The notes under the pieces: model-generated
Told to the model about the DNA's origin: nothing
Seen by the model: the letters and a program-made list of their open reading frames with translations, nothing else
Databases searched by the model: none
Assembly (NCBI RefSeq): GCF_011765465.1
Contig: NZ_CP050265.1
Span: forward strand, 620,001 to 684,000
Length of the DNA: 64,000 bases
DNA from: Erythrobacter sp.
GTDB taxonomy: Bacteria > Pseudomonadota > Alphaproteobacteria > Sphingomonadales > Sphingomonadaceae
Direction of reading: 5' to 3'
Shown here: piece after piece, positions 1 through 64,000 of the stretch
Numbering within the stretch: position 1 is the stretch's first letter
How the letters are laid out: each line of letters starts with the position of its first letter
Translations under genes and position numbers: made by a program

Positions 1-464
1 TCAACATGGGCGTGGGCGAGGCGAGCCAGGACAAGAAGAAGGTTCAGACCGCCGCCGAGGAAATGGCTCTGATCGCAGGGCAAAAGCCGGTCATCACCAA
101 GGCCAAGAAGTCGATCGCCCAGTTCAAGCTGCGCGAAGGCATGCCGATCGGCTGCAAGGTCACCCTGCGCCGCGAACGTATGTACGAATTCCTCGATCGT
201 CTGGTGACCGTGGCCATGCCGCGCATCCGCGACTTCCGCGGGCTCAACGCGCGTTCGTTCGACGGGCGCGGCAATTACGCGATGGGTCTCAAGGAACAGA
301 TCGTGTTCCCCGAGATCAGCTACGACAAGATCGAGAAGGTGCGGGGGATGGACATCATCGTGACCACCACCGCCAAGACCGACGAAGAGGCGCGCGAGCT
401 GCTGCGCCTGTTCGGCTTCCCCTTCCAGGGCGAGGCCAAGAGCGAACAGAAGGAAGCGGCGTGA
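1..464 (+). CDS. rplE: 50S ribosomal protein L5, 5'-truncated by window edge
   Basis: Large-subunit protein that binds 5S rRNA and contacts the P-site tRNA. The frame is open from the first bases. The first ATG, at base 6, is internal: it reads [10 protein letters not shown], a stretch that lies roughly 40 residues into a normal L5 of about 190 residues, so the true start is upstream of the window. Conserved L5 blocks follow, including the [10 protein letters not shown] and [14 protein letters not shown] regions. It is the first visible gene of the spc segment and is followed after 42 bases by rpsN. Confidence 0.97.
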
Positions 465-506
465 GCCGGTTCCTGACAGAGACACGAAAGAAGAGAGCTT
501 AAGTCC

Positions 507-812
507 ATGGCGAAACTGAGTTCGATCAACAAGAACGAGCGTCGCAAGAAGCTCGTGAAGAAATACGCGGCCAAGTACGAGAAGCTGAAGGCGATCGCGA
601 ACGACGAGAGCCTCGATGAGACCGAGCGTCTCATGGCGCGTCTCAAGATGGCCGAGATCCCGCGCAACGCGAACCCGACCCGGGTGCGCAACCGCTGCGC
701 CACCACCGGCCGCCCGCGCGGCTATTACCGCAAGTTCGGCATCAACCGCATCGAACTGCGTCAGCTTGGCAACCGGGGCATGATCCCGGGCCTGACCAAG
801 TCGAGCTGGTGA
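507..812 (+). CDS. rpsN: 30S ribosomal protein S14 (zinc-free type)
   Basis: Small-subunit head protein, 101 residues, the usual length of the long form. The C-terminal block [17 protein letters not shown] is diagnostic. Only a single cysteine is present there, so this is the zinc-independent form rather than the short zinc-ribbon form. It lies between rplE and rpsH, with 11 bases to rpsH, in the standard spc order. Expression is probably co-transcribed with its neighbours. Confidence 0.97.
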
Positions 813-823
813 GGACCTGACAG

Positions 824-1219
824 ATGGCTATGACCGATCCCCTGGGTGACATGCTCACCCGCATCCGCAACGGCCAGCAGGCGAAGAAGGACTCCGTCCT
901 GTCGCCCGCGTCCAAGCTGCGCGCGAACGTGCTCGAAGTGCTCACCCGCGAAGGCTACATCCGTGGCTATTCCGAGGACGAGAGCGGCAAGCACAAGGCG
1001 CTGCGGATCGAACTCAAGTATTTCGAAGGCGAGCCGGCGATCAAGCACGTCGCGCGCGTCTCGAAGCCCGGCCGCCGCATCTATTCGGGCTGCAAGGAGC
1101 TCCCGACTGTGCGCAACGGCCTTGGCATCACCATCGTCTCGACCCCGCGCGGCGTGCTCTCGGACGCCGAGGCCCGCGCGAACAATGTCGGCGGCGAAGT
1201 GCTGGCGGAGGTGTTCTGA
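824..1219 (+). CDS. rpsH: 30S ribosomal protein S8
   Basis: Primary 16S rRNA binding protein of the small-subunit platform, 131 residues, normal length. It begins with the family start [16 protein letters not shown] (after MA) and ends with the typical [22 protein letters not shown]. The stop codon overlaps the rplF start (TGATG at 1217-1221), suggesting translational coupling. In E. coli S8 is the translational repressor of the spc operon; whether that holds here cannot be seen. Confidence 0.97.
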
Positions 1220-1752
1220 TGAGCCGCATCGGCAAGAAGCCGGTGACGATCCCTTCGGGCGTCACCGCCAATATCGAAAACGGCCTGCTCAGCGTGAAGG
1301 GGCCCAAGGGCACCCTTTCGATGGGCCTGTCCGACCTCGTCGAGTACAAGCTCGAGGACGGGGCGATTTCGGTCAACCCGGCCAACGACAGCCAGAAGGC
1401 GCGGTCCTACTGGGGTATGCAGCGCACGCTCGTCTCGAATCTCGTCGAGGGCGTGACCGAGGGTTTCACCAAGACCCTCGAGATTTCGGGCGTCGGCTTC
1501 CGTGCTCAGGCCCAGGGCAAGAAGCTCAAGCTGCAGCTCGGCTTCAGCCACGATGTCGACCTCGACGTGCCCGAAGGGCTCGAGGTGAAGACTCCCGACC
1601 AGACCACGGTCGAGATCTCCGGCATCGACAAGCAGGCCGTCGGCCAGTTCGCTGCTGAAATCCGCGAGTTCCGCAAGCCGGAGCCCTACAAGGGCAAGGG
1701 CATCAAGTATCGCGGCGAGTACATCTTCCGCAAGGAAGGGAAGAAGAAGTAA
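1219..1752 (+). CDS. rplF: 50S ribosomal protein L6
   Basis: Large-subunit protein near the sarcin-ricin loop, 177 residues, normal length with the two tandem L6 repeats. The start [15 protein letters not shown] and the C-terminal signature [14 protein letters not shown] (about residues 155-169) are conserved L6 motifs. The gene overlaps rpsH by one base at the start and is followed one base later by rplR, a tightly coupled arrangement. Confidence 0.97.
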
Positions 1753-1753
1753 G

Positions 1754-2098
1754 ATGGCAAAGCTTTCCCTTTTCGAACGCCGCCGTATGCGGGTGCGCAG
1801 CGCGCTTCGCAAGCGCTCGGGCGACAAGCCGCGCCTGTCGGTCCATCGCACCGGCAAGCATATCTATGCGCAGATCATCGACGACGCCGAGGGCAAGACC
1901 CTCGCCGCCGCCTCGACGCTCGGCGTGAAGGGCAGCGGCGCGAATGTCGAAGCCGCGAGCAAGGTCGGCAAGGACATCGCCGCAGCCGCCAAGAAGGCGG
2001 GCGTGACCACTGTCGTGTTCGATCGCGGCGGGTTCCTCTACCATGGCCGCGTCAAGGCGCTGGCCGATGCCGCCCGCGAAGGCGGGCTGGAGTTCTGA
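1754..2098 (+). CDS. rplR: 50S ribosomal protein L18
   Basis: 5S rRNA-binding protein of the central protuberance, 114 residues. Family features are the basic N-terminus ([32 protein letters not shown]) and the C-terminal [24 protein letters not shown]. The stop codon TGA shares its last base with the rpsE ATG at 2098, so translation of rpsE is probably coupled to it. Confidence 0.97.
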
Positions 2099-2895
2099 TG
2101 ATGGCCGAGAACAACGAAAACACCGAAAACACCGAAGCGACGGAAAACGCCGCGAGCCCGGCTCCGGCTGCCGAAGCCAAGGCGGAAACTCCGTCCGAAG
2201 CGGCCGACAACCAGTCTGCCTCGCAGGAGCCCACCGCCCAGCCGACCGAAGAGCCCCGTCGCGGGCGCGGCGGTCGTGGCGGCCGGGATGGCGGCGATCG
2301 CGGTCGTGGCCGCGGGCGCGGTCGTGACGGCGGCCGTGGCGGCCGGCGCGAGGAAGAGGACGATGGCATCATCGAGAAGCTCGTCCACATCAACCGCGTC
2401 TCCAAGACGGTGAAGGGCGGCAAGCGCTTCGGTTTCGCAGCTCTCGTGGTGGTCGGCGACGGCCAGGGCCGCGTCGGCTTCGGCCACGGCAAGGCCCGCG
2501 AAGTGCCGGAAGCCATCACCAAGGCGACCGCCGCCGCGCGCAAGAAGATGATCCGCGTGCCGCTCAAGGAAGGCCGCACGCTGCATCATGACGGCAAGGG
2601 TCACTTCGGCGCGGGCAAGGTCACCGTGCGCACCGCGCCTCCCGGCACCGGCATTATCGCAGGCGGCCCGATGCGCGCCGTGTTCGAGAGCCTCGGCGTT
2701 TCCGATGTCGTGACGAAGTCGGTCGGAACCTCGAATCCCTATAACATGATCCGCGCCACTTTCGATGCGCTCACCAACCAGAGCTCGCCCAAGTCGGTCG
2801 CCCAGCGTCGCGGCAAGAAGGTCGCCGACCTGCTCGGTCGCGGCGGTGCGAGCGAGGCCGAGGCGGAAGCCGAGGCCGCGGCGATTGTGGAGTAA
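2098..2895 (+). CDS. rpsE: 30S ribosomal protein S5 with long acidic/RGG N-terminal extension
   Basis: Small-subunit protein involved in decoding fidelity. The conserved S5 body begins near residue 85 ([21 protein letters not shown]) and ends with the usual [10 protein letters not shown] block and tail, matching a typical protein of about 165-170 residues. In front of it lie about 84 extra residues: an Asn/Glu/Ala-rich acidic part (residues 1-52) and an Arg/Gly-rich part with repeated RGGRGG and RGRGRGR units (about 53-83). The start could be 2098 or 2101 because two ATG codons are adjacent. The extension is read in the same high-GC frame as the body, so it is not a frameshift artefact. Confidence 0.95.
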
Positions 2896-2901
2896 CAGGC
2901 A

Positions 2902-3078
2902 ATGGCAAAGATCAAGATCAAGCAGGTGGGCTCGCCCATCCGCCGCCCCGAAAGCCAGCGCAAGGTGCTGATCGGGCTCGGTCTGGGCAAGATGCATAAG
3001 GTCGTCGAGCGCGAGGATACCCCGGAAATCCGGGGCATGGTCGCCAAGATCCCGCATCTCGTCGAGATCGTCGACTAA
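2902..3078 (+). CDS. rpmD: 50S ribosomal protein L30
   Basis: Small large-subunit protein of 58 residues, translated [20 protein letters not shown] to the end ..[10 protein letters not shown]. The family core [24 protein letters not shown] is present. It sits in the standard slot between rpsE (6 bases upstream) and rplO. It is easy to miss because of its size. Confidence 0.95.
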
Positions 3079-3165
3079 GCGGCACGGAACCGTTGGCGGG
3101 CCCTCGCCTGGGGCGGGGGCTCGTCCTATTTTGAAGCGCGAAGAAAAGCGAAAGCGAGTGCAATC

Positions 3166-3681
3166 ATGAAACTCAACGACATCCGCGACAACGAAGGCGC
3201 CCGCAAGGGTCGCATCCGCAAGGGCCGGGGCATCGGCTCGGGCAAGGGCAAGACCGCTGCGCGCGGCCAGAAGGGCCAGAAGAGCCGCTCGGGCGTCGCG
3301 ATCAAGGGCTTCGAGGGCGGCCAGATGCCGCTCCATATGCGCCTGCCCAAGCGCGGGTTCAACAATCCCTTCGGCAAGGACTACGCCGAAGTGAACATCG
3401 GCATGGTCCAGAAGATGATCGACGCCGGCAAGCTCGATGCGAAGAGCGACATCACCGAAGAGGCGCTGCGTGCCTGCGGTCTGGCGCGCGGCGGCAAGGA
3501 CGGCGTGCGCCTGCTCGGCAAGGGTGAGCTTTCGGCCAAGGCCAAGTTCGTCGTAACCGGTGCGACCAAGGGCGCCGTGGCGGCTGTGGAAAAGGCCGGT
3601 GGCAGCGTCGAGGTGACCGCCCCGACCAATGCCGAGTTGAAGGCCGCCAAGGCAGCCAAGTCGGGCGACACCGGCGAATAA
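3166..3681 (+). CDS. rplO: 50S ribosomal protein L15
   Basis: Late-assembly large-subunit protein, 171 residues. The N-terminal half is Gly/Lys/Arg-rich ([20 protein letters not shown]), as in all L15 proteins, followed by the globular C-terminal domain. A short Ala/Lys tail extends beyond the usual length. It is the last ribosomal gene before secY, with a G+C-rich hairpin in the following gap. Confidence 0.97.
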
Positions 3682-3696
3682 TGCGACAAAATACGG

Positions 3697-3724
3697 GCGG
3701 GGGGTTCGACAAGCGGCCCCCCGC
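3697..3724 (+). terminator. hairpin between rplO and secY
   Basis: An 8-bp inverted repeat (GCGGGGGG at 3697-3704 pairing with CCCCCCGC at 3717-3724) with a 12-base loop lies in the 173-base rplO-secY gap. There is no T-run after it, so it may be a processing or attenuation structure rather than a full terminator. Confidence 0.45.
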
Positions 3725-3854
3725 TCCCTATTTACGCTTCTGCGTGCCCCGCCCGGCCCGGCAAGTCTCCGGTGCTGAGAGTCGGCAGGCCGCCCATATC
3801 CGGGTCGCTCGCGCCAATCGCCGAGCGGCCGAAGGCTAGGATCGAAACGACGAC

Positions 3855-5219
3855 ATGGCATCACGCGCCGACAATCTCGCCAGCACTCTCAACTTCGGCA
3901 ATTTCGCCAAGGCGACCGAGCTGCGCCAGCGCATCTGGTTCACGATCGGTGCGCTTATCGTGTTCCGTTTCCTGAGCTTCGTGCCCCTGCCGGGCGTCAA
4001 CCCGTCGGCGCTGCGCAATCTTGCCGAGATGGGGCGGGGCGGGGTGCTCGACCTGTTCAACACCTTCTCGGGCGGCAGCCTCGAGCGCATGAGTCTCATC
4101 GCGCTCGGCGTCATGCCCTACATCACAGCCTCGATCGTGGTGCAGATGGCCTCGGCCCTGCACCCGACGCTCGCCGCGCTGAAAAAGGAAGGCGCGAGCG
4201 GGCGGCAGAAGCTCAACCAGTATACGCGCTACGGCACGGTCTTCCTGTGCGCGATCCAGGGCTATTTCCTCGCGGTCGGCCTCGAAGGTTTCGCGTCGCA
4301 GCAGGGGATCGGCGCGGTCGTGCAGCCGGGCTATATGTTCCGCATCGGCGCGGTCATCAGCCTTGTCGGCGGTACGATGTTCCTTCTCTGGCTGGGCGAG
4401 CAGATCACCAGTCGCGGCATCGGCAACGGCGTGTCGCTCATCATCATGGCGGGCATCGTCGCGCAGTTCCCGACCTTTGCCGCCAACCTGTTCGAAGGCG
4501 GGCGCACCGGCTCGATTTCGGCGACGATCATCGTCGTCTTCGTGATCATGGTGATCGCGCTCATCCTGCTCATCTCCTTTGTCGAGCGGGCGCAGCGGCG
4601 GCTCCTGATCCAGTATCCCAAGCGCGCGACCCAGCAGGGCGTGATGCAGGCGGACCGTTCGCACCTCCCGCTCAAGCTCAACACCGCGGGCGTCATCCCG
4701 CCGATCTTCGCGAGCTCGCTGCTGCTCCTTCCGCTGACCATCTCGCAGTTCGCGGGCAATTCGGTCGACACCGAAAGCGGCTTCGGCAACGTGATCGTGA
4801 CTCTGAACCAGTATCTGCAACCCGGCGCGCCGATCTACATGGCGCTCTACGGGGCGGGGATCATCTTCTTCTGCTTCTTCTACACCGCGGTCGTCTTCAA
4901 CCCGGAGGAGCAGGCGGAGAATCTCAAGAAGGCGGGCGGCTTCATCCCCGGCATCCGGCCGGGCAAGCGGACTTCGGACTATCTCGAATATGTCCTCACC
5001 CGGATCACCGTGGTCGGCGCGCTCTATCTTGCGCTGGTGTGTATGCTGCCCGAATGGGTCATCCGCCAGACCGGCGTGCCGCTGTTCCTCGGTGGGACCA
5101 GCCTGCTCATCGTCGTCAACGTGACGGTCGATACGATCAGCCAGATCCAGTCGCACCTGATCGCCCACCAGTACGGCGACCTTATCAAGAAGGCGAAGTT
5201 GAAAGGCCGGATGCGCTGA
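3855..5219 (+). CDS. secY: Preprotein translocase subunit SecY
   Basis: Central channel subunit of the Sec translocon in the inner membrane. It has 454 residues, slightly longer than E. coli SecY, with about ten hydrophobic segments. Recognisable conserved regions are FVPLPGVNP near the plug, LGVMPYITASIVVQ, LGEQITSRGIGNGVSLIIMAGI, and the cytoplasmic RRLLIQYPKR loop. Position after rplO is canonical. The ATG at 3855 fits the family N-terminus (MASRADNLASTLNFGNFAKATELRQRI). Confidence 0.97.
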   Translation: MASRADNLASTLNFGNFAKATELRQRIWFTIGALIVFRFLSFVPLPGVNPSALRNLAEMGRGGVLDLFNTFSGGSLERMSLIALGVMPYITASIVVQMASALHPTLAALKKEGASGRQKLNQYTRYGTVFLCAIQGYFLAVGLEGFASQQGIGAVVQPGYMFRIGAVISLVGGTMFLLWLGEQITSRGIGNGVSLIIMAGIVAQFPTFAANLFEGGRTGSISATIIVVFVIMVIALILLISFVERAQRRLLIQYPKRATQQGVMQADRSHLPLKLNTAGVIPPIFASSLLLLPLTISQFAGNSVDTESGFGNVIVTLNQYLQPGAPIYMALYGAGIIFFCFFYTAVVFNPEEQAENLKKAGGFIPGIRPGKRTSDYLEYVLTRITVVGALYLALVCMLPEWVIRQTGVPLFLGGTSLLIVVNVTVDTISQIQSHLIAHQYGDLIKKAKLKGRMR

Positions 5220-5230
5220 GGCATTGCCGC

Positions 5231-5262
5231 TTGACTACTGTCTGTGACCGTCCGCTTATGAG
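5231..5262 (+). promoter_or_regulatory. possible sigma-70-like promoter before adk
   Basis: TTGACT at 5231-5236 is followed after about 20 bases by TATGAG at 5257-5262 in the secY-adk gap. The spacing is long for sigma-70, so this is only a suggestion that adk has its own promoter inside the operon. Confidence 0.25.
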
Positions 5263-5313
5263 AGGAGCGCCGCAGGTCCATCCGGGCTCGGCGCGACAAA
5301 CGGGGGAGCTTTC

Positions 5314-5958
5314 GTGAACATCATTCTTCTGGGGCCTCCCGGTGCGGGCAAGGGCACGCAGTCAAAAGGGCTCGTCGAACGCCACGGCATGGTCCAGCTT
5401 TCGACCGGCGATATGCTGCGCGAAACGCGCAAGGCCGACACCGAGCTCGGCCGCACCGTCGCCGACATCATGGATTCGGGCGGGCTCGTGTCGGACGACA
5501 TCGTCTCGGCCATGATCGATGCCAAGCTCGCCGACATGGGCGAGGGGCAGGGCGCGATCTTCGATGGCTATCCGCGCACTGCGGCGCAGGCCGAACAGCT
5601 CGACGAAATCCTCGCGAAACACGGCCGTGCGCTCGACCGGGTGATCGAGCTCGAGGTCAACGAGGACGCGCTGGTCGAACGCATTACCGGGCGTTTTTCC
5701 TGCGCCAATTGCGGCACGCTCTATCATGACACCGCCAACCCTCCGAAGACGCCGGGCGTGTGCGATTCGTGCGGCTCGACCGAATTCAAGCGCCGCCCCG
5801 ACGACAACGAGGAAACCGTACGCAACCGCATGGCCGAATACCGCGCCAAGACCGCGCCGATCCTGCCCGGCTACGAGGCGCGCGGGATCGTCACGCGGAT
5901 CGACGGCATGGCGGGGATCGAGGATGTCGCCGCCGCGATCGACAAGGTTCTGGCCTGA
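5314..5958 (+). CDS. adk: Adenylate kinase
   Basis: Interconverts AMP + ATP and 2 ADP in the cytoplasm. 214 residues, the long-LID form. The P-loop GPPGAGKGT is at residues 7-15, and the AMP-binding region DGYPRT is near residue 84. The LID carries four cysteines (C130, C133, C150, C153) arranged as two CxxC pairs, so it should bind a structural zinc. The start is GTG at 5314, fixed by the conserved N-terminus MNIILLGPPG. The secY-adk order is usual in alphaproteobacteria. Confidence 0.97.
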   Translation: MNIILLGPPGAGKGTQSKGLVERHGMVQLSTGDMLRETRKADTELGRTVADIMDSGGLVSDDIVSAMIDAKLADMGEGQGAIFDGYPRTAAQAEQLDEILAKHGRALDRVIELEVNEDALVERITGRFSCANCGTLYHDTANPPKTPGVCDSCGSTEFKRRPDDNEETVRNRMAEYRAKTAPILPGYEARGIVTRIDGMAGIEDVAAAIDKVLA

Positions 5959-6017
5959 CCGCTCTTTTCCGGGCCGCTGCGATTTCGTAGAGCCGCGGCA
6001 TGAGGGAGGATAGGCCG

Positions 6018-6761
6018 ATGACCCGTTTCACCATTCGCGCAATCGCAGCGGCGAGCGTCGCCGCGCTGGCGTTTCCCGCGTCGGCCGAGGTCGTGCGGCA
6101 AGGCGAAAACAGCTTCGTCACCCGCGACGAGGCGGTCGTTTCTGCCACTCCCAAGGAAGTCTGGCTCGCGCTTATCAGCCCGGCGCGCTGGTGGAATTCG
6201 GCGCACACGTGGTCGGGCGAAGCGGCCAATCTGAGGCTGACGCCGCAGGCGGGCGGATGCTTTTGCGAGAGCATCCCCGAAGTCGACGAGCCGGGCCGCT
6301 TCACGCTCGAGGGCAGCGTAGAGCATATGCGCGTGATCCAGGCTTATCCCGAACGCGCGCTGGTGATGCGCGGTGCGCTCGGCCCACTCCAGCCCGAGCC
6401 GGTGACGGGCGTGCTCACCATCGCGATCAGCGAGGTCGAGGAAGGCACGCGGATCGTGTGGGAATATAATGTCGGCGGCTTCATGCGCTTCGAGACGCCG
6501 GTGATCGCGCGCGCGGTCGACGGGGTGATGAGCGAGCAGCTCGCCGGCCTTGCCGGGCTGCTGGGCCAGGTGGATCTGCCGGAGTCCGAACCCGAGCCGG
6601 AGTCCGAACCCGAGCCGGAGCCCGATCCCGATCCCGAGCCCGAGCCCGAGATCGAAGCCGAAGCGGTGATTGAGCAAACGCCCGCAGAGCGCGGGCCGAG
6701 CGTGGAGGAAGCCTTCGGCGACCTTGTTGAGGACGAGAGCGGGGACAAAAGCCCGCGATAG
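6018..6761 (+). CDS. Exported SRPBCC/START-like protein with Glu-Pro repeat tail
   Basis: 247 residues. The ATG at 6018 is preferred over an in-frame ATG at 6000 because it follows GGGAGGA and gives a clean signal peptide (MTRFTIRAIAAASVAALAFPASA). Residues about 30-180 resemble the SRPBCC/polyketide-cyclase-like fold: SATPKEVWLALISPARWWNSAHTW and the later PEPVTGVLTIAISEVEEGTRIVWEYNVGG are typical of that family. Residues 188-211 are an acidic Glu/Pro/Asp low-complexity stretch encoded by an 18-bp repeat. The ligand is unknown. The gene is an unusual guest inside the ribosomal alpha operon, between adk and rpsM. Confidence 0.8.
   Translation: MTRFTIRAIAAASVAALAFPASAEVVRQGENSFVTRDEAVVSATPKEVWLALISPARWWNSAHTWSGEAANLRLTPQAGGCFCESIPEVDEPGRFTLEGSVEHMRVIQAYPERALVMRGALGPLQPEPVTGVLTIAISEVEEGTRIVWEYNVGGFMRFETPVIARAVDGVMSEQLAGLAGLLGQVDLPESEPEPESEPEPEPDPDPEPEPEIEAEAVIEQTPAERGPSVEEAFGDLVEDESGDKSPR
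6579..6650 (+). repeat. four 18-bp tandem units encoding Glu/Pro/Asp
   Basis: Two perfect copies of CCGGAGTCCGAACCCGAG (6579-6596, 6597-6614) are followed by two degenerate copies (6615-6632, 6633-6650). They lie in frame in the SRPBCC-type gene and encode alternating acidic residues and proline. Copy number could vary between strains. Confidence 0.9.
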
Positions 6762-7099
6762 GTCCGAGCCGTCCCTTTGACTGGGCCTGCGAAGCGGTGT
6801 AACCAACGATGATGGTGAACACGGGCCGTCTCCTTCGGGCAGGTCCGTGGCTTTTGCGCGCGGCGGTTGACGCACCGCGCGAATCGGCCTATGCGCGCGC
6901 TTCATTCGACACGCTCGAACCCCGTCCGGCAGGTCGCCGCCATGCGCGCGCACCGACCGGACTTTTTGCCGTTGAACCGCCGGGCAAAAGGCCCGGCAGA
7001 CGGAGAAAGGCCTAGGGCGCGCGCGTTTCGATGGTTGTAGCGATGAGATAGGGGCACCGGCCGATGTCCGGCAAACCCCTGTGGAGCATGGAGAATTAA
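6762..7099 (+). other. 338-base leader region before rpsM
   Basis: No coding sequence is convincing here. It contains a promoter-like pair (6867-6895) and a 7-bp hairpin GCCGGGC/GCCCGGC at 6979-6997 with an AAAAG-containing loop. A leader of this length in front of rpsM-rpsK-rpoA-rplQ suggests that the alpha operon has its own promoter and possibly a regulatory mRNA structure. Confidence 0.6.
6867..6895 (+). promoter_or_regulatory. candidate sigma-70 promoter of the rpsM-rpoA operon
   Basis: TTGACG (6867-6872) and TATGCG (6890-6895) are separated by 17 bases. The pair lies about 205 bases upstream of the rpsM GTG. Confidence 0.45.
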
Positions 7100-7468
7100 G
7101 TGGCTCGTATTGCCGGGGTAAACATCCCCACCAACAAGCGCGTGATTATCGCGCTCACCTATATTCACGGAATCGGCCGCACGACGGCCGTGCAGATCGC
7201 GGACAAGCTGGGCATCCCGCACAGCGCGCGCGTGCAGGACCTCACCGACGAGGAAGTGCTGCGTATCCGCGAGACGATCGATTCGGAATACACCGTCGAG
7301 GGTGATCTTCGTCGCCAGACCGCGATGAACATCAAGCGGCTGATGGACCTGCGCTCCTACCGGGGCCTGCGCCACCGCAACCAGCTGCCCGTCCGCGGCC
7401 AGCGCACCCATACCAACGCCCGCACCCGCAAGGGTAAGGCGAAGCCCATCGCCGGGAAGAAGAAGTAA
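7100..7468 (+). CDS. rpsM: 30S ribosomal protein S13
   Basis: Small-subunit head protein contacting the P-site tRNA and L5. 122 residues, normal length. The start is GTG at 7100 ([15 protein letters not shown]). The family block [27 protein letters not shown] is near residues 92-118 and the protein ends in a Lys-rich tail. It opens the alpha-operon segment rpsM-rpsK-rpoA-rplQ. Confidence 0.97.
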
Positions 7469-7527
7469 GCGCGGCTCCCTGAGCTTCACGCTTTTCCCTT
7501 CATCCGAATTCAAGAGGAACACGCATA

Positions 7528-7917
7528 ATGGCACGCGAACCCGGCCGAGTGAGGCGCCGCGACAAGAAGAACATTTCTTCGGGCGTCGCGCACATCAACG
7601 CCAGCTTCAACAACACCATGATCACCATCACCGATGCGCAGGGCAATGCGATCAGCTGGTCCAGCGCCGGCATGATGGGCTTCAAGGGCAGCCGCAAGTC
7701 GACTCCCTATGCCGCCCAAGTCGCAGCCGACGACGCGGGCAAGAAGGCCGCTGAACACGGCGTGCGCACGCTCGAAGTCGAGGTCAAAGGCCCTGGCTCG
7801 GGCCGCGAAAGCGCGCTGCGCGGCCTTGCCGCGGTTGGCTTCAACATCACCTCGATCCGCGACGTGACGCCCATCCCGCACAACGGCGTTCGCCCGTCCA
7901 AGCGTCGCCGCGTCTGA
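7528..7917 (+). CDS. rpsK: 30S ribosomal protein S11
   Basis: Platform protein of the small subunit, 129 residues. Conserved segments are [21 protein letters not shown] (about 20-40), the [14 protein letters not shown] block, and the C-terminal [20 protein letters not shown]. It follows rpsM after 59 bases and precedes rpoA. Confidence 0.97.
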
Positions 7918-7929
7918 TCGCATCCCGTC

Positions 7930-7970
7930 CGGCGGCCGGCCGCGGCCGCCGGGACACCGCACGGGGTGTC
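7930..7970 (+). other. two adjacent hairpins between rpsK and rpoA
   Basis: An 8-bp stem CGGCGGCC/GGCCGCCG (7930-7951) is directly followed by a 6-bp stem GACACC/GGTGTC (7953-7970). No T-run follows, so they look like intercistronic mRNA structures, possibly affecting mRNA stability or read-through into rpoA. Confidence 0.5.
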
Positions 7971-8041
7971 CGCCGCATCCGCTCACCGCGCCTCGGCCCG
8001 TCCCGTATTTGAACCGCTGAAAGGCGAATTAGGGGAAATCC

Positions 8042-9097
8042 ATGTCCGTCAACACGAAGAACTGGCAGGAACTCAAGAAACCCAACGCTCTCGAAATCAA
8101 GGAAGGCGGCGACAAGCAGCGCAAGACCACCTTCGTCGCCGAACCGCTCGAGCGCGGCTTCGGCCTCACCCTCGGCAATGCCCTGCGCCGGGTGCTCCTC
8201 TCCAGCCTCCAGGGCGCGGCGATCACCTCGATCAAGATCGAGAACGTGCTGCATGAATTCTCCTCGCTCGCCGGCGTGCGCGAGGACGTGACCGACATCG
8301 TGCTCAACGTGAAGCAGATCGCGCTCAAGATGGAAGGCGAAGGGCCCAAGCGCCTGCAGCTTTCGATGACCGGCCCCGCCACGGTCAAGGCCGGCGACAT
8401 CGCCGTCACCGGCGACATCGAGGTGATGAACAAGGACCTCGTCCTGTGCCACCTCGACGAAGGCGCGACGCTCAACATGGAACTGACCGCGGACGTGGGC
8501 AAGGGCTATGCCCCGGCCGTCCAGAACCGTCCGGCCGATGCGCCGATCGGGCTGATCCCGGTCGACTCGCTGTATTCGCCGGTGCGTCAGGTGAGCTACA
8601 AGGTCGAGAATGCCCGCGTCGGGCAGGAGCTCGATTATGACAAGCTCTCGCTCACGGTCGAAACCGACGGCACGGTCACGCCGGAAGACGCGGTCGCCTA
8701 TGCCGCGCGGATCCTGCAGGACCAGCTGACGCTGTTCGTCCACTTCGAGGACGGCATCCCGCAGCCGCAGTCGGCGATGATCGGCCATGCCGCGCAGCCG
8801 CAGGAAGACGACGCGAACCAGCTCAACCGCTACCTTCTCAAGAAGGTGGACGAGCTCGAACTGTCGGTCCGCAGCGCCAACTGCCTCAAGAACGACAACA
8901 TCATCTACATCGGCGACCTCGTCCAGAAGACCGAGGCCGAGATGCTCCGCACGCCGAACTTCGGCCGCAAGTCGCTCAACGAGATCAAGGAAGTCCTTTC
9001 CTCGATGGGCCTGCGCCTCGGCATGGACATCCCCGGCTGGCCGCCGGAGAACATCGAGGAAATGGCCAAGAAGCTCGAACAGGAGCTTCTGGGCTGA
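8042..9097 (+). CDS. rpoA: DNA-directed RNA polymerase subunit alpha
   Basis: 351 residues. The N-terminal dimerisation domain (about 1-235) contains the conserved [25 protein letters not shown] block, and the C-terminal domain (about 265-330) carries the promoter/activator-binding motif with [20 protein letters not shown] and [12 protein letters not shown]. The length is slightly above E. coli RpoA because of the C-terminal end. Its place between rpsK and rplQ is canonical. Confidence 0.98.
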
Positions 9098-9106
9098 GGA
9101 ACGGAC

Positions 9107-9129
9107 GCTCCGGGTTCGATGCCCGGAGC
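9107..9129 (+). other. hairpin between rpoA and rplQ
   Basis: GCTCCGGG (9107-9114) pairs with CCCGGAGC (9122-9129) across a 7-base loop, followed by CCTTTC. It is an intercistronic structure, perhaps a weak terminator that reduces read-through to rplQ. Confidence 0.5.
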
Positions 9130-9216
9130 CCTTTCAAGGGCGAAGGTTGCGGCCCTGACGGCAACCGGGATGGAGCTACCTGACACGGGCTCCCTACGAA
9201 CGAAGGAAGACAAACG

Positions 9217-9639
9217 ATGCGTCACGGTATTTCGCAGCGCAAGCTCGGTCGCAAGACCGGCCACCGCAAGGCCCTGTTCCGCAACATGGCGGCTGCCCTC
9301 ATCAAGCACGAGCAGATCGTCACGACCCTGCCCAAGGCGAAGGAACTGCGCCCCTACGTCGAAAAGCTGGTCACGCTCGCCAAGCGTGGCGGCCTTTCGA
9401 ACCGCCGCCTTGCGATGGGCCGACTGCAGGACGAAACCCAGCTCAAGAAGCTCTTCGACGTGCTGGCCGAGCGCTATTCGGACCGCGAAGGCGGCTATGT
9501 CCGCATCATCAAGGCCGGTTATCGCGCCAGCGATAGCGCCCAGCTGGCGGTGATCGAATTCGTCGACCGCGACGAGGACGCGAAGGGTCAGGATTCGGGC
9601 CCCGACATGAGCGAGATGGACGAATACGAGGACGCCTGA
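9217..9639 (+). CDS. rplQ: 50S ribosomal protein L17
   Basis: Large-subunit protein near the exit tunnel, 140 residues. The N-terminus [20 protein letters not shown] and the central [17 protein letters not shown] are diagnostic, with an acidic tail after the conserved AVIEFVDRD. It is the last gene of the ribosomal block, followed by a strong terminator. Confidence 0.97.
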
Positions 9640-9663
9640 GCGTCTCTCGACAGGCAACCGACA

Positions 9664-9700
9664 GGGGCCGACGGAGCGATCCGCCGGCCCCTTTCCTTTT
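9664..9700 (+). terminator. Rho-independent terminator of the ribosomal operon
   Basis: GGGGCCG(ACGG) at 9664-9674 pairs with (CCGC)CGGCCCC at 9681-9691, followed by TTTCCTTTT. It lies 25 bases after the rplQ stop and closes the spc/alpha transcription unit. Confidence 0.85.
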
Positions 9701-9727
9701 GGCGCTGTCGCCCTAGTGTCGCTGGCC

Positions 9728-11185
9728 ATGAGAACGCTCCTCCTCGCCGCCGCCGCTGCGGTGTTCGCCGCGCATACCCCGGCCCTCGCCCAGTCCCCGC
9801 AGGACCGCCTCGACGTGCGCTACGACCGGGCGCTTGCAGCCGGGTACAAGGCGCTGATGCTGTGCAGCGCGATGGCCATTGCCGAGCGCAACGGGACCAC
9901 GCGCAGCCCCGAAAGCGTGCACGAATGGGAGCTGTCGGGCATCTACCCTGCGCTCGACCCAATCATCCGCGACCTGCCGTACGAGATTGTGCGCCGCCCG
10001 ACGGGCCAGATCGCCCATGTGCAAGTCGAGTGGGCCGACGATATGCCGGGCCGGATCGCGGCCTATTACGGGCAGGAAACCGGCTGCTCGGTCCTTCCCA
10101 TCGGTGCGCCGGAGGACGTGAGCAATCCGGAGGCGCCTCTGTCCGAACCCGAGCGCGATTCTGCGGGTGCCGAGGGACGCATCGTCGAACTTGAGGTGGT
10201 CGATGGCGGCGAGGGCGGGGCGATGCTGCAAGGCCCGCTCGGCTCTGTCCTTACCGACGCCTTTGCAGAGCGATATGGCGAGGGTCGGACCACTGCGGTG
10301 CTTGTTCGACAGGTCGGCGCAGACGGCACCATGATCGAGGACTCCGCCCGTTACGCGCCCGGCTTCGACGAGAACACTCCGCAGCGCACCTGGTCGGTCG
10401 CCAAGAGCATCGCCGCCACCCTTGTCGGTGCAGCAGTCCTTTCGGGCGAATACGAAGTGAGCGACCCCGTCGGCCTCGACTACTGGCGCGCCGGGGCCGA
10501 GGGCGATCCGAGGAACGCCATCACCATCGACCACGCCCTGCGCATGGCGACGGGCCGCTATTCCGACACGCCGGGCAACCGCACCGACCCGCTCTACTGG
10601 GGCGGGACCACGGTGGACGAGCGCGCCGCCAACTGGCCGATCGTCCACAAGCCCGGCACGGTCTATCGCTACGCCAACAACGACACGCTGATGGCGGTGA
10701 AGGCGATCGAGCGCTGGCTGACCTATTATTCCCCGGACGAATTCTTCGCCAAGCTCGGCATGGACGACACCGTCGCCGAGACCGATATCCGCGGCAATTA
10801 CGTCCTCTCCTCGCAGGTCTGGTCGACCGCGAGCGACCTTGCGGCGCTCGGCCAGCTCTATCTCAACGACGGTATCGGCCCGGACGGCGAGCGCCTGCTT
10901 CCCGAAGGCTGGCGCGACTACGTCTCCGATCCCGCAGGCCCCCAGCCCGAAGGGACCGCGTGGGGCTACGGTGCGGGCTGGTGGACTTTCCGCCGGCCCG
11001 AAGGGAACGCTTTCGAAGGCATTCCCGACGACGCCTTCGCCGCGCGCGGCAACCGGGGGCAATATGTCGTCGTCGTCCCTTCACGGCAGGTCGTCATCGT
11101 GCGCCGGGGCGAGGACCGCGTAGGAACCCGCTTCGACATCGCCGCTTTCACGCGCGACGTGCTGGATGCTCTCGAAGGGGAGTAA
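9728..11185 (+). CDS. Exported serine hydrolase, class C beta-lactamase/PBP-like
   Basis: 485 residues from the ATG at 9728 (an in-frame GTG at 9716 would add four residues). A signal peptide [22 protein letters not shown] targets it to the periplasm. The active-site SxxK motif is SVAK (S223-K226) and the second motif is YAN (Y315-N317), the pattern of Pfam beta-lactamase (class C esterase/peptidase) proteins. A preceding region of about 190 residues has no recognised domain. The substrate is unknown; such proteins are esterases, DD-peptidases or amidases, and resistance cannot be inferred. A monocistronic gene after the ribosomal terminator. Confidence 0.85.
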
Positions 11186-11360
11186 GTTGATCAAAGCCGC
11201 GCGGTAGGGCATCGGATTTCGATAAGCCTGTTCAGGCTTTACCTCCTTTAGCTGAACGCTTCCTGCACGCCGGATTCAGGCTCGTCTCACCCCCTTTCCT
11301 ACACATTGCCTCTTGCGAAGCCGGGACACGCCCGTCCCGGTCAAAGCGAGGACATGACCC

Positions 11361-11915
11361 ATGACGAGCACTTTCAAGACACTCGCCCGGTCCGCGCTCG
11401 GCACGGTTGCGGCCGGCGCGCTGGCCTTCGGCGCCGCGAGCCCTGCAATGGCCGACGACCGCCGCGACCGCGATGGCGGCATCGGCGCGGGCGAGATCAT
11501 CGCCGGCGCGCTCGTCATCGGCGGGATCGCCGCGCTTGCCGGGGCTTTCGACGGGGACGACGACTGGCGCGACCGGCGCTGGCGCGACCGCAACTGGCGC
11601 GGCGACCGGCGCGGGTGGCGCGGCGACCGGCGCGGCTGGAGGGGCGGGCGCTTCGGCGATCCGCGCTTCGCGGTCGATCGCTGCGTGCGTGCCGCCGAGC
11701 GCCAGGCGCGCCGCTTCGGCGGGTGGCGCTTCGCCGACGTGACCGAGATCCGCGACGTCGACCGCAAGCGTTACGGCTTCAAGGTCAGGGGCCGCATCGT
11801 GGTCGAGGAGAATTTCCGCTTCCGCCGCAATTTCGACCGCGGCCGCTTCACCTGCCGGATCGACGGTCGCGGCCGCCCGCGGATCGATTTCGACGGCGTG
11901 AGGGGCCTGCGCTGA
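11361..11915 (+). CDS. Small exported Arg/Trp/Gly-rich protein, paralogue of the gene at 13031
   Basis: 184 residues with a signal peptide ending ASPAMA (about residue 31). Then come a Gly/Ala-rich hydrophobic segment IGAGEIIAGALVIGGIAALAGAF (about 41-63), a basic low-complexity region of WRGDRRG repeats, and a C-terminal domain with two cysteines (DRCVRAAE and FTCRID) that ends in RPRIDFDGVRGLR. The layout is shared with the protein at 13031-14074 (GDVLAGAVIIGGIAAIASA, then AVDMC and FLCSIG). Function unknown; an envelope location is inferred. Confidence 0.75.
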   Translation: MTSTFKTLARSALGTVAAGALAFGAASPAMADDRRDRDGGIGAGEIIAGALVIGGIAALAGAFDGDDDWRDRRWRDRNWRGDRRGWRGDRRGWRGGRFGDPRFAVDRCVRAAERQARRFGGWRFADVTEIRDVDRKRYGFKVRGRIVVEENFRFRRNFDRGRFTCRIDGRGRPRIDFDGVRGLR

Positions 11916-11947
11916 GGCGCAATCGACCCTGCGATACGAACCACCGC

Positions 11948-11983
11948 GCGCCCTTCCGGCCCTAAGGCCGGGAGGGCGCTTTC
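11948..11983. terminator. bidirectional terminator between convergent genes
   Basis: A 14-bp stem, GCGCCCTTCCGGCC at 11948-11961 with GGCCGGGAGGGCGC at 11966-11979 (one G-T pair), a 4-base loop and TTTC after it. It sits between the convergent genes ending at 11915 and 11999 and can serve both. Confidence 0.8.
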
Positions 11984-11998
11984 GCCTCAGGCAGGCGC

Positions 11999-12829
11999 TC
12001 AATCGCCAGCGAGCAGGCGGGCCATCGCGTAGGTGAGGTTCCAGGTCGGCGCGATCGCGGTGAACTCCCCCTCGATTTTGCGCTCGGACCCGTCGGTCAG
12101 CCGATAGGTCAGTGTCACGGGCGCGCCCTGGCCGGCGATCCACCGGCCCAACAGCGCGCTCGTTTCCTCGGCGGGGCCTTCCATCGCGAAGGCTTTGCCG
12201 AACCGCCTGCCCTCGCTCACCAGGGCGACGCTTCCGATCGACGAGGATACCGTGGCGGGGCCTCCGGGATCGACCGGATCGGTGAAGGCTGCATTGTCGA
12301 CGAAGCGCAGCACCGAGGCCGTCGCCCCGTTCGGCAGCAGGGTCGAGCGAATGTAGAAGACCTTGCGAAAATCGAGGAACTGGTCGCACTCGACGACGTC
12401 GCCCTGCGCCACGTAGGAGCGTTTCGAGGAGCATTCGGCCAGCACTTGCGGCGTCTTCAGGTCGCCGCCTTCGACTTCGAGCACCATGCGCCTGCCGCCC
12501 ATGCGCCCATGCCATATCGTGACCGTCTGGCCTGCGCGGGTGATGCGTTCTCCGACACGCAGCTTGCCGCGCACGCGGTCGGGATGCCGTTCGACCTCGC
12601 ACACCACCACGGAAGGGTCGTCGGCGGACGCGAGCGCCTTGCCGTAAAAGGCCGCGTCATCGCTCCAGGCGGGCATATCGGGCGATGTCGCCGCGCCGTA
12701 TTCGACGGTTTCGCAGCCCAACCGCTCGGCCGCCGCACCGACGGTTTCGACCTCTTCTACCGCAGAAGCGGCGACGGGGCTCAGGGCGAGAGCGGGCGCG
12801 GCACACGCAAGCAGGACGAGGCGGGTCAT
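11999..12829 (-). CDS. Exported protein of unknown function
   Basis: 276 residues from the ATG at 12829; a longer frame exists upstream but lacks a signal peptide, whereas this start gives MTRLVLLACAAPALALSPVAASA. Four cysteines (CETVEYG, VCEVERH, AECSSKR, ECDQFLD) lie in the first two thirds and could form disulphides in the periplasm. No family is recognised. It lies between two members of a small exported protein family, converging with the first and diverging from the second. Confidence 0.7.
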   Translation of the reverse strand: MTRLVLLACAAPALALSPVAASAVEEVETVGAAAERLGCETVEYGAATSPDMPAWSDDAAFYGKALASADDPSVVVCEVERHPDRVRGKLRVGERITRAGQTVTIWHGRMGGRRMVLEVEGGDLKTPQVLAECSSKRSYVAQGDVVECDQFLDFRKVFYIRSTLLPNGATASVLRFVDNAAFTDPVDPGGPATVSSSIGSVALVSEGRRFGKAFAMEGPAEETSALLGRWIAGQGAPVTLTYRLTDGSERKIEGEFTAIAPTWNLTYAMARLLAGD

Positions 12830-13030
12830 GGGCGCCGGATTAGCACGCCCTTGCGCGGGGTCTTTGTAAGAACTGGACCTTGCCGCCGCACCGCACGCGT
12901 GCTTTGATATGCGCGCCTCCTGCCGTTCACGTGCGGCTAAGCCGTGCGGGGTTAGGCGGAAGGCGACTGACGGATGAGCGATTGGTGGCCGCTCTTCTTG
13001 CGCAATGTTCGTTTGCAAGGAGGACCTTTG

Positions 13031-14074
13031 ATGGCGTTCCCCACTCGCACGGCCGCAATCGCCACATTCACCGCCGCCCTTTCGCTGACCGCCGCTCCGG
13101 TTACTGCGGCCGAGCTTCCGGCCAATCTCGTCCGCCCCGCGGCGAGCGGCAGCGCGTTGCTCCCCGATTTCAATTCCAGCCGCTACGACCCGCAGGCCGA
13201 CACCGCCGACTGGCGGCGCTGCTGGCGGCGCTGGGGCTGTCGCGGCTGGCGGGGGCGCGGCTGGAGAGGCCGGCGCGGGATCAGCGCGGGCGACGTGCTG
13301 GCGGGCGCGGTCATCATCGGCGGGATCGCCGCCATCGCCAGCGCCGCGAGCAACAACCGGCGCGAACGCGAGCGCGACGTGGTGATCGTCGAGCGCGACC
13401 GCGTGCGCTACGATGATCGTTATGACGACAGGCGCTATGACGACAGGCGCGTCGATGACCGCCGCTGGGACACTCGCCGGGCCGACGACCGCCGCGGCGC
13501 GGTTCGCCGGGCGGGCGCTTCGGGGCTCGAAAACGCGGTCGATATGTGCCTTTCCGAAATCGAGCGCGACGTGCGCGTGAACGAGGTCGACAATGTCAGC
13601 CGCACCGCGCGCGGCTGGTCCGTCACCGGATCGCTGTTCGACGGGTCGGGTTTTCTGTGTTCCATCGGCAATGACGGGCGGGTCGAGCGGGTCGACTACA
13701 GCGGCTTTTCGGACGGTTTCCGCGGCAGCGCGGCCCCGACGCCGCGCGCGCCTGCGGGCGGGGAAGAGACGTATATCCCACCGATGCGCTCGGGCGGGGG
13801 CGACCAGTGGAGCGACGTGCGCTATCTCACCGCGCGCGCCAATATCGAGGAACGCGAAGGCTTCGGCCCGCAGCCCGACGAGACGATGCGCGTCGCGCTG
13901 GTGACGAGCCCGGCCGATGTCGAGGCTGCCTTTGCCGGAGAGCGCCGCGCTGCGCCGCGCGGGGAGCCGCTCGTCCCGCTCAGCGCGTCGCGCCAGCCGG
14001 CCTATCCCGGCGGGCCGATCCCCGGCGAAGAAATCCCCGAGCGGCGTCCGATCGACGGCGACCTGCGCCGCTAA
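13031..14074 (+). CDS. Exported Arg/Asp-rich protein, larger paralogue of the gene at 11361
   Basis: 347 residues. The ATG at 13031 is chosen because AAGGAGG lies just upstream and it opens a signal peptide (MAFPTRTAAIATFTAALSLTAAPVTA). A Trp/Arg/Gly-rich stretch, a hydrophobic segment GDVLAGAVIIGGIAAIASA (about 97-115), and a low-complexity DDRRYDDRR region follow. A domain with AVDMC and FLCSIGNDGRVERVDYSG corresponds to the C-terminal domain of the 11361 protein. It then has about 115 extra residues rich in Pro/Glu. Function unknown. Confidence 0.72.
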   Translation: MAFPTRTAAIATFTAALSLTAAPVTAAELPANLVRPAASGSALLPDFNSSRYDPQADTADWRRCWRRWGCRGWRGRGWRGRRGISAGDVLAGAVIIGGIAAIASAASNNRRERERDVVIVERDRVRYDDRYDDRRYDDRRVDDRRWDTRRADDRRGAVRRAGASGLENAVDMCLSEIERDVRVNEVDNVSRTARGWSVTGSLFDGSGFLCSIGNDGRVERVDYSGFSDGFRGSAAPTPRAPAGGEETYIPPMRSGGGDQWSDVRYLTARANIEEREGFGPQPDETMRVALVTSPADVEAAFAGERRAAPRGEPLVPLSASRQPAYPGGPIPGEEIPERRPIDGDLRR

Positions 14075-14080
14075 GGCGGA

Positions 14081-14869
14081 TCAAGGCGCCGCTGAATCGC
14101 GCTCTGGCGAGGCGGCTTCTTCGGCCTGGCCCGCCCCTTCGCTCGCTTCTCCGGCGGGATACTCGCCAGCCTCGATTTCGGCGATGGCGTCCATCTGGGC
14201 TGCCGTCTCGGCGGCGGCCTTGCGCCGCAGCCTGCCATAGGACGGCCAGCGCCAGCGGAACCGGATTGCGCCGAGCCGGACGACGAAGCCGACCGCGAAG
14301 GCCGCGGCCCAGGCGATGGTCTCGTTGAAACGCAGGACCTCGGCGAGGAAGGAGCCCGCCGCCGTGATGGCCGAGGCGATCAGCGCGGCGGTGAGATATA
14401 TCTGCGGCTGCATGATGACCGAAGGCCGCCCCGCCACGACATCGCGGATGATCCCGCCCGCAACCCCGGTCAGCACCCCCATCAGCATCGCCGGGACCGG
14501 CGGGATGCCATAGGCGAGCGCCTTGGCCGTCCCGAGCACCGAAAAGGCGGCGAGCCCCGCGCCGTCCGCGTAGAAGAACAGCCGCCCGTCCCAGATGCGC
14601 CCCGGGAAATACCAGGCGAGGATCGCCATGCCGAGGCAGACCGGGGCGACCCAGGGATCGAATATCCAGAACACCGGCGCGCCGATCAACAGGTCGCGGA
14701 TCGTGCCCCCGCCGACTCCGGTGACGAGCGCGAAGAAGCCCATGGTGACGAAGCTCTGCCGCTCGCGCGCGGCGATGAGCGCGCCCGACAGCGCGAAGAC
14801 CGCGATGCCGGCAAGGTCGAGCCAGTCGAGGATCGGGGTCAGGATCGCACCCGTAACGCCTGCGTTCAT
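14081..14869 (-). CDS. TRIC-type cation channel family membrane protein (UPF0126/YadS-like)
   Basis: 262 residues with about seven hydrophobic segments arranged as two similar halves. Each half carries the family motif: GVGGGTIRD (first half) and GVAGGIIRD (second half), as in bacterial TRIC/UPF0126 proteins. A charged Ala/Glu-rich cytoplasmic tail covers about the last 50 residues. Its ATG overlaps the stop of the PepSY gene upstream (ATGA), so the two are translationally coupled. The transported ion is not certain; archaeal and bacterial TRIC homologues conduct K+ and Na+. Confidence 0.85.
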   Translation of the reverse strand: MNAGVTGAILTPILDWLDLAGIAVFALSGALIAARERQSFVTMGFFALVTGVGGGTIRDLLIGAPVFWIFDPWVAPVCLGMAILAWYFPGRIWDGRLFFYADGAGLAAFSVLGTAKALAYGIPPVPAMLMGVLTGVAGGIIRDVVAGRPSVIMQPQIYLTAALIASAITAAGSFLAEVLRFNETIAWAAAFAVGFVVRLGAIRFRWRWPSYGRLRRKAAAETAAQMDAIAEIEAGEYPAGEASEGAGQAEEAASPERDSAAP

Positions 14870-15564
14870 GGCGCGCTCCTCAGGCCGCGCGCGCGGCGGC
14901 GACGGAACAGCAGGACGACGCCGAAGAGCGCGCCGATGAGCGAGAGCGCGGCAAAGCCGATCAGCACCGGGTGGCTGGTGTCCTCGCGCTCGGAAAGGTC
15001 CATGATGTGCAGCCCCCAGGCGAAATCGAACCAGCGCCACCAGCGCGTGCGCACCGCCTCGATCTCGCCCGTGTCGCGCCCGACATAGATGTTCGTCCCG
15101 TCCGCAAGCGCGACCTGCCAGACCGCGAGCGGGCGGCGGAAATCGAAGGGGACGGCATCGGCTTCGAACAAGGTGGCCGCGCGCACGTTGTCGCCGCCTG
15201 CGATCCGGCGCTCGACCAGCGCGCGCGCGGCGGCGGCGTCGAGCGGGGGGAGGGGCGCGCCCGTTGCCATGTCGAGGCGGCTCACCGCCCCGTCGAGGCT
15301 GGTGAGGATCGCGACCGCGCGGCCCTCCTGCATGACCACCCGCATCTCGGCGAGCTGCGCCGCCTCGTCCGCTATGGCGCTGCCGGGCAGGACCAGCGGT
15401 TCGGCCTCGGCGGACAAGCGCAGGTGCTCGCCGCGCACTTCCTCGATGGGCTTCAAGGTCATGAACAGACCCGTGGCGAGCCATGCCGCGATCGGCACGC
15501 CGACCAGCCAGCCGAGCCAGATGTGCCACTTGGCAAGCGTGAGCATGAAGGGTTTGCGGGCCAT
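14866..15564 (-). CDS. PepSY-domain membrane protein
   Basis: 232 residues. There is an N-terminal membrane segment (KWHIWLGWLVGVPIAAWLATGLFMTL, about 12-37), a periplasmic region with PepSY-like features (EVRGEHLRL, then GDTGEIEAVRTRWWRWFDFAWGLHIMD), and a C-terminal membrane segment (PVLIGFAALSLIGALFGVVLLFRR). This is the layout of the PepSY-associated TM family. Related proteins assist ferric-siderophore reduction or act in the envelope, but no substrate can be read here. Overlaps the downstream TRIC gene by four bases. Confidence 0.75.
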   Translation of the reverse strand: MARKPFMLTLAKWHIWLGWLVGVPIAAWLATGLFMTLKPIEEVRGEHLRLSAEAEPLVLPGSAIADEAAQLAEMRVVMQEGRAVAILTSLDGAVSRLDMATGAPLPPLDAAAARALVERRIAGGDNVRAATLFEADAVPFDFRRPLAVWQVALADGTNIYVGRDTGEIEAVRTRWWRWFDFAWGLHIMDLSEREDTSHPVLIGFAALSLIGALFGVVLLFRRRRARGLRSAP

Positions 15565-15587
15565 CAGCGCGCCATGGCGGGCTGCGC

Positions 15588-16958
15588 TCAGCCGTGCAAG
15601 ATTTTCCCGATCTCGCCCGCCGCCGCGATGCAGTCGAGGTCGGCAAAGGCCGGCCCCATGACCTGCATCCCGCAGGGCAGCTCCGCGCCGAGATAGCCGC
15701 TCGACCCGATGGGAAGGACGGTCGAGGGCAGGCCGGGGAAGGTGGCGAGCCCTGAGAAGATCAGCCCCGCGCCGCCCGGCACGTCCTCGCCGTTCACGTC
15801 GAGCGAGCCCTTGAACACCGCCTCCTCGCGATGCGGCACGGCGAGGACCGGGGCGGGGGGCGCGAGGACGAAGTCGTAGCGCTCGAACAGCCGCTCCCAC
15901 AGGACCTGGCTCGCGGCCTGCGCGTCGAGCAGGTCGAACCAGTCGCTCGCCGTGGCGCGCTTGCCGCTGGGCGAGGGCGCGCCGCGGGCCATGACGGTGT
16001 TCATCATGCGCAGGTAGTCGCGGTGCTGCTGCGCGAGATCGGGCAGGAGTTCGCTTTCCCGGTCCACCGCAATGCCCGCCTGCGCGAGCGCTTCGAGCGC
16101 GGCTTCGGTCGGCCCGGCGACGCTGGCGTCGAGCGGGCAGCCGGGCAGGTCGGTGAGCGCGAGCAGGCGGCACTCGGCGAGCGGCTTGCCCTTCGCCCGG
16201 AGCGGGAAGCGCGCGCCGATTTCGGTCAGCACGGCGAGATCTTCCGCATTGCGCGCGAGCGGACCGGCGATCGACAGCGCGCTTTCATGCGCCGCGACGA
16301 AGCCTTCGCGCCGGGCCATCATCGGGTGGTCATGGCCGCGTTTCGAGACGATGCCGTGGGTCGTCTTGTGCCCCCAGATGCCGCAGAAATGCGCCGGCAC
16401 GCGGACCGATCCGCCGATGTCCGTGCCGTATTCGCAAGGCACCATCCCGGCCGCCACCGCCGCCGCGCCGCCGCCGGAGGAACCGCCGGGTGAGCGCGCC
16501 GGGTCATGCGGGTTCGTGGTGCGGCCATAGACCGGGTTGAAGCTCTGCCAGTCGGTGAGGTCGGTCGGCACGTTGGTCTTGCCGATGATGACCGCGCCGG
16601 CGGCCTTGAGCCGCCGGACCAGTTCGGCATCGCGCGCGGGCACGTAATCGGTCAGCCGTTCATGGCCCCAGCAGGATTGCAGGCCCGCCACATCGAAGCT
16701 TTCCTTGACCGTCATCGGCACTCCGAAGAGCGGCTGGTTCTCGCCCCCGTCTTTTGGAGGCCCTTCCCGGTCCATCGCCTTGGCGGTTTCAAAGGCGCGC
16801 TCGAAATCGGGCACGGCGAGAGCGTTCACTTCGGCATCGAGATGCTCGATCCGCACGATCGCGGCATCGACCGCCTCGGCGACAGAGAGCCTGCCCTCCC
16901 GGATCGCCGCCGCGGTGTCGAGCGCGCCGGGCTTGGTCGTCACTTGCGGATAGGCCAT
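15588..16958 (-). CDS. Amidase (amidase signature family)
   Basis: Hydrolyses amide bonds with the Ser-cisSer-Lys triad; 456 residues, normal length. Visible elements are the catalytic lysine K85 (PMTVKESFDVAG), the glycine/serine-rich SPGGSSGGGAAAVAAG block (156-171) with the cis-serine, and the nucleophile region GTDIGGSVRVPA (S184). A GatA role is unlikely because gatB and gatC are not adjacent. It lies upstream of the PepSY/TRIC pair on the same strand with a 23-base gap, so the three may be co-transcribed. Substrate unknown. Confidence 0.9.
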   Translation of the reverse strand: MAYPQVTTKPGALDTAAAIREGRLSVAEAVDAAIVRIEHLDAEVNALAVPDFERAFETAKAMDREGPPKDGGENQPLFGVPMTVKESFDVAGLQSCWGHERLTDYVPARDAELVRRLKAAGAVIIGKTNVPTDLTDWQSFNPVYGRTTNPHDPARSPGGSSGGGAAAVAAGMVPCEYGTDIGGSVRVPAHFCGIWGHKTTHGIVSKRGHDHPMMARREGFVAAHESALSIAGPLARNAEDLAVLTEIGARFPLRAKGKPLAECRLLALTDLPGCPLDASVAGPTEAALEALAQAGIAVDRESELLPDLAQQHRDYLRMMNTVMARGAPSPSGKRATASDWFDLLDAQAASQVLWERLFERYDFVLAPPAPVLAVPHREEAVFKGSLDVNGEDVPGGAGLIFSGLATFPGLPSTVLPIGSSGYLGAELPCGMQVMGPAFADLDCIAAAGEIGKILHG

Positions 16959-16991
16959 CGTCTCTCCCCCTCAGGCCGCCGACGCGTGGTG

Positions 16992-18404
16992 TCAGATATG
17001 GATCGGCTTGCCCGTCACCGCCATCGCCGCTTCCTTGAACGCCTCGGCATGGGTCGGGTGGGCGTGGCAGGTATAGGCGATGTCTTCCGACGTCGCGCCG
17101 AATTCCATCGCTTGGGCCGCCTGCGCGATCATGGTGCCCGCAAGCGAGTTCACCATCCACACGCCCAGCACGCGGTCGGTTTCCGCATCGGCGATCACCT
17201 TGACGAAGCCGTCTGTGTCGCGGTTCGCCTTGGCGCGGCTGTTCGCCATCATCGGGAACTTGCCGACCTTGACCTTGGCCTTGTCGCCGCCCGCGGCTTC
17301 GACCGCCTGTTCCAGGGTGAGGCCCACGCCCGCGATTTCCGGCGTGGTGTAGACGACGTTCGGGATCACATCGTGGTTCACGATGCCCGTCTGCCCGGCG
17401 ATGAATTCGGCCACGGCGATGCCCTCGTCCTCGGCCTTGTGCGCGAGCATGGGGCCGGGAGCCACGTCGCCGATCGCCCAGATGTTGTCGACCTTGGTGC
17501 GGAAGTCGTGGCCGATTTCGACCTGGCCCTTGTTGTTGGTCTGCAGCCCGGCCTTTTCCAGCATCAGCCCGTCGGTGTTGGGCCGTCGCCCGATCGAGAC
17601 GAGGACGTGACTCGCCTCGATGGTCTGTTCGTCGCCGCCGGCCGATTTCTCGACCGTCAGCGTCACTTTCTTGCCCTTGACGCTGGCGCCGGTGACCTTG
17701 TGGCCGAGCATCATGTTCATGCCCTGCTTCTTGAAGATCTTGCCCGCTTCCTTGCGCACTTCGCCGTCCATGCCGGGCAGGAGCTGGTCGAGGAATTCGA
17801 TCACCGTCACCTTCGCCCCGAGCCTGCGCCAAACGCTGCCGAGTTCGAGGCCGATCACGCCGCCGCCGATCACGACGAGATGTTCGGGGACTTCGGGCAG
17901 GTCGAGTGCGCCGGTCGAATCGACGATACGCTTCTTTGCGTTGTCGACCTCGACGCCGGGGAGCGGGGTGACGGAAGAGCCGGTCGCGATGACGATGTCC
18001 TTCGCCGTGTGGGTTTCGTCACCGACCTTGACCGTGTGCGCGTCCTCGAACGCGGCGTGGCCTTTGAGCCAGGTGATCTTGTTCTTCTTGAACAGGAACT
18101 CGATGCCGCCGGTGAGGTCGCTCACGGCCTTGGATTTTTCGGCCATCATTTTCTTGAGGTCGAACGTCGCCTTGGCCTCGATCCCCCAGGTCGCGAAATG
18201 GCCGCCCTCGGCTTCCTCGAACAGTTCGGAGGCGTGGAGCAGCGCCTTCGACGGGATGCAGCCCACGTTGAGGCACGTCCCGCCGAGCGTTTCGCGGCTT
18301 TCGACGCAGGCGGTCTTCAGCCCAAGCTGCGCCGCGCGGATCGCAGCGACATAGCCGCCGGGGCCGGCACCGATGATGAGGACGTCGTAGTCGTATTCAG
18401 CCAT
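16992..18404 (-). CDS. lpdA: Dihydrolipoyl dehydrogenase (E3)
   Basis: Flavoprotein that reoxidises the lipoyl group of 2-oxo-acid dehydrogenase complexes using NAD+. 470 residues. The FAD-binding IIGAGPGGYVAAIRAAQLG is at the N-terminus. The redox-active disulphide is C44/C49 in GGTCLNVGCIPSK, the NAD-binding VVIGGGVIGLELGSVW is central, and the C-terminal CHAHPTHAEAFKEAAM carries the catalytic His/Glu pair. It is the last gene of the cluster with sucB and sucA, so it most likely serves the 2-oxoglutarate dehydrogenase complex. Confidence 0.96.
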   Translation of the reverse strand: MAEYDYDVLIIGAGPGGYVAAIRAAQLGLKTACVESRETLGGTCLNVGCIPSKALLHASELFEEAEGGHFATWGIEAKATFDLKKMMAEKSKAVSDLTGGIEFLFKKNKITWLKGHAAFEDAHTVKVGDETHTAKDIVIATGSSVTPLPGVEVDNAKKRIVDSTGALDLPEVPEHLVVIGGGVIGLELGSVWRRLGAKVTVIEFLDQLLPGMDGEVRKEAGKIFKKQGMNMMLGHKVTGASVKGKKVTLTVEKSAGGDEQTIEASHVLVSIGRRPNTDGLMLEKAGLQTNNKGQVEIGHDFRTKVDNIWAIGDVAPGPMLAHKAEDEGIAVAEFIAGQTGIVNHDVIPNVVYTTPEIAGVGLTLEQAVEAAGGDKAKVKVGKFPMMANSRAKANRDTDGFVKVIADAETDRVLGVWMVNSLAGTMIAQAAQAMEFGATSEDIAYTCHAHPTHAEAFKEAAMAVTGKPIHI

Positions 18405-18483
18405 TATTCTGCTCCGTGACCCCTCGATGGCGAGGTGGGATCAGCCATTGTCTTGTTCAATCGTTACGCCGCGATGGCGCGCC

Positions 18484-19752
18484 TCACAGGTCGATCAGCA
18501 TCCGGGTCGGATCCTCGATCGCTTCCTTGATGATCTTGAGCGCGGTCACCGCCTCGCGCCCGTCGATCAGGCGGTGGTCGTAGGACAGGGCGATATACAT
18601 CATCGGGCGGATGACGACTTCGCCGTTCACCGCGACCGGCCGATCCTCGATCCGGTGGAGGCCGAGCACGGCGCTCTGCGGCGGGTTGATGATCGGGGTC
18701 GACATGAGGCTTCCGAACACGCCGCCATTCGAAATGGTGAAAGTGCCGCCGCTCATGTCCTCCATCGTCAGCGTGCCTTCCTTGGCGCGCTGGCCGAAAT
18801 CGGCGATGTCCTTTTCGATGCGGGCGAAGCCCTTCTTGTCGGCGTCGCGGATGACGGGGACGACGAGGCCGTTGGGAGCGCTCACGGCAACCGAGATGTC
18901 GACATAGTCGTGGTACACGATCTCGTCGCCCTCGATATAGGCGTTGGCCGCCGGCACGTCCTTCAGCGCAAGGCAGGCGGCCTTGGCGAAGAAGCCCATG
19001 AAGCCCAAACGGATGTCGTGCTTCTTGGCGAAGAGGTCCTTGTACTTGTTACGGGCCTCGATCACCGCGCTCATGTCGACATCGTTGAACGTGGTGAGCA
19101 GCGCGGCATTGTCCTGCGCGCCTTTCAGCCTCTTGGCGATGGTCTGGCGCATCCGGGTCATCTTGACCCGCTCTTCGCGGCGTTCGCCGGTCGCAACCAG
19201 CGTCGGAGCGGGGGCGGGTGAAGGCGCCGGGGCGGGCGCTGCGGAAGGCGCGGGCGCGCCGCTCTTCTTCGCTTCGGCGGCGGCGATCACGTCTTCCTTG
19301 GTCAGGCGGCCGTCCTTGCCCGTGCCCTTGATCGTGGAGGGGTCCACCCCGTGTTCGAGCACCGCGCGGCGCACCGCGGGCGAAAGCGTCGCGGCCGCCG
19401 CGATCAGTTCCTCGGACGGGCCTTCGCCGCCCTTGCTGTCCGCGTCGTCGTCCTTCGTCTCGCTCTCGGCGGGCGCAGGGGCAGGGGAGGGCGAGGGCGA
19501 GGGCGAGGCTTCGGCCCCCTCGTCGATCAGCGCGATCACCGCGCCGACTTCGACCGTGTCGCCGACCGCGACCTTGTGCTCGGACATGACGCCCGCGACC
19601 GGCGAGGGCACGTCGACCGCGACCTTGTCGGTTTCGAGGCTCGCGATCGGCTCGTCGGCCTCGACCGGGTCGCCCGGCTGCTTGAGCCATTCGCCGATCG
19701 TGCCTTCCGTGACCGATTCGCCGAGGGCGGGGACTTTGATTTCGGTTGCCAT
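18484..19752 (-). CDS. sucB: Dihydrolipoyl succinyltransferase (E2 of 2-oxoglutarate dehydrogenase)
   Basis: Transfers the succinyl group from E1 to CoA. 422 residues: lipoyl domain (about 1-76) with the lipoyl-lysine K43 in ETDKVAVD, an Ala/Pro-rich linker, the E3-binding domain (about 120-155, with [30 protein letters not shown]), a second Ala/Pro linker, and the catalytic domain with H393 and D397 in SYDHRLIDG. The gene lies between sucA and lpdA on the minus strand. Confidence 0.96.
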
Positions 19753-19803
19753 TTCGGATGCTTCCTGAGCTTCGTTGCTGTCTCTTGTCTTGCTTTGGCG
19801 GGC

Positions 19804-22623
19804 CTAGCCGGCGAGCCCCAGCGCTTCCTCCACGAGCCGCTCCTGCTGCTCCTTGTGGCGGCTGGCGAGGCCGGTCGCGGGCGAGGCGGCGGGATCGCGC
19901 CCGGCATAGATCGGCCGCTTGCCTTCGAAGCCCGCCATGGTCAGCGAATCCTCGATCTGGTTCTGGACGAACAGCCACGCGCCGTTGTTCTTCGGCTCTT
20001 CCTGGCACCAGACGACCTGTTCGAGACCCGTCATCCGCTTCATCCGCACCGCCAGCGGCTCGCCCGGGAAGGGGTAGAGCTGCTCGATCCGCACGATCGA
20101 GACGTCGTCGAGGCCCTGCTCGTCGCGCTTTTCGATGAGGTCGTAGGCGACCTTGCCCGAACACAGGACGAGGCGCTTGACCTTCTCGTCGGCGATCTCG
20201 GTCGTGTCGGACTTGATCCGGCGGAACTGACGGTCGCCGAGGAATTCCTCGCGGTCGCTCTTCGCCATCGGGTGACGCAGCAGCGATTTCGGCGTCATGA
20301 TGATGAGCGGCTTGCGGAACGGGCGCAGCATCTGGCGGCGCAGCACGTGGAAGTAGTTCGCCGGGGTGGTGATGTTGCAGACCTGGATGTTGTCGTTCGC
20401 GCACAGCTGCAGGAACCGTTCGAGCCGCGCCGAGGAGTGCTCCGGCCCCTGTCCCTCGTAGCCGTGCGGCAGCAGCATCACGAGCCCGTTGGCGCGCAGC
20501 CACTTGACCTCTCCGCTCGCGATGAACTGGTCGATCATGATCTGCGCGCCATTGGCGAAGTCGCCGAACTGCGCTTCCCACAGCACGAGGCTCTTGGGAT
20601 CGGCCATGGCGAAGCCGTATTCGAAGCCGAGCACGCCGTATTCCGACAGCGTCGAGTCGTGCACCTCGAACTTGCCGTGGGGCAGGGTGTTCAGCGGCAC
20701 GTATTTGCGCTCGGTCTTCTGGTCGACCCAGACGGCATGGCGTTGCGAAAAGGTGCCGCGCCCCGAGTCCTGCCCCGACAGGCGCACGCCGTAACCTTCC
20801 ATCACGAGGCTGCCGAAAGCGAGCGCCTCGGCCGTTGCCCAGTCGAAGCCTTCGCCGGTCTCGAACATCTCTTTCTTCGCCGCGAGCACGCGGCCCAGCG
20901 TCTTGTGGATGTCGAGATCGTCCGGCACCTCGGTCAGCACGCGGCCGATATGGTCGAACATCTTGCGCTCGATCGCGGTTTCGACATTGCGCCGCGCGGT
21001 TTCGGGATCGGCGGGCTTGTTCAATCCGGCCCAGCGGCCCGCGAACCAGTCCGCCTCGTTGGGCTTGTAGCTCTTGGCCGCTTCGAATTCCTCGTCGAGC
21101 AATTCGACGAATTCCTTGGCGACCTCTTCGCGGTGGCCCTTTTCGATCACGCCTTCGGCGATCAGGCGCTCCTCGTAGATCTTCGAGACCTTGGGATGGC
21201 CGCGGATCGCGTCGTACATGAGCGGCTGGGTGAACTTGGGCTCGTCGCCCTCGTTATGGCCGAAGCGGCGATAGCACCACATATCGATCACCACGTCGCG
21301 GTGGAAGGTCTGGCGGTATTCGACCGCGAGCTTGCACGCGAAGGTCACCGCTTCCGGATCGTCGCCGTTGACATGGAGGATCGGCGCCATGACGCCCTTC
21401 GCCACGTCGGACGGATAGGGCGAGGAGCGGGCGAACTTGGGCGAAGTGGTGAAGCCGATCTGGTTGTTGATGATGAAGTGGATGCACCCGCCGGTGTCAT
21501 AGCCCGGCACGCCGGAGAGCGAGAGGCTCTCCCACACCACGCCCTGTCCGGCGAAGGCCGCATCGCCGTGGATGAGCACGGGCAGGACTTCGTCCTTCTT
21601 GGCGAGGTCGTCGCGGATCGCCTGCTGCGCGCGGGCCTTGCCGAGCACGACCGGGTTCACCGCCTCGAGGTGCGAGGGGTTGGGCGTGAGGCTCATGTGG
21701 ACCGAAATCCCGTCGAACTCGCGATCGGTCGAGGTGCCGAGGTGGTATTTCACGTCGCCCGAACCGCCGACATCGTCGGGGTTCGCGCTGCCGCCCGAAA
21801 ACTCATGGAAGATCACGCGGTAGGGCTTCGCCATCACGTTGGCGAGCACGTTCAGCCGCCCGCGATGCGCCATGCCGTAGATGATCTCGCGCACGCCTGC
21901 GCTGCCGCCGTGCTTGATGACGGCTTCGAGCGCCGGGATCATCGATTCCCCGCCGTCGAGGCCGAACCGCTTGGTCCCGACATATTTCTTGCCGAGGAAT
22001 TCCTCGTACTGCTCGCCGCGCAGCACGGCGGCGAGGATCGCCTTCTTGCCTTCCGGCGTGAACTGGATCGTCTCGCCCGGGCTTTCGAACTTGTCCTGCA
22101 GGAAACGGCGTTCCTCGGTGTCGGCGATGTGCATGTATTCGAGGCCGACCTTGCCGCAATAGACTTCGCGCAGGCGGCGGTGGAGCCGGCCCACCGTGGT
22201 CCATTCCATGCCGAGCACGCTGCCGACATAGACCTCTTCGTTCTCGAGCCCGGCAAGCCCGTGGAATTCGAGCGTCAGGTCCTCGGGCACCTCGCGCTGG
22301 CCGGACAGGCCCAGCGGGTCGAGATCGGCCATGAGATGCCCGCGCACGCGGTAGAGCCGCACCAGCGTCATCGCCGCGATCGACATACTCGCCGCGCGCT
22401 GGACCGCCTGCGGGTCCATGCTCTTGCCGGCCTTCGCCGCGGCCTTTTCGACCGCGCCCTTCATCGCCTCGAGGCCCATCTGCGTCGGGTCCATCGCCGC
22501 CGACAGGTCCGCGTCGGCCCCGCTCACCGTGTCGAGCCACGCCCGGTTGCCCCAGGAGGGTCCGGGCTGCGGGCCTTCCTGGTCGGTCATTTCGGGGATG
22601 AAGTTTGCGGTTTCCTTGTTCAT
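19804..22623 (-). CDS. sucA: 2-oxoglutarate dehydrogenase E1 component
   Basis: Thiamine-diphosphate enzyme that decarboxylates 2-oxoglutarate in the TCA cycle; 939 residues, normal for SucA. The ATG at 22623 (MNKETANFIPEMTDQEGPQPG) is chosen over an earlier in-frame ATG whose extra codons give a non-protein-like Arg/Pro run. Conserved blocks include GMAHRGRLNVLANVM, GDAAFAGQGVVWESL (ThDP-Mg motif region), FHRDVVIDMWCYRRFGHNEGDEP, and SQRHAVWVDQ. sucD lies upstream and sucB downstream. Confidence 0.96.
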   Translation of the reverse strand: MNKETANFIPEMTDQEGPQPGPSWGNRAWLDTVSGADADLSAAMDPTQMGLEAMKGAVEKAAAKAGKSMDPQAVQRAASMSIAAMTLVRLYRVRGHLMADLDPLGLSGQREVPEDLTLEFHGLAGLENEEVYVGSVLGMEWTTVGRLHRRLREVYCGKVGLEYMHIADTEERRFLQDKFESPGETIQFTPEGKKAILAAVLRGEQYEEFLGKKYVGTKRFGLDGGESMIPALEAVIKHGGSAGVREIIYGMAHRGRLNVLANVMAKPYRVIFHEFSGGSANPDDVGGSGDVKYHLGTSTDREFDGISVHMSLTPNPSHLEAVNPVVLGKARAQQAIRDDLAKKDEVLPVLIHGDAAFAGQGVVWESLSLSGVPGYDTGGCIHFIINNQIGFTTSPKFARSSPYPSDVAKGVMAPILHVNGDDPEAVTFACKLAVEYRQTFHRDVVIDMWCYRRFGHNEGDEPKFTQPLMYDAIRGHPKVSKIYEERLIAEGVIEKGHREEVAKEFVELLDEEFEAAKSYKPNEADWFAGRWAGLNKPADPETARRNVETAIERKMFDHIGRVLTEVPDDLDIHKTLGRVLAAKKEMFETGEGFDWATAEALAFGSLVMEGYGVRLSGQDSGRGTFSQRHAVWVDQKTERKYVPLNTLPHGKFEVHDSTLSEYGVLGFEYGFAMADPKSLVLWEAQFGDFANGAQIMIDQFIASGEVKWLRANGLVMLLPHGYEGQGPEHSSARLERFLQLCANDNIQVCNITTPANYFHVLRRQMLRPFRKPLIIMTPKSLLRHPMAKSDREEFLGDRQFRRIKSDTTEIADEKVKRLVLCSGKVAYDLIEKRDEQGLDDVSIVRIEQLYPFPGEPLAVRMKRMTGLEQVVWCQEEPKNNGAWLFVQNQIEDSLTMAGFEGKRPIYAGRDPAASPATGLASRHKEQQERLVEEALGLAG

Positions 22624-22663
22624 GGCGAATGTCCCGCTGGGGGTAGGAGGGGGAGGAGGAGGG

Positions 22664-22692
22664 GGCGCGCCCCGGCGGGGCCGGGGCGCGCC
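22664..22692 (-). other. perfect 13-bp hairpin between sucD and sucA
   Basis: GGCGCGCCCCGGC (22664-22676) pairs with GCCGGGGCGCGCC (22680-22692) with a 3-base loop. It fills much of the 79-base sucD-sucA gap. On the transcribed strand no T-run follows; it may stabilise the sucD mRNA end or reduce read-through. Confidence 0.6.
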
Positions 22693-22702
22693 AGAGGTAT
22701 GG

Positions 22703-23593
22703 TCAGGCCGTTTCCTTGAGCATCGCCGCGAGCGTCGTGCCGAGTTCGCTCGGGGACGGCGAGACGCGGATGCCCGCATCCTCCATCGCCGCGATCTTGT
22801 CTTCCGCGCCGCCCTGGCCGCCCGAGACGATCGCGCCCGCGTGGCCCATGCGGCGGCCCGGAGGCGCGGTGCGGCCCGCGATGAAGCCGACGGTCGGCTT
22901 CTTACGGCCCTTGGCGGCCTCGGCCTTCAAAAAGGCGGCGGCTTCTTCTTCCGCGCTGCCGCCGATCTCGCCGATCATGATGATGCTTTCGGTTTCCGGG
23001 TCGTCGAGGAAGAGGTCGAGCACGTCGATGAAGTTCGTCCCGTTGACGGGGTCGCCGCCGATGCCGACCGCGGTCGACTGGCCGAGCCCGACCTGGGTGG
23101 TCTGGTGGACGGCTTCATAGGTGAGCGTGCCTGAACGGCTGACGACGCCGACCGAGCCCTTCTTGAAGATCGAGCCGGGCATGATGCCGATCTTGCACTC
23201 ATCGGGGGTCAGCACGCCGGGGCAGTTCGGGCCGATCAGGCGCGACTTCGAGCCTTCGAGCGCGCGCTTGGCGCGGACCATGTCGAGCACCGGGATGCCT
23301 TCGGTGATGCAGATGATGAGCTCGATCTCCGCATCCACCGCCTCGCAGATCGCGTCGGCTGCGAAGGGCGGCGGCACGTAGATGCACGAGGCGGTCGCGC
23401 CGGTCGCGGCCTTGGCCTCCTTCACCGTGTCGAACTGCGGCAGGCCGATGTGCTCCGTGCCGCCTTTGCCCGGCGTCACGCCCGCGACCATCTGCGTCCC
23501 GTAGGCGAGCGCCTGTTCGGTGTGGAAGGTGCCGGTGTTGCCGGTCATCCCCTGCGTGATGACCTTGGTGTCTTTGTTTACGAGGATGGACAT
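22703..23593 (-). CDS. sucD: Succinyl-CoA synthetase (succinate-CoA ligase), alpha subunit
   Basis: Alpha subunit of the enzyme that converts succinyl-CoA to succinate with nucleotide phosphorylation. 296 residues. It has the N-terminal CoA-binding fold ([23 protein letters not shown]), the [20 protein letters not shown] block and the phospho-histidine H251 in [18 protein letters not shown]. The beta subunit sucC, which normally sits just upstream, is not next to it or anywhere in the window, so it must lie elsewhere. The gene starts two bases after the stop of a small membrane protein. Confidence 0.95.
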
Positions 23594-23595
23594 GA

Positions 23596-27081
<3,486 letters not shown>

Positions 27082-27251
27082 ATCCGTTCCGGGCTAGCGC
27101 AAACAGGTCAAGGCCGGGTTAACGGAACGCTTACTGCTTTATCGCGCGAAAATCGGCGCTCCGCAGGGCAGGCAGGAGTGTGCTGGCGTCTCGGGATCAC
27201 CGGAAGGCGCCCGGCGGCAAGCCGGGGCGCGAGCGCGACAGGGCCGCCCGT

Positions 27252-27620
27252 TCAGGCGCGCGGACGGCCTTCTTGGGCCGTGATCTCGAGCGCGAGGCGG
27301 CGGTCGAGCGTGCGGGTGATCTCGAGCCACCAGTCATAGGCGGCGCGGTCGCCCGCGAAGAAAGCGGCTTCGGCCTTGACCCGCGCGGCGCGCGCGGCGC
27401 CGAGCCCGTGCTCGGCGAAATGGCGCAGGGCCGCGCGCAGGATTTCCTCGCTCGGCGCGTGGCGGCGCGCGCGCGCGGGAAGCGCGCTCGGCGCAGGCCT
27501 TGCCGCGCGCGCATTGTCATTGGCGGCCCTCTCGCGCGCACGCCGCGCGAGACCGCGCGCGACCGGTGCGCAGGCGGGTGCAGGGGCTCTTCCGTGGGCG
27601 GCCGCGAAATGGATCGTCAT
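27252..27620 (-). CDS. Hypothetical small basic protein
   Basis: 122 residues. The first half is Ala/Arg/Pro-rich and likely disordered. The second half looks folded and helical (EEILRAALRHFAEHGL, then RVKAEAAFFAGDRAAYDWWLEITRTLDRRLA). No family name can be given. It lies alone between the GGDEF/EAL gene and the SleB gene on the same strand. The start at 27620 is not well supported, and an inner start near the folded half is possible. Confidence 0.5.
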   Translation of the reverse strand: MTIHFAAAHGRAPAPACAPVARGLARRARERAANDNARAARPAPSALPARARRHAPSEEILRAALRHFAEHGLGAARAARVKAEAAFFAGDRAAYDWWLEITRTLDRRLALEITAQEGRPRA

Positions 27621-27746
27621 GCTGGCGCGGTTTCCGCTGTCTTGGCCCCGTCGCGGGCGTCGTGCCGACGCCCCTGCGACCGTGGCGCAGGCGTTGATGC
27701 AATACGCGTGGCTTTACGGGGTATGGCGCTAAGGCTTGGTGTGGAG

Positions 27747-28970
27747 TCAGGGTTTCGCGGGCATTAACCCTTTCGCCGCAGGGGCTTGCGGCGGGGCTGC
27801 GGCAAGCGGTTCGACCGCGATGTGCGGGGCGGGGGCTGGCGGCTCGGGCCGCGCCTTCCAGCTTCCGGCGGTGCGATATTCGGCGCGCACGCTGCCGCTG
27901 CCCTTTGCGGGTTCGGCTGAGGGTGCGGGGGAGGGGACCGGTGATTGCCGGGCGGCGGCTGGTTTGGCGGAGTCGGAGGGCGCGGGCGCGCGCGGGCGCG
28001 CCTGCGGCGCGGGCCCGCGCGCGCCCGCTCCCGGCCCCAGCTCGTTATCTGCTCCGGCATAGGCTTCATCGAAAGCGGCGAGCTGCCCGGCATTCCCCCG
28101 CGAGCGATAGAAGACGTGCGCGCCGATCGTGCCCACTGAATCGAGCGAGGCGGCCCAGCGCGGGGCGACCCACAGCGTGTGGTAATGCGTCGCAAGGCCG
28201 ACCGGGGCATAGACCTCGCCCGCCAGCGCGGCCCCTGCGATGCGCCGCGCGCGCGCCCAGGCCGCACCGCGCGGGGGCCGGGCGCGGCTGCCGTCGCAGG
28301 TGAAGGTAAACTGGCAGCCGGTGGATCGTTCGGAGCCTTCGAACACCACGCCGCACACGCTGTTCGGCCAGGCGGCGTGGCGCACCCGGTTGAGCACGAC
28401 CTGCGCGACCGCGCGCTGGCCCGCCTCGCTCTCGCTCGCCGCCTCGTAGAAGATCGCCTCGGCAAGGCAGTCGGCGGCGCGCGGGCTGGCGCTCGCGGCG
28501 AGGAAGGGCGCGGCGGCCGGGCCGGGATCGAGCGGTGCGCCCTCCGCCGGTGCTTCGGCCAGCGGGTCGGGCGCGGGCAGGGCGATCAGCGCGGCCCGCT
28601 CGGGCGGGTCGGCGAGGTAGTAGAAGGCCGAGCCCGGAAAGCTCATCCCGGGCTGCTCGAAAGGCATCGCCGGCGCGGCGACAGCCGGGCTCTGGCCGTC
28701 CGCAGGCACATGACGCTCCCGCTCCGCTTCCGGTGCGGCAAGGGCCGGGACGGCGATGGCGAGGACGAGCACGCCGAGCCGCCGGCGGAGCGGATGCGCG
28801 GTCGCAGTTGCGCGTGAAGATTGCCGCGAGAAGCGGGTCGCGAGCCTGTGCAGTGGCCCGCCGAGCCCGGACCTCTCCCCGGATGCCGCAGCGCGTGCGG
28901 GTGCGACGTCGCTTGGTGTGGCGGGGCTGGGCGCTGCAGGGGCGCGTTTGAGGATGCGGGCGCGGGTCAC
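27747..28970 (-). CDS. Cell-wall hydrolase, SleB (Hydrolase_2) family
   Basis: 407 residues. There is a basic N-terminus, a hydrophobic anchor or signal at about 63-80, a Pro/Ala linker, and a SleB-type domain at about 165-290. It begins ADCLAEAIFYEAASESEAGQRAVAQVVLNRV, with the catalytic glutamate in the EAIFYEA segment, and continues with CGVVFEGS, CQFTFTCDG and ATHYHTLWVAPRW. A low-complexity Ala/Pro tail of about 110 residues follows. SleB-family enzymes cleave peptidoglycan; in non-sporulating alphaproteobacteria they act in envelope growth. Divergent from the importer operon. Confidence 0.88.
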   Translation of the reverse strand: MTRARILKRAPAAPSPATPSDVAPARAAASGERSGLGGPLHRLATRFSRQSSRATATAHPLRRRLGVLVLAIAVPALAAPEAERERHVPADGQSPAVAAPAMPFEQPGMSFPGSAFYYLADPPERAALIALPAPDPLAEAPAEGAPLDPGPAAAPFLAASASPRAADCLAEAIFYEAASESEAGQRAVAQVVLNRVRHAAWPNSVCGVVFEGSERSTGCQFTFTCDGSRARPPRGAAWARARRIAGAALAGEVYAPVGLATHYHTLWVAPRWAASLDSVGTIGAHVFYRSRGNAGQLAAFDEAYAGADNELGPGAGARGPAPQARPRAPAPSDSAKPAAARQSPVPSPAPSAEPAKGSGSVRAEYRTAGSWKARPEPPAPAPHIAVEPLAAAPPQAPAAKGLMPAKP

Positions 28971-29135
28971 GCGCGCTGGACTAGCGCCGCAGGCAAAGCC
29001 GGGCGAGCGCGGCTTTGCGCGCGTCCCGAAAGCGCACAGCCGCGCGCAGCGGGTTAACCCTCCGCAGGCCGAGCGCCAACGGCGCGGCTTGCGGGCGGGC
29101 GGGCGCGGCCCTATCGGATGGGCCCAAGGGGATCG

Positions 29136-30020
29136 ATGCCGTCACGCCTTCTCACCACTGCCCGGGCCCACCTTGCCGCCCTGTCGCTCGCCCTGTTCGT
29201 GGCGCTGTTTCCGGCGCTGCTCGCGTCCTGCGCGCCCGCGACCGAGCGGGAGGCCCGGCAGGACGCGGGCGGCGCACCGCGCTTCGTCAGCCTCAACCCA
29301 TGCCTCGATGCGCTGTTGGTCGAAATCGCCGCGCCCGCGCAGGTGCTCGCCCTGTCGCATTACAGCCGCGACGCCGCCTCGAGCTCGCTCGCGCGGGGCG
29401 TGGTCGAGCGGTTCGCCGCCACCGGCGGGACGGCCGAGGAAGTGCTCGCCTTGCAGCCCGACATCGTGCTGGCGAGCAGCTTCCTCGATCCCGCGACCCG
29501 CGCCGCGCTCGAACGCGCGGGGCTCAGGGTCGAGACGTTCGGCAGCCCGGTGAGTATTGCCGAAAGCCTCGAACAGGTCCGCCGGATCGCCGCGCTGGCG
29601 GGACGCGAGGCGGCGGGCGAGGCGCTGGCGCGCCGAATTGCGGGGGGCATCGCGGCGGGGCCGGAAACGCCCGGCGAGGACATCGCCACAATGCTCTGGC
29701 AGCCGGGCCAGATCGTGCCGGGCGAGGCGACGCTGATCGGCGAATTGATGCGCGAGGCCGGCTTTGCGAGCCATTCCGCCGCGCGCGGGCTGGGACAGGC
29801 CGACCATGTCGCGCTCGAAACCCTGCTCGCCGACCCGCCCGATCTGCTGCTGGTTGCGGGGGACAGCGCGGGGCAGGAACACCCGCTGCTCGCCCGGCTG
29901 GAGGACACGCGCGTCGAGCGCCTGCCGACGAACCTGCTTTATTGCGGCGGGCCGACGATCCCTGCGGTGCGCGCGCGTTTCGCCGCGATCAGGGAGCGGA
30001 TGGAGCACGCCGCGCCGTGA
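29136..30020 (+). CDS. BtuF/FecB-type substrate-binding lipoprotein of an ABC importer
   Basis: 294 residues from the ATG at 29136, preceded by AAGGGG; an in-frame ATG lies 18 bases upstream. The signal ends in the lipobox LASC with C32 as the lipidated residue. The class III binding fold begins with PRFVSLNPCLDALLVEIAAPAQVLALSHYS, and a BtuF-like EVLALQPDIVLASSF segment is present. The likely substrate is a corrinoid, haem or siderophore. The stop overlaps the GTG of the permease gene (GTGA), showing a coupled operon. Confidence 0.85.
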   Translation: MPSRLLTTARAHLAALSLALFVALFPALLASCAPATEREARQDAGGAPRFVSLNPCLDALLVEIAAPAQVLALSHYSRDAASSSLARGVVERFAATGGTAEEVLALQPDIVLASSFLDPATRAALERAGLRVETFGSPVSIAESLEQVRRIAALAGREAAGEALARRIAGGIAAGPETPGEDIATMLWQPGQIVPGEATLIGELMREAGFASHSAARGLGQADHVALETLLADPPDLLLVAGDSAGQEHPLLARLEDTRVERLPTNLLYCGGPTIPAVRARFAAIRERMEHAAP

Positions 30021-31021
30021 CCCGCGCGAGCCTGGCCTTCGGCGCGCTGCTGGCGCTGCTGCTGCCCGCCTCGCTGCTGGCGGGGCGCGTGTGGATCGCG
30101 CCTTTCGCGCCCGCCGCGGGGCCGGAGAACGCGGCGCTCATCCTGATGGAACTGCGCCTGCCGCGCGCGCTGCTCGCCGTGGTGATCGGCGCGGGGCTGG
30201 GCGCCGCGGGAGCGGCGATGCAGGGCTATCTTCGCAACCCGCTGGCCGATCCGGGCCTGTTCGGCATCGCGCCGATGGCGGCGCTCGGCGCGGTCGGGTC
30301 GTTCTGGTTCGCGCAGGCGCTCCCACCCGCGCTCGCCGCGTGGAGCCTGCCGGGCTTCGCGCTGGCGGGCGCGGGGCTTGCCATGGCGCTGCTCGCGCTC
30401 ATCGCCGGGCGTACAAGCAGCGACGCGGCCGGCGGGGCAGGCGGAGGGATCGCGCTGTTCACGCTCGCCGGGCTGATGATCGCGAGCCTCGCAGGCGCGC
30501 TCACCGCGCTTGCGATCACGATGGCGCCCTCGGCCTTCGCGATGAGCCAGATCGTGCTGTGGCTGAACGGCGCGCTGACCGACCGTTCGTGGAACGAGGT
30601 CCTGCTCGCCGCGCCGCTTGTGGCAGCGGGCATCGCGGTGCTGGCCCTCGCCGCGCGCTCTCTCGACGCGCTGACGCTGGGCGAGGAGGCGGCGCGTTCG
30701 CTGGGGGTGGACCCGGCGCGGCTGCTCGCGCTGCTGGTCGTCGGCGTCGGCCTGACGGTCGGGGCGAGCGTCGCGGTCGCGGGCATCATCGGCTTCGTCG
30801 GTCTGATCGTGCCGCATCTCGTCCGCCCGCTGACCGACCGCCGCCCGTCGAGCCTGATCCTTCCGAGCGCGCTCGCCGGAGCCTGCCTCGTGCTTGCCGC
30901 CGACAGCGCGGTGCGGGTGCTGCCTTTCGTGACCGAATTGCGCCTCGGCATCGCGCTTTCGCTGATCGGCGCGCCGTTCTTCGCCTGGCTCTTGCTGCGG
31001 ATGCGGCGGGGGGAAGTGTGA
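30017..31021 (+). CDS. FecCD/BtuC-type ABC importer permease
   Basis: 334 residues, about ten membrane segments. It starts at GTG 30017, which overlaps the stop of the binding protein by four bases. Family motifs include LPRALLAVVIGAGLGAAGAAMQGYLRNPLADPGLFGI near the N-terminus and VAGIIGFVGLIVPHLVRPLTD near residue 260, the ATPase-coupling region. It ends in a TGATG overlap with the ATPase gene. Confidence 0.92.
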   Translation: MTRASLAFGALLALLLPASLLAGRVWIAPFAPAAGPENAALILMELRLPRALLAVVIGAGLGAAGAAMQGYLRNPLADPGLFGIAPMAALGAVGSFWFAQALPPALAAWSLPGFALAGAGLAMALLALIAGRTSSDAAGGAGGGIALFTLAGLMIASLAGALTALAITMAPSAFAMSQIVLWLNGALTDRSWNEVLLAAPLVAAGIAVLALAARSLDALTLGEEAARSLGVDPARLLALLVVGVGLTVGASVAVAGIIGFVGLIVPHLVRPLTDRRPSSLILPSALAGACLVLAADSAVRVLPFVTELRLGIALSLIGAPFFAWLLLRMRRGEV

Positions 31022-31767
31022 TGCTGGCGGCTCAGAACCTGTCGCTGCGGCGCGGCGGCGTGCGCGTGCTCGAAGGACTGGACGCCGCGCTCGAGCCGGG
31101 GGCGATCACCGCGATCGTCGGACCCAACGGGGCGGGCAAGTCGAGCCTGCTGCTCGGTCTTGCCGGCCTGCTCGCGCCCGAACAGGGCCGGGTGAGCCTC
31201 GACGGGCGCGATCTTTCAGGCTTGCCCCCGCGCGAGAGGGCGCGGGTGCTCGGCTACCTGCCGCAAGGGGCGGACATTGCCTGGGACGTGGCCGTGGAGA
31301 CGCTCGTCGCGCTCGGGCGGATGCCGCATGGCGATGCGAGGGGCGCAGGGCGCGAAGCGATCGAGCGCGCGATCGCCGCGCTTTCGCTCGAGGACCTGCG
31401 CCATCGCCCGGCGAGCCGCTTGTCGGGCGGCGAGCGGGCGCGCGCCCTGCTCGCGCGGGTGCTTGCCGGGAGCCCGCGCTGGATTCTCGCCGACGAGCCG
31501 CTCGCCGCGCTCGACCTTGCCCACCAGCTCGCTCTCGTCGGCCACCTGCGCGCCTGTGCGGCGGCGGGGCAGGGGGTGGTGGTGGTGCTCCACGACCTCG
31601 CGCTGGCGATGAACCATGCCGACCGGGTGATGGTGCTGCGCGGGGGCCGGCTTGTCGCCGCCGGACCGCCGGAAGAGGCGCTTTCGAGCCGGACCATCGC
31701 CGATGTCTGGGGCGTCGAGGCGCGCTGGTTGGGCGAGCCGGGAAGGCGGGCGCTGGCGGCCGTGTGA
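31021..31767 (+). CDS. BtuD/FecE-type ABC importer ATPase
   Basis: 248 residues. Walker A is GPNGAGKSS (34-42), the signature motif is LSGGERARALLAR (about residue 139), Walker B is WILADEPLAALD, and the switch histidine is in VLHDLALAMNHADRV. It powers the importer with the two genes upstream, to which it is joined by a one-base overlap. The substrate class is corrinoid, haem or siderophore; no riboswitch or TonB-dependent receptor gene is next to it to decide. Confidence 0.92.
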   Translation: MLAAQNLSLRRGGVRVLEGLDAALEPGAITAIVGPNGAGKSSLLLGLAGLLAPEQGRVSLDGRDLSGLPPRERARVLGYLPQGADIAWDVAVETLVALGRMPHGDARGAGREAIERAIAALSLEDLRHRPASRLSGGERARALLARVLAGSPRWILADEPLAALDLAHQLALVGHLRACAAAGQGVVVVLHDLALAMNHADRVMVLRGGRLVAAGPPEEALSSRTIADVWGVEARWLGEPGRRALAAV

Positions 31768-31846
31768 GCCGCGCTTTGTCGCATCCTTCCAAGGATCGCC
31801 CCGCTGCCCTGCGCTAGGGCCATGTCCAGCAATGGGAGAACCCGCC

Positions 31847-32317
31847 ATGATCACGATGCTGCGCCGCCTGTCCCTCCGCGCCCCGCTCGTCGCCGCGACC
31901 GCTTTCGCAGCGCTCGCCGCCGCTCCGCTCGCGGCGCAGGGCGTCTCGACCCCGGCCGAGGCCGACGCCGAATTCGCCGATGCGATGGCATCGGGCGTGC
32001 GCGCCTCGACACTGCGCGAGGCGGAGATGTGCGCGGGCTATTGGTGGGCGTTGCAGGCGGTCCACGAGGCAAGCGCGGAAGTCCCGTTCTGGCAGAACCT
32101 CCCGAAGCGGCTCGGCCCCGACACGGCCACGCTCGGGCGCGAATTCTGGAACGCGGTCCTGCGCGAGGCGCTCAAGGACGACGAGGCCCGGCTCGAGGCG
32201 GCCGGAAACCGGGTCTTCGACCACCGCCAGGAGGCGATCCGGCGGGTCGTCGAAGCCGAAAAGACCGGGGGAATCGAAGGGTTCTTCTCGACTCTCGGCA
32301 CGTGCGTGCCGGAGTAA
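31847..32317 (+). CDS. Exported protein of unknown function
   Basis: 156 residues with a signal peptide (MITMLRRLSLRAPLVAATAFAALAAAPLAAQ) and a helical, charged remainder containing AEMCAGYWWALQAVHE and a C-terminal STLGTCVPE, so two cysteines are present. A GGGAGAA ribosome-binding site precedes the ATG. Family not recognised. It stands alone downstream of the importer operon. Confidence 0.68.
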   Translation: MITMLRRLSLRAPLVAATAFAALAAAPLAAQGVSTPAEADAEFADAMASGVRASTLREAEMCAGYWWALQAVHEASAEVPFWQNLPKRLGPDTATLGREFWNAVLREALKDDEARLEAAGNRVFDHRQEAIRRVVEAEKTGGIEGFFSTLGTCVPE

Positions 32318-32608
32318 CGGGCGGTCGTCATCATCGACGAGGCCGAAGGGCGTATCGGGGCCGCGCGCCGGGTTCCCGCTCGGCCTTGAAAGGTTGGGCC
32401 GGCCGGGCGGCATCACCCGCCCCCAATGCTTGGCAGGGACACCGCCGACCGACCCGCTCCGAGCAAGTTGTCGCTCCGCCCGGAACAGTGCGACCCGAAG
32501 GGCTCATGCGAGGACTTGCAAAGAGGCTGCGACCATAACGCGACCGGGGCACTTTGGGACTTTAGGTTTTCTATAGCCCCTCCCCATCAGCGGTTTTTGC
32601 TATCGAAA

Positions 32609-33304
32609 TCAGGCGCTTCGCGGATCTTCGTAATCGGCATCGAGAAAGATCTGCGTGCGCCGTTCGGAGCGGTGGATCAGCCCGCCCGCGACCCGTCCGG
32701 CAGCCGTGGTGTATTCAAGCTCGGCTGCAATGGCCTCGTAATCCCCCGCCCGGATCGCCGCGTTGAGGCGCGGGCTTTCTTCCGGCGAGACATTGCCGAT
32801 GCCGACATTGAAGACGAGATCGACCAGCGCGTCGAATTCGTTCTGGTTGACCGGCAGCCCGGCGAGCAGGTCGCGCACCCCGGCCTCCGCCTTTTCGAGA
32901 TCGCGCTCGAGCAGCTTCATCGCGCGGGCATGGGTGATGCGCTGGCCGAGCCGCAGATTGTCCTCGGGCAGGACGAGGTGGCCCACGCCCACGGTCGGAT
33001 AGCCCGCGACGTCGCGATAGACGCGGTAGCGCACGCCTTCTTCCTCGACCAGCGCCGCGACCATCGCCTCGCTGGTGGCAAGGTCGGCGGCATCGCGCCG
33101 GATCGCGGGGTCGAACACGGCCTGCTCGACCACCGGGGGCGCGGTGCGGGGCTCGGCCCGGATCGCGATGTCCGAAGCCCCAGCGAGCGCCACCGCCGAA
33201 ACGCTCAGCAGGGCGGCGGCGCCTTTCCGCTTGGGCAGGGCGATACGCCGGGCCGGATCGCGGAGCGCCGCGCCGCGCCCGCGCGCCCTTGCGCGCAGGC
33301 GCAT
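32609..33304 (-). CDS. Membrane-anchored or exported GH24 (T4-type) lysozyme
   Basis: 231 residues from the ATG at 33304; a GTG at 33355 is an alternative start that would add 17 basic residues. A basic N-terminus and a hydrophobic segment (about 28-46) precede the lysozyme domain (about 75-225). The catalytic triad is E89, D98 and T104, with the same spacing as Glu11-Asp20-Thr26 of T4 lysozyme, in EEEGVRYRVYRDVAGYPTVGVGH. No holin, phage tail or packaging genes lie nearby, so it looks like a resident gene rather than part of a prophage. Confidence 0.85.
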   Translation of the reverse strand: MRLRARARGRGAALRDPARRIALPKRKGAAALLSVSAVALAGASDIAIRAEPRTAPPVVEQAVFDPAIRRDAADLATSEAMVAALVEEEGVRYRVYRDVAGYPTVGVGHLVLPEDNLRLGQRITHARAMKLLERDLEKAEAGVRDLLAGLPVNQNEFDALVDLVFNVGIGNVSPEESPRLNAAIRAGDYEAIAAELEYTTAAGRVAGGLIHRSERRTQIFLDADYEDPRSA

Positions 33305-33753
33305 CAGGCGTTCGCGGAAAGCGCGGAAGGAGCCGAAGAAGCGCCGCCGCCGCACGCCTTGCGCGCTGCGGGCAGCGGGCGGTGTGGGTACGCGCCTGTG
33401 GGGTAGGGCGGGCGGGGCGGATCGGGGAATGCGCTGGAGTTCGGTTGCGGTGATGGATATCCTCGTTTCAATCGATATTACAATTGCTTGTAGTTCATGA
33501 AAGCAACGGGCGAGGGCCCCGCGAATGTCCACGCTTCGCCCGTTTTCCCGTGCAATGCGGCGCGTGCGTCCGCCTCGGCGGGGCATCTGGCACTCGGCAT
33601 CGGCGTTCCTGACGCGCGCTCGCTGCCGGGGATGGGCCGGCAGCCGGGCACCAAGGCGCGCCTCGTCCGTTGCAATCGACGGGGCAAGGGCCATCTCCCG
33701 CACAAGCCTGCGGACAGCCTCGCGCCCGCGCCCCGCGCCCTCTTTACACCTAC
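33305..33753. other. 449-base stretch between lysozyme gene and uvrA LexA box
   Basis: No convincing gene is seen. The part around 33450-33500 is relatively AT-rich and may hold the promoter of the lysozyme gene on the minus strand. The remainder is GC-rich with open frames on both strands that do not resemble proteins. Confidence 0.5.
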
Positions 33754-33768
33754 GAACATTTCCGGAAC
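33754..33768 (+). promoter_or_regulatory. LexA (SOS) box upstream of uvrA
   Basis: GAAC-N7-GAAC (33754-33757 and 33765-33768) is on the reverse strand the alphaproteobacterial LexA consensus GTTC-N7-GTTC. It ends 49 bases before the uvrA ATG, a position suited to repression. Confidence 0.82.
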
Positions 33769-33817
33769 AAAGCCCTCCCATGAGCCTCTCCCTGATCCAG
33801 AAGCATTGGCCCGCCCC

Positions 33818-36757
33818 ATGCTGACCAAGATTTCCGTGCGCGGCGCGCGCGAGCACAACCTCAAGGGCATCGACATCGACCTGCCGAGGGACAGCCTGAT
33901 CGTCGTCACGGGCCTTTCGGGCAGCGGCAAGTCGAGCCTCGCCTTCGACACGATCTATGCCGAGGGGCAGCGGCGCTATGTGGAATCGCTCTCCGCCTAT
34001 GCGCGGCAGTTCCTCGAGATGATGCAGAAGCCCGATGTCGAGCATATCGACGGGCTCTCGCCTGCGATCAGCATCGAGCAGAAGACGACCTCGAAGAACC
34101 CGCGCTCCACGGTCGCGACCGTGACCGAAATCTACGATTATATGCGCCTGCTGTGGGCGCGGGTGGGCACGCCCTATTCCCCCGCAACGGGTGAGCCGAT
34201 CGAGGCGCAGACCGTCTCCAACATGGTGGACCGCGTCATGGCCCTGCCGGAGGGCACGCGGCTCTACCTGCTCGCCCCGGTCGTGCGCGGGCGCAAGGGC
34301 GAGTATCGCAAGGAGCTCGCCGAATGGCAGAAGGCGGGCTTTACCCGCGTCCGGATCGACGGGGAGCTCTATCCCATCGAAGAGGCGCCCGCGCTCGACA
34401 AGAAATACAAGCACGACATCGAGGTGGTGGTCGACCGTCTCGCGGTGAAACCGGGGCTTGAAACGCGCCTCGCCGACTCCTTCGAGACCGCGCTGAAACT
34501 GGCGGATGGGCTCGCCTATGTCGACCTCGCCGATGGTGTCGTGCCGGGCCGCGAGGGCGAGGACGAGGGCGGCGGCGCGATGAAGGGCGCCGGCATCCCC
34601 GCCAACCGCATCGTCTTTTCCGAGAAATTCGCCTGTCCCGTCTCCGGATTCACCATCGAGGAAGTCGAGCCGCGCCTGTTCTCCTTCAACTCGCCGCAGG
34701 GGGCCTGCCCGGCCTGTGACGGGATCGGGGAAAAGCAGCTCTTCGACGAACAGCTCGTCGTGCCGAACGAGGCGCTTACCTTGAAACAGGGCGCGATCGT
34801 CCCCTGGGCCAAGTCCAATCCGCCGTCACCCTATTATATGCAGGTGCTGGCCAGCCTCGCCAAGGCGTATGATTTCGACCTCACCACGCCGTGGAAGGAC
34901 CTGGAGCCCGACCAGCGTCTCATCATCCTTCACGGTACGGGCGGGATGCCGGTGCCGCTGACTTTCAAGGACGGTCGCAAGGAATACACCGTCACCAAGC
35001 CGTTCGAGGGCGTGATCGGCAACTTGAACCGCCGGATGCGCCAGACCGAAAGCGCGTGGATGCAGGAGGAACTGTCGAAGTTCCAGACCGCGCAGCCGTG
35101 CGAAGCGTGCGGGGGCAAGCGCCTTAACGAAAAGGCGCTTAGCGTGAAGATCCCCGGCCCCACCGGCCCGATCGACATCGCCGAACCCGTCCGCATGAGC
35201 GTTGCGCAGGCGAAAGCGTGGTTTGCCGAAATCGACGACTATTTGACCGAGCAGCAATCCCAGATCGCGAAGGCGATCCTCAAGGAGATCAACGAGCGGC
35301 TGGGCTTTCTCGACAACGTGGGCCTCGACTACCTCAACCTCGACCGGACCAGCGGCACTCTGTCGGGCGGCGAGAGCCAGCGCATCCGCCTCGCCAGCCA
35401 GATCGGCAGCGGGCTGTCGGGCGTGCTCTACGTGCTGGACGAACCCTCCATCGGCCTCCACCAGCGCGACAACGACCGGCTGCTGGAGACGCTGAAACGC
35501 CTGCGCGATCTTGGCAACACGGTGATCGTGGTCGAGCATGACGAGGACGCGATCCGCTCCGCCGACCACATCGTCGACCTCGGCCCCGGCGCGGGGGTGC
35601 ACGGGGGCGAAGTGGTCGCGCAGGGGACGCTGAAACAGGTGATGAAGGCCAAGGGCTCGCTCACCGCCGATTACCTCACGGGCCGGCGCGAAATCGAAGT
35701 GCCGAAACAGCGCCGCAAGGGCAATGGGCTGAAGCTGACGGTGAAGGGCGCGAGCGCCAACAACCTCAAGAACGTGACCGCCTCGATTCCCTTGGGCACC
35801 TTCACCTGCATCACCGGCGTTTCGGGCTCGGGCAAGTCCTCCTTCACCATCGACACGCTCTATGCCGGCGCCGCCCGGGTGCTGAACGGCGCGCGCGTTG
35901 TCGCAGGGAAACACGAGTCGATCGAGGGGCTGGAAAACTGCGACAAGGTGATCGAGATCGACCAGTCCCCCATCGGCCGCACCCCGCGCTCCAACCCCGC
36001 GACCTACACCGGCGCCTTCACCCAGATCCGCGACTGGTTCGCCGGCCTCCCGGAATCGCAGGCGCGCGGGTACAAGCCAGGGCGCTTCTCCTTCAACGTC
36101 AAGGGCGGGCGCTGCGAGGCGTGCACCGGCGACGGCCTCATCAAGATCGAGATGCACTTCCTCCCCGATGTCTACGTCACCTGCGAGGAATGCGGGGGCA
36201 AGCGCTATAACCGCGAAACGCTCGAGGTGAAGTTCAAGGGCCTGTCGATTGCCGACGTGCTCGACATGACGATCGAGGACGCGGAGGGCTTCTTCAAGGC
36301 GGTGCCTTCGATCCGCGACAAGATGCGGATGCTGAACGAGGTCGGCCTCGGCTACGTCAAGGTCGGCCAGCAGGCGACGACGCTATCGGGCGGCGAGGCG
36401 CAGCGCGTGAAGCTCGCCAAGGAGCTGTCGAAACGCTCCACCGGGCAGACGCTCTACATCCTCGACGAGCCGACGACGGGCCTGCATTTCGAGGACGTCC
36501 GCAAGCTCTTGGAAGTGCTGCACCGGCTGGTGGAGCAGGGCAATTCCGTTGTGGTGATCGAGCACAACCTTGATGTGATCAAGACCGCCGACTGGATTGT
36601 GGACCTCGGCCCCGAAGGCGGCGTGCGCGGCGGGGAGATCGTCGCGGAGGGCACGCCGGAGGCGGTGGCCGAGGTGGAGCGGTCGTTTACTGGGGCTTAT
36701 CTGAAGCCGATGTTGCGGCAGGCTCACGCAAAATCTCAAGGTAATGATTCAAAATAG
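33818..36757 (+). CDS. uvrA: Excinuclease ABC subunit A
   Basis: DNA-damage recognition ATPase of nucleotide excision repair. 979 residues. Start at 33818 gives the family N-terminus [20 protein letters not shown]. Walker A1 is GLSGSGKSS (32-40) and Walker A2 is GVSGSGKSS (from 667). Signature motifs are [16 protein letters not shown] and [15 protein letters not shown]. The C-terminal zinc module (CEACTGDG and [10 protein letters not shown], about 766-800) is intact. The last dozen residues ([12 protein letters not shown]) are encoded by less GC-rich sequence, and the stop lies inside the neighbouring foreign gene. SOS-regulated by the LexA box at 33754. Confidence 0.97.
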
Positions 36758-38401
36758 AAAAATATCCTCGAGATAATCAAAGCAATCACACGCGTTGTCA
36801 AAATCTTCATCGCATATATTCTTTGCATGGGCATCTGCTCGAAACTTATTTACAATGTGAAGCGACTCTCGAATTTTCGGTTTCGACGAGGATAGGTGTG
36901 TAAGACATTCTTGGTGGCCAATGATCGAGATAAGGTCAACCAAGTATAGTGGGCTGCTTTCTGAGGAAAATAAAAACTTTGGATTAGTATCTTGAAGTCC
37001 ATCGTACTTTTTCTTCGTCAATGATTTAGAAAGAACATCCTCAAATTTAAAGCCATCAATTGATTTTGCCCAAAAAAGCAGATTCGTCCGAATTGTAGAT
37101 TCCAATCGATTGCGGCGCAGTGAAAGCTCCGCCCACTTTCCTTCAAGATCAATCAAATTCTCATCGGGTTCAACCTGAAGAACAGCTTTTTTGACTGCGT
37201 CAAAGGCGATTTCGGCTACTTGATCTCTAACAATTATGAGTCCATAGCCGATAAGATGGTCGATGAGGTCCGGCGCTTCTGTGGCATACTCAGTCGCTTC
37301 ATCTGATTTTTCTGTCACCAAATCTTTTAAAACCCGGAATTCGGAAGGGTAGTAGTCCCTTAAGTTCGCGATGATATCGAACATGTACCTATCCAGTTGT
37401 CCAGAGAACTCCCTCTGGGCATCTCTAACCCGCTTCATAGGCACGGCTTTGGGCCGCTGACCGGTAGTCAATTGGTGCACCTTGCTGCAAACTTGCCTTG
37501 TGAAAAATGGGTGCCCTCCATAACTCGAATGCAAGGCATTTATCGCGGCGGCATCGAAATCTAAGCCCATGAAGAAGCCAAGGCGGTTCACCATTTCTCG
37601 CGTTTCGTCGAAAGTGAGATTTGGTATAAATCTCTTCTGAGCAAGTAGGTAGGCGGGGTTGTCGATGCCTTGGATATTTTGTTTCTCAAGTAAGTAGGGG
37701 CTTGTGCCGACGATGCAAAACGCCAGTGATCGGTTCTTTAGGCTCTGCGAGAATGACCTCAGAACTTGCCAGAAGTAAACGGGATCTTTGCCGCTCCTCC
37801 AGTGGTCTGATGCAGCGGTCTCGGGTGAAATATTTTCTATCTCGTCAAATATCAAAAGAAGACTTGATCTAAGGGATCCAATAGTTTGAGACATTTTTTC
37901 CGAAAACCATTCTGAAATCTCGGCTCCATCAAATGAGTTTGGTTTTGGCAGTTGCTTGAGCTTGGCTTTGTCTCGAACTGTGTTGACGATATGGTATAGG
38001 AGCTCTCCATAACGTCTACTGTGTATTTTCAAGTCTTGGCAGTCTAGCGTTACCACCGTCAATTCAGCTGGTTTACAACGGCGTTCGATAGCATAAATCG
38101 TAGATGTTTTGCCGCTTTTCCTAAGGCCGAACAAGCAGGAGTGCTGGCCAGACTTTGCTAAGTCAATAACACCAGATACAATCTCGCTGCGACCGAAGAA
38201 GAAATGCTCTTCTCTTAGGGGGGACTGGAAGCCAAACAAGTCGCGAATATAATGGTTCTGTCTTACGGCAGATATTAATGGGTCCCTTCTTCGGTCAAGT
38301 TGGTCAAATGTGATAGGAACGATAACTGGATATTCTGGGTGTTGTTCAAGGTAAAGCTTTATGTGTCTGTCTACATTATTGTCATCACTCACCAGAAAAC
38401 G
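36749..38401 (-). pseudogene. 3' part of an IS-disrupted P-loop ATPase gene
   Basis: The remaining frame encodes the last 549 residues of the original protein. It has Walker A GLRKSGKT, preceded by FFFGRSEIVSGVIDL, and Walker B LLLIFDEIEN. The C-terminal region ends with VNKFRADAHAKN, which resembles the Arg...His motif of HEPN-like domains, though the spacing (RxxxH) is shorter than the usual R-x4-6-H. The frame overlaps the uvrA stop by nine bases. Its AT-rich codon use differs sharply from all neighbours, a sign of transfer. The element at 38402 separates it from its own start, although a GTG at 38428 inside the element could restart it. The architecture resembles STAND/AAA-type conflict proteins (inference). 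Confidence 0.85.
38398..38401. repeat. 4-bp target-site duplication, left copy (AACG)
   Basis: AACG directly before the left end of the IS matches AACG directly after its right end. Four-base duplications are typical of the IS407 subgroup of IS3. Confidence 0.85.
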
Positions 38402-38464
38402 TGACGTGACCCCCTGATTTTCCTCCACGAGCGATTAGAGTCTGGCCTGAAGGAAGGACAGACG

Positions 38465-38731
38465 ATGAAGCGGAAGAGGTTCTCAGAGGAGCAGATCATT
38501 GGGGTGCTGAAGGAAGCGGAGGCGGGCGCGAAGACCGCCGATCTGGCCCGGCGGCACGGGGTGTCTGAAGCGACGATCTACAACTGGAAGGCCAAGTATG
38601 GCGGGCTGGAGGTGTCCGAGGCCCGGCGGCTGCGGGAGCTCGAGAGCGAGAACGCGAAGCTCAAGCGGCTGCTGGCCGATGCGATGCTGGACAACGTGGC
38701 GTTGAAGGATCTGCTCTCAAAAAAGTGGTGA
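38465..38731 (+). CDS. IS3-family OrfA (transposase helix-turn-helix protein)
   Basis: 88 residues. A helix-turn-helix ([41 protein letters not shown]) is followed by a leucine-zipper-like coil ([27 protein letters not shown]). This is the DNA-binding half of the IS407-type transposase. The 3' end contains A6G, where a -1 frameshift can fuse it to OrfB. Confidence 0.93.
38719..38725 (+). other. programmed -1 frameshift site A_AAA_AAG
   Basis: The heptamer AAAAAAG is in the correct phase of orfA (tcA AAA AAG tgg tga), two codons before the stop. A -1 slip continues in orfB, giving the OrfAB transposase as in other IS3 elements. Confidence 0.85.
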
Positions 38732-39636
38732 CGCCCGCCGCGAAGCGAGAAGCTGCCGCACATCTCCAGGCATGTCATGGGATGAGCGAGCGGCGGGCGT
38801 GCCGTGTCATCGATGCCGATCGCAAGAGCGTGCGCTATCGTTCCATCCGGGATGATGACGGCGCGCTGCGTGAGAAGCTGCGTGAGCTGGCCAACCAGCG
38901 GCGCCGGTTCGGCTATCGCCGTTTGCATATCCTGCTGCGCCGGGAGGGCGTGATGATCAACCGCAAGAAGACCCAGCGGCTGTATCGGGAGGAAGGGCTT
39001 GCAGTGAGGCGACGACGCAGCCGCAAGCGCGCTGTCGGCACCAGAGCGCCAGCTCCGGTGCTGGCACTGCCGAACCAGCGCTGGAGCCTGGACTTTGTCC
39101 ATGACCAGATCGCTTCTGGCAGACGGTTCCGGGTGCTCAATGTGGTCGATGACATGACCAGGGAGTGCCTGGCGGCGGTGCCGGATACCTCGATCTCGGG
39201 GCACCGCGTCGTGCGCGAGCTGACCCAGCTAATCGCCCAGCGCGGCAAGCCGGGCATGATCGTTAGCGACAATGGCACCGAACTCACCAGCAATGCCGTG
39301 CTCGCATGGTGCGGCGAGATCGGGGTGGAGTGGCATTACATCGCTCCGGGCAAGCCGATGCAGAACGGCTACGTCGAGAGCTTTAACGGCCGCATGCGCG
39401 ACGAACTGCTGAACGAGACCCTGTTCCTCAGCATGGCCCACGCACGGGTCGAGATCGCTGCTTGGGTCGAGGATTACAACCGGGAGAGGCCACACTCGTC
39501 CCTTGGCTACGCAACCCCGGCGGCGTTCGCCGCCGAACTGGATAAGCAATGGCCTGCTTCGCTACGCCCTACGGGCTCCGCTACGCAGCCCATTGCTTCA
39601 ACCGCGCTGATGCGCAAAACAACCGCCCGGCTCTAA
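38725..39636 (+). CDS. IS3-family OrfB (DDE transposase catalytic domain)
   Basis: 303 residues from GTG 38725; in practice probably made as the OrfAB fusion. The integrase core (about 115-280) has the catalytic Asp in WSLDFVHDQ, the second Asp in IVSDNGTE, and the Glu in [15 protein letters not shown], so the DDE triad is complete. An HTH_21-like region ([15 protein letters not shown]) lies ahead of it. Confidence 0.93.
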
Positions 39637-39668
39637 TCCCAGCTGGGGGAAAGCTGGGGGTCACGTCA

Positions 39669-39672
39669 AACG
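39669..39672. repeat. 4-bp target-site duplication, right copy (AACG)
   Basis: AACG immediately after the right inverted repeat of the IS, matching 38398-38401. Confidence 0.85.
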
Positions 39673-39978
39673 GAGGCTATTGTCGACGCGAGCGGACTCC
39701 ACTAAACTGTAAAACTGATTGTATGCCTCGAGTGTGCGAATCTCGAACGTGTCGTAATTCGCAAAAACAACGAGAAGTTCTCTCTGGGTGTTGAGGACAA
39801 CTGAAGAGTCGTCAGTGGGTCGGATTAAGGCGCCATAGTATACACTATTATCTACCCGGATTTCCGAGAATGATCGCGTAACATAGAAGGTATCAGCGAT
39901 CCTCCGGATCGCATTCCGTATCGTCGGGGGATAGTTCTCGAGGTGAAAATTCCTATGGAGGCCGGGCTGAGTGGGCAT
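39669..39978 (-). pseudogene. 5' part of the IS-disrupted ATPase gene
   Basis: From the ATG at 39978 the frame encodes 103 residues (MPTQPGLHRNFHLENYPP to ..VESARVDNSLR) and now runs into a stop in the IS end. Joining base 39669 to 38397 restores ..SLR-FLVSDDNNVD.. in frame, giving 1959 bases or 652 residues with stop. The restored N-terminal domain (about residues 1-165) precedes the ATPase and is not recognised. Its sequence is AT-rich like the 3' part. Confidence 0.82.
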
Positions 39979-40131
39979 GAAGTCCTCATACTTTTGCTTG
40001 TTCGGCTTTGCCAAATTCGTTTCGGATCGTCGAGAGTTATTCGAAGCGTTGTTGCGGTTCGCTAACCCCGGAACCACCCGCTCCCCCACTCGCTGACGTT
40101 GTGACAACACAACAAAGCGAAGGAGCATCCC

Positions 40132-40608
40132 ATGACCCGCACCGCTTTCACCGACGCCCTCCCGCGCCGCCTTGCGCTCGCCGTCGGCGCTGTCGCCGCG
40201 CTTGCGATGGGGGGCTGCACCACCTCTCCCAATGATCTCCAGTTCGGCACGCCGCTCGTCGCCAATCTCGAGGGCGAGAACGAGGTGCCGCAGGAGGGCG
40301 ATCCGAACGGGACCGGGCGCTTCGACGCCGCGCTCGAGCGCAATGGCGAGCTGTGCTACGAACTCTTCGCCACCGGCATCGCCCAGGCGCAGGCCGCGCA
40401 TATCCACCGCGGCGCGGCGAGCGAGAACGGGCCGCCGGTCGTCACTCTCGCCACGCCGCAGATGGACAGGACCGCCGAGGGCTGCACGATGATCGAACCC
40501 GCGCTGGCGAGCGAGATGCTCGGCAACCCCGAAAACTTCTACGTCAACGTCCACAACGAGCCCTATCCCGGCGGCGCGATCCGCGGGCCGATCGTCGCGG
40601 TGGAGTGA
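40132..40608 (+). CDS. CHRD-domain lipoprotein
   Basis: 158 residues. The signal peptide ends in a lipobox-like LAMGGC. The rest is a CHRD domain: LEGENEVPQEGDPNGTGRFDAAL, GIAQAQAAHIHRGAASENGPPVVTL, then NFYVNVHNEPYPGGAIRGPI, all typical. CHRD proteins are exported and of poorly known role. The ATG follows AAGGAG. It lies just outside the foreign stretch and has normal GC content. Confidence 0.88.
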   Translation: MTRTAFTDALPRRLALAVGAVAALAMGGCTTSPNDLQFGTPLVANLEGENEVPQEGDPNGTGRFDAALERNGELCYELFATGIAQAQAAHIHRGAASENGPPVVTLATPQMDRTAEGCTMIEPALASEMLGNPENFYVNVHNEPYPGGAIRGPIVAVE

Positions 40609-40632
40609 GGCTGCACGCCGCGGGCGACTGAC

Positions 40633-41277
40633 CTATTCGAGCAGTTCGAGCTCCACCGGCGCGTGGCCGCGGCGGATCAGGCCCAATTCCTCGGCCGCCG
40701 CGCGGCTCACGTCGATCACCCGCCCCCGCGCAAAGGGGCCGCGGTCGTTGATCCGCACGGTGACGCTGCGCCCGTTGGAAGGGTTGGTCACGCGCACGAT
40801 GCTGCCGAAGGGCAGGGTGCGGTGCGCCGCGGTGAGCGCGTTCATGTCGAAGCGTTCGCCGTTCGCCGTGCGCCGCCCGTGGAAGCGCCGCCCATAATAG
40901 GATGCCGTTCCGGTGCCGAGGCTGCGGAAGGCGGGCGTCTCGATCTCGGGCTCGATCGCGGAGAGGTCCACGGCGCTTTCGGGCACGGCGAGGTCCGGGC
41001 GCGGCGCTTTGGCAAGCGGGGCGAAAGCGGCCTTAAAACCGGCGGGCGGAGCGGGTTCGGCGGGTCGGGTCCGCGGCTCGCCCGCAGGCGGGACGGAAGG
41101 CGCGGCGGCGGGGGCGCTCGCCATGGTTTCGCCCGTGCCCTCGGCGAGGTTTTCCTGCGCCTGCGCCGGCAGGGCGAGCCCGCCCGCAACAAGGCCGAGC
41201 GGGAGCGCGGCGGCCAGGCGGAGCGCAATATGCGCGCCGAAAGCCGGGCGCGGAGCGGTGGAGCGAACCTCTCCCAT
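40633..41277 (-). CDS. rlpA: RlpA-type septal lytic transglycosylase
   Basis: 214 residues from the ATG at 41277; a TTG further upstream is unlikely. An N-terminal signal ([21 protein letters not shown]) and a Pro/Ala-rich linker lead to a double-psi beta-barrel domain at about 125-214 ([41 protein letters not shown].., [16 protein letters not shown]). The conserved Glu, His and Asp of RlpA are present. No SPOR domain is attached, unlike E. coli RlpA. It cleaves naked glycan strands at the septum in Pseudomonas. Confidence 0.87.
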
Positions 41278-42179
41278 GGCGACAGGGTCTAGCCCGGCGC
41301 GTGCGGGCAAGGCAATCCGGGCGCTTTACCAATGTCGCGGGAAAGGGGCCGTTTGCCGCATTTCCGGCCGCTTCGACAGGTAGGGGAGGGGACAAAGCAA
41401 ATGGGGCCGGCATTGCTGCCGACCCCACTCTCACCGGCGCGTGGACGCTGCCTTCTTCGTGCGAGGCTTCCGGCGGACCGTCTCCCTCGCGCTTGTCCGG
41501 CAGCGCACTTGGCGCCCGATGTCTGGGCCTCCGGCGGCCTTGCCCGAAGGCGCGGCCAGCCCGAAGGCTTCCTCACCGGCGCTCGCGCCGGCATCCGGCC
41601 CGGTGGCCTTGCCGTCCCGTCCGCGCAGGACCCCGAAGGATCCTTCGCAGGGCCGAGAGGCTGCCTGCCCGGCCGAGACCGTGATCCCGTATGGCCTGCA
41701 AGGGGCGGGCGCAGTTGCCGGGACCGAAGTCCCTTTCCTCTGCTGCCCTTGCGGACCGGCATCGCGGCCTTCACGCCGACTTTGCTTCGCGCCATCCTCA
41801 GGCAAGGCGGGTTGCATTCGACCGAGGCTTCCTGCATCCCGTCTCTCAGACGACGCGTGGACAGTCACCAGCGTGGTCTCTCGGTTAGAAAACTTCGGCT
41901 TTTCAAGGTCTTGCGACCCTGTCTTGCCGATGTTTCCCGTCCCGAAGACAGGTTGAGATTGCGCCCGGAGAGGCCATTCGGCAAGCGGCGCAACCCCGAC
42001 TTATCCACTTTTCCCCGGTTTAGCTGTGGAGAATGGTGGACAACTCAACCGTTCGTCGCATTGGACAGGTGCGGGCGAGAACCGCTCCCCGCCGCGCCCG
42101 GATTTCTCGGCAATTTGCCGTAAGCAATGCTTGCCGGATGTTGCGGAGGTCCGATGGCGAGTCGGCGCGACTCGGCTGC
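41278..42179. other. 902-base gene-poor region between rlpA and argG
   Basis: Several frames are open for 120-260 codons on both strands, but none resembles a protein; all are Arg/Pro/Gly/Ser-rich. The minus frame 41431-41868 has a Lys/Arg tail and moderately high third-position GC, so a short basic protein or a decayed gene cannot be excluded. Three DnaA-box-like motifs lie near the argG side (42001-42043). Confidence 0.5.
42001..42043. promoter_or_regulatory. cluster of three DnaA-box-like 9-mers
   Basis: TTATCCACT (42001-42009), TTCTCCACA on the minus strand (42025-42033) and TTGTCCACC on the minus strand (42035-42043) each match TTATCCACA at seven or eight of nine bases. No AT-rich unwinding element is seen, so this may be a DnaA-binding regulatory site rather than an origin. 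Confidence 0.35.
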
Positions 42180-43394
42180 TCACCCGCCGCGCTGGGCGAG
42201 CAGGCGCAGGCGCAGCGCGTTCAATTTAATGAAGCCTTCCGCGTCCTTCTGGTCATAGGCCCCCGCGTCGTCCTCGAAGGTCACGTGCGCTTCGGAATAG
42301 AGCGAATGGGGCGACTTGCGCCCGACCACGCCGGCAAGGCCCTTGTAGAGCTTGAGCCGCACCGTGCCGGTCACCTTCTGCTGCGACAGGTCGATAGCCG
42401 CCTGCAGCATCTCGCGCTCGGGGCTGAACCAGAAGCCGTTGTAGATGAGCTCGGCGTATTTCGGCATCAGCTCGTCCTTCAAGTGCGCCGCGCCGCGGTC
42501 GAGCGTGATCTGCTCGATCCCCCGGTGCGCGCGGGCGTAGATCTCGCCGCCGGGGGTTTCGTACATCCCGCGCGACTTCATGCCGACGAAGCGGTTCTCG
42601 ACGAGGTCGAGCCGGCCGATGCCGTGCCTGCGCCCGAGGTCGTTGAGCGCGGCGAGCAGGGTGGCGGGGCTCATCGCCTCGCCGTTCAATGACACGCCGT
42701 CGCCGCGCTCGAAACCGATCTCGATATATTCGGGCGTGTCGGGCGCATCCTCCGGGTGGTCGGTGCGCGAATAGACGTAGTCCGGCGTCTCCTCCCAAGG
42801 GTCTTCGAGCACCTTCCCCTCAGACGAGGTGTGGAGGAGGTTGGCATCGGTCGAGAACGGGCTTTCGCCGCGCTTGTCGGTCGGCACCTTGATCTGGTGC
42901 GCTTCGGCCCAGGCGATGAGCGCGGTGCGGCTGGTGAGATCCCATTCGCGCCAAGGAGCGATGACCTTGATGTTGGGGTCGAGCGCATAGGCCGACAGTT
43001 CGAAGCGGACCTGGTCATTGCCCTTGCCGGTCGCGCCGTGAGCGATCGCATCGGCGCCGGTTTCGCGCGCGATCTCGACAAGGCGCTTGGAAATGAGCGG
43101 ACGGGCGATCGAGGTGCCGAGCAGGTAGTCGCCTTCGTAGCGGGCGTTGGCGCGCATCATCGGGAAGACGAAGTCGCGCACGAATTCCTCGCGCAGGTCC
43201 TCGATGAAGATGTGCTCGTCCGGAATGCCCATCGCGCGGGCCTTGTCGCGCGCGGGTTCGATCTCCTCGCCCTGGCCGAGGTCGGCGGTGAAGGTGACGA
43301 CTTCGAGCCCGCGCTCGACGGAGAGCCACTTGGCGATGACGGAAGTGTCGAGGCCGCCCGAATAGGCGAGGACGACGCGTTTGATGTCGCTCAT
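42180..43394 (-). CDS. argG: Argininosuccinate synthase
   Basis: Joins citrulline and aspartate with ATP in arginine biosynthesis. 404 residues, normal length. The PP-loop is [18 protein letters not shown] at the N-terminus, [13 protein letters not shown] is near residue 125, and EPRG-type residues of type I synthase follow ([19 protein letters not shown]). The C-terminal helix is [11 protein letters not shown]. The gene is single in the window, with argH not adjacent. Confidence 0.97.
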
Positions 43395-43519
43395 GGATCA
43401 GGTTCCGGATGCTTGGCGGGCCGCCTAGGCCCACGGGAAAGTGGAGCGCCCGTATCAAGCCGCCGGGCGCGAGGCAATCGCCCGCGGGCGAGGGCGCCGG
43501 GGCGACACCGGGCGGGCGA

Positions 43520-43541
43520 ATGTAACGTATTAAAGTATCAT
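43520..43541. promoter_or_regulatory. imperfect inverted repeat in the argG / His-rich gene divergent region
   Basis: ATGTAAC (43520-43526) and GTATCAT (43535-43541) form an imperfect dyad (five of seven pairs) in the only AT-rich part of the 221-base gap. It could be an operator for either divergent gene; a Zur-type site is an attractive idea because of the His-rich product, but the match is weak. Confidence 0.25.
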
Positions 43542-43615
43542 CCCTTTTAAGGTGACAGCGCGTGGCAATGGAGCTAGGGCCGCGGATGGGATCTGAACTA
43601 AAAGGAAATGCTCCG

Positions 43616-44044
43616 ATGAAAAGATCCCTCTCCCTCATTGCCATTGCCGCCGCCACGCTCGCTTCGGGTGCCTATGCCCACGAGGTGCTCCATGCCGGGC
43701 ATGAGGACCATGCCCACGGCGCCGATTGCGGGCACATGGCGATCGAACACGCCGGCCATGTCGATTACCTGCACGACGGGCACCTCCACTTCGCGCACGG
43801 CGCGCATTTCGACGAACACGCGCTCGAAGTGTCCTCGACCAACCCGGCGGCCGAGGAACTGGCGAGCATGGTGACCACCGACGATCATATGCACGGCCAT
43901 GAGGGTGAAGAGCACGAGATGGTCCAGCACGGCGATCACATGGACTATGTCCACGATGGCCGGCTGCACTTCGTCCACGGCGATCACATGGACGATCACG
44001 GCCCCGTCGCGCTGGTCGATCCGGCGCAGCTTGCCGCGCGTTAA
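43616..44044 (+). CDS. Histidine/aspartate-rich exported repeat protein
   Basis: 142 residues. A signal peptide (MKRSLSLIAIAAATLASGAYA) is followed by a mature part with about a quarter His. Two internal repeats of about 30-40 residues share GHVDYLHDGHLHFAHGAHFDEH and GDHMDYVHDGRLHFVHGDHMDDH. One Cys is present (GADCGHM). His/Asp clusters suggest binding of Zn, Ni or Co in the periplasm (inference). RBS AAAGGA at about 43601 fixes the ATG at 43616. The stop overlaps the cfa stop on the other strand. Confidence 0.8.
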   Translation: MKRSLSLIAIAAATLASGAYAHEVLHAGHEDHAHGADCGHMAIEHAGHVDYLHDGHLHFAHGAHFDEHALEVSSTNPAAEELASMVTTDDHMHGHEGEEHEMVQHGDHMDYVHDGRLHFVHGDHMDDHGPVALVDPAQLAAR

Positions 44045-45303
44045 GACCCTGAAAGCAGGCGCTTCTCCTCCTGCGCGATCCAGTCGCGCGTGAGGGGCAG
44101 CGCATTGCGGTCGCGCACGTACTGGATCTGGTAATTGCACATGCCGCCGTGCTCGAACACGGTCGCCGCGCCCGCCAGATAGAACGTCCACATCCGGAAG
44201 AACCGCTCGTCGTGGAGCGCGACGATGGCGTCCTTGTTCGCCATGCAGTTCGCGTACCACTGGCGGATCGTCTTGGCGTAGTGGACCCGCAGCGCCTCGA
44301 CATCGGCGGCGATCAGGCGGAATTTCTCCGATGCGGCCACGGTTTCGGACAGGGCGGGGATATAGCCGCCGGGGAAGATGTATTTGCGGGTGAAGGCATC
44401 GGTCGTGCCGGGCGACCCCATCCGCCCGATCGTGTGGATCAGCATCACGCCTTGCGGGTCGAGCAGCCGGGCGCAGCATTCGAAGAAGGTGTCGAACTGG
44501 GCCTGGCCGACGTGCTCGAACATACCGACCGAAACGATCCGGTCGAAGGTCTGCCCCGACGCGGCGAAATCGCGGTAATCGACCAGCTCGATAGTGACCT
44601 GTTTCGCCACGCCCGCCTGCGCGATCCGTTTGCGCGCGAGCGCGGCCTGCTCGGATGACAGCGTGATCCCCGTCACCTCGACGTCGTAATGCTTCGCCAA
44701 GTAGATCGCCATGCCGCCCCAGCCGCAGCCGATGTCGAGCACCTTCTGCCCCGGCTGGATCTGCAGCTTGGCCGCGATATGCGCGAGCTTCGCCTCCTGC
44801 GCCTGCCCCAATGTCATGTCGGGGCCGAAATGGTCGGTGTTCCAATAGCCGCAGGAATACTGGAAATGTTCGGGATCGAGCATCAGTGCGTAGAGCGCGT
44901 TGCCGATGTCGTAGTGGTGCGCGACGTTCTTCTGCGCGCGCACCGCGTCGTTGAACCGGTCGACCGCCATCGCGGCGGTGTTTACGAGCCGCTTGGGCAG
45001 GCTCGGGCGCAGCTTGTCGCTGCCGCGCTCCCAGCGCCCGTTCATGCGGAGCAGCGAGACGAGCCCCATGACGTCGCCTTCCTCGATCACGAGGCGGGCG
45101 TCCATGAAGGCTTCGGCCGCGCCCAGTCGCGGGTCGAGCACGATGTCGCGCGGCACGGCGTCGTCGGTGAAGCGCAGCACGATCTCCGGAAAGCCGTCTG
45201 CCGCCTCGCCATAGACGCGCGCCTCGCCATCGGCGAAGACGACGCCGAGCCGCCCGCGCGTTACGGCCTTGGAGAGAAACCGGTCGAGAAGGGTCTTGCT
45301 CAT
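44041..45303 (-). CDS. cfa: Cyclopropane-fatty-acyl-phospholipid synthase family methyltransferase
   Basis: 420 residues. SAM-binding motif I is VLDIGCGWGG (188-197). Further conserved parts are HHYDIGNALYALMLDPEHFQYSCGYW before it and VSVGMFEHVG and FPGGYIP after it. It adds a methylene from SAM across double bonds of membrane phospholipid acyl chains. A related branch makes other methylated lipids, so the exact product is not certain. Start at 45303 is an ATG reading MSKTLLDRFLSKAVTRGRLG. Convergent with the His-rich gene. Confidence 0.92.
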   Translation of the reverse strand: MSKTLLDRFLSKAVTRGRLGVVFADGEARVYGEAADGFPEIVLRFTDDAVPRDIVLDPRLGAAEAFMDARLVIEEGDVMGLVSLLRMNGRWERGSDKLRPSLPKRLVNTAAMAVDRFNDAVRAQKNVAHHYDIGNALYALMLDPEHFQYSCGYWNTDHFGPDMTLGQAQEAKLAHIAAKLQIQPGQKVLDIGCGWGGMAIYLAKHYDVEVTGITLSSEQAALARKRIAQAGVAKQVTIELVDYRDFAASGQTFDRIVSVGMFEHVGQAQFDTFFECCARLLDPQGVMLIHTIGRMGSPGTTDAFTRKYIFPGGYIPALSETVAASEKFRLIAADVEALRVHYAKTIRQWYANCMANKDAIVALHDERFFRMWTFYLAGAATVFEHGGMCNYQIQYVRDRNALPLTRDWIAQEEKRLLSGS

Positions 45304-45403
45304 GCTGGCTCCCTGTTGGCCGGGGCGGTCCCGGCGAGGCGTGCGAGCGCCCAAGATGCCCCTGCTTTTGCCGCTGTCAATTCTGCGCTATCCTCTGCGC
45401 GCC

Positions 45404-45844
45404 ATGGCCGATGCGAAGATCCTGCCCAATGCGGGCTCGGTCGAGGCGTTCCTCGCCTCGGTCGAACCGCCCGCGAAGCGCGAGGACGCGCGCGCTCTCG
45501 ATGCGCTGTTCCGCCGCGTGACGGGGGAGGAGCCGGTGATGTGGGGCGCCTCGCTGATCGGTTATGGAGAATACGAGACGGTCTATGCCAGCGGGCGCGC
45601 AGTGCGCTGGATGCGGAGCGGCTTTTCGCCCCGCAAGGCCAAGCATTCGCTGCACCTGATGGCGGGCTATTCCGACCCGGAAGCGGCACGGGAACGGGCA
45701 GCGATCCTCGAACGGCTCGGCAAGCATTCCGAAGGCAAGAGCTGCCTTTACGTGAACAAGCTGGCCGACGTGGACATGGCCGTGCTGGAAGAGCTCATCG
45801 CAGCGGACTGGCGGGCGATGCAGCGGATCTATCCGCCTGCCTAG
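45404..45844 (+). CDS. DUF1801-family protein
   Basis: 146 residues. The block EPVMWGASLIGYGEYETVYASGRAVRWMRSGFSPRKAKHSLHLMAGY and the later GKSCLYVNKLADVDMAVLEELI are characteristic of DUF1801 (YdhG/YobT-like) proteins. No signal peptide, cytoplasmic, function unknown. It runs convergently to the Mo-oxidoreductase operon; its stop overlaps that of the small gene at 45841 by four bases. Confidence 0.85.
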   Translation: MADAKILPNAGSVEAFLASVEPPAKREDARALDALFRRVTGEEPVMWGASLIGYGEYETVYASGRAVRWMRSGFSPRKAKHSLHLMAGYSDPEAARERAAILERLGKHSEGKSCLYVNKLADVDMAVLEELIAADWRAMQRIYPPA

Positions 45845-46086
45845 TTCGTCCCTTCCTCATAGAGGTAGAGAGTGACTTCGCAGGGCATGGCCGTCGCCCA
45901 CGCTACCGCCTCGCTTACCGATATGCCGTCGCGCTCCTTGTAAAGCACGCTGGTTCCGGGATCGCCCGGCTCGGCCTCGTCGGCCCCTTCGACCCCGTTG
46001 TCGTGCGCCGTCGCTTCGACGATCGCCTGGATCCGTTTCCAGCGATAGGGGTGGGCACGGCGATCGATGATATTCGCGACCGTCAT
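45841..46086 (-). CDS. Small conserved-looking hypothetical protein
   Basis: 81 residues (MTVANIIDRRAHPYRWKRIQ to ..EVTLYLYEEGTN). No signal peptide or membrane segment, acidic overall. It begins two bases after the stop of the molybdopterin oxidoreductase gene and is therefore probably the last gene of that operon. Family not recognised. Confidence 0.65.
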   Translation of the reverse strand: MTVANIIDRRAHPYRWKRIQAIVEATAHDNGVEGADEAEPGDPGTSVLYKERDGISVSEAVAWATAMPCEVTLYLYEEGTN

Positions 46087-46088
46087 TC

Positions 46089-46838
46089 TCAGATCCCGGC
46101 ATACCACTGGTAATCGCCGATATCCTCCCAGAAGCCGCCCTTGCCCTCGCCGATGGAATCGAGACTGGCGACCGCCTCGATGCCGGTGAGGTACTTGGCG
46201 TGCTTGTAGCCGAGCTGCCGCTCGATCCTCATGCGCAGCGGCGCACCGTTCTTTTCGGGGATGTCCTCGCCGTTCAACTGGTGCGCGACGATGGTCTGCG
46301 GGTGATAGGCATCGACCATGTCGACGCTTTCGTAATAGCGCCGACCATAAAGCGTGTCGGCGCAGCGGAAGACGATGAAGTTGGCCTCCGGCAGCACGCG
46401 TGCGGCATCGAGCAGCGTGGAGAGCTGGGGTCCGGTCCACTCGCCGATCGCGCTCCAGCCCTCGACGCAATCGTGGCGCGTCACCTGCACCCGCTGGGGC
46501 ATGGCGCGCAGCGTCTCGAGCGAGAGCACCAGCGGATTGGCGACGAGGCCCGTGACGGTCAGCCGCCAGTCGGGAAAGCCCTTCGCCAGCTGCTCGCGAT
46601 ATTCCTCCGTGTCGACCGTGAGCGAGCCATTGCCGCGAAAGCTCGGCGAGATTTCGGAGCGGTCGAATTCGGGGGCAAGCGCCTCGCGCCCGGCGAGCGC
46701 GCGGTGGGCGGCGCGGTGCCAGCTTTCGGCGGTGTCGAAAAGCGAGGTGGCGGTCTCGCTCTCCCCGATCCGCGAACAGGCGCCCGCGCCCAGCGCGGCG
46801 AGGCCTGCGAGCAGGTGGCGGCGCTTGATTTCAGCCAT
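46089..46838 (-). CDS. Exported molybdopterin-dependent oxidoreductase (sulfite-oxidase fold, MsrP/YedY-like)
   Basis: 249 residues. The N-terminus KRRHLLAGLAALGAGAC has a twin-arginine-like RRxLL, suggesting Tat export with the cofactor inserted. The molybdenum-coordinating cysteine is C124 in RHDCVEGWSAIGEWTG, the hallmark of this family. The later GKYLTGIEAV-like segment (KHAKYLTGIEAVASL) and CADTLYGRRYYESVDM also fit. The protein ends with GGFWEDIGDYQWYAGI. It may reduce oxidised methionine or another S/N-oxide; the substrate cannot be told. Its start overlaps the cytochrome gene stop by eight bases. Confidence 0.88.
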   Translation of the reverse strand: MAEIKRRHLLAGLAALGAGACSRIGESETATSLFDTAESWHRAAHRALAGREALAPEFDRSEISPSFRGNGSLTVDTEEYREQLAKGFPDWRLTVTGLVANPLVLSLETLRAMPQRVQVTRHDCVEGWSAIGEWTGPQLSTLLDAARVLPEANFIVFRCADTLYGRRYYESVDMVDAYHPQTIVAHQLNGEDIPEKNGAPLRMRIERQLGYKHAKYLTGIEAVASLDSIGEGKGGFWEDIGDYQWYAGI

Positions 46839-47514
46839 TGCTGCGCTCCTTGCGGAAACTCGGAATGGTCATCCCCGACAGCGTCCTGATCGGCCCGGCG
46901 ACGAAGACCATGGCGACATGGACGATGACAAAACCGAGCAGGGCGAAGGCGAAGAGGAAATGGAAACTTCGCGCGCTCTGCCGCCCCCCGAACGCCTCGA
47001 CCAGCCACGGCGCGGCAGGCTCGATGCCGGGACTGATCGCAAGGCCGGTAAGCACCATGCCGGGCAGGAACACGCCGAGCACGAAGGCATAGGCGATGCG
47101 CTGGAGCGGGTTGTAGTCGGCTTTCTCCTCGCGCCGGTTCGCGCCCGTCAGGTAGCCCTTGATCGTTCCCCAGATGGCGGCAGGCGCATAGGCGCGCGGG
47201 CCCGCGGCGACATCGCGGCGGAAATGGCCATTGACGAGGATCACGATCCAGTAGGCGAGCAGGCCCAGCGCGAACACCCAGGCGGCCGTGTTGTGCCACC
47301 CGCGCGCCTCGGCGAGGTCGTAGCGGAACATCGGCAGCGTCGTCCAGCCGGGAAAGCGCATGACCTGGAGCCACGCCTCCTCGGGCGCGAAACCGTAATT
47401 GCCCCAGTAGAGCCGCCGGTGCGCGTTCGAGATCGTCAGCCCCGACATGAACAGCACGACGACCGCCGCCGCGTTCACCCAATGCCAAAGCCGGGTCGAA
47501 AGCGCGTGCCTCAT
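46831..47514 (-). CDS. Cytochrome b561-type membrane subunit partner of the Mo-oxidoreductase
   Basis: 227 residues with about five hydrophobic segments. Histidines in RLWHWVNAAAVVVLFMSGL, ARGWHNTAAWVFALGLLAYWIVI, RSFHFLFAFALLGFVIVHVAMVF are well placed to bind two b-type haems, as in the Ni-hydrogenase/cytochrome b561 family. It likely passes electrons from the quinone pool to the exported Mo protein, taking the role of MsrQ. It overlaps both neighbours (ATGA with the SDR gene upstream). Confidence 0.85.
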   Translation of the reverse strand: MRHALSTRLWHWVNAAAVVVLFMSGLTISNAHRRLYWGNYGFAPEEAWLQVMRFPGWTTLPMFRYDLAEARGWHNTAAWVFALGLLAYWIVILVNGHFRRDVAAGPRAYAPAAIWGTIKGYLTGANRREEKADYNPLQRIAYAFVLGVFLPGMVLTGLAISPGIEPAAPWLVEAFGGRQSARSFHFLFAFALLGFVIVHVAMVFVAGPIRTLSGMTIPSFRKERSNG

Positions 47515-48302
47515 GCCGCGTCCGCCCCCGCGCCTGCCTGCCCGCGCGCCTTCTCGCGGGCGAGCCAGATCACGTCGCGGTCCTGGTCGAGCAGGTGCTG
47601 GCCCGAATCGACGAAGATCGTCGAGCCGCTTCGCATCGCGCGGGTGGCGAGGAAGCGCGCCGCTGCGACGATCTCGTCCACGTCGGTCTTGCGCTCCAGC
47701 AGGTTGAGGCGGTGCGAGACTTCGGTTTCCTCCTCGCGCTGGTCGTGGCTGGCGAGGATGGCTCCGGGTGCGAGGCCGTAGACCCGGTCCTCGGCCCGGC
47801 CTGCGCCCTTCGCCAGCATCGCGATGGTGGCCGAAAGCGCGTGCTTCGACATGGTGTAGCTGAAGAAATCGGGATTGGGATTGGCGATCTTCATGTCGGT
47901 GACCTGGATCACCGTGCGCCCGGCCGCGCTTGTCGCATGGGCGAGGAAGGCCTGCGCCGTGCGCGCCGGGGCCAGCGCATTGACCTGCATCGCGCGGGCA
48001 TAGATCGCCTCGTCGGCCTCCTCGGCCCCGTCATATTCGAACAGCGAGGCCGAATTGACGAGGCAGCGCCAGTCGGGAAGCCGCGCGGCGAGCGCTTCGA
48101 CCATCGCCGTGGCCGCGCGCGTGTCCGCAAGGTCGCATTGCACCGTCTCGGCCGAGGGGAGGGCGCTGGCGAGTTCCTCGGCCGCCTCGGCCGAAGTCCC
48201 GTAATGGATCACCGCGTGCCACCCGGCCTCGCCGAACCCGGTGACGATGGCGGCGCCGATACGGGTCGCCCCTCCGATGACGAGGATCGCGGGGCGGGTC
48301 AT
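47511..48302 (-). CDS. Short-chain dehydrogenase resembling pteridine reductases (PTR1/FolM type)
   Basis: 263 residues from the ATG at 48302. The cofactor loop is VIGGATRIGAAI (8-19). The catalytic residues are D136, Y149 and K153: aspartate replaces the usual SDR serine, and the D-x12-Y-x3-K spacing equals that of PTR1 and FolM pteridine reductases. This supports a role in reducing a pterin or folate with NADPH. The stop overlaps the start of the cytochrome b561 gene, so it is the first gene of the Mo-oxidoreductase operon, a suggestive pairing with a pterin-cofactor enzyme. Confidence 0.82.
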   Translation of the reverse strand: MTRPAILVIGGATRIGAAIVTGFGEAGWHAVIHYGTSAEAAEELASALPSAETVQCDLADTRAATAMVEALAARLPDWRCLVNSASLFEYDGAEEADEAIYARAMQVNALAPARTAQAFLAHATSAAGRTVIQVTDMKIANPNPDFFSYTMSKHALSATIAMLAKGAGRAEDRVYGLAPGAILASHDQREEETEVSHRLNLLERKTDVDEIVAAARFLATRAMRSGSTIFVDSGQHLLDQDRDVIWLAREKARGQAGAGADAA

Positions 48303-48387
48303 GCGGCGGGGGCGGGAAGGGCGGTCGCGGCGGGCATGGGCGAGAGACCTATCAGCGCCCCGCCAGCGCGGCAACGCGCAAGCGAGA

Positions 48388-48417
48388 GGGCCGCCGGAAC
48401 TTTCGTCCCGGCGGCCC
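48388..48417. terminator. hairpin downstream of the glycine-zipper gene
   Basis: GGGCCGCCGG (48388-48397) pairs with CCGGCGGCCC (48408-48417). It lies 21 bases beyond the stop of the minus-strand gene at 48438. No clear T-run follows on that strand, so termination strength is uncertain. Confidence 0.5.
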
Positions 48418-48437
48418 CCGGCCTCGTCCCTCGAAAG

Positions 48438-48965
48438 TCAGCGGCAGCGAACGTCGCCGCGGTCGATCTCGCGGCCGAGCAGCCCGCCCGCGACCGCGCC
48501 GAGCACCGTGCCGAGCGTGCGGTCGCCGCGGCGGTCGATCTCGCGCCCGAGCAGCGCGCCGACCCCTGCGCCGATCACGAGGCCCACCGTCCCGTCGTCG
48601 CGGCGGCAGCGAAAGCGCCCGTCGCGCCCGCGCCAGATCCGGTCGCGGCGACCGAGGCGGCGCCCGTCGCGCCAGCGGTCCCGGTCACGCCAGCGGCGCT
48701 CGCGCCAGTCGTCGTCATCGTCCCAGCGGTCGTCGTCCCAGCGGTCATCCCAGTCGCGACCGCCGCGGCGGCCCCAGGCGCGCGCATGGCGCGGCGGGTC
48801 GCGGTCATAGCTCGCGGGCTGCACGATGCCGCTCGCAAGGCCGGTGAAGGCGGCGACATCGTAAGCGGCGGCGGGAGCGGCGGGGGGAGCGATGTCGGCC
48901 GCCGCGACGGGCGCGGAAAAAGCGGCGAGCGAACCGGCGGCGGCAAGAATTGCGAATGTCTTCAT
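48438..48965 (-). CDS. Exported glycine-zipper protein (17-kDa surface antigen / RcnB-like layout)
   Basis: 175 residues. The signal peptide is MKTFAILAAAGSLAAFSAPVAAA. The middle is very rich in Asp/Arg/Trp (WDDRWDDDRWDDDDDWRERRW) with a hinge of RRDRIWRGRDGRFRCRRDDG. Two glycine-zipper segments, VGLVIGAGVGALLGREID and LGTVLGAVAGGLLGREID, form the C-terminus. Glycine-zipper 2TM proteins insert in the outer membrane or form channels; no partner is visible. Divergent from the amino-acid permease gene. Confidence 0.85.
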   Translation of the reverse strand: MKTFAILAAAGSLAAFSAPVAAADIAPPAAPAAAYDVAAFTGLASGIVQPASYDRDPPRHARAWGRRGGRDWDDRWDDDRWDDDDDWRERRWRDRDRWRDGRRLGRRDRIWRGRDGRFRCRRDDGTVGLVIGAGVGALLGREIDRRGDRTLGTVLGAVAGGLLGREIDRGDVRCR

Positions 48966-49157
48966 GACCCAGTCCTTTCCTGTCCGGTGATGCGGACGAG
49001 CCCCTTTTCGTTCATTCAAGACGAACGCTGGCTGAACAAAATGAATTTCAAGAGGCCCATCGGCCCAGCCGCCCGACAGGATCGGCGGGCCGTTCGTCGC
49101 GGAACGAGGCGCGCTCTCGCGGCTTGGTTGGAGGACAGGCGCGAGCGAAGGAGAGCC

Positions 49158-50381
49158 ATGCCCCTCAAGCGATCAATGGGCCTTGCGAGCCTCATCCTCT
49201 ATGGGACGGGGACCATCCTCGGCGCCGGGATCTTCGTGGTCATCGGCGAGGTCATGGGCGAAGCGGGCACGCTCGCCCCGCTCGCCTATGCCGCCGCCGG
49301 GGTGGTCGCGGTCTTCACCGCGCTGTCCTTTGCCGAGATCGCCGCGCGCGTGCCGAGCGCGGGCGGGGCGATCGACTATGTGCGCAAGGGCTTTGGCTCC
49401 GACAGGTTCGCCGGGGTGATCGGGTGGATGATGATCATCGCCAACATCGTCTCGGGTGCGACCATCACGACCGGCTTCGTCTCCTACCTCAACAGCTTTA
49501 CCGACGTGCCGCACTGGATTGCGACGAGCGGGCTCGTCGTGCTGCTGGGCGCGATCTCGATTGCGGGGATGAAGCAGAGCGCCTGGTTCATGTCGGTGAC
49601 GACTGCGATCGGCATCGCGACCCTGGTGGTGGTGCTGTGGCTGCTGCGCGACAGCCTGATCGGCTGGCCGGGCAGGCTCGCGGAGAGCGGCGAGATGGGC
49701 AGCGCGGGCGCGGCGAGCGCGATTCTGGCTGGCGCTTTCCTCGCGATCTATTCCTTCATCGGCTTCGGCGACGTCGCGCAGACCGCGGAGGAGGTGAAGG
49801 ACGTGAAGAAAACGCTCCCGCTCGCCATGTGGCTGGTGCTGGTGATCGTCTTCGTCTTCTACCTCGCCATCGCCGCCGCGCTCGCCGGGCGCGGCGACAT
49901 CGACGCGATCGCCGGGGCCGACGCACCGCTGGTCTACGCCGCGACTGCGGACACGGGCTTTCCCGCGCTCCCGCTCGCCATCGCGAGCCTCTTCGTCATC
50001 GTGAACGGCGCTCTGACACAGGTGATCGCGGCGGCGCGGCTTTTGATGGACATGGGGCGCGACGACCTGCTGGCGACGCCGGCGGTGTTCGGACGGGTCA
50101 ACTCCGCGACCCACACGCCGATCGTCGCGACGCTCGCCTCGCTCGGCGTGATCCTCGTGCTCGCCCTGTTCGTGCCGCTGGGGACGCTGGCGAGCGGGAC
50201 GAGCCTTGCGATCCTGGTGGTGTTCACCGCCGTCAACGCGGCGCTCTGGCGGATGAAGCGGGAAGGCCAGCCCGAGGACGTGCCGAATATGTGGAAACTC
50301 GTGCCCGTCCTCGGGGTCGTGACCTGCGCGCTCGCGGTGGTCGGCCAGGTCGTGCTCTGGATGACCGGGATCGGCGGCTAG
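49158..50381 (+). CDS. APC-family amino acid permease
   Basis: 407 residues, about twelve membrane segments. The start MPLKRSMGLASLILYGTGTILGAGIFVVIGEV carries the G(A)G(I)F substrate-site helix typical of APC carriers. IANIVSGATITTGF and SFIGFGDVAQTAEEVKDVKKTLPLAMW (about 200) are conserved. The ATG at 49158 follows AAGGAGAG. Substrate not determinable, probably a neutral or cationic amino acid taken up by proton symport. Confidence 0.9.
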   Translation: MPLKRSMGLASLILYGTGTILGAGIFVVIGEVMGEAGTLAPLAYAAAGVVAVFTALSFAEIAARVPSAGGAIDYVRKGFGSDRFAGVIGWMMIIANIVSGATITTGFVSYLNSFTDVPHWIATSGLVVLLGAISIAGMKQSAWFMSVTTAIGIATLVVVLWLLRDSLIGWPGRLAESGEMGSAGAASAILAGAFLAIYSFIGFGDVAQTAEEVKDVKKTLPLAMWLVLVIVFVFYLAIAAALAGRGDIDAIAGADAPLVYAATADTGFPALPLAIASLFVIVNGALTQVIAAARLLMDMGRDDLLATPAVFGRVNSATHTPIVATLASLGVILVLALFVPLGTLASGTSLAILVVFTAVNAALWRMKREGQPEDVPNMWKLVPVLGVVTCALAVVGQVVLWMTGIGG

Positions 50382-50390
50382 GACGCCGGG

Positions 50391-50729
50391 TCAGGCACGG
50401 CGGCCCGGATGTTCGCGCCGCCGCACCGGGACCGGCCCGCGCTCGACATCGCGGCGGCTTTCTTCGGGGCGGAACCAGCGGCTTTCCTCGACGGGATCGA
50501 TATAGGCATCGCCCTTCCTGATCTCGATCTCGCTCACCGGCACGCCGCGCCCATCGTCGAGCACGAGGGCCGCGACGTGCTCGCGTTCGGGATCGACCAG
50601 CATCCGGCGGATCGTGCCGAGCTTCGTGCCGTCATGGCTGTAGAGCGCGGACCCGCGCAGGTCCTGGTGGCTGTTTTCGAGCTTGTAATCGTCGAGCTTG
50701 CCGAGATCGACGTAGTTGTCGGTGTTCAT
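50391..50729 (-). CDS. PRC-barrel domain protein
   Basis: 112 residues. The PRC-barrel core is LRGSALYSHDGTKLGTIRRMLVDPEREHVAALVLDDGRGVPVSEIEIRKGDAYID (about 24-77), ending in an Arg/Pro-rich tail. PRC barrels are found in photosynthetic reaction-centre H subunits, RimM and small stress proteins; this one is a single free domain with no signal peptide. The gene lies beside the membrane-anchored protein gene at 50754 with a 24-base gap on the same strand. Confidence 0.82.
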   Translation of the reverse strand: MNTDNYVDLGKLDDYKLENSHQDLRGSALYSHDGTKLGTIRRMLVDPEREHVAALVLDDGRGVPVSEIEIRKGDAYIDPVEESRWFRPEESRRDVERGPVPVRRREHPGRRA

Positions 50730-50753
50730 GGGTTTTCTCCTCGCGGGGGGCGC

Positions 50754-51305
50754 TCAGGCCGCTTCGCTTATGTCGATATTGCGCTCGCTGACGACGAGGA
50801 CCGCCTGCTGGCCTTCCATCGCGTCGATTGTGTCGGCGTCGAGGTCGTCTCCGGCGAGATCCTCGATTTCCGAGGGCTGGCGGATCGTGCCGCCGGTGAT
50901 GTCGAGCGTTGCCCCGACATTGATGTCGACCGGACGTTCGCGCGGCTGGTCGATGACGATGGCGAACATCCGCGCGCCGTCGTTCTCGATCCAGAAGCCG
51001 CGATCGGTCAGCGGGCCGCCGACCGTGACCGTGCCGGAAAAGCCTTCGCGCCCGTAATATTCGGACGGGTTGGCGGTGATCGCGGCGATGGTCATCTCGC
51101 CCGCGCCGGCGGTTTCGGCCATGCCTGTCGTGTCGGTGGTGACGGGTTCGGCCTGTTCGAGCACCACTTCATCGTCGCCGTCGAGGTCGCCCTCGGCCGC
51201 TTCGTCGAACAGCCACCACGCGAGCGCCGCGACGATCAGCAGCAACAGGATGAGCCAGAGCCATCCCTTGCCGCCCGATTTCTTTTCTACGGGAATTTCC
51301 GCCAT
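50754..51305 (-). CDS. Membrane-anchored protein with a small beta-rich extracytoplasmic domain
   Basis: 183 residues. An N-terminal Lys/Gly-rich head and a hydrophobic anchor GWLWLILLLLIVAALAWWLF (about 14-33) are followed by an acidic Asp/Glu/Thr linker and a C-terminal domain with ANPSEYYGREGFSGTVTVGGPLTDRGFWIEND, which resembles OB-fold/nucleic-acid-binding-like or DUF domains of exported proteins. Function unknown. It is upstream of, and likely co-transcribed with, the PRC-barrel gene. Confidence 0.7.
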   Translation of the reverse strand: MAEIPVEKKSGGKGWLWLILLLLIVAALAWWLFDEAAEGDLDGDDEVVLEQAEPVTTDTTGMAETAGAGEMTIAAITANPSEYYGREGFSGTVTVGGPLTDRGFWIENDGARMFAIVIDQPRERPVDINVGATLDITGGTIRQPSEIEDLAGDDLDADTIDAMEGQQAVLVVSERNIDISEAA

Positions 51306-51472
51306 GTCGTTCCTCCTCCATTGGCAATGCGACCCTTGCGCGCGGGACTGCGCGCGCGGGCGTGCCCAGGGAGGGGATCAAAGCGCCGAATGTTCCGGGA
51401 AAACAGCAACCTATGTGGCTTGCCGCGGAGTCGGCCCGGACGGGCCGTGCGCGGCGTGCGCCGGGCGGGAGG

Positions 51473-52708
51473 TCAGGACGCGGCCGCCGCCGCTTCGCGA
51501 TCGCGTTCGGCGCGGCTCTTCTTTTCTGCCGCCGTGCGCAGCTGCCCGCAGGCCGCATCGATGTCGCGCCCGCGCGGGGTGCGGACCGGCGCGCTGATGC
51601 CGCCTTCAAAGACGATGTCGGAAAAGGCGCGGATGCGCTCTGGCGTCGAGCATTCGTAGCCGGCGCCCGGCCACGGGTTGAACGGGATGAGGTTGACCTT
51701 GGCGGGAAGGTCATACTTGCGCAGCAGACGGACGAGCTCGCGCGCGTCCTCGTCGCTGTCGTTCTTGTCCTTGAGCATCACGTATTCGAAAGTGATGCGC
51801 CGCGCGTTCGAGGCGCCGGGATAGTCGGCACAAGCCTGGAGCAGATCCTCGATGCCGTATTTGCGGTTGAGCGGCACGATCTCGTCGCGCACCTCCTTGC
51901 GCACGGCGTGGAGCGAAACCGCGAGGTTGACCCCGATCTCCTTGCCGCAGCGTTCCATCATCGGGATGACGCCGCTCGTGGAAAGCGTGATGCGCCGCTT
52001 CGACAGGGCGAGCCCGTCGCCGTCCATCACGAGGTTCAGCGCGTCGCGCACGTGGTCGAAATTGTAGAGCGGCTCGCCCATGCCCATCATCACGATATTG
52101 GTGAGCAGGCGTCCATCGGCGGTGTAGTGGCCGGCATCTTCCTCGCCGAGGTCGTTCATGCGCCCCTTCGGCCATTCGCCCAGCGCATCGCGCGCGAGCA
52201 TGACCTGGCCGACGATCTCGCCTGGCGTGAGGTTCCTCACCAGCCGCATCGTGCCGGTGTGGCAGAAGGTGCAGTTGAGGGTGCAGCCGACCTGGCTCGA
52301 CACGCACAGGGTTCCGCGGGTCTCGTCGGGGATGAAGACCATCTCGAAATCATGGCCGTCGCTGGTGCGAAGCAGCCACTTGCGCGTGCCGTCTGAGGAA
52401 TGCTGCGCCTCGACGACATCGGGGCGGCCGATGACGAAGCGTTCGGCGAGCCATGGGCGCATGGTCTTGGCGATGTCGGTCATCGCTTCGAAGTCGGTTA
52501 CACCGCGGTGGTAGAGCCAGTGGAACACCTGCTTGGCGCGCAGCTTGGCGGCCTTGGCATCGAGCCCGGCTTCCTCGAACAATTCGTGGATCCGCCCTTT
52601 GGGCAGGCCGATGAGGTCCACGCGCCCGTCCGCGCGCGGCGTGATGTCGCGCGCGACGGGAACCGGGTCGACCTGCCCGGGAATGGTCATGAGGCTCGTT
52701 TCTGGCAT
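51473..52708 (-). CDS. rlmN: 23S rRNA (adenine-C2)-methyltransferase RlmN (also tRNA)
   Basis: Radical SAM enzyme that methylates A2503 in 23S rRNA and A37 in some tRNAs. 411 residues from the ATG at 52708; an ATG at 52690 is also possible. The [4Fe-4S] ligands are C142, C146 and C149 in [14 protein letters not shown]. The [10 protein letters not shown] motif binds SAM, and the methyl-carrier cysteine is near the C-terminus (DIDAACGQL). No partner genes. Confidence 0.95.
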
Positions 52709-52998
52709 GATCGCCCGCGCATATAGGCGCGTGCGGCGCACAAATCAAAGCCCGCGCGCGGGAAGGTGCATTCCGCCAATGGGTTCCCGCGAGCGGGCGC
52801 GTCAGTCGCTCGCCCCGTCGATCCGTTTCGCGGCGCACTTCCGGGCGCTGCTGCGGCACGATCCGGCGGCGCTTTCGTGGCCTTGCTGCAACACCGCGTT
52901 GTTGCGCCATGTTCATGAAACAAGGGACAAAATCCGCCCGTTCTCCCGATCGAAGCGGACGCGAAAGGCGCGTTCGTGGGATCAATGGAGAATGACAC

Positions 52999-53664
52999 AT
53001 GAAACCGATCGCAACACTCCTGCTCGCAGGAACCGCCTTCGCCGTCGCCTCGCCCGCCATGGCGCAGGACACGGACGACTTCACCGGCTTCCGCCTCGAA
53101 GCGCTCGCCGGGTTCGACGCGAGCAAGGCCGGGGATACGGTCGACGACGACCTCGACGAGGACAACGACCAGTCGATCGAAGGGCTCGTCTACGGCGCGG
53201 GCGCGGGCTACGACTATGATCTCGGCGGCGTCGTCGTCGGGGTCGAGGCGGAGCTGACCGGCTCGACCGCCGACACCGGCTTCGAGGACGGCGATTTCGA
53301 GGGCATCGGCTTCGGCGAAGTCGATACGGGACGCGACATCTATCTCGGCGCGCGCGCCGGCGTGGTCGCCTCGCCCGGCCTGCTGGTCTATGCCAAGGGC
53401 GGCTACACCAATGCCCGCTACAACCTTGCCGCGACCTTCGACGGCGATGACTATGACGAGAAGATCGACGCCGACGGCTACCGCGTGGGCGCGGGGGCGG
53501 AATACCGCTTCGGTGCGAACACCTTCGCCAAGCTCGAATACCGCTATTCGAACTACTCCGAGGCGGAGCTCGATTTCGAGGACGACACGATCCCCGACGT
53601 CGACCTCGGCGAGATCGATCTCGACCGGCACCAGGTGATGGCGGGCGTGGGTTTCCGCTTCTGA
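52999..53664 (+). CDS. Outer-membrane beta-barrel protein (Omp25/OmpA-like)
   Basis: 221 residues. The signal peptide ends ASPAMA-Q. The mature part has alternating amphipathic strands with typical motifs: GLVYGAGAGYDYDLGGVVVGVEAEL, IYLGARAGVVASPGLLVYAKGGYTNAR, FAKLEYRYSNY, and the C-terminal HQVMAGVGFRF ending in Phe, the outer-membrane sorting signature. It is an eight-stranded barrel of the porin/OmpA-beta family (PF13505-like). Acidic loops between strands are Asp/Glu-rich. No specific ligand. Confidence 0.88.
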   Translation: MKPIATLLLAGTAFAVASPAMAQDTDDFTGFRLEALAGFDASKAGDTVDDDLDEDNDQSIEGLVYGAGAGYDYDLGGVVVGVEAELTGSTADTGFEDGDFEGIGFGEVDTGRDIYLGARAGVVASPGLLVYAKGGYTNARYNLAATFDGDDYDEKIDADGYRVGAGAEYRFGANTFAKLEYRYSNYSEAELDFEDDTIPDVDLGEIDLDRHQVMAGVGFRF

Positions 53665-53684
53665 TCGGAGGAACCGAAGGCGAG

Positions 53685-53713
53685 GGGCCGGACGCGCTGC
53701 GTCCGGCCCTTTT
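53685..53713. terminator. bidirectional terminator after the Omp gene
   Basis: An 11-bp stem GGGCCGGACGC (53685-53695) with GCGTCCGGCCC (53699-53709), a 3-base loop and TTTT at 53710-53713. It separates the convergent genes ending at 53664 and 53718. Confidence 0.85.
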
Positions 53714-53717
53714 CGTG

Positions 53718-54212
53718 TCAGCGCAGGTTCGCGCAGCCGACCGTGGCGGCATCCATCGCTGTCGCGACCCCGTCGAGGTCGTAGCGGCTGGTAAAGCGCC
53801 CGCCGCCTGCCGCGCGCGCGGTTACGCGCAGGATGGTGGCGGAGCGCAGCGCGGCGATGATCGCGGCGTCCGCCGCGGCGTCCTTCGCCCAGGCATCGCG
53901 CCCCCGCGCGACGAGGTCGAAGCGCCGCGAACCGACGCGCAAGCTGGGCGCGCTGCCCTTGGCCGCGGGCCGGGCAAGGCGGATGTGAAGCTGGCCGCGA
54001 ATGCCGCGCTTCGGCCATGTCGCGATGCTGGCAAAGGCGGCGGCCCGATTGCTCCCGCGCGGCCTGGCGATGGCGTAGCAGCGCGCCGCGCTTTCGTCGC
54101 GAAAGGCGGCCCAGTTCGAATAGACGCCGAGGCTTTCCTTGCCGTCCTGCTGCGCCGCCGCTGGCAGGGCGAGCGCGGCAAGCGGCAGCAGGGCAAGGCC
54201 GAGCCTAGTCAT
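53718..54212 (-). CDS. Exported IalB-like (invasion associated locus B family) protein
   Basis: 164 residues. The signal peptide is MTRLGLALLPLAALALPAAAQ. The mature protein begins LGVYSNWAAFRDESAARCYAIARP, then has a short beta-rich body and ends DLDGVATAMDAATVGCANLR. IalB-type proteins have this LG..NW..F / RCY / GV..A...C layout. In Bartonella IalB contributes to erythrocyte invasion, but family members are widespread in free-living alphaproteobacteria. It overlaps the greB stop by eight bases. Confidence 0.7.
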   Translation of the reverse strand: MTRLGLALLPLAALALPAAAQQDGKESLGVYSNWAAFRDESAARCYAIARPRGSNRAAAFASIATWPKRGIRGQLHIRLARPAAKGSAPSLRVGSRRFDLVARGRDAWAKDAAADAAIIAALRSATILRVTARAAGGGRFTSRYDLDGVATAMDAATVGCANLR

Positions 54213-54687
54213 AGGAAATGTCCATCACTTCCCATTCCTTCTCGCCCGTCGGCAGGCGCACGGTCCTGAGGTCACCGACAGCCGCGCCACGCAGCGCCCT
54301 TGCGAGAGGGGAACTCCACCCGATCCGCCCGGAACCTGCGTCCTGTTCGTCGTCGCCGACGATGGTCACGCTCTTGCGCTCGTCGTCCTCGTCGGCAAGC
54401 TCGACCGTAGCCCCGAAGAAGACGCGCTCCGCATCGCGCTGCTGGGTGGGATCGACCACTCGCACCGCCTTCATCCGGCGGGCGAGGTGGGCAAGCTCGC
54501 GGTCGATCTCGCGCATCCGCTTGCGCCCATAGAGATAGTCGCCGTTCTCCGAGCGGTCGCCATTGCCCGCCGCCCAGCTGACGATCTCCACGATTGCGGG
54601 GCGCTCCGTGCCGAGCAGGTGGTCGTAGCGCGCCTTCAGCGCGGCGAAGCCTGCGGGCGTGATCGGCGGCCCCTGGCGGGAAGACAT
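54205..54687 (-). CDS. greB: Transcription elongation factor GreB/GreA family
   Basis: 160 residues. The N-terminal coiled coil (about 10-78) carries the acidic tip SENGDYLYGRKRMREIDRELAHLARRMK, where Asp/Glu stimulate cleavage of backtracked RNA. The C-terminal FKBP-like domain has FFGATVELADEDDERKSVTIVGDDE and GWSSPLARALRGAAVGD. The DYLYGRKRMREIDRE sequence is closer to GreB than to GreA. It overlaps the downstream IalB-like gene. Confidence 0.9.
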   Translation of the reverse strand: MSSRQGPPITPAGFAALKARYDHLLGTERPAIVEIVSWAAGNGDRSENGDYLYGRKRMREIDRELAHLARRMKAVRVVDPTQQRDAERVFFGATVELADEDDERKSVTIVGDDEQDAGSGRIGWSSPLARALRGAAVGDLRTVRLPTGEKEWEVMDISYD

Positions 54688-54700
54688 GGTGCGCGGCTCC

Positions 54701-56683
54701 TTAGGGAAGGAACTTGTCGATCGTGCGCGGCAGCCCGGCCTTTTCCGGGTACATATGGCTGTAGCTCACCGCGTTGCCGAGCACGCGCATGATGTAATAG
54801 CGCGTCTCGAAATTCGACGGGATCTTCTCGACCCATGTGACCCAGTCGATCTCGCCGGTGCGCGGGTCGCCGTTCATCCGCAGCCACTGGTTCACCCGGC
54901 CCGGCCCGGCGTTGTAGGCCCCGACCGCGAGCGGGTAGGCGCCGCCGTAATAATCCATCATGCGCGCGAAATAGGCATCGCCCAGGCGGATATTATAGGC
55001 CGGATCGCCGATCAGGTTCGCGGACATATACTGCACGCCGAGCTTGCGCGACTGCTCGCGCGCGGTGCCGGGCATCAGCTGCATGATGCCGCGCGCCCCG
55101 GCGTGGGAAACGCGGGTGCGGTCGAATTCGCTTTCCTGCCGGCTGATCGCGTGGACCATGGTCCAGTCGTTGACCACCGGCGTGTCGAGCGTCGGGAAGC
55201 CGACCCGCTCGAAGCCGGGAAGGCCGTTCTCGCCCGCCTTCATGCCGAGCACGACGGCCATTTCCTCGAGCCCCGTCTCGCGCGCGAGCCCGGCCACCAG
55301 CGCCATGTCCTGCGGGGTTTCGGCGCTGTCGCCCAGCGCCTGGAAGAAGCGCCGCTCGGTCCGCCAGTCGCGGCGGTTGGCGGCGATCGCGCGGATCGCG
55401 CGGACCAGCGGGCGCTGTTCGAACTCGGCGCGGGTGGCCTCGTCGATCACGGGTTCGGGCACGGGCGCGAAGCCGGGCATTTCGCGGCCCAGCGCGCGGA
55501 TCGCGAGCTGGCCGTAGTAATATTCGGGGTGCGCGGCGGCCATTTCGAAATAGCGCGTCGCTTCGTCGGTCATGCCCGCTGCGCGTGCGGCGCGGCCGGC
55601 CCAGTAGAAGCCCTTGGACCGGGTGAGCGGGGTGCGCGCGCCTTCGCCGTAGCGATAGAACAGCGGCGCGGCCTTCGCCCCGTCTCCGAGGTTCCACAGA
55701 GCCGAGGTTCCGCCCAGCCACATGAGGTCGGTGTAACGGTCGCGCAGGCGGAAGGAGCCTTCGGAAATGTCGCGGTTCTCGCGGAAGACATCGTCGATCC
55801 GGCTCGCGATGCGCACCGCATTGGTCGGCCCGCCCGCTTCGGCGAGCGTGAGCATCAGGCCGACCATCGCCTCGCCGTCATGCGCCGGGCGGTCGAAGGC
55901 GGGGCGATTGGCGAAAAGCTGCACCGCGTCGGGCAGGCGGTTCGAACGGCGCAGGTGGTTGCCGAGCGCATAGACATAGCCCGGATCGCGCAGCGCGCCT
56001 TCGGGGACGGTCAGTCCCGCTTCCTCGGGCAGCGTCCCGCGGACCAGAGCGAGCCGCGCCATCGCAAGGTCGCGCTCGCCCGGGGCAAGGTGCACCATCG
56101 CCCGCGCCGCCGCATCGGCGTTGCCCTGCCACAGCAGCGCATCGACCCGCGCGGCGTGATCTTCGGGTGTGAGGCGCGCGTGATAGAGGCTCGAGAGGTA
56201 AAGCTCGGCCGGCTCGCTCATCGTGCCCATGCGCCACGCCTCGCGCGCGACCTCGAACGCCTCGGGCCGCTGCGCCCCTGCAAGCGCCAGCGCATAGCGC
56301 GCGCGGCCCGCATTGGTGAGCGGCGGATAGAGATCGAAATAGCGCAGCAGGTCGGCGGCCGGGGGCGCTTCGGCATCGAGCGTGTTCTCCGCCCGCACCC
56401 GCAGCGTGTCGGTGAGCGGGAACTGCGGATAGGACATGACGAAGCGCGAATAGTCGTCAAAACCGAACGTCCGGTCGGCCGATTGCAGCGCTTCCCACTT
56501 GTCCAGCGCGGCGCCGATCGGGGTCGGCTGGCGCGCGACGAGGCTGGCCCTGTCTTCCTCCATCGGCTGGGGCTGGGCGATCTGCGCGACCGAGGGACCG
56601 GCGAGCGCAGCAGCTGCACTCGCCGCGAGCACGCCCGCCAGAGCGCCTGTGTTTGTCTTCCTCCGTGTGACCATGCTGGACAT
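54701..56683 (-). CDS. Soluble lytic murein transglycosylase (Slt family)
   Basis: 660 residues from the ATG at 56683 (another ATG lies three codons later). A signal region (ALAGVLAASAAAALAGPSVAQ) leads to a long superhelical U-shaped region of helical repeats (about 60-480), then a catalytic SLT domain (about 500-640). The catalytic glutamate is E517 in AISRQESEFD, followed by GARGIMQLMPGTA and GAYNAGPGRVNQWL. It cleaves glycan strands to 1,6-anhydro products in the periplasm. It lies divergent from dapA. Confidence 0.93.
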   Translation of the reverse strand: MSSMVTRRKTNTGALAGVLAASAAAALAGPSVAQIAQPQPMEEDRASLVARQPTPIGAALDKWEALQSADRTFGFDDYSRFVMSYPQFPLTDTLRVRAENTLDAEAPPAADLLRYFDLYPPLTNAGRARYALALAGAQRPEAFEVAREAWRMGTMSEPAELYLSSLYHARLTPEDHAARVDALLWQGNADAAARAMVHLAPGERDLAMARLALVRGTLPEEAGLTVPEGALRDPGYVYALGNHLRRSNRLPDAVQLFANRPAFDRPAHDGEAMVGLMLTLAEAGGPTNAVRIASRIDDVFRENRDISEGSFRLRDRYTDLMWLGGTSALWNLGDGAKAAPLFYRYGEGARTPLTRSKGFYWAGRAARAAGMTDEATRYFEMAAAHPEYYYGQLAIRALGREMPGFAPVPEPVIDEATRAEFEQRPLVRAIRAIAANRRDWRTERRFFQALGDSAETPQDMALVAGLARETGLEEMAVVLGMKAGENGLPGFERVGFPTLDTPVVNDWTMVHAISRQESEFDRTRVSHAGARGIMQLMPGTAREQSRKLGVQYMSANLIGDPAYNIRLGDAYFARMMDYYGGAYPLAVGAYNAGPGRVNQWLRMNGDPRTGEIDWVTWVEKIPSNFETRYYIMRVLGNAVSYSHMYPEKAGLPRTIDKFLP

Positions 56684-56814
56684 TATGCCGGTCGGCTCCT
56701 TATCAGGCCCTGAACGCAGGGGGCGAAAGGCACCGGAACCCCGCAAGGGAACCGGGCGCCGCGCGACCCCGTTTCTTCCACCGACGCTTTTCTTTGAGTG
56801 ACAGGATTTTTGCA

Positions 56815-57696
56815 ATGTTCAGCGGCTCAATTCCCGCTCTGGCGACTCCTTTCCGCGACGGGTCGTTCGACGAGGCGACCTTTCGCCGGCTGGTCGACTG
56901 GCAGATCGAGCAGGGCTCGAGCGCGCTGGTCCCCTGCGGCACGACCGGAGAGGCTTCGACGCTTTCCAATGCCGAGCATCACCGCGTGATCGAGGTCTGC
57001 GTCGAACAGGCCGCGGGGCGCGTGCCGGTGATCGCGGGCTGCGGGTCGAACGACACGCGCAACGCCCTGCTGCACATGAATTTTTCCAAGAAGGCGGGCG
57101 CGGCAGCGGGGCTGTGCGTCGCGCCCTATTACAACCGGCCGAGCCAGGCCGGGCTGATCGCGCATTTCAGCTTCCTTGCGGAGAACAGCGACCTGCCGAT
57201 CGTGCTTTACAACGTGCCGGGCCGGACCGTGACCGACATCGAGGACGAGACGGTGATCGAACTGGTCAGGCGCTATCCCGACCGGATCGTGGCGATCAAG
57301 GATGCGAGCGGCGACCTCTCCCGCGTGGCGGATCACCGCATGGGCATCGGGCGCGATTTCTGCCAGCTTTCCGGCAATGACGAATTGTGGCTTCCCCACA
57401 GCGCCGCCGGGGGAAGCGGGGCTATTTCGGTCACCGCCAATGTCGCGCCGAAACTGTGCGCCGAATTCCACGATGCCATCGCCGCTAACGAACTGGCCAA
57501 GGCGCGCGAACTCAATGACCGCCTGTTCCCGCTGCACTACGCGATGTTCTCCGACGCCTCGCCCGCGCCGGTGAAATACGCCCTGTCCCGCGTGATGGAG
57601 GGCTTCACCGACGAGGTGCGCCTTCCGCTGGTCCCGGCGAGCGAAGCCTCGCGCAAGGCGGTCGACGAGGCGCTGGAGTTCGCCGGTTTGCTCTAG
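56815..57696 (+). CDS. dapA: 4-hydroxy-tetrahydrodipicolinate synthase
   Basis: First committed step of lysine/diaminopimelate synthesis: condenses pyruvate with aspartate semialdehyde. 293 residues. The ATG at 56815 gives MFSGSIPALATPF, the family N-terminus; an upstream TTG would add seven residues. CGTTGEAST is the substrate motif (about 42-50). Y132 in YNVPGR and the Schiff-base K162 in VAIKDASGD are catalytic. The stop overlaps the peptidase stop by four bases. The product feeds peptidoglycan synthesis, in line with the hydrolase genes near it. Confidence 0.95.
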   Translation: MFSGSIPALATPFRDGSFDEATFRRLVDWQIEQGSSALVPCGTTGEASTLSNAEHHRVIEVCVEQAAGRVPVIAGCGSNDTRNALLHMNFSKKAGAAAGLCVAPYYNRPSQAGLIAHFSFLAENSDLPIVLYNVPGRTVTDIEDETVIELVRRYPDRIVAIKDASGDLSRVADHRMGIGRDFCQLSGNDELWLPHSAAGGSGAISVTANVAPKLCAEFHDAIAANELAKARELNDRLFPLHYAMFSDASPAPVKYALSRVMEGFTDEVRLPLVPASEASRKAVDEALEFAGLL

Positions 57697-59675
57697 CCGC
57701 CGGCAAGCGGCGGGTTGTGCCGCTCGACGAAGCGCACCGCCGCCTCGAGCATGGCCTTGCGGGTTTCGGCGGCGCTCAGCCAGTGATCCTCGCCCGGCAG
57801 TTCGACAAATTCGAACACCTTGCCCGCGTCCTTCAACTCGTCGGCCATCAGCGCGCTCTGGGCGAAGGGAACCACCGTGTCGTCGCGCCCGTGGATCAGG
57901 AGCACCGGCGCATCGGCCCTGTCGGCAAGCCGCGCGGGCGAAATCGCCTCGAGATCGGTCGCCGCGCCGAACTGGCGGTCGATCGCGCGGCGGAAGATGT
58001 CGCGCGTGCCGGTCCGCTGGGCAAGGGTGATCGCCTTGAGATCGCTCACCCCGTTGACCGAGACCGCGCAGCGATAGACGCCCTGCTCGATGGTGACGCC
58101 CGCCAGCGCGGCATAGCCGCCATAGGACGCGCCCATGATGCAGGCGCGCTTCGGATCGACGATGCCCGCTTCAGCCAGCGCTTTCAGCCCGTCGGACTTG
58201 TCGGATTGCATCGCGCGCCCCCATTCTCCGTCGCCCGCCTCCTGAAACGCTGCGCCGCGCCCGTTCGAGCCGCGGAAATTGGGCTGGAACACGGCATAGC
58301 CGCGCGCGGCGAATGCCTGCGCCCACCAGTCGAAGGCGAGCCTGTCGTGCGCCGCCGGGCCGCCGTGGGGCAGGATGATCGCGGGTAGGTCCACCGGCTC
58401 GCGCCCCGGCGGAAGGGTCAGTATGCCGCGGATCTCGAGCCCGTCGCTCGCCTCGTAGGTGAACTCGGACACCTTGCCGATGGCGCGGCCCTGGATCGCG
58501 GGCCGTTCGAGCCCGACGATGCTGCGCTCGCCCGTGTCCGCCTCGACGCGCAGCCACGTGCCGCTGTCGTAATTGCCGCTGGTCGAAACGATCATGGTCG
58601 AAAGGTCCACATCATACCCGGCGATCGTGAAGCTTATGCCGCGGCGCGTCTTGAACAGGTCCGTTACCTTTTCGAGCCGCGCGCGCCGGGCTTCGTCCTC
58701 GACGAGATAATCCCCGTCCGTGGTCCGTACGCCGAGCACGATGCCGGTCAGCGGATCGCGGATATAGCGGTTGATCGCGACCCCTTCCCACATCGCACCC
58801 GGCTCCCCGCCCGTAAGCGGCACGCTGCGCCTCGCCCAGTCGCCTCGGCCTTCGTCGTATTCGGAATGGATCACGCTCGCGCCGTTCGCGCCGAGCCCGA
58901 CGAGGTCGATGTCGCCGCGCGGCTGGCTCCCGCGCGCGAGGGTCGAGCCGTCCGGTCCCTCGATCCGCCAGTCGCCGGTCCGCCGCTCTATGTCGAGCGT
59001 CGCTGCCACTTCGCCATCCGGCCCGACGAGCCAGTCGCGCATGATCGAGCCTTCGGCGGCATAGGCGACCCTTTCGGCCTCGCCGGTCATGAGGTCGACG
59101 GCGAACAGCGAGCGGCCCTCGTCGAGCAGCATATTGCGCTCGCCCGAGGACGGGCCGCGCCTCAGCCCGCCGAAGTAGCCCTTCCAGCGCCCGTCCACCC
59201 GGCGGATCCCGTGAAAGCCGAGGATGCCGTTCACGATGGAGCGCTGGTCGGCGAAGATCGAGACGACCGGGCGGCGGTCGTCGAGCGGGATGACATTGCC
59301 GCGCCACCATTCGACCTTGGCGCTGCGGTACTGGCGGGGAAGGTTCCCGGTCTCGGTCCGCAGCAGGAGGATCGCTTCCTCGCCTACCCATTCGATCCCG
59401 CGCACCTTGGCATCTCCGACGACGAATTGCTTGACCGGCTGACCGGCCGCGTCGGTCACTGTGATGATCCGCTCGCCGTTCAGCGTCATCAGCAGGGCGG
59501 TGTAGGTGCCGCTCGGCGAGAGCACGGCTTCTTCCACCGCCGGCAGGTCGCCGTAGAATTCGAGCGGGACGGCAGCCGCCTGCTGGGCCGTCGCGGGGGC
59601 GGCGGCGAAGGGCGCGGGCAGAACCCCCGTCGCGGCCAGAAGGGCGAGGGCAAGGGCAGCCTTTGGAAAATGCAT
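57693..59675 (-). CDS. Exported S9-family prolyl oligopeptidase-like peptidase
   Basis: 660 residues from the ATG at 59675. The signal peptide is MHFPKAALALALLAATGVLPAPFAAAPATAQ. The N-terminal part (about 40-420) should be a beta-propeller; the catalytic alpha/beta-hydrolase domain is at about 425-655. The nucleophile is S517 in MGASYGGYAAL, the Asp is in LIHGRDDTVVP and the His in GEDHWLS. It degrades peptides in the periplasm, perhaps with dipeptidyl- or oligopeptidyl- specificity. Convergent with dapA, divergent from smpB. Confidence 0.9.
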   Translation of the reverse strand: MHFPKAALALALLAATGVLPAPFAAAPATAQQAAAVPLEFYGDLPAVEEAVLSPSGTYTALLMTLNGERIITVTDAAGQPVKQFVVGDAKVRGIEWVGEEAILLLRTETGNLPRQYRSAKVEWWRGNVIPLDDRRPVVSIFADQRSIVNGILGFHGIRRVDGRWKGYFGGLRRGPSSGERNMLLDEGRSLFAVDLMTGEAERVAYAAEGSIMRDWLVGPDGEVAATLDIERRTGDWRIEGPDGSTLARGSQPRGDIDLVGLGANGASVIHSEYDEGRGDWARRSVPLTGGEPGAMWEGVAINRYIRDPLTGIVLGVRTTDGDYLVEDEARRARLEKVTDLFKTRRGISFTIAGYDVDLSTMIVSTSGNYDSGTWLRVEADTGERSIVGLERPAIQGRAIGKVSEFTYEASDGLEIRGILTLPPGREPVDLPAIILPHGGPAAHDRLAFDWWAQAFAARGYAVFQPNFRGSNGRGAAFQEAGDGEWGRAMQSDKSDGLKALAEAGIVDPKRACIMGASYGGYAALAGVTIEQGVYRCAVSVNGVSDLKAITLAQRTGTRDIFRRAIDRQFGAATDLEAISPARLADRADAPVLLIHGRDDTVVPFAQSALMADELKDAGKVFEFVELPGEDHWLSAAETRKAMLEAAVRFVERHNPPLAGG

Positions 59676-59827
59676 GGGGGATCGACCTTGAGAAAAACCG
59701 AGATACCTGATTCGTCGCCACGGTGGCACGCTTCGGCGTCAATTCAAGGACTTCCTTGCCACACGCCGCAAGTCTCGAAGGCGAAGGCTTTGCGTTGCGA
59801 GCCGCAGCGCCTATGTGGCCTGCGATC

Positions 59828-60310
59828 ATGGCCAAGCCCAAACCGCCCACTTTCGACAAGCAGAAGATCGTCGCCGAGAATCGCCGCGCGCGGTTCGACT
59901 ACGCGATCGAGGACACCTTCGAGGCCGGCCTCGCCCTGCAGGGGACCGAGGTGAAGGCGCTGCGCGCAGGCGAGGCGTCGATCGCGGAAAGCTATGCCGA
60001 GGTGAAGGACGGCGAGGTCTGGCTCGTCAATTCGAACATCCCCGAATATTCCCACGGCAACCGCCAGAACCACGAACCGCGCCGCCCCAGGAAGCTGCTG
60101 CTCCACGGCCGCGAGATCAACCGCCTGTTCGGCGCGGTCGAGAGGAAGGGCATGACGCTTGTGCCGCTCTCGATCTATTTCAATCGGACCGGCCGCGCGA
60201 AGGTCGAACTGGCGCTCGCCAAGGGCAAGCAGGCGCACGACAAGCGCCAGACGATCAAGGAGCGCGACTGGAAGCGCGACAAGGCCCGGCTGCTGCGCGA
60301 GCGAGGCTGA
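59828..60310 (+). CDS. smpB: SsrA-binding protein SmpB
   Basis: Binds tmRNA and brings it to stalled ribosomes. 160 residues from the ATG at 59828 ([25 protein letters not shown]). The family blocks are [42 protein letters not shown]-like residues, and the [25 protein letters not shown] tail. No tmRNA gene was found in the window. Confidence 0.96.
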
Positions 60311-60496
60311 ACGCGGGGCGCGCACGGCGGCGAACCGGGCTTCTTGAGCGCCGCAGCGGATTTTTGCGATGCGCCCGGTTCACCCACTGGTCATGGGCCG
60401 GGCGATACCCATATCGGCGATGATGGTGGAAGCTGCGGCCTCGATTGCAAATGACTTGCCTTCCCGGTTTTTCGGGAGCACGGCCCGCGCCAGGCC

Positions 60497-61096
60497 ATGA
60501 TGCGCGAACTTCTCTCGAAACTGCGCTCCCGCAGCTGGGGGGCGGATTCGCTCCGGCGGCGGATGCCGACGCGCGACGAGATGGCGAAAAATCGCTGGCT
60601 CGCGCCGATCGCGCATCGTTTCCTGTCGCCCGAGCTGTGGCGCTTCACGCGCCGTTCGGTCCCGCGCGGAGTGGCGCTGGGGCTGTTTTCGGCCTTCATC
60701 ATCCCGCTTGGGCAGATCTTCCTTGCCGCCTTCCTCGCGCTGCCTGCGCGCGCCAATGTCCCGCTCGCCGCGCTGGTGACCTTCGTCACCAATCCGCTCA
60801 CGCTCGCCTTCTGGGTGGTCATCGCCAACCGGATCGGCAATTTCATGCTGCAGGTCGATGCCGCGACCGCGAATGTCGCCAGCGGCCAGATGGAAAGCAC
60901 GTGGTGGCAGGCTTTCGTCGATTTCTCGCAGATGGCCGGCGTGACGGTGGTCGGCTTCCTCGTCCTCGCGATCGTGTCGGCCGGGCTCGGCTATGTCCTC
61001 TCGAGCGCGGTGTGGCGGGTGATCGTCGCGCGCAAGCGGGCAAAACGCCTCGCGCTGATGGAAGCGCGTCTCGACCGCAGGCTGAACGCGAACTAG
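60497..61096 (+). CDS. DUF2062-family membrane protein
   Basis: 199 residues. A basic N-terminus (about 1-55) is followed by three hydrophobic segments (RGVALGLFSAFIIPLGQIFLAAFLALPARANVPLA, TFVTNPLTLAFWVVIANRIG, GVTVVGFLVLAIVSAGLGYVLSS). The TNPLT motif in the middle is diagnostic of DUF2062. Function unknown. The likely start is the ATG at 60497. It stands just upstream of cckA on the same strand and could be co-transcribed. Confidence 0.88.
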   Translation: MMRELLSKLRSRSWGADSLRRRMPTRDEMAKNRWLAPIAHRFLSPELWRFTRRSVPRGVALGLFSAFIIPLGQIFLAAFLALPARANVPLAALVTFVTNPLTLAFWVVIANRIGNFMLQVDAATANVASGQMESTWWQAFVDFSQMAGVTVVGFLVLAIVSAGLGYVLSSAVWRVIVARKRAKRLALMEARLDRRLNAN

Positions 61097-61157
61097 ACAG
61101 GCGACCCTGGCTGCCGAAAAGGATTTAGCAGCGCGATCGAAGGGACGAGGCAAGCGC

Positions 61158-63659
61158 TTGAAGGAGTTGGACATCTCGGCAGGGGCGACGAAGGGCTCGG
61201 GGGCAGCCGGGGAGAGTCCGCTCGTGCCCGGCGTCCTGCTGGTCGCCTCACTCGGCCTGAGCATCGCGATCCTCTATCTCGCCACTTTCGACCTTGTCGT
61301 CACGCTCGCCTTTTCCGCCGGGGTTGCGGTCCTGCTGGCGGGTGCCTTCGTGTTCGAGCGGATGCAGCGCGCTCCCGCCGCCGAAACCGCTGCCTCGCCC
61401 GACTGGTCGGTGACCGCCGCCGCGATCGAGGGCCTTGGCGCCGAAGCGGGCGAGGCGGTCGCGATCACCGACCGAGCGAACCGGTTGGTGTGCGCCAACA
61501 GCGGCTTCGTCGATGCCTTCGGGGTCGATTCGGCGCCGCCCCTGCTGCCCTTCGACCGCCCGGTGCTCGAGGCGCTGACCCGGCTCGCGCGGGAAGCCTG
61601 GCGCGACGGCAGCGCCAATGAGGATCTGGGCGCGCTGACCCGCGCGGGCGAAGCGCCCTGGCGGGTCGCAGTGGCGCGGGCGGGGCGCGGGGAGGATCAT
61701 CTCGTGTGGCGCTTTCGCCGGATCGAGGCGGATCCGCGCGCGGCTGTAACCGATATCGATCTCGGCGGCCCCTTCGGTCGGATGTTGAGCCGCGCCGGGA
61801 TCGAGGCGGCGATCGTTTCGGCAGAGGGGGTGGTGCGCTCGGCCAGCGCGGGTTTCGCGGAGCGCGCCGCGGGTGACGAAAGCGCGACTCTTGCCGGGCA
61901 GGATTTCGTCTCCTTCCTGCGTTCGGACGAGCGCGAGCGAATCTATTTCGCGCGCGAGGGCAGGGGTGGCACGCCGCAGACGCTGATCGACGTGCCGCTG
62001 ATCGACGCTCCTGCGGGCAAGGCGCCGCCGGGCGCGGCGGGCGAATCGCTCATGCTGCTGGTCGACAGCGGGGTCGGCATCGGAAACAGCTGGGACGGGG
62101 CGATGCAGGCCGGGGTCGCGCAGCTCGAGGCGCTGCTTTCGCAATTGCCGCTGGGCCTTGCGATGACCGACCGCGACGGGCGCTTCCTGTTCGGCAACGA
62201 GGCGTTCCTGCGCTCGGTCGACCGCGAGGGGAGGGGGCTGCCTTCCTTCCCCACCGATCTCGTCGTGCGCGAGGACAAGGCGGCGCTGTCCGACGCGGTG
62301 CGCCGCCACGGGCGCGGCCCCGCCACCAGCGGCGACATGGCGGTGCGGCTCGTCTCTTCGCCGGAAGAGCCGGTCTCGATGGGCCTTGCCGGCGTGCGCG
62401 GGCTGGGCGAGGCGGCGGTGCTCCTCAGTCTGGCCGATTCGACGCAGGAGAACCAGCTGCGCCGCCAGGTCGCTCAGGCGACCAAGATGCAGGCCGTGGG
62501 CCAGCTCGCAGGGGGAGTCGCGCACGATTTCAACAATGTCCTGACCGCGATCATCGGGACCTGCGACCTCATGCTGCTACGCCACACGCCGGGCGACAGC
62601 GACTATGACGACATCCAGCAGATCCGCGCCAATTCCAATCGCGCCGCCGCGCTGACCCGGCAATTGCTCGCCTTCTCGCGCCAGCAGACGCTGCGCCCGG
62701 AGATCCTGCAATTGCCCGACGTGGTGAGCGAGGTGAGCCCGCTCATCAAGCGACTGCTGGGCGAGAAGATCACCTACTACGTCCAGCACGATCGCAACCT
62801 CGGCCCCGTGCGCGCCGATCCGCAGCAGCTCGAACAGGTCATCATGAACCTTGCGGTCAATGCGCGCGACGCGATCCAGTCGAAGGGTGAGGGCGCTTCG
62901 GGGCGCATTTCGCTGCTCACCCGCAGCCTGCAGGCGAGAGAGGTGATCAAGCTCGGCAGCGAGATCCTGCCCGCGGCCGATTACACCGTGCTGATCGTCC
63001 AGGACACCGGCGGCGGCATCCCGCCGCACGTCCTGCCCAAGCTGTTCGAGCCCTTCTTCACCACCAAAGAACAGGGCAAGGGCACGGGCCTCGGCCTGTC
63101 CACCGCCTATGGCATTGTCAAGCAGTCGGGTGGATTCATCTTTGCCGACAACGTGCTCGACAAGCAGGGCAGGCCGACGGGTGCTCGCTTCACCATCTAT
63201 TTCCCAGTCCACCGCGGCGAAATGCCCAAGAAGCGCGCGGCGGACCCGGTCGGCTCGTCCGACTGGTCGGTCGGCGGGCGCATCCTGCTGGTCGAGGACG
63301 AGGACATGGTCCGCGCCGTCGCCGAACGCGCCCTTTCCCGGGAAGGTTACGAGGTCACCGCCTGTTCCGGCGGCGAGGAAGGGCTGGAAGCGCTGGACCG
63401 GGCTGGAGAGCCCTTCGACCTCGTGGTGAGCGATGTCGTCATGCCCGGGATGGACGGGCCCGCCATGGTCCGCGAGATCCGCAAGCGTCATCCCGATATC
63501 CCGGTGTTGTTCATGTCGGGCTATGCCGAGGAACAGCTGCGCAAGGACATCGACATCCCCGATATGCACTTCATCGCCAAGCCGTTCAGCGTGGCCGCGA
63601 TCGGGGACAAGGTCGCAGCGGTGATGCGCGCTTCCGGGAAGGCCGGAGCGAAAGCCTGA
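61158..63659 (+). CDS. cckA: CckA-type hybrid histidine kinase
   Basis: 833 residues from TTG 61158 with GAGG nearby; no ATG or GTG fits better. Two membrane segments (about 21-40, 48-67) are followed by PAS-like regions (about 90-190 and 320-430). The DHp helix has H456 in LAGGVAHDFNNVLTAI. The HATPase has NLAVNARDAI and GKGTGLGLSTAYG, and a C-terminal receiver domain has the phosphoacceptor D759 in LVVSDVVMPGMDG. This matches CckA, which drives CtrA phosphorylation through ChpT. recA follows after a 140-base gap. chpT and ctrA are not in the window. Confidence 0.92.
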   Translation: MKELDISAGATKGSGAAGESPLVPGVLLVASLGLSIAILYLATFDLVVTLAFSAGVAVLLAGAFVFERMQRAPAAETAASPDWSVTAAAIEGLGAEAGEAVAITDRANRLVCANSGFVDAFGVDSAPPLLPFDRPVLEALTRLAREAWRDGSANEDLGALTRAGEAPWRVAVARAGRGEDHLVWRFRRIEADPRAAVTDIDLGGPFGRMLSRAGIEAAIVSAEGVVRSASAGFAERAAGDESATLAGQDFVSFLRSDERERIYFAREGRGGTPQTLIDVPLIDAPAGKAPPGAAGESLMLLVDSGVGIGNSWDGAMQAGVAQLEALLSQLPLGLAMTDRDGRFLFGNEAFLRSVDREGRGLPSFPTDLVVREDKAALSDAVRRHGRGPATSGDMAVRLVSSPEEPVSMGLAGVRGLGEAAVLLSLADSTQENQLRRQVAQATKMQAVGQLAGGVAHDFNNVLTAIIGTCDLMLLRHTPGDSDYDDIQQIRANSNRAAALTRQLLAFSRQQTLRPEILQLPDVVSEVSPLIKRLLGEKITYYVQHDRNLGPVRADPQQLEQVIMNLAVNARDAIQSKGEGASGRISLLTRSLQAREVIKLGSEILPAADYTVLIVQDTGGGIPPHVLPKLFEPFFTTKEQGKGTGLGLSTAYGIVKQSGGFIFADNVLDKQGRPTGARFTIYFPVHRGEMPKKRAADPVGSSDWSVGGRILLVEDEDMVRAVAERALSREGYEVTACSGGEEGLEALDRAGEPFDLVVSDVVMPGMDGPAMVREIRKRHPDIPVLFMSGYAEEQLRKDIDIPDMHFIAKPFSVAAIGDKVAAVMRASGKAGAKA

Positions 63660-63695
63660 GCGCGGCCTTTTGGACAGGCCCGCCCAAAAAATTTC

Positions 63696-63710
63696 GTTCC
63701 CTACTTGTTC
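63696..63710 (+). promoter_or_regulatory. LexA (SOS) box upstream of recA
   Basis: GTTC (63696-63699) - 7 bases - GTTC (63707-63710) is the exact alphaproteobacterial LexA consensus, ending 89 bases before the recA ATG. Confidence 0.85.
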
Positions 63711-63721
63711 CTGTAGAACAA
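63705..63721. promoter_or_regulatory. TTGTTC-N5-GAACAA palindrome overlapping the recA LexA box
   Basis: A perfect 6-bp inverted repeat with a 5-base spacer. It shares its left arm with the right half of the direct-repeat LexA box, so the two half-site arrangements overlap. Confidence 0.6.
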
Positions 63722-63799
63722 ATGCGATACATCCTTCGTCACGAAAGGGCTGGTCGAAAACTACGCGGTCACCCCTAGGCAAGCGAAGGAGTGCGTGCG

Positions 63800-64000
63800 A
63801 TGGCTACCCAATTGAAACTGGTAGAGAAGGAAAAGGACGTGGATCGCCAGAAGGCTCTCGACGCAGCGCTTGCCCAGATCGACCGGGCATTCGGCAAGGG
63901 TTCGGCGATGAAGCTGGGCCAGAAGGAAGCGATGCAGGTGGAGGCGATCTCCACCGGCTCGCTCGGGCTCGACATCGCGCTGGGCGTGGGCGGGTTGCCC
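63800..64000 (+). CDS. recA: Recombinase A, N-terminal part cut by the window edge
   Basis: Sixty-seven residues are visible from the ATG at 63800, to ..[17 protein letters not shown]. The N-terminal helix ([29 protein letters not shown]) is typical of RecA; the P-loop lies just beyond the window. RecA forms filaments on single-stranded DNA and triggers LexA self-cleavage, which de-represses uvrA and recA itself here. A GAAGGAG ribosome-binding site lies upstream. Confidence 0.95.

Follow-up and report, generated by a model that had tools for sequence, protein, structure and literature searches.

The SDR-b561-Mo trio described here is a clade-specific arrangement of proteins of known kinds, a coupled set of genes whose parts nevertheless separate cleanly in evolution, and it offers a natural test of what a conserved gene order means. 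All three genes lie on the minus strand of the window, by which we mean the whole 64,000-nucleotide stretch of Erythrobacter sp. contig NZ_CP050265.1 that was analyzed. They encode an SDR of 263 aa assigned to the PruA/FolM/PTR1-type dihydropterin reductases by family, motif, and fold comparison (47511..48302), a membrane b-type cytochrome b561 (46831..47514; PF01292, 97.9 bits against a cut-off of 30.1), and a YedY/MsrP-like Mo enzyme of about 249 aa recognized by Pfam (PF00174) and by its SUOX fold (46089..46838). The SDR and b561 genes share a 4-nt ATGA stop/start overlap (47511..47514) and the b561 and Mo-enzyme genes overlap by 8 nt (46831..46838), in line with the successive overlaps that the initial annotation described. 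The reading we favor, and consider reasonably probable, is that these are two units on one transcript, an ordinary dihydropterin reductase and a Tat-exported, lipid-anchored SUOX-fold enzyme fed by b561. The upstream neighbors of the SDR are genes for a glycine-zipper protein and a probable amino-acid permease, together with a probable rlmN, and downstream of the trio are a DUF1801 gene, a cyclopropane-fatty-acid synthase-like methyltransferase (cfa; 44041..45306, minus strand), and a probable argG. We found no description of an SDR-b561-Mo cluster in the pterin-reductase, YedY/MsrPQ, or b561 literature, as judged by bibliographic entries.

Conservation of the trio was followed through class A, defined as SDRs scoring at least 248 bits (approximately 53-84% identity), whose 100 loci come from the window, from 36 further members of its genus, and from 63 genomes of the wider family, a group of marine and soil bacteria. 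The three genes are contiguous in 87 of these loci (86 of the 99 fetched plus the window), which is more than chance, and the same order appears in 36/36 named Erythrobacteraceae loci (L216-L251) among the matches listed. The spacing from SDR to b561 is exactly −4 in 62 of the 87 linked loci, and in 81 of them the b561 and Mo-enzyme genes share between 1 and 14 nt. Both parts are present in 89 class-A genomes and touch in 87, which, together with the 62 identical 4-nt overlaps, is tight for a chance neighborhood and counts against the two-unit reading; such spacing could reflect common regulation or function. A MOSC (YiiM-like) gene was considered as a constant upstream partner and rejected, being found at 53/99 loci, including 3 of the 13 unlinked ones, and absent in the window.

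The remaining 13 class-A loci, where the trio is broken, show that its parts can come apart. In two of them (L068 and L069) the Mo enzyme is elsewhere in the genome, and in 11 genomes the SDR persists with the Mo enzyme absent: G007, G015, G018, and G027, the last with a remnant, and a second set of G079, G099, G118, G120, G147, G164, and G189. In G007 and G015 the SDR runs straight into cfa, and because both are drafts (95% and 82% complete) the absence there is an absence from the locus. The SDR catalytic residues are intact in all 10 of the aligned genomes lacking the Mo enzyme, the eleventh SDR (L067) falling outside the length cut. On an SDR tree for which long frames were trimmed to their last 260 residues, these losses amount to 9 changes, at least 4 of them forced by well-supported branches. 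The converse separation is seen outside the clade, where b561-Mo has no adjacent SDR in 44/44 named non-Erythrobacteraceae loci among the matches listed, with hosts that include Sphingomonas, Sphingopyxis, Novosphingobium, Croceicoccus, and Noviherbaspirillum. There the b561-Mo-cfa block stands alone, often flanked by rlmN and argG, and the orthologous SDR of relatives adjoins folB instead (24/31 loci, or 26/31 with PF02152 coordinates). Class A forms a single clade with 100/99 support, nested among the SDRs of the order, in a tree of 36 of the 92 class-A rows meeting the length cut, 31 others, and E. coli FolM, although the great length of the E. coli FolM branch leaves the rooting of this tree unsure. 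These distributions suggest that the b561-Mo pair is the older element and that the SDR joined it in the Erythrobacteraceae clade. The simplest history would be one SDR move from folB to the b561-Mo locus: in the Erythrobacteraceae ancestor the SDR gene would have left folB and landed between rlmN and b561-Mo-cfa, and it may have been translationally coupled to b561 ever since.

The SDR itself is in all likelihood a dihydropterin reductase, as judged by motif, tree, and modeled fold. Asp136, Tyr149, and Lys153, at spacings of 13 and 4, pair with the Asp/Tyr/Lys of T. brucei PTR1 in a phmmer alignment, which bears out the PTR1 spacing claimed for it initially. These 3 residues together with R14 and F88 are each present in 93/93 aligned class-A rows, a count that omits the 7 of 100 class-A frames outside 225-300 aa. 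In PTR1 the corresponding Asp is catalytic and the corresponding Phe stacks against the pterin. R14 is the Arg of the TGX3RXG motif as defined in PMC13259868 and PMC1971073, and PMC13259868 describes this Arg as specific to pteridine reductases. The Thr of the motif (position 9) is Ile in the window's SDR and Thr in 92/93 class-A rows. By sequence, the nearest solved chains are the Brucella FolM/PruA-type structures 5tgd and 5bt9, followed by trypanosome PTR1, and the SDR profile A2 matches the Brucella structures with an E-value of 4.5e-86. The AlphaFold model (pLDDT 90.8) superposes on Brucella FolM with a TM of 0.82 at about 32% identity and on trypanosomatid PTR1 with a TM of 0.80-0.81 at about 30% identity. 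Like A. tumefaciens PruA, Brucella FolM, and E. coli FolM, the SDR has this fold, the motif Arg, and the Asp/Tyr/Lys set, occurs in one copy per genome (the next best match in the window's genome is at E 1.6e-11), and has relatives beside folB; it differs from them in its modest identity to Brucella FolM, in lying under the NCBIfam cut-offs, and in that the class-A SDR precedes b561-Mo instead of folB. It falls below every NCBIfam equivalog cut-off (PRK09134, the best model, 189/281 bits; PRK09135 112/288; FolM 77/249; PTR1 66/321.7), whereas L200, an SDR from another family of the order, clears PRK09134 at 380 bits. K138, A181, and R242 are invariant in class A and not in the SDRs of folB-linked relatives, in a comparison of 32 rows that includes one non-orthologous SDR (L099, 28% identity).

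As to substrate, PMC1971073 predicts FolM-like genes to be pteridine reductases, several of them clustered with pterin genes, and reports that the bacterial FolM-like enzymes tested were inactive on fully oxidized pterins, a difference from PTR1, with which the SDR otherwise shares catalytic set, spacing, and fold. PMC13259868 gives PruA and its Brucella homolog a common substrate profile in which dihydropterins are reduced, with dihydrofolate a poor substrate for PruA. The initial proposal of a pterin or folate reductase thus holds for the pterin half; the SDR probably does not serve mainly to reduce folate, since 60/61 relatives searched, the window's genome included, carry a standard DHFR gene. 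As the only reductase of the PruA/FolM type in the genome, the SDR would work in the cytoplasm, where it would use NADPH to turn 7,8-dihydropterins, either dihydromonapterin or dihydroneopterin, into tetrahydropterins, and phenylalanine 4-hydroxylase would be the likely main user of the product. FolB is encoded elsewhere in the window's genome. The phenylalanine-hydroxylase (PhhA) family is present in 33/37 genus genomes, including that of the window, and was not found in 4/37 that keep the SDR, one of which is listed as 100% complete. These PhhA gaps, the sub-threshold NCBIfam scores, and the Ile in TGX3RXG are counted against the two-unit reading.

The other unit pairs b561, in which His32, His74, His185, and His199 are invariant across 96 rows, with a Mo enzyme that retains a twin-Arg (R6, R7), a lipobox-like C21, and C124 in 96/96 rows. 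Cys124 aligns with the cysteine of RCVEAW in E. coli MsrP and by homology is the probable Mo ligand; alignment and fold match together give the Cys Mo ligand in a SUOX fold that defines the SUOX family. The best fold matches of the model (pLDDT 78.6, with the first 36 residues uncertain) are E. coli MsrP 1xdy and 1xdq, in agreement with the earlier description of a YedY-type enzyme. With the E. coli MsrPQ (YedY/YedZ) system it shares the SUOX fold, the Cys ligand, a Tat signal, and a two-gene unit with a membrane heme protein. Membership in MsrPQ was nevertheless rejected: the enzyme scores 83.3 bits under the MsrP model NF003767 against a cut-off of 207 (504 for the E. coli MsrP control), is 249 rather than 334 aa long, and carries the lipobox-like Cys21, and no MsrQ partner was found, its place being taken by the adjacent PF01292 b561 in 80/80 named loci among the matches listed. 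A functional resemblance is another matter. No other PF00174 protein was found in the window's genome, although further PF00174 enzymes lie away from the trio locus in other genus genomes, and a PF00174 frame of MsrP size (315-350 aa, frame length being a rough guide) was found in 0/37 genus genomes, compared with a frame of 315-381 aa in 20/24 order-level genomes from other families. This difference argues, with moderate confidence, that the b561-Mo pair may perform an MsrPQ-like reduction. In that case b561 would draw electrons from the quinol pool for a mono-molybdopterin SUOX-fold enzyme that is exported by Tat and lipid-anchored at the periplasmic face. This enzyme would most likely reduce a sulfoxide or N-oxide, possibly oxidized methionine, and so act much as MsrPQ does but with another source of electrons. 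The b561 could also run in reverse, with the Mo enzyme acting as a dehydrogenase. With at least 592 relatives in our scan, this b561-SUOX enzyme is a widespread, uncharacterized candidate for periplasmic repair or detoxification, and it occurs in a genus where an MsrP-size enzyme was not found in 37 genomes.

What, then, would hold the SDR to this pair? The initial annotation took the translational linkage as a hint that pterin supply or salvage is connected to the Mo enzyme. If the SDR supplied or salvaged pterin for molybdopterin or its repair, its coupling would be explained, and order and overlap are indeed conserved inside the clade. However, the SDR is retained in the 11 genomes without the Mo enzyme, none stands beside b561-Mo at the 44 named loci outside the clade among the matches listed, the extra PF00174 enzymes of other genus genomes are off-locus, and molybdopterin has its own route, from GTP via MoaABCDE, apart from the FolE/FolM route (PMC13259868). 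The folB neighborhood of the relatives' SDR and the position of the fourth gene outside the unit weigh on the same side. Because the MoaABCDE route is separate and the SDR and Mo enzyme are separable, supply to the Mo enzyme appears unlikely, and we leave this idea only a slim chance; the neighborhood is real, and a cofactor supply line is probably not, since the SDR and b561-Mo each occur without the other. Slimmer still is the prospect that the SDR serves the Mo protein as a pterin receptor of the PruR kind. In Agrobacterium, PruR is functionally tied to the PruA reductase in a PruA-PruR-DcpA system (PMC13259868), a PruA-type SDR adjoins the Mo protein here, and PruR structures are significant fold matches to the model, with which they share a SUOX-type core (7kom, E 2.9e-8, target TM 0.73). 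Yet PruR, as described in that paper, has Trp in place of the Mo-ligand Cys, is about 170 aa long, and has a DcpA/DTB partner, whereas the Mo protein is larger, keeps Cys124 throughout, and is partnered by b561, with no DcpA or kinase partner seen at class-A loci; identity with PruR was rejected on the retained Cys124. Because the PruA-PruR-DcpA tie exists and PruR matches the core of the model, a small place may be kept, by analogy, for a pterin-sensing or pterin-oxidizing circuit at the Mo enzyme. Were the SDR's tetrahydropterin to reach the periplasm and meet a Mo-retaining, b561-wired SUOX receptor, which strikes us as very improbable, the result would be a redox-active pterin circuit, and K138, A181, and R242 would mark the changed pterin.

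Two further explanations dispense with any meeting of the products. The genes might simply be held together by clade synteny, with overlaps that are common in compact genomes: unrelated flanks are nearly as conserved (rlmN upstream in 78/99 loci and argG downstream in 72/99, counts that are limited by locus ends), and 7/43 tandem gene pairs overlap in the window's own gene calls. Since rlmN and argG are kept with no evident tie to the trio, a conserved order says little by itself about a common function. The distances to these flanks vary widely, though, in contrast to the tight SDR-b561-Mo spacing, and we regard passive neighborhood as possible if doubtful. Alternatively, the coupling could be regulatory only, a stress-response transcript whose products never meet and which would combine membrane cyclopropane-fatty-acid synthesis, periplasmic oxide repair, and the provision of reduced pterin, whether for antioxidant or for cofactor use. 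In keeping with this, b561-Mo-cfa is an older block, and the Mo enzyme is followed by cfa, or by a small DUF1801 gene preceding cfa, in 79/86 linked loci. Against it, an EcfG-like promoter of the general-stress type was found by a simple pattern in 0/65 regions upstream of the SDR and 2/86 upstream of cfa, and a common promoter of this kind was rejected for the two genes. A purely regulatory coupling seems to us rather unlikely.

The initial annotation had extended the unit to four genes and had regarded a gene order that is not conserved as grounds against its proposal. Because SDR-b561-Mo is conserved, that objection falls away for three of the four genes; the fourth, an 81-aa ORF (P81; 45841..46086, minus strand), is not kept. 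P81 begins 2 nt past the Mo-enzyme stop, and its tail overlaps the convergent DUF1801 gene (45404..45844, plus strand). It has no Pfam or NCBIfam family at E≤0.001, and tblastn of the window proteins did not find it among the 99 fetched class-A loci. At E≤0.01 it has matches in 3/61 relatives, namely the window itself, one genus member, and one weak match of 33 residues. Membership in the unit was rejected on the lack of a match at those 99 loci and on the position of the sole clear genus homolog (56% identity), which lies on a different contig from that genome's SDR. With matches at 42-48% in 5 of 72,556 plasmid records, P81 is a real but wandering small protein.

Upstream of the SDR, a predicted dihydropterin reductase of the PruA/FolM type, 53 of 99 loci of its clade (class A) carry a gene for a YiiM-like protein with a MOSC domain, a Moco-linked family, and this gene often lies immediately 5' of either the SDR or the glycine-zipper gene (for example, L071:7879-8502). 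It is found also at loci from which the Mo enzyme has been lost, and the window's locus has no YiiM-like MOSC gene. Codon 9 of the window's SDR (48276-48278), within the pteridine-reductase motif TGX3RXG, encodes Ile, where Thr is present in 92 of 93 class-A rows. The interval that separates the SDR from the glycine-zipper gene contains an inverted repeat rich in GC (48390-48415), perhaps a terminator or operator.

In many Sphingomonadaceae, the paired genes for cytochrome b561 and the SUOX-fold Mo enzyme are followed by a CFA-synthase-like methyltransferase gene (44041-45306 in the window; L252-L295), an association that predates that with the SDR and that possibly reflects a membrane-stress theme. 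Close b561-Mo pairs occur also in 4 loci whose record titles place them outside Sphingomonadales (L281, L285, L292, and L294; Noviherbaspirillum, Burkholderiales, and Pseudomonadales), through either horizontal transfer or mislabelled bins.

Between argG and the CFA-synthase-like gene, a small His-rich protein (43736-44044) contains repeated HxH and DHM runs and, from its sequence, is perhaps metal-binding. Elsewhere in the window, 2 ORFs (38465-39636), judged by eye, look like an IS3-type transposase pair.
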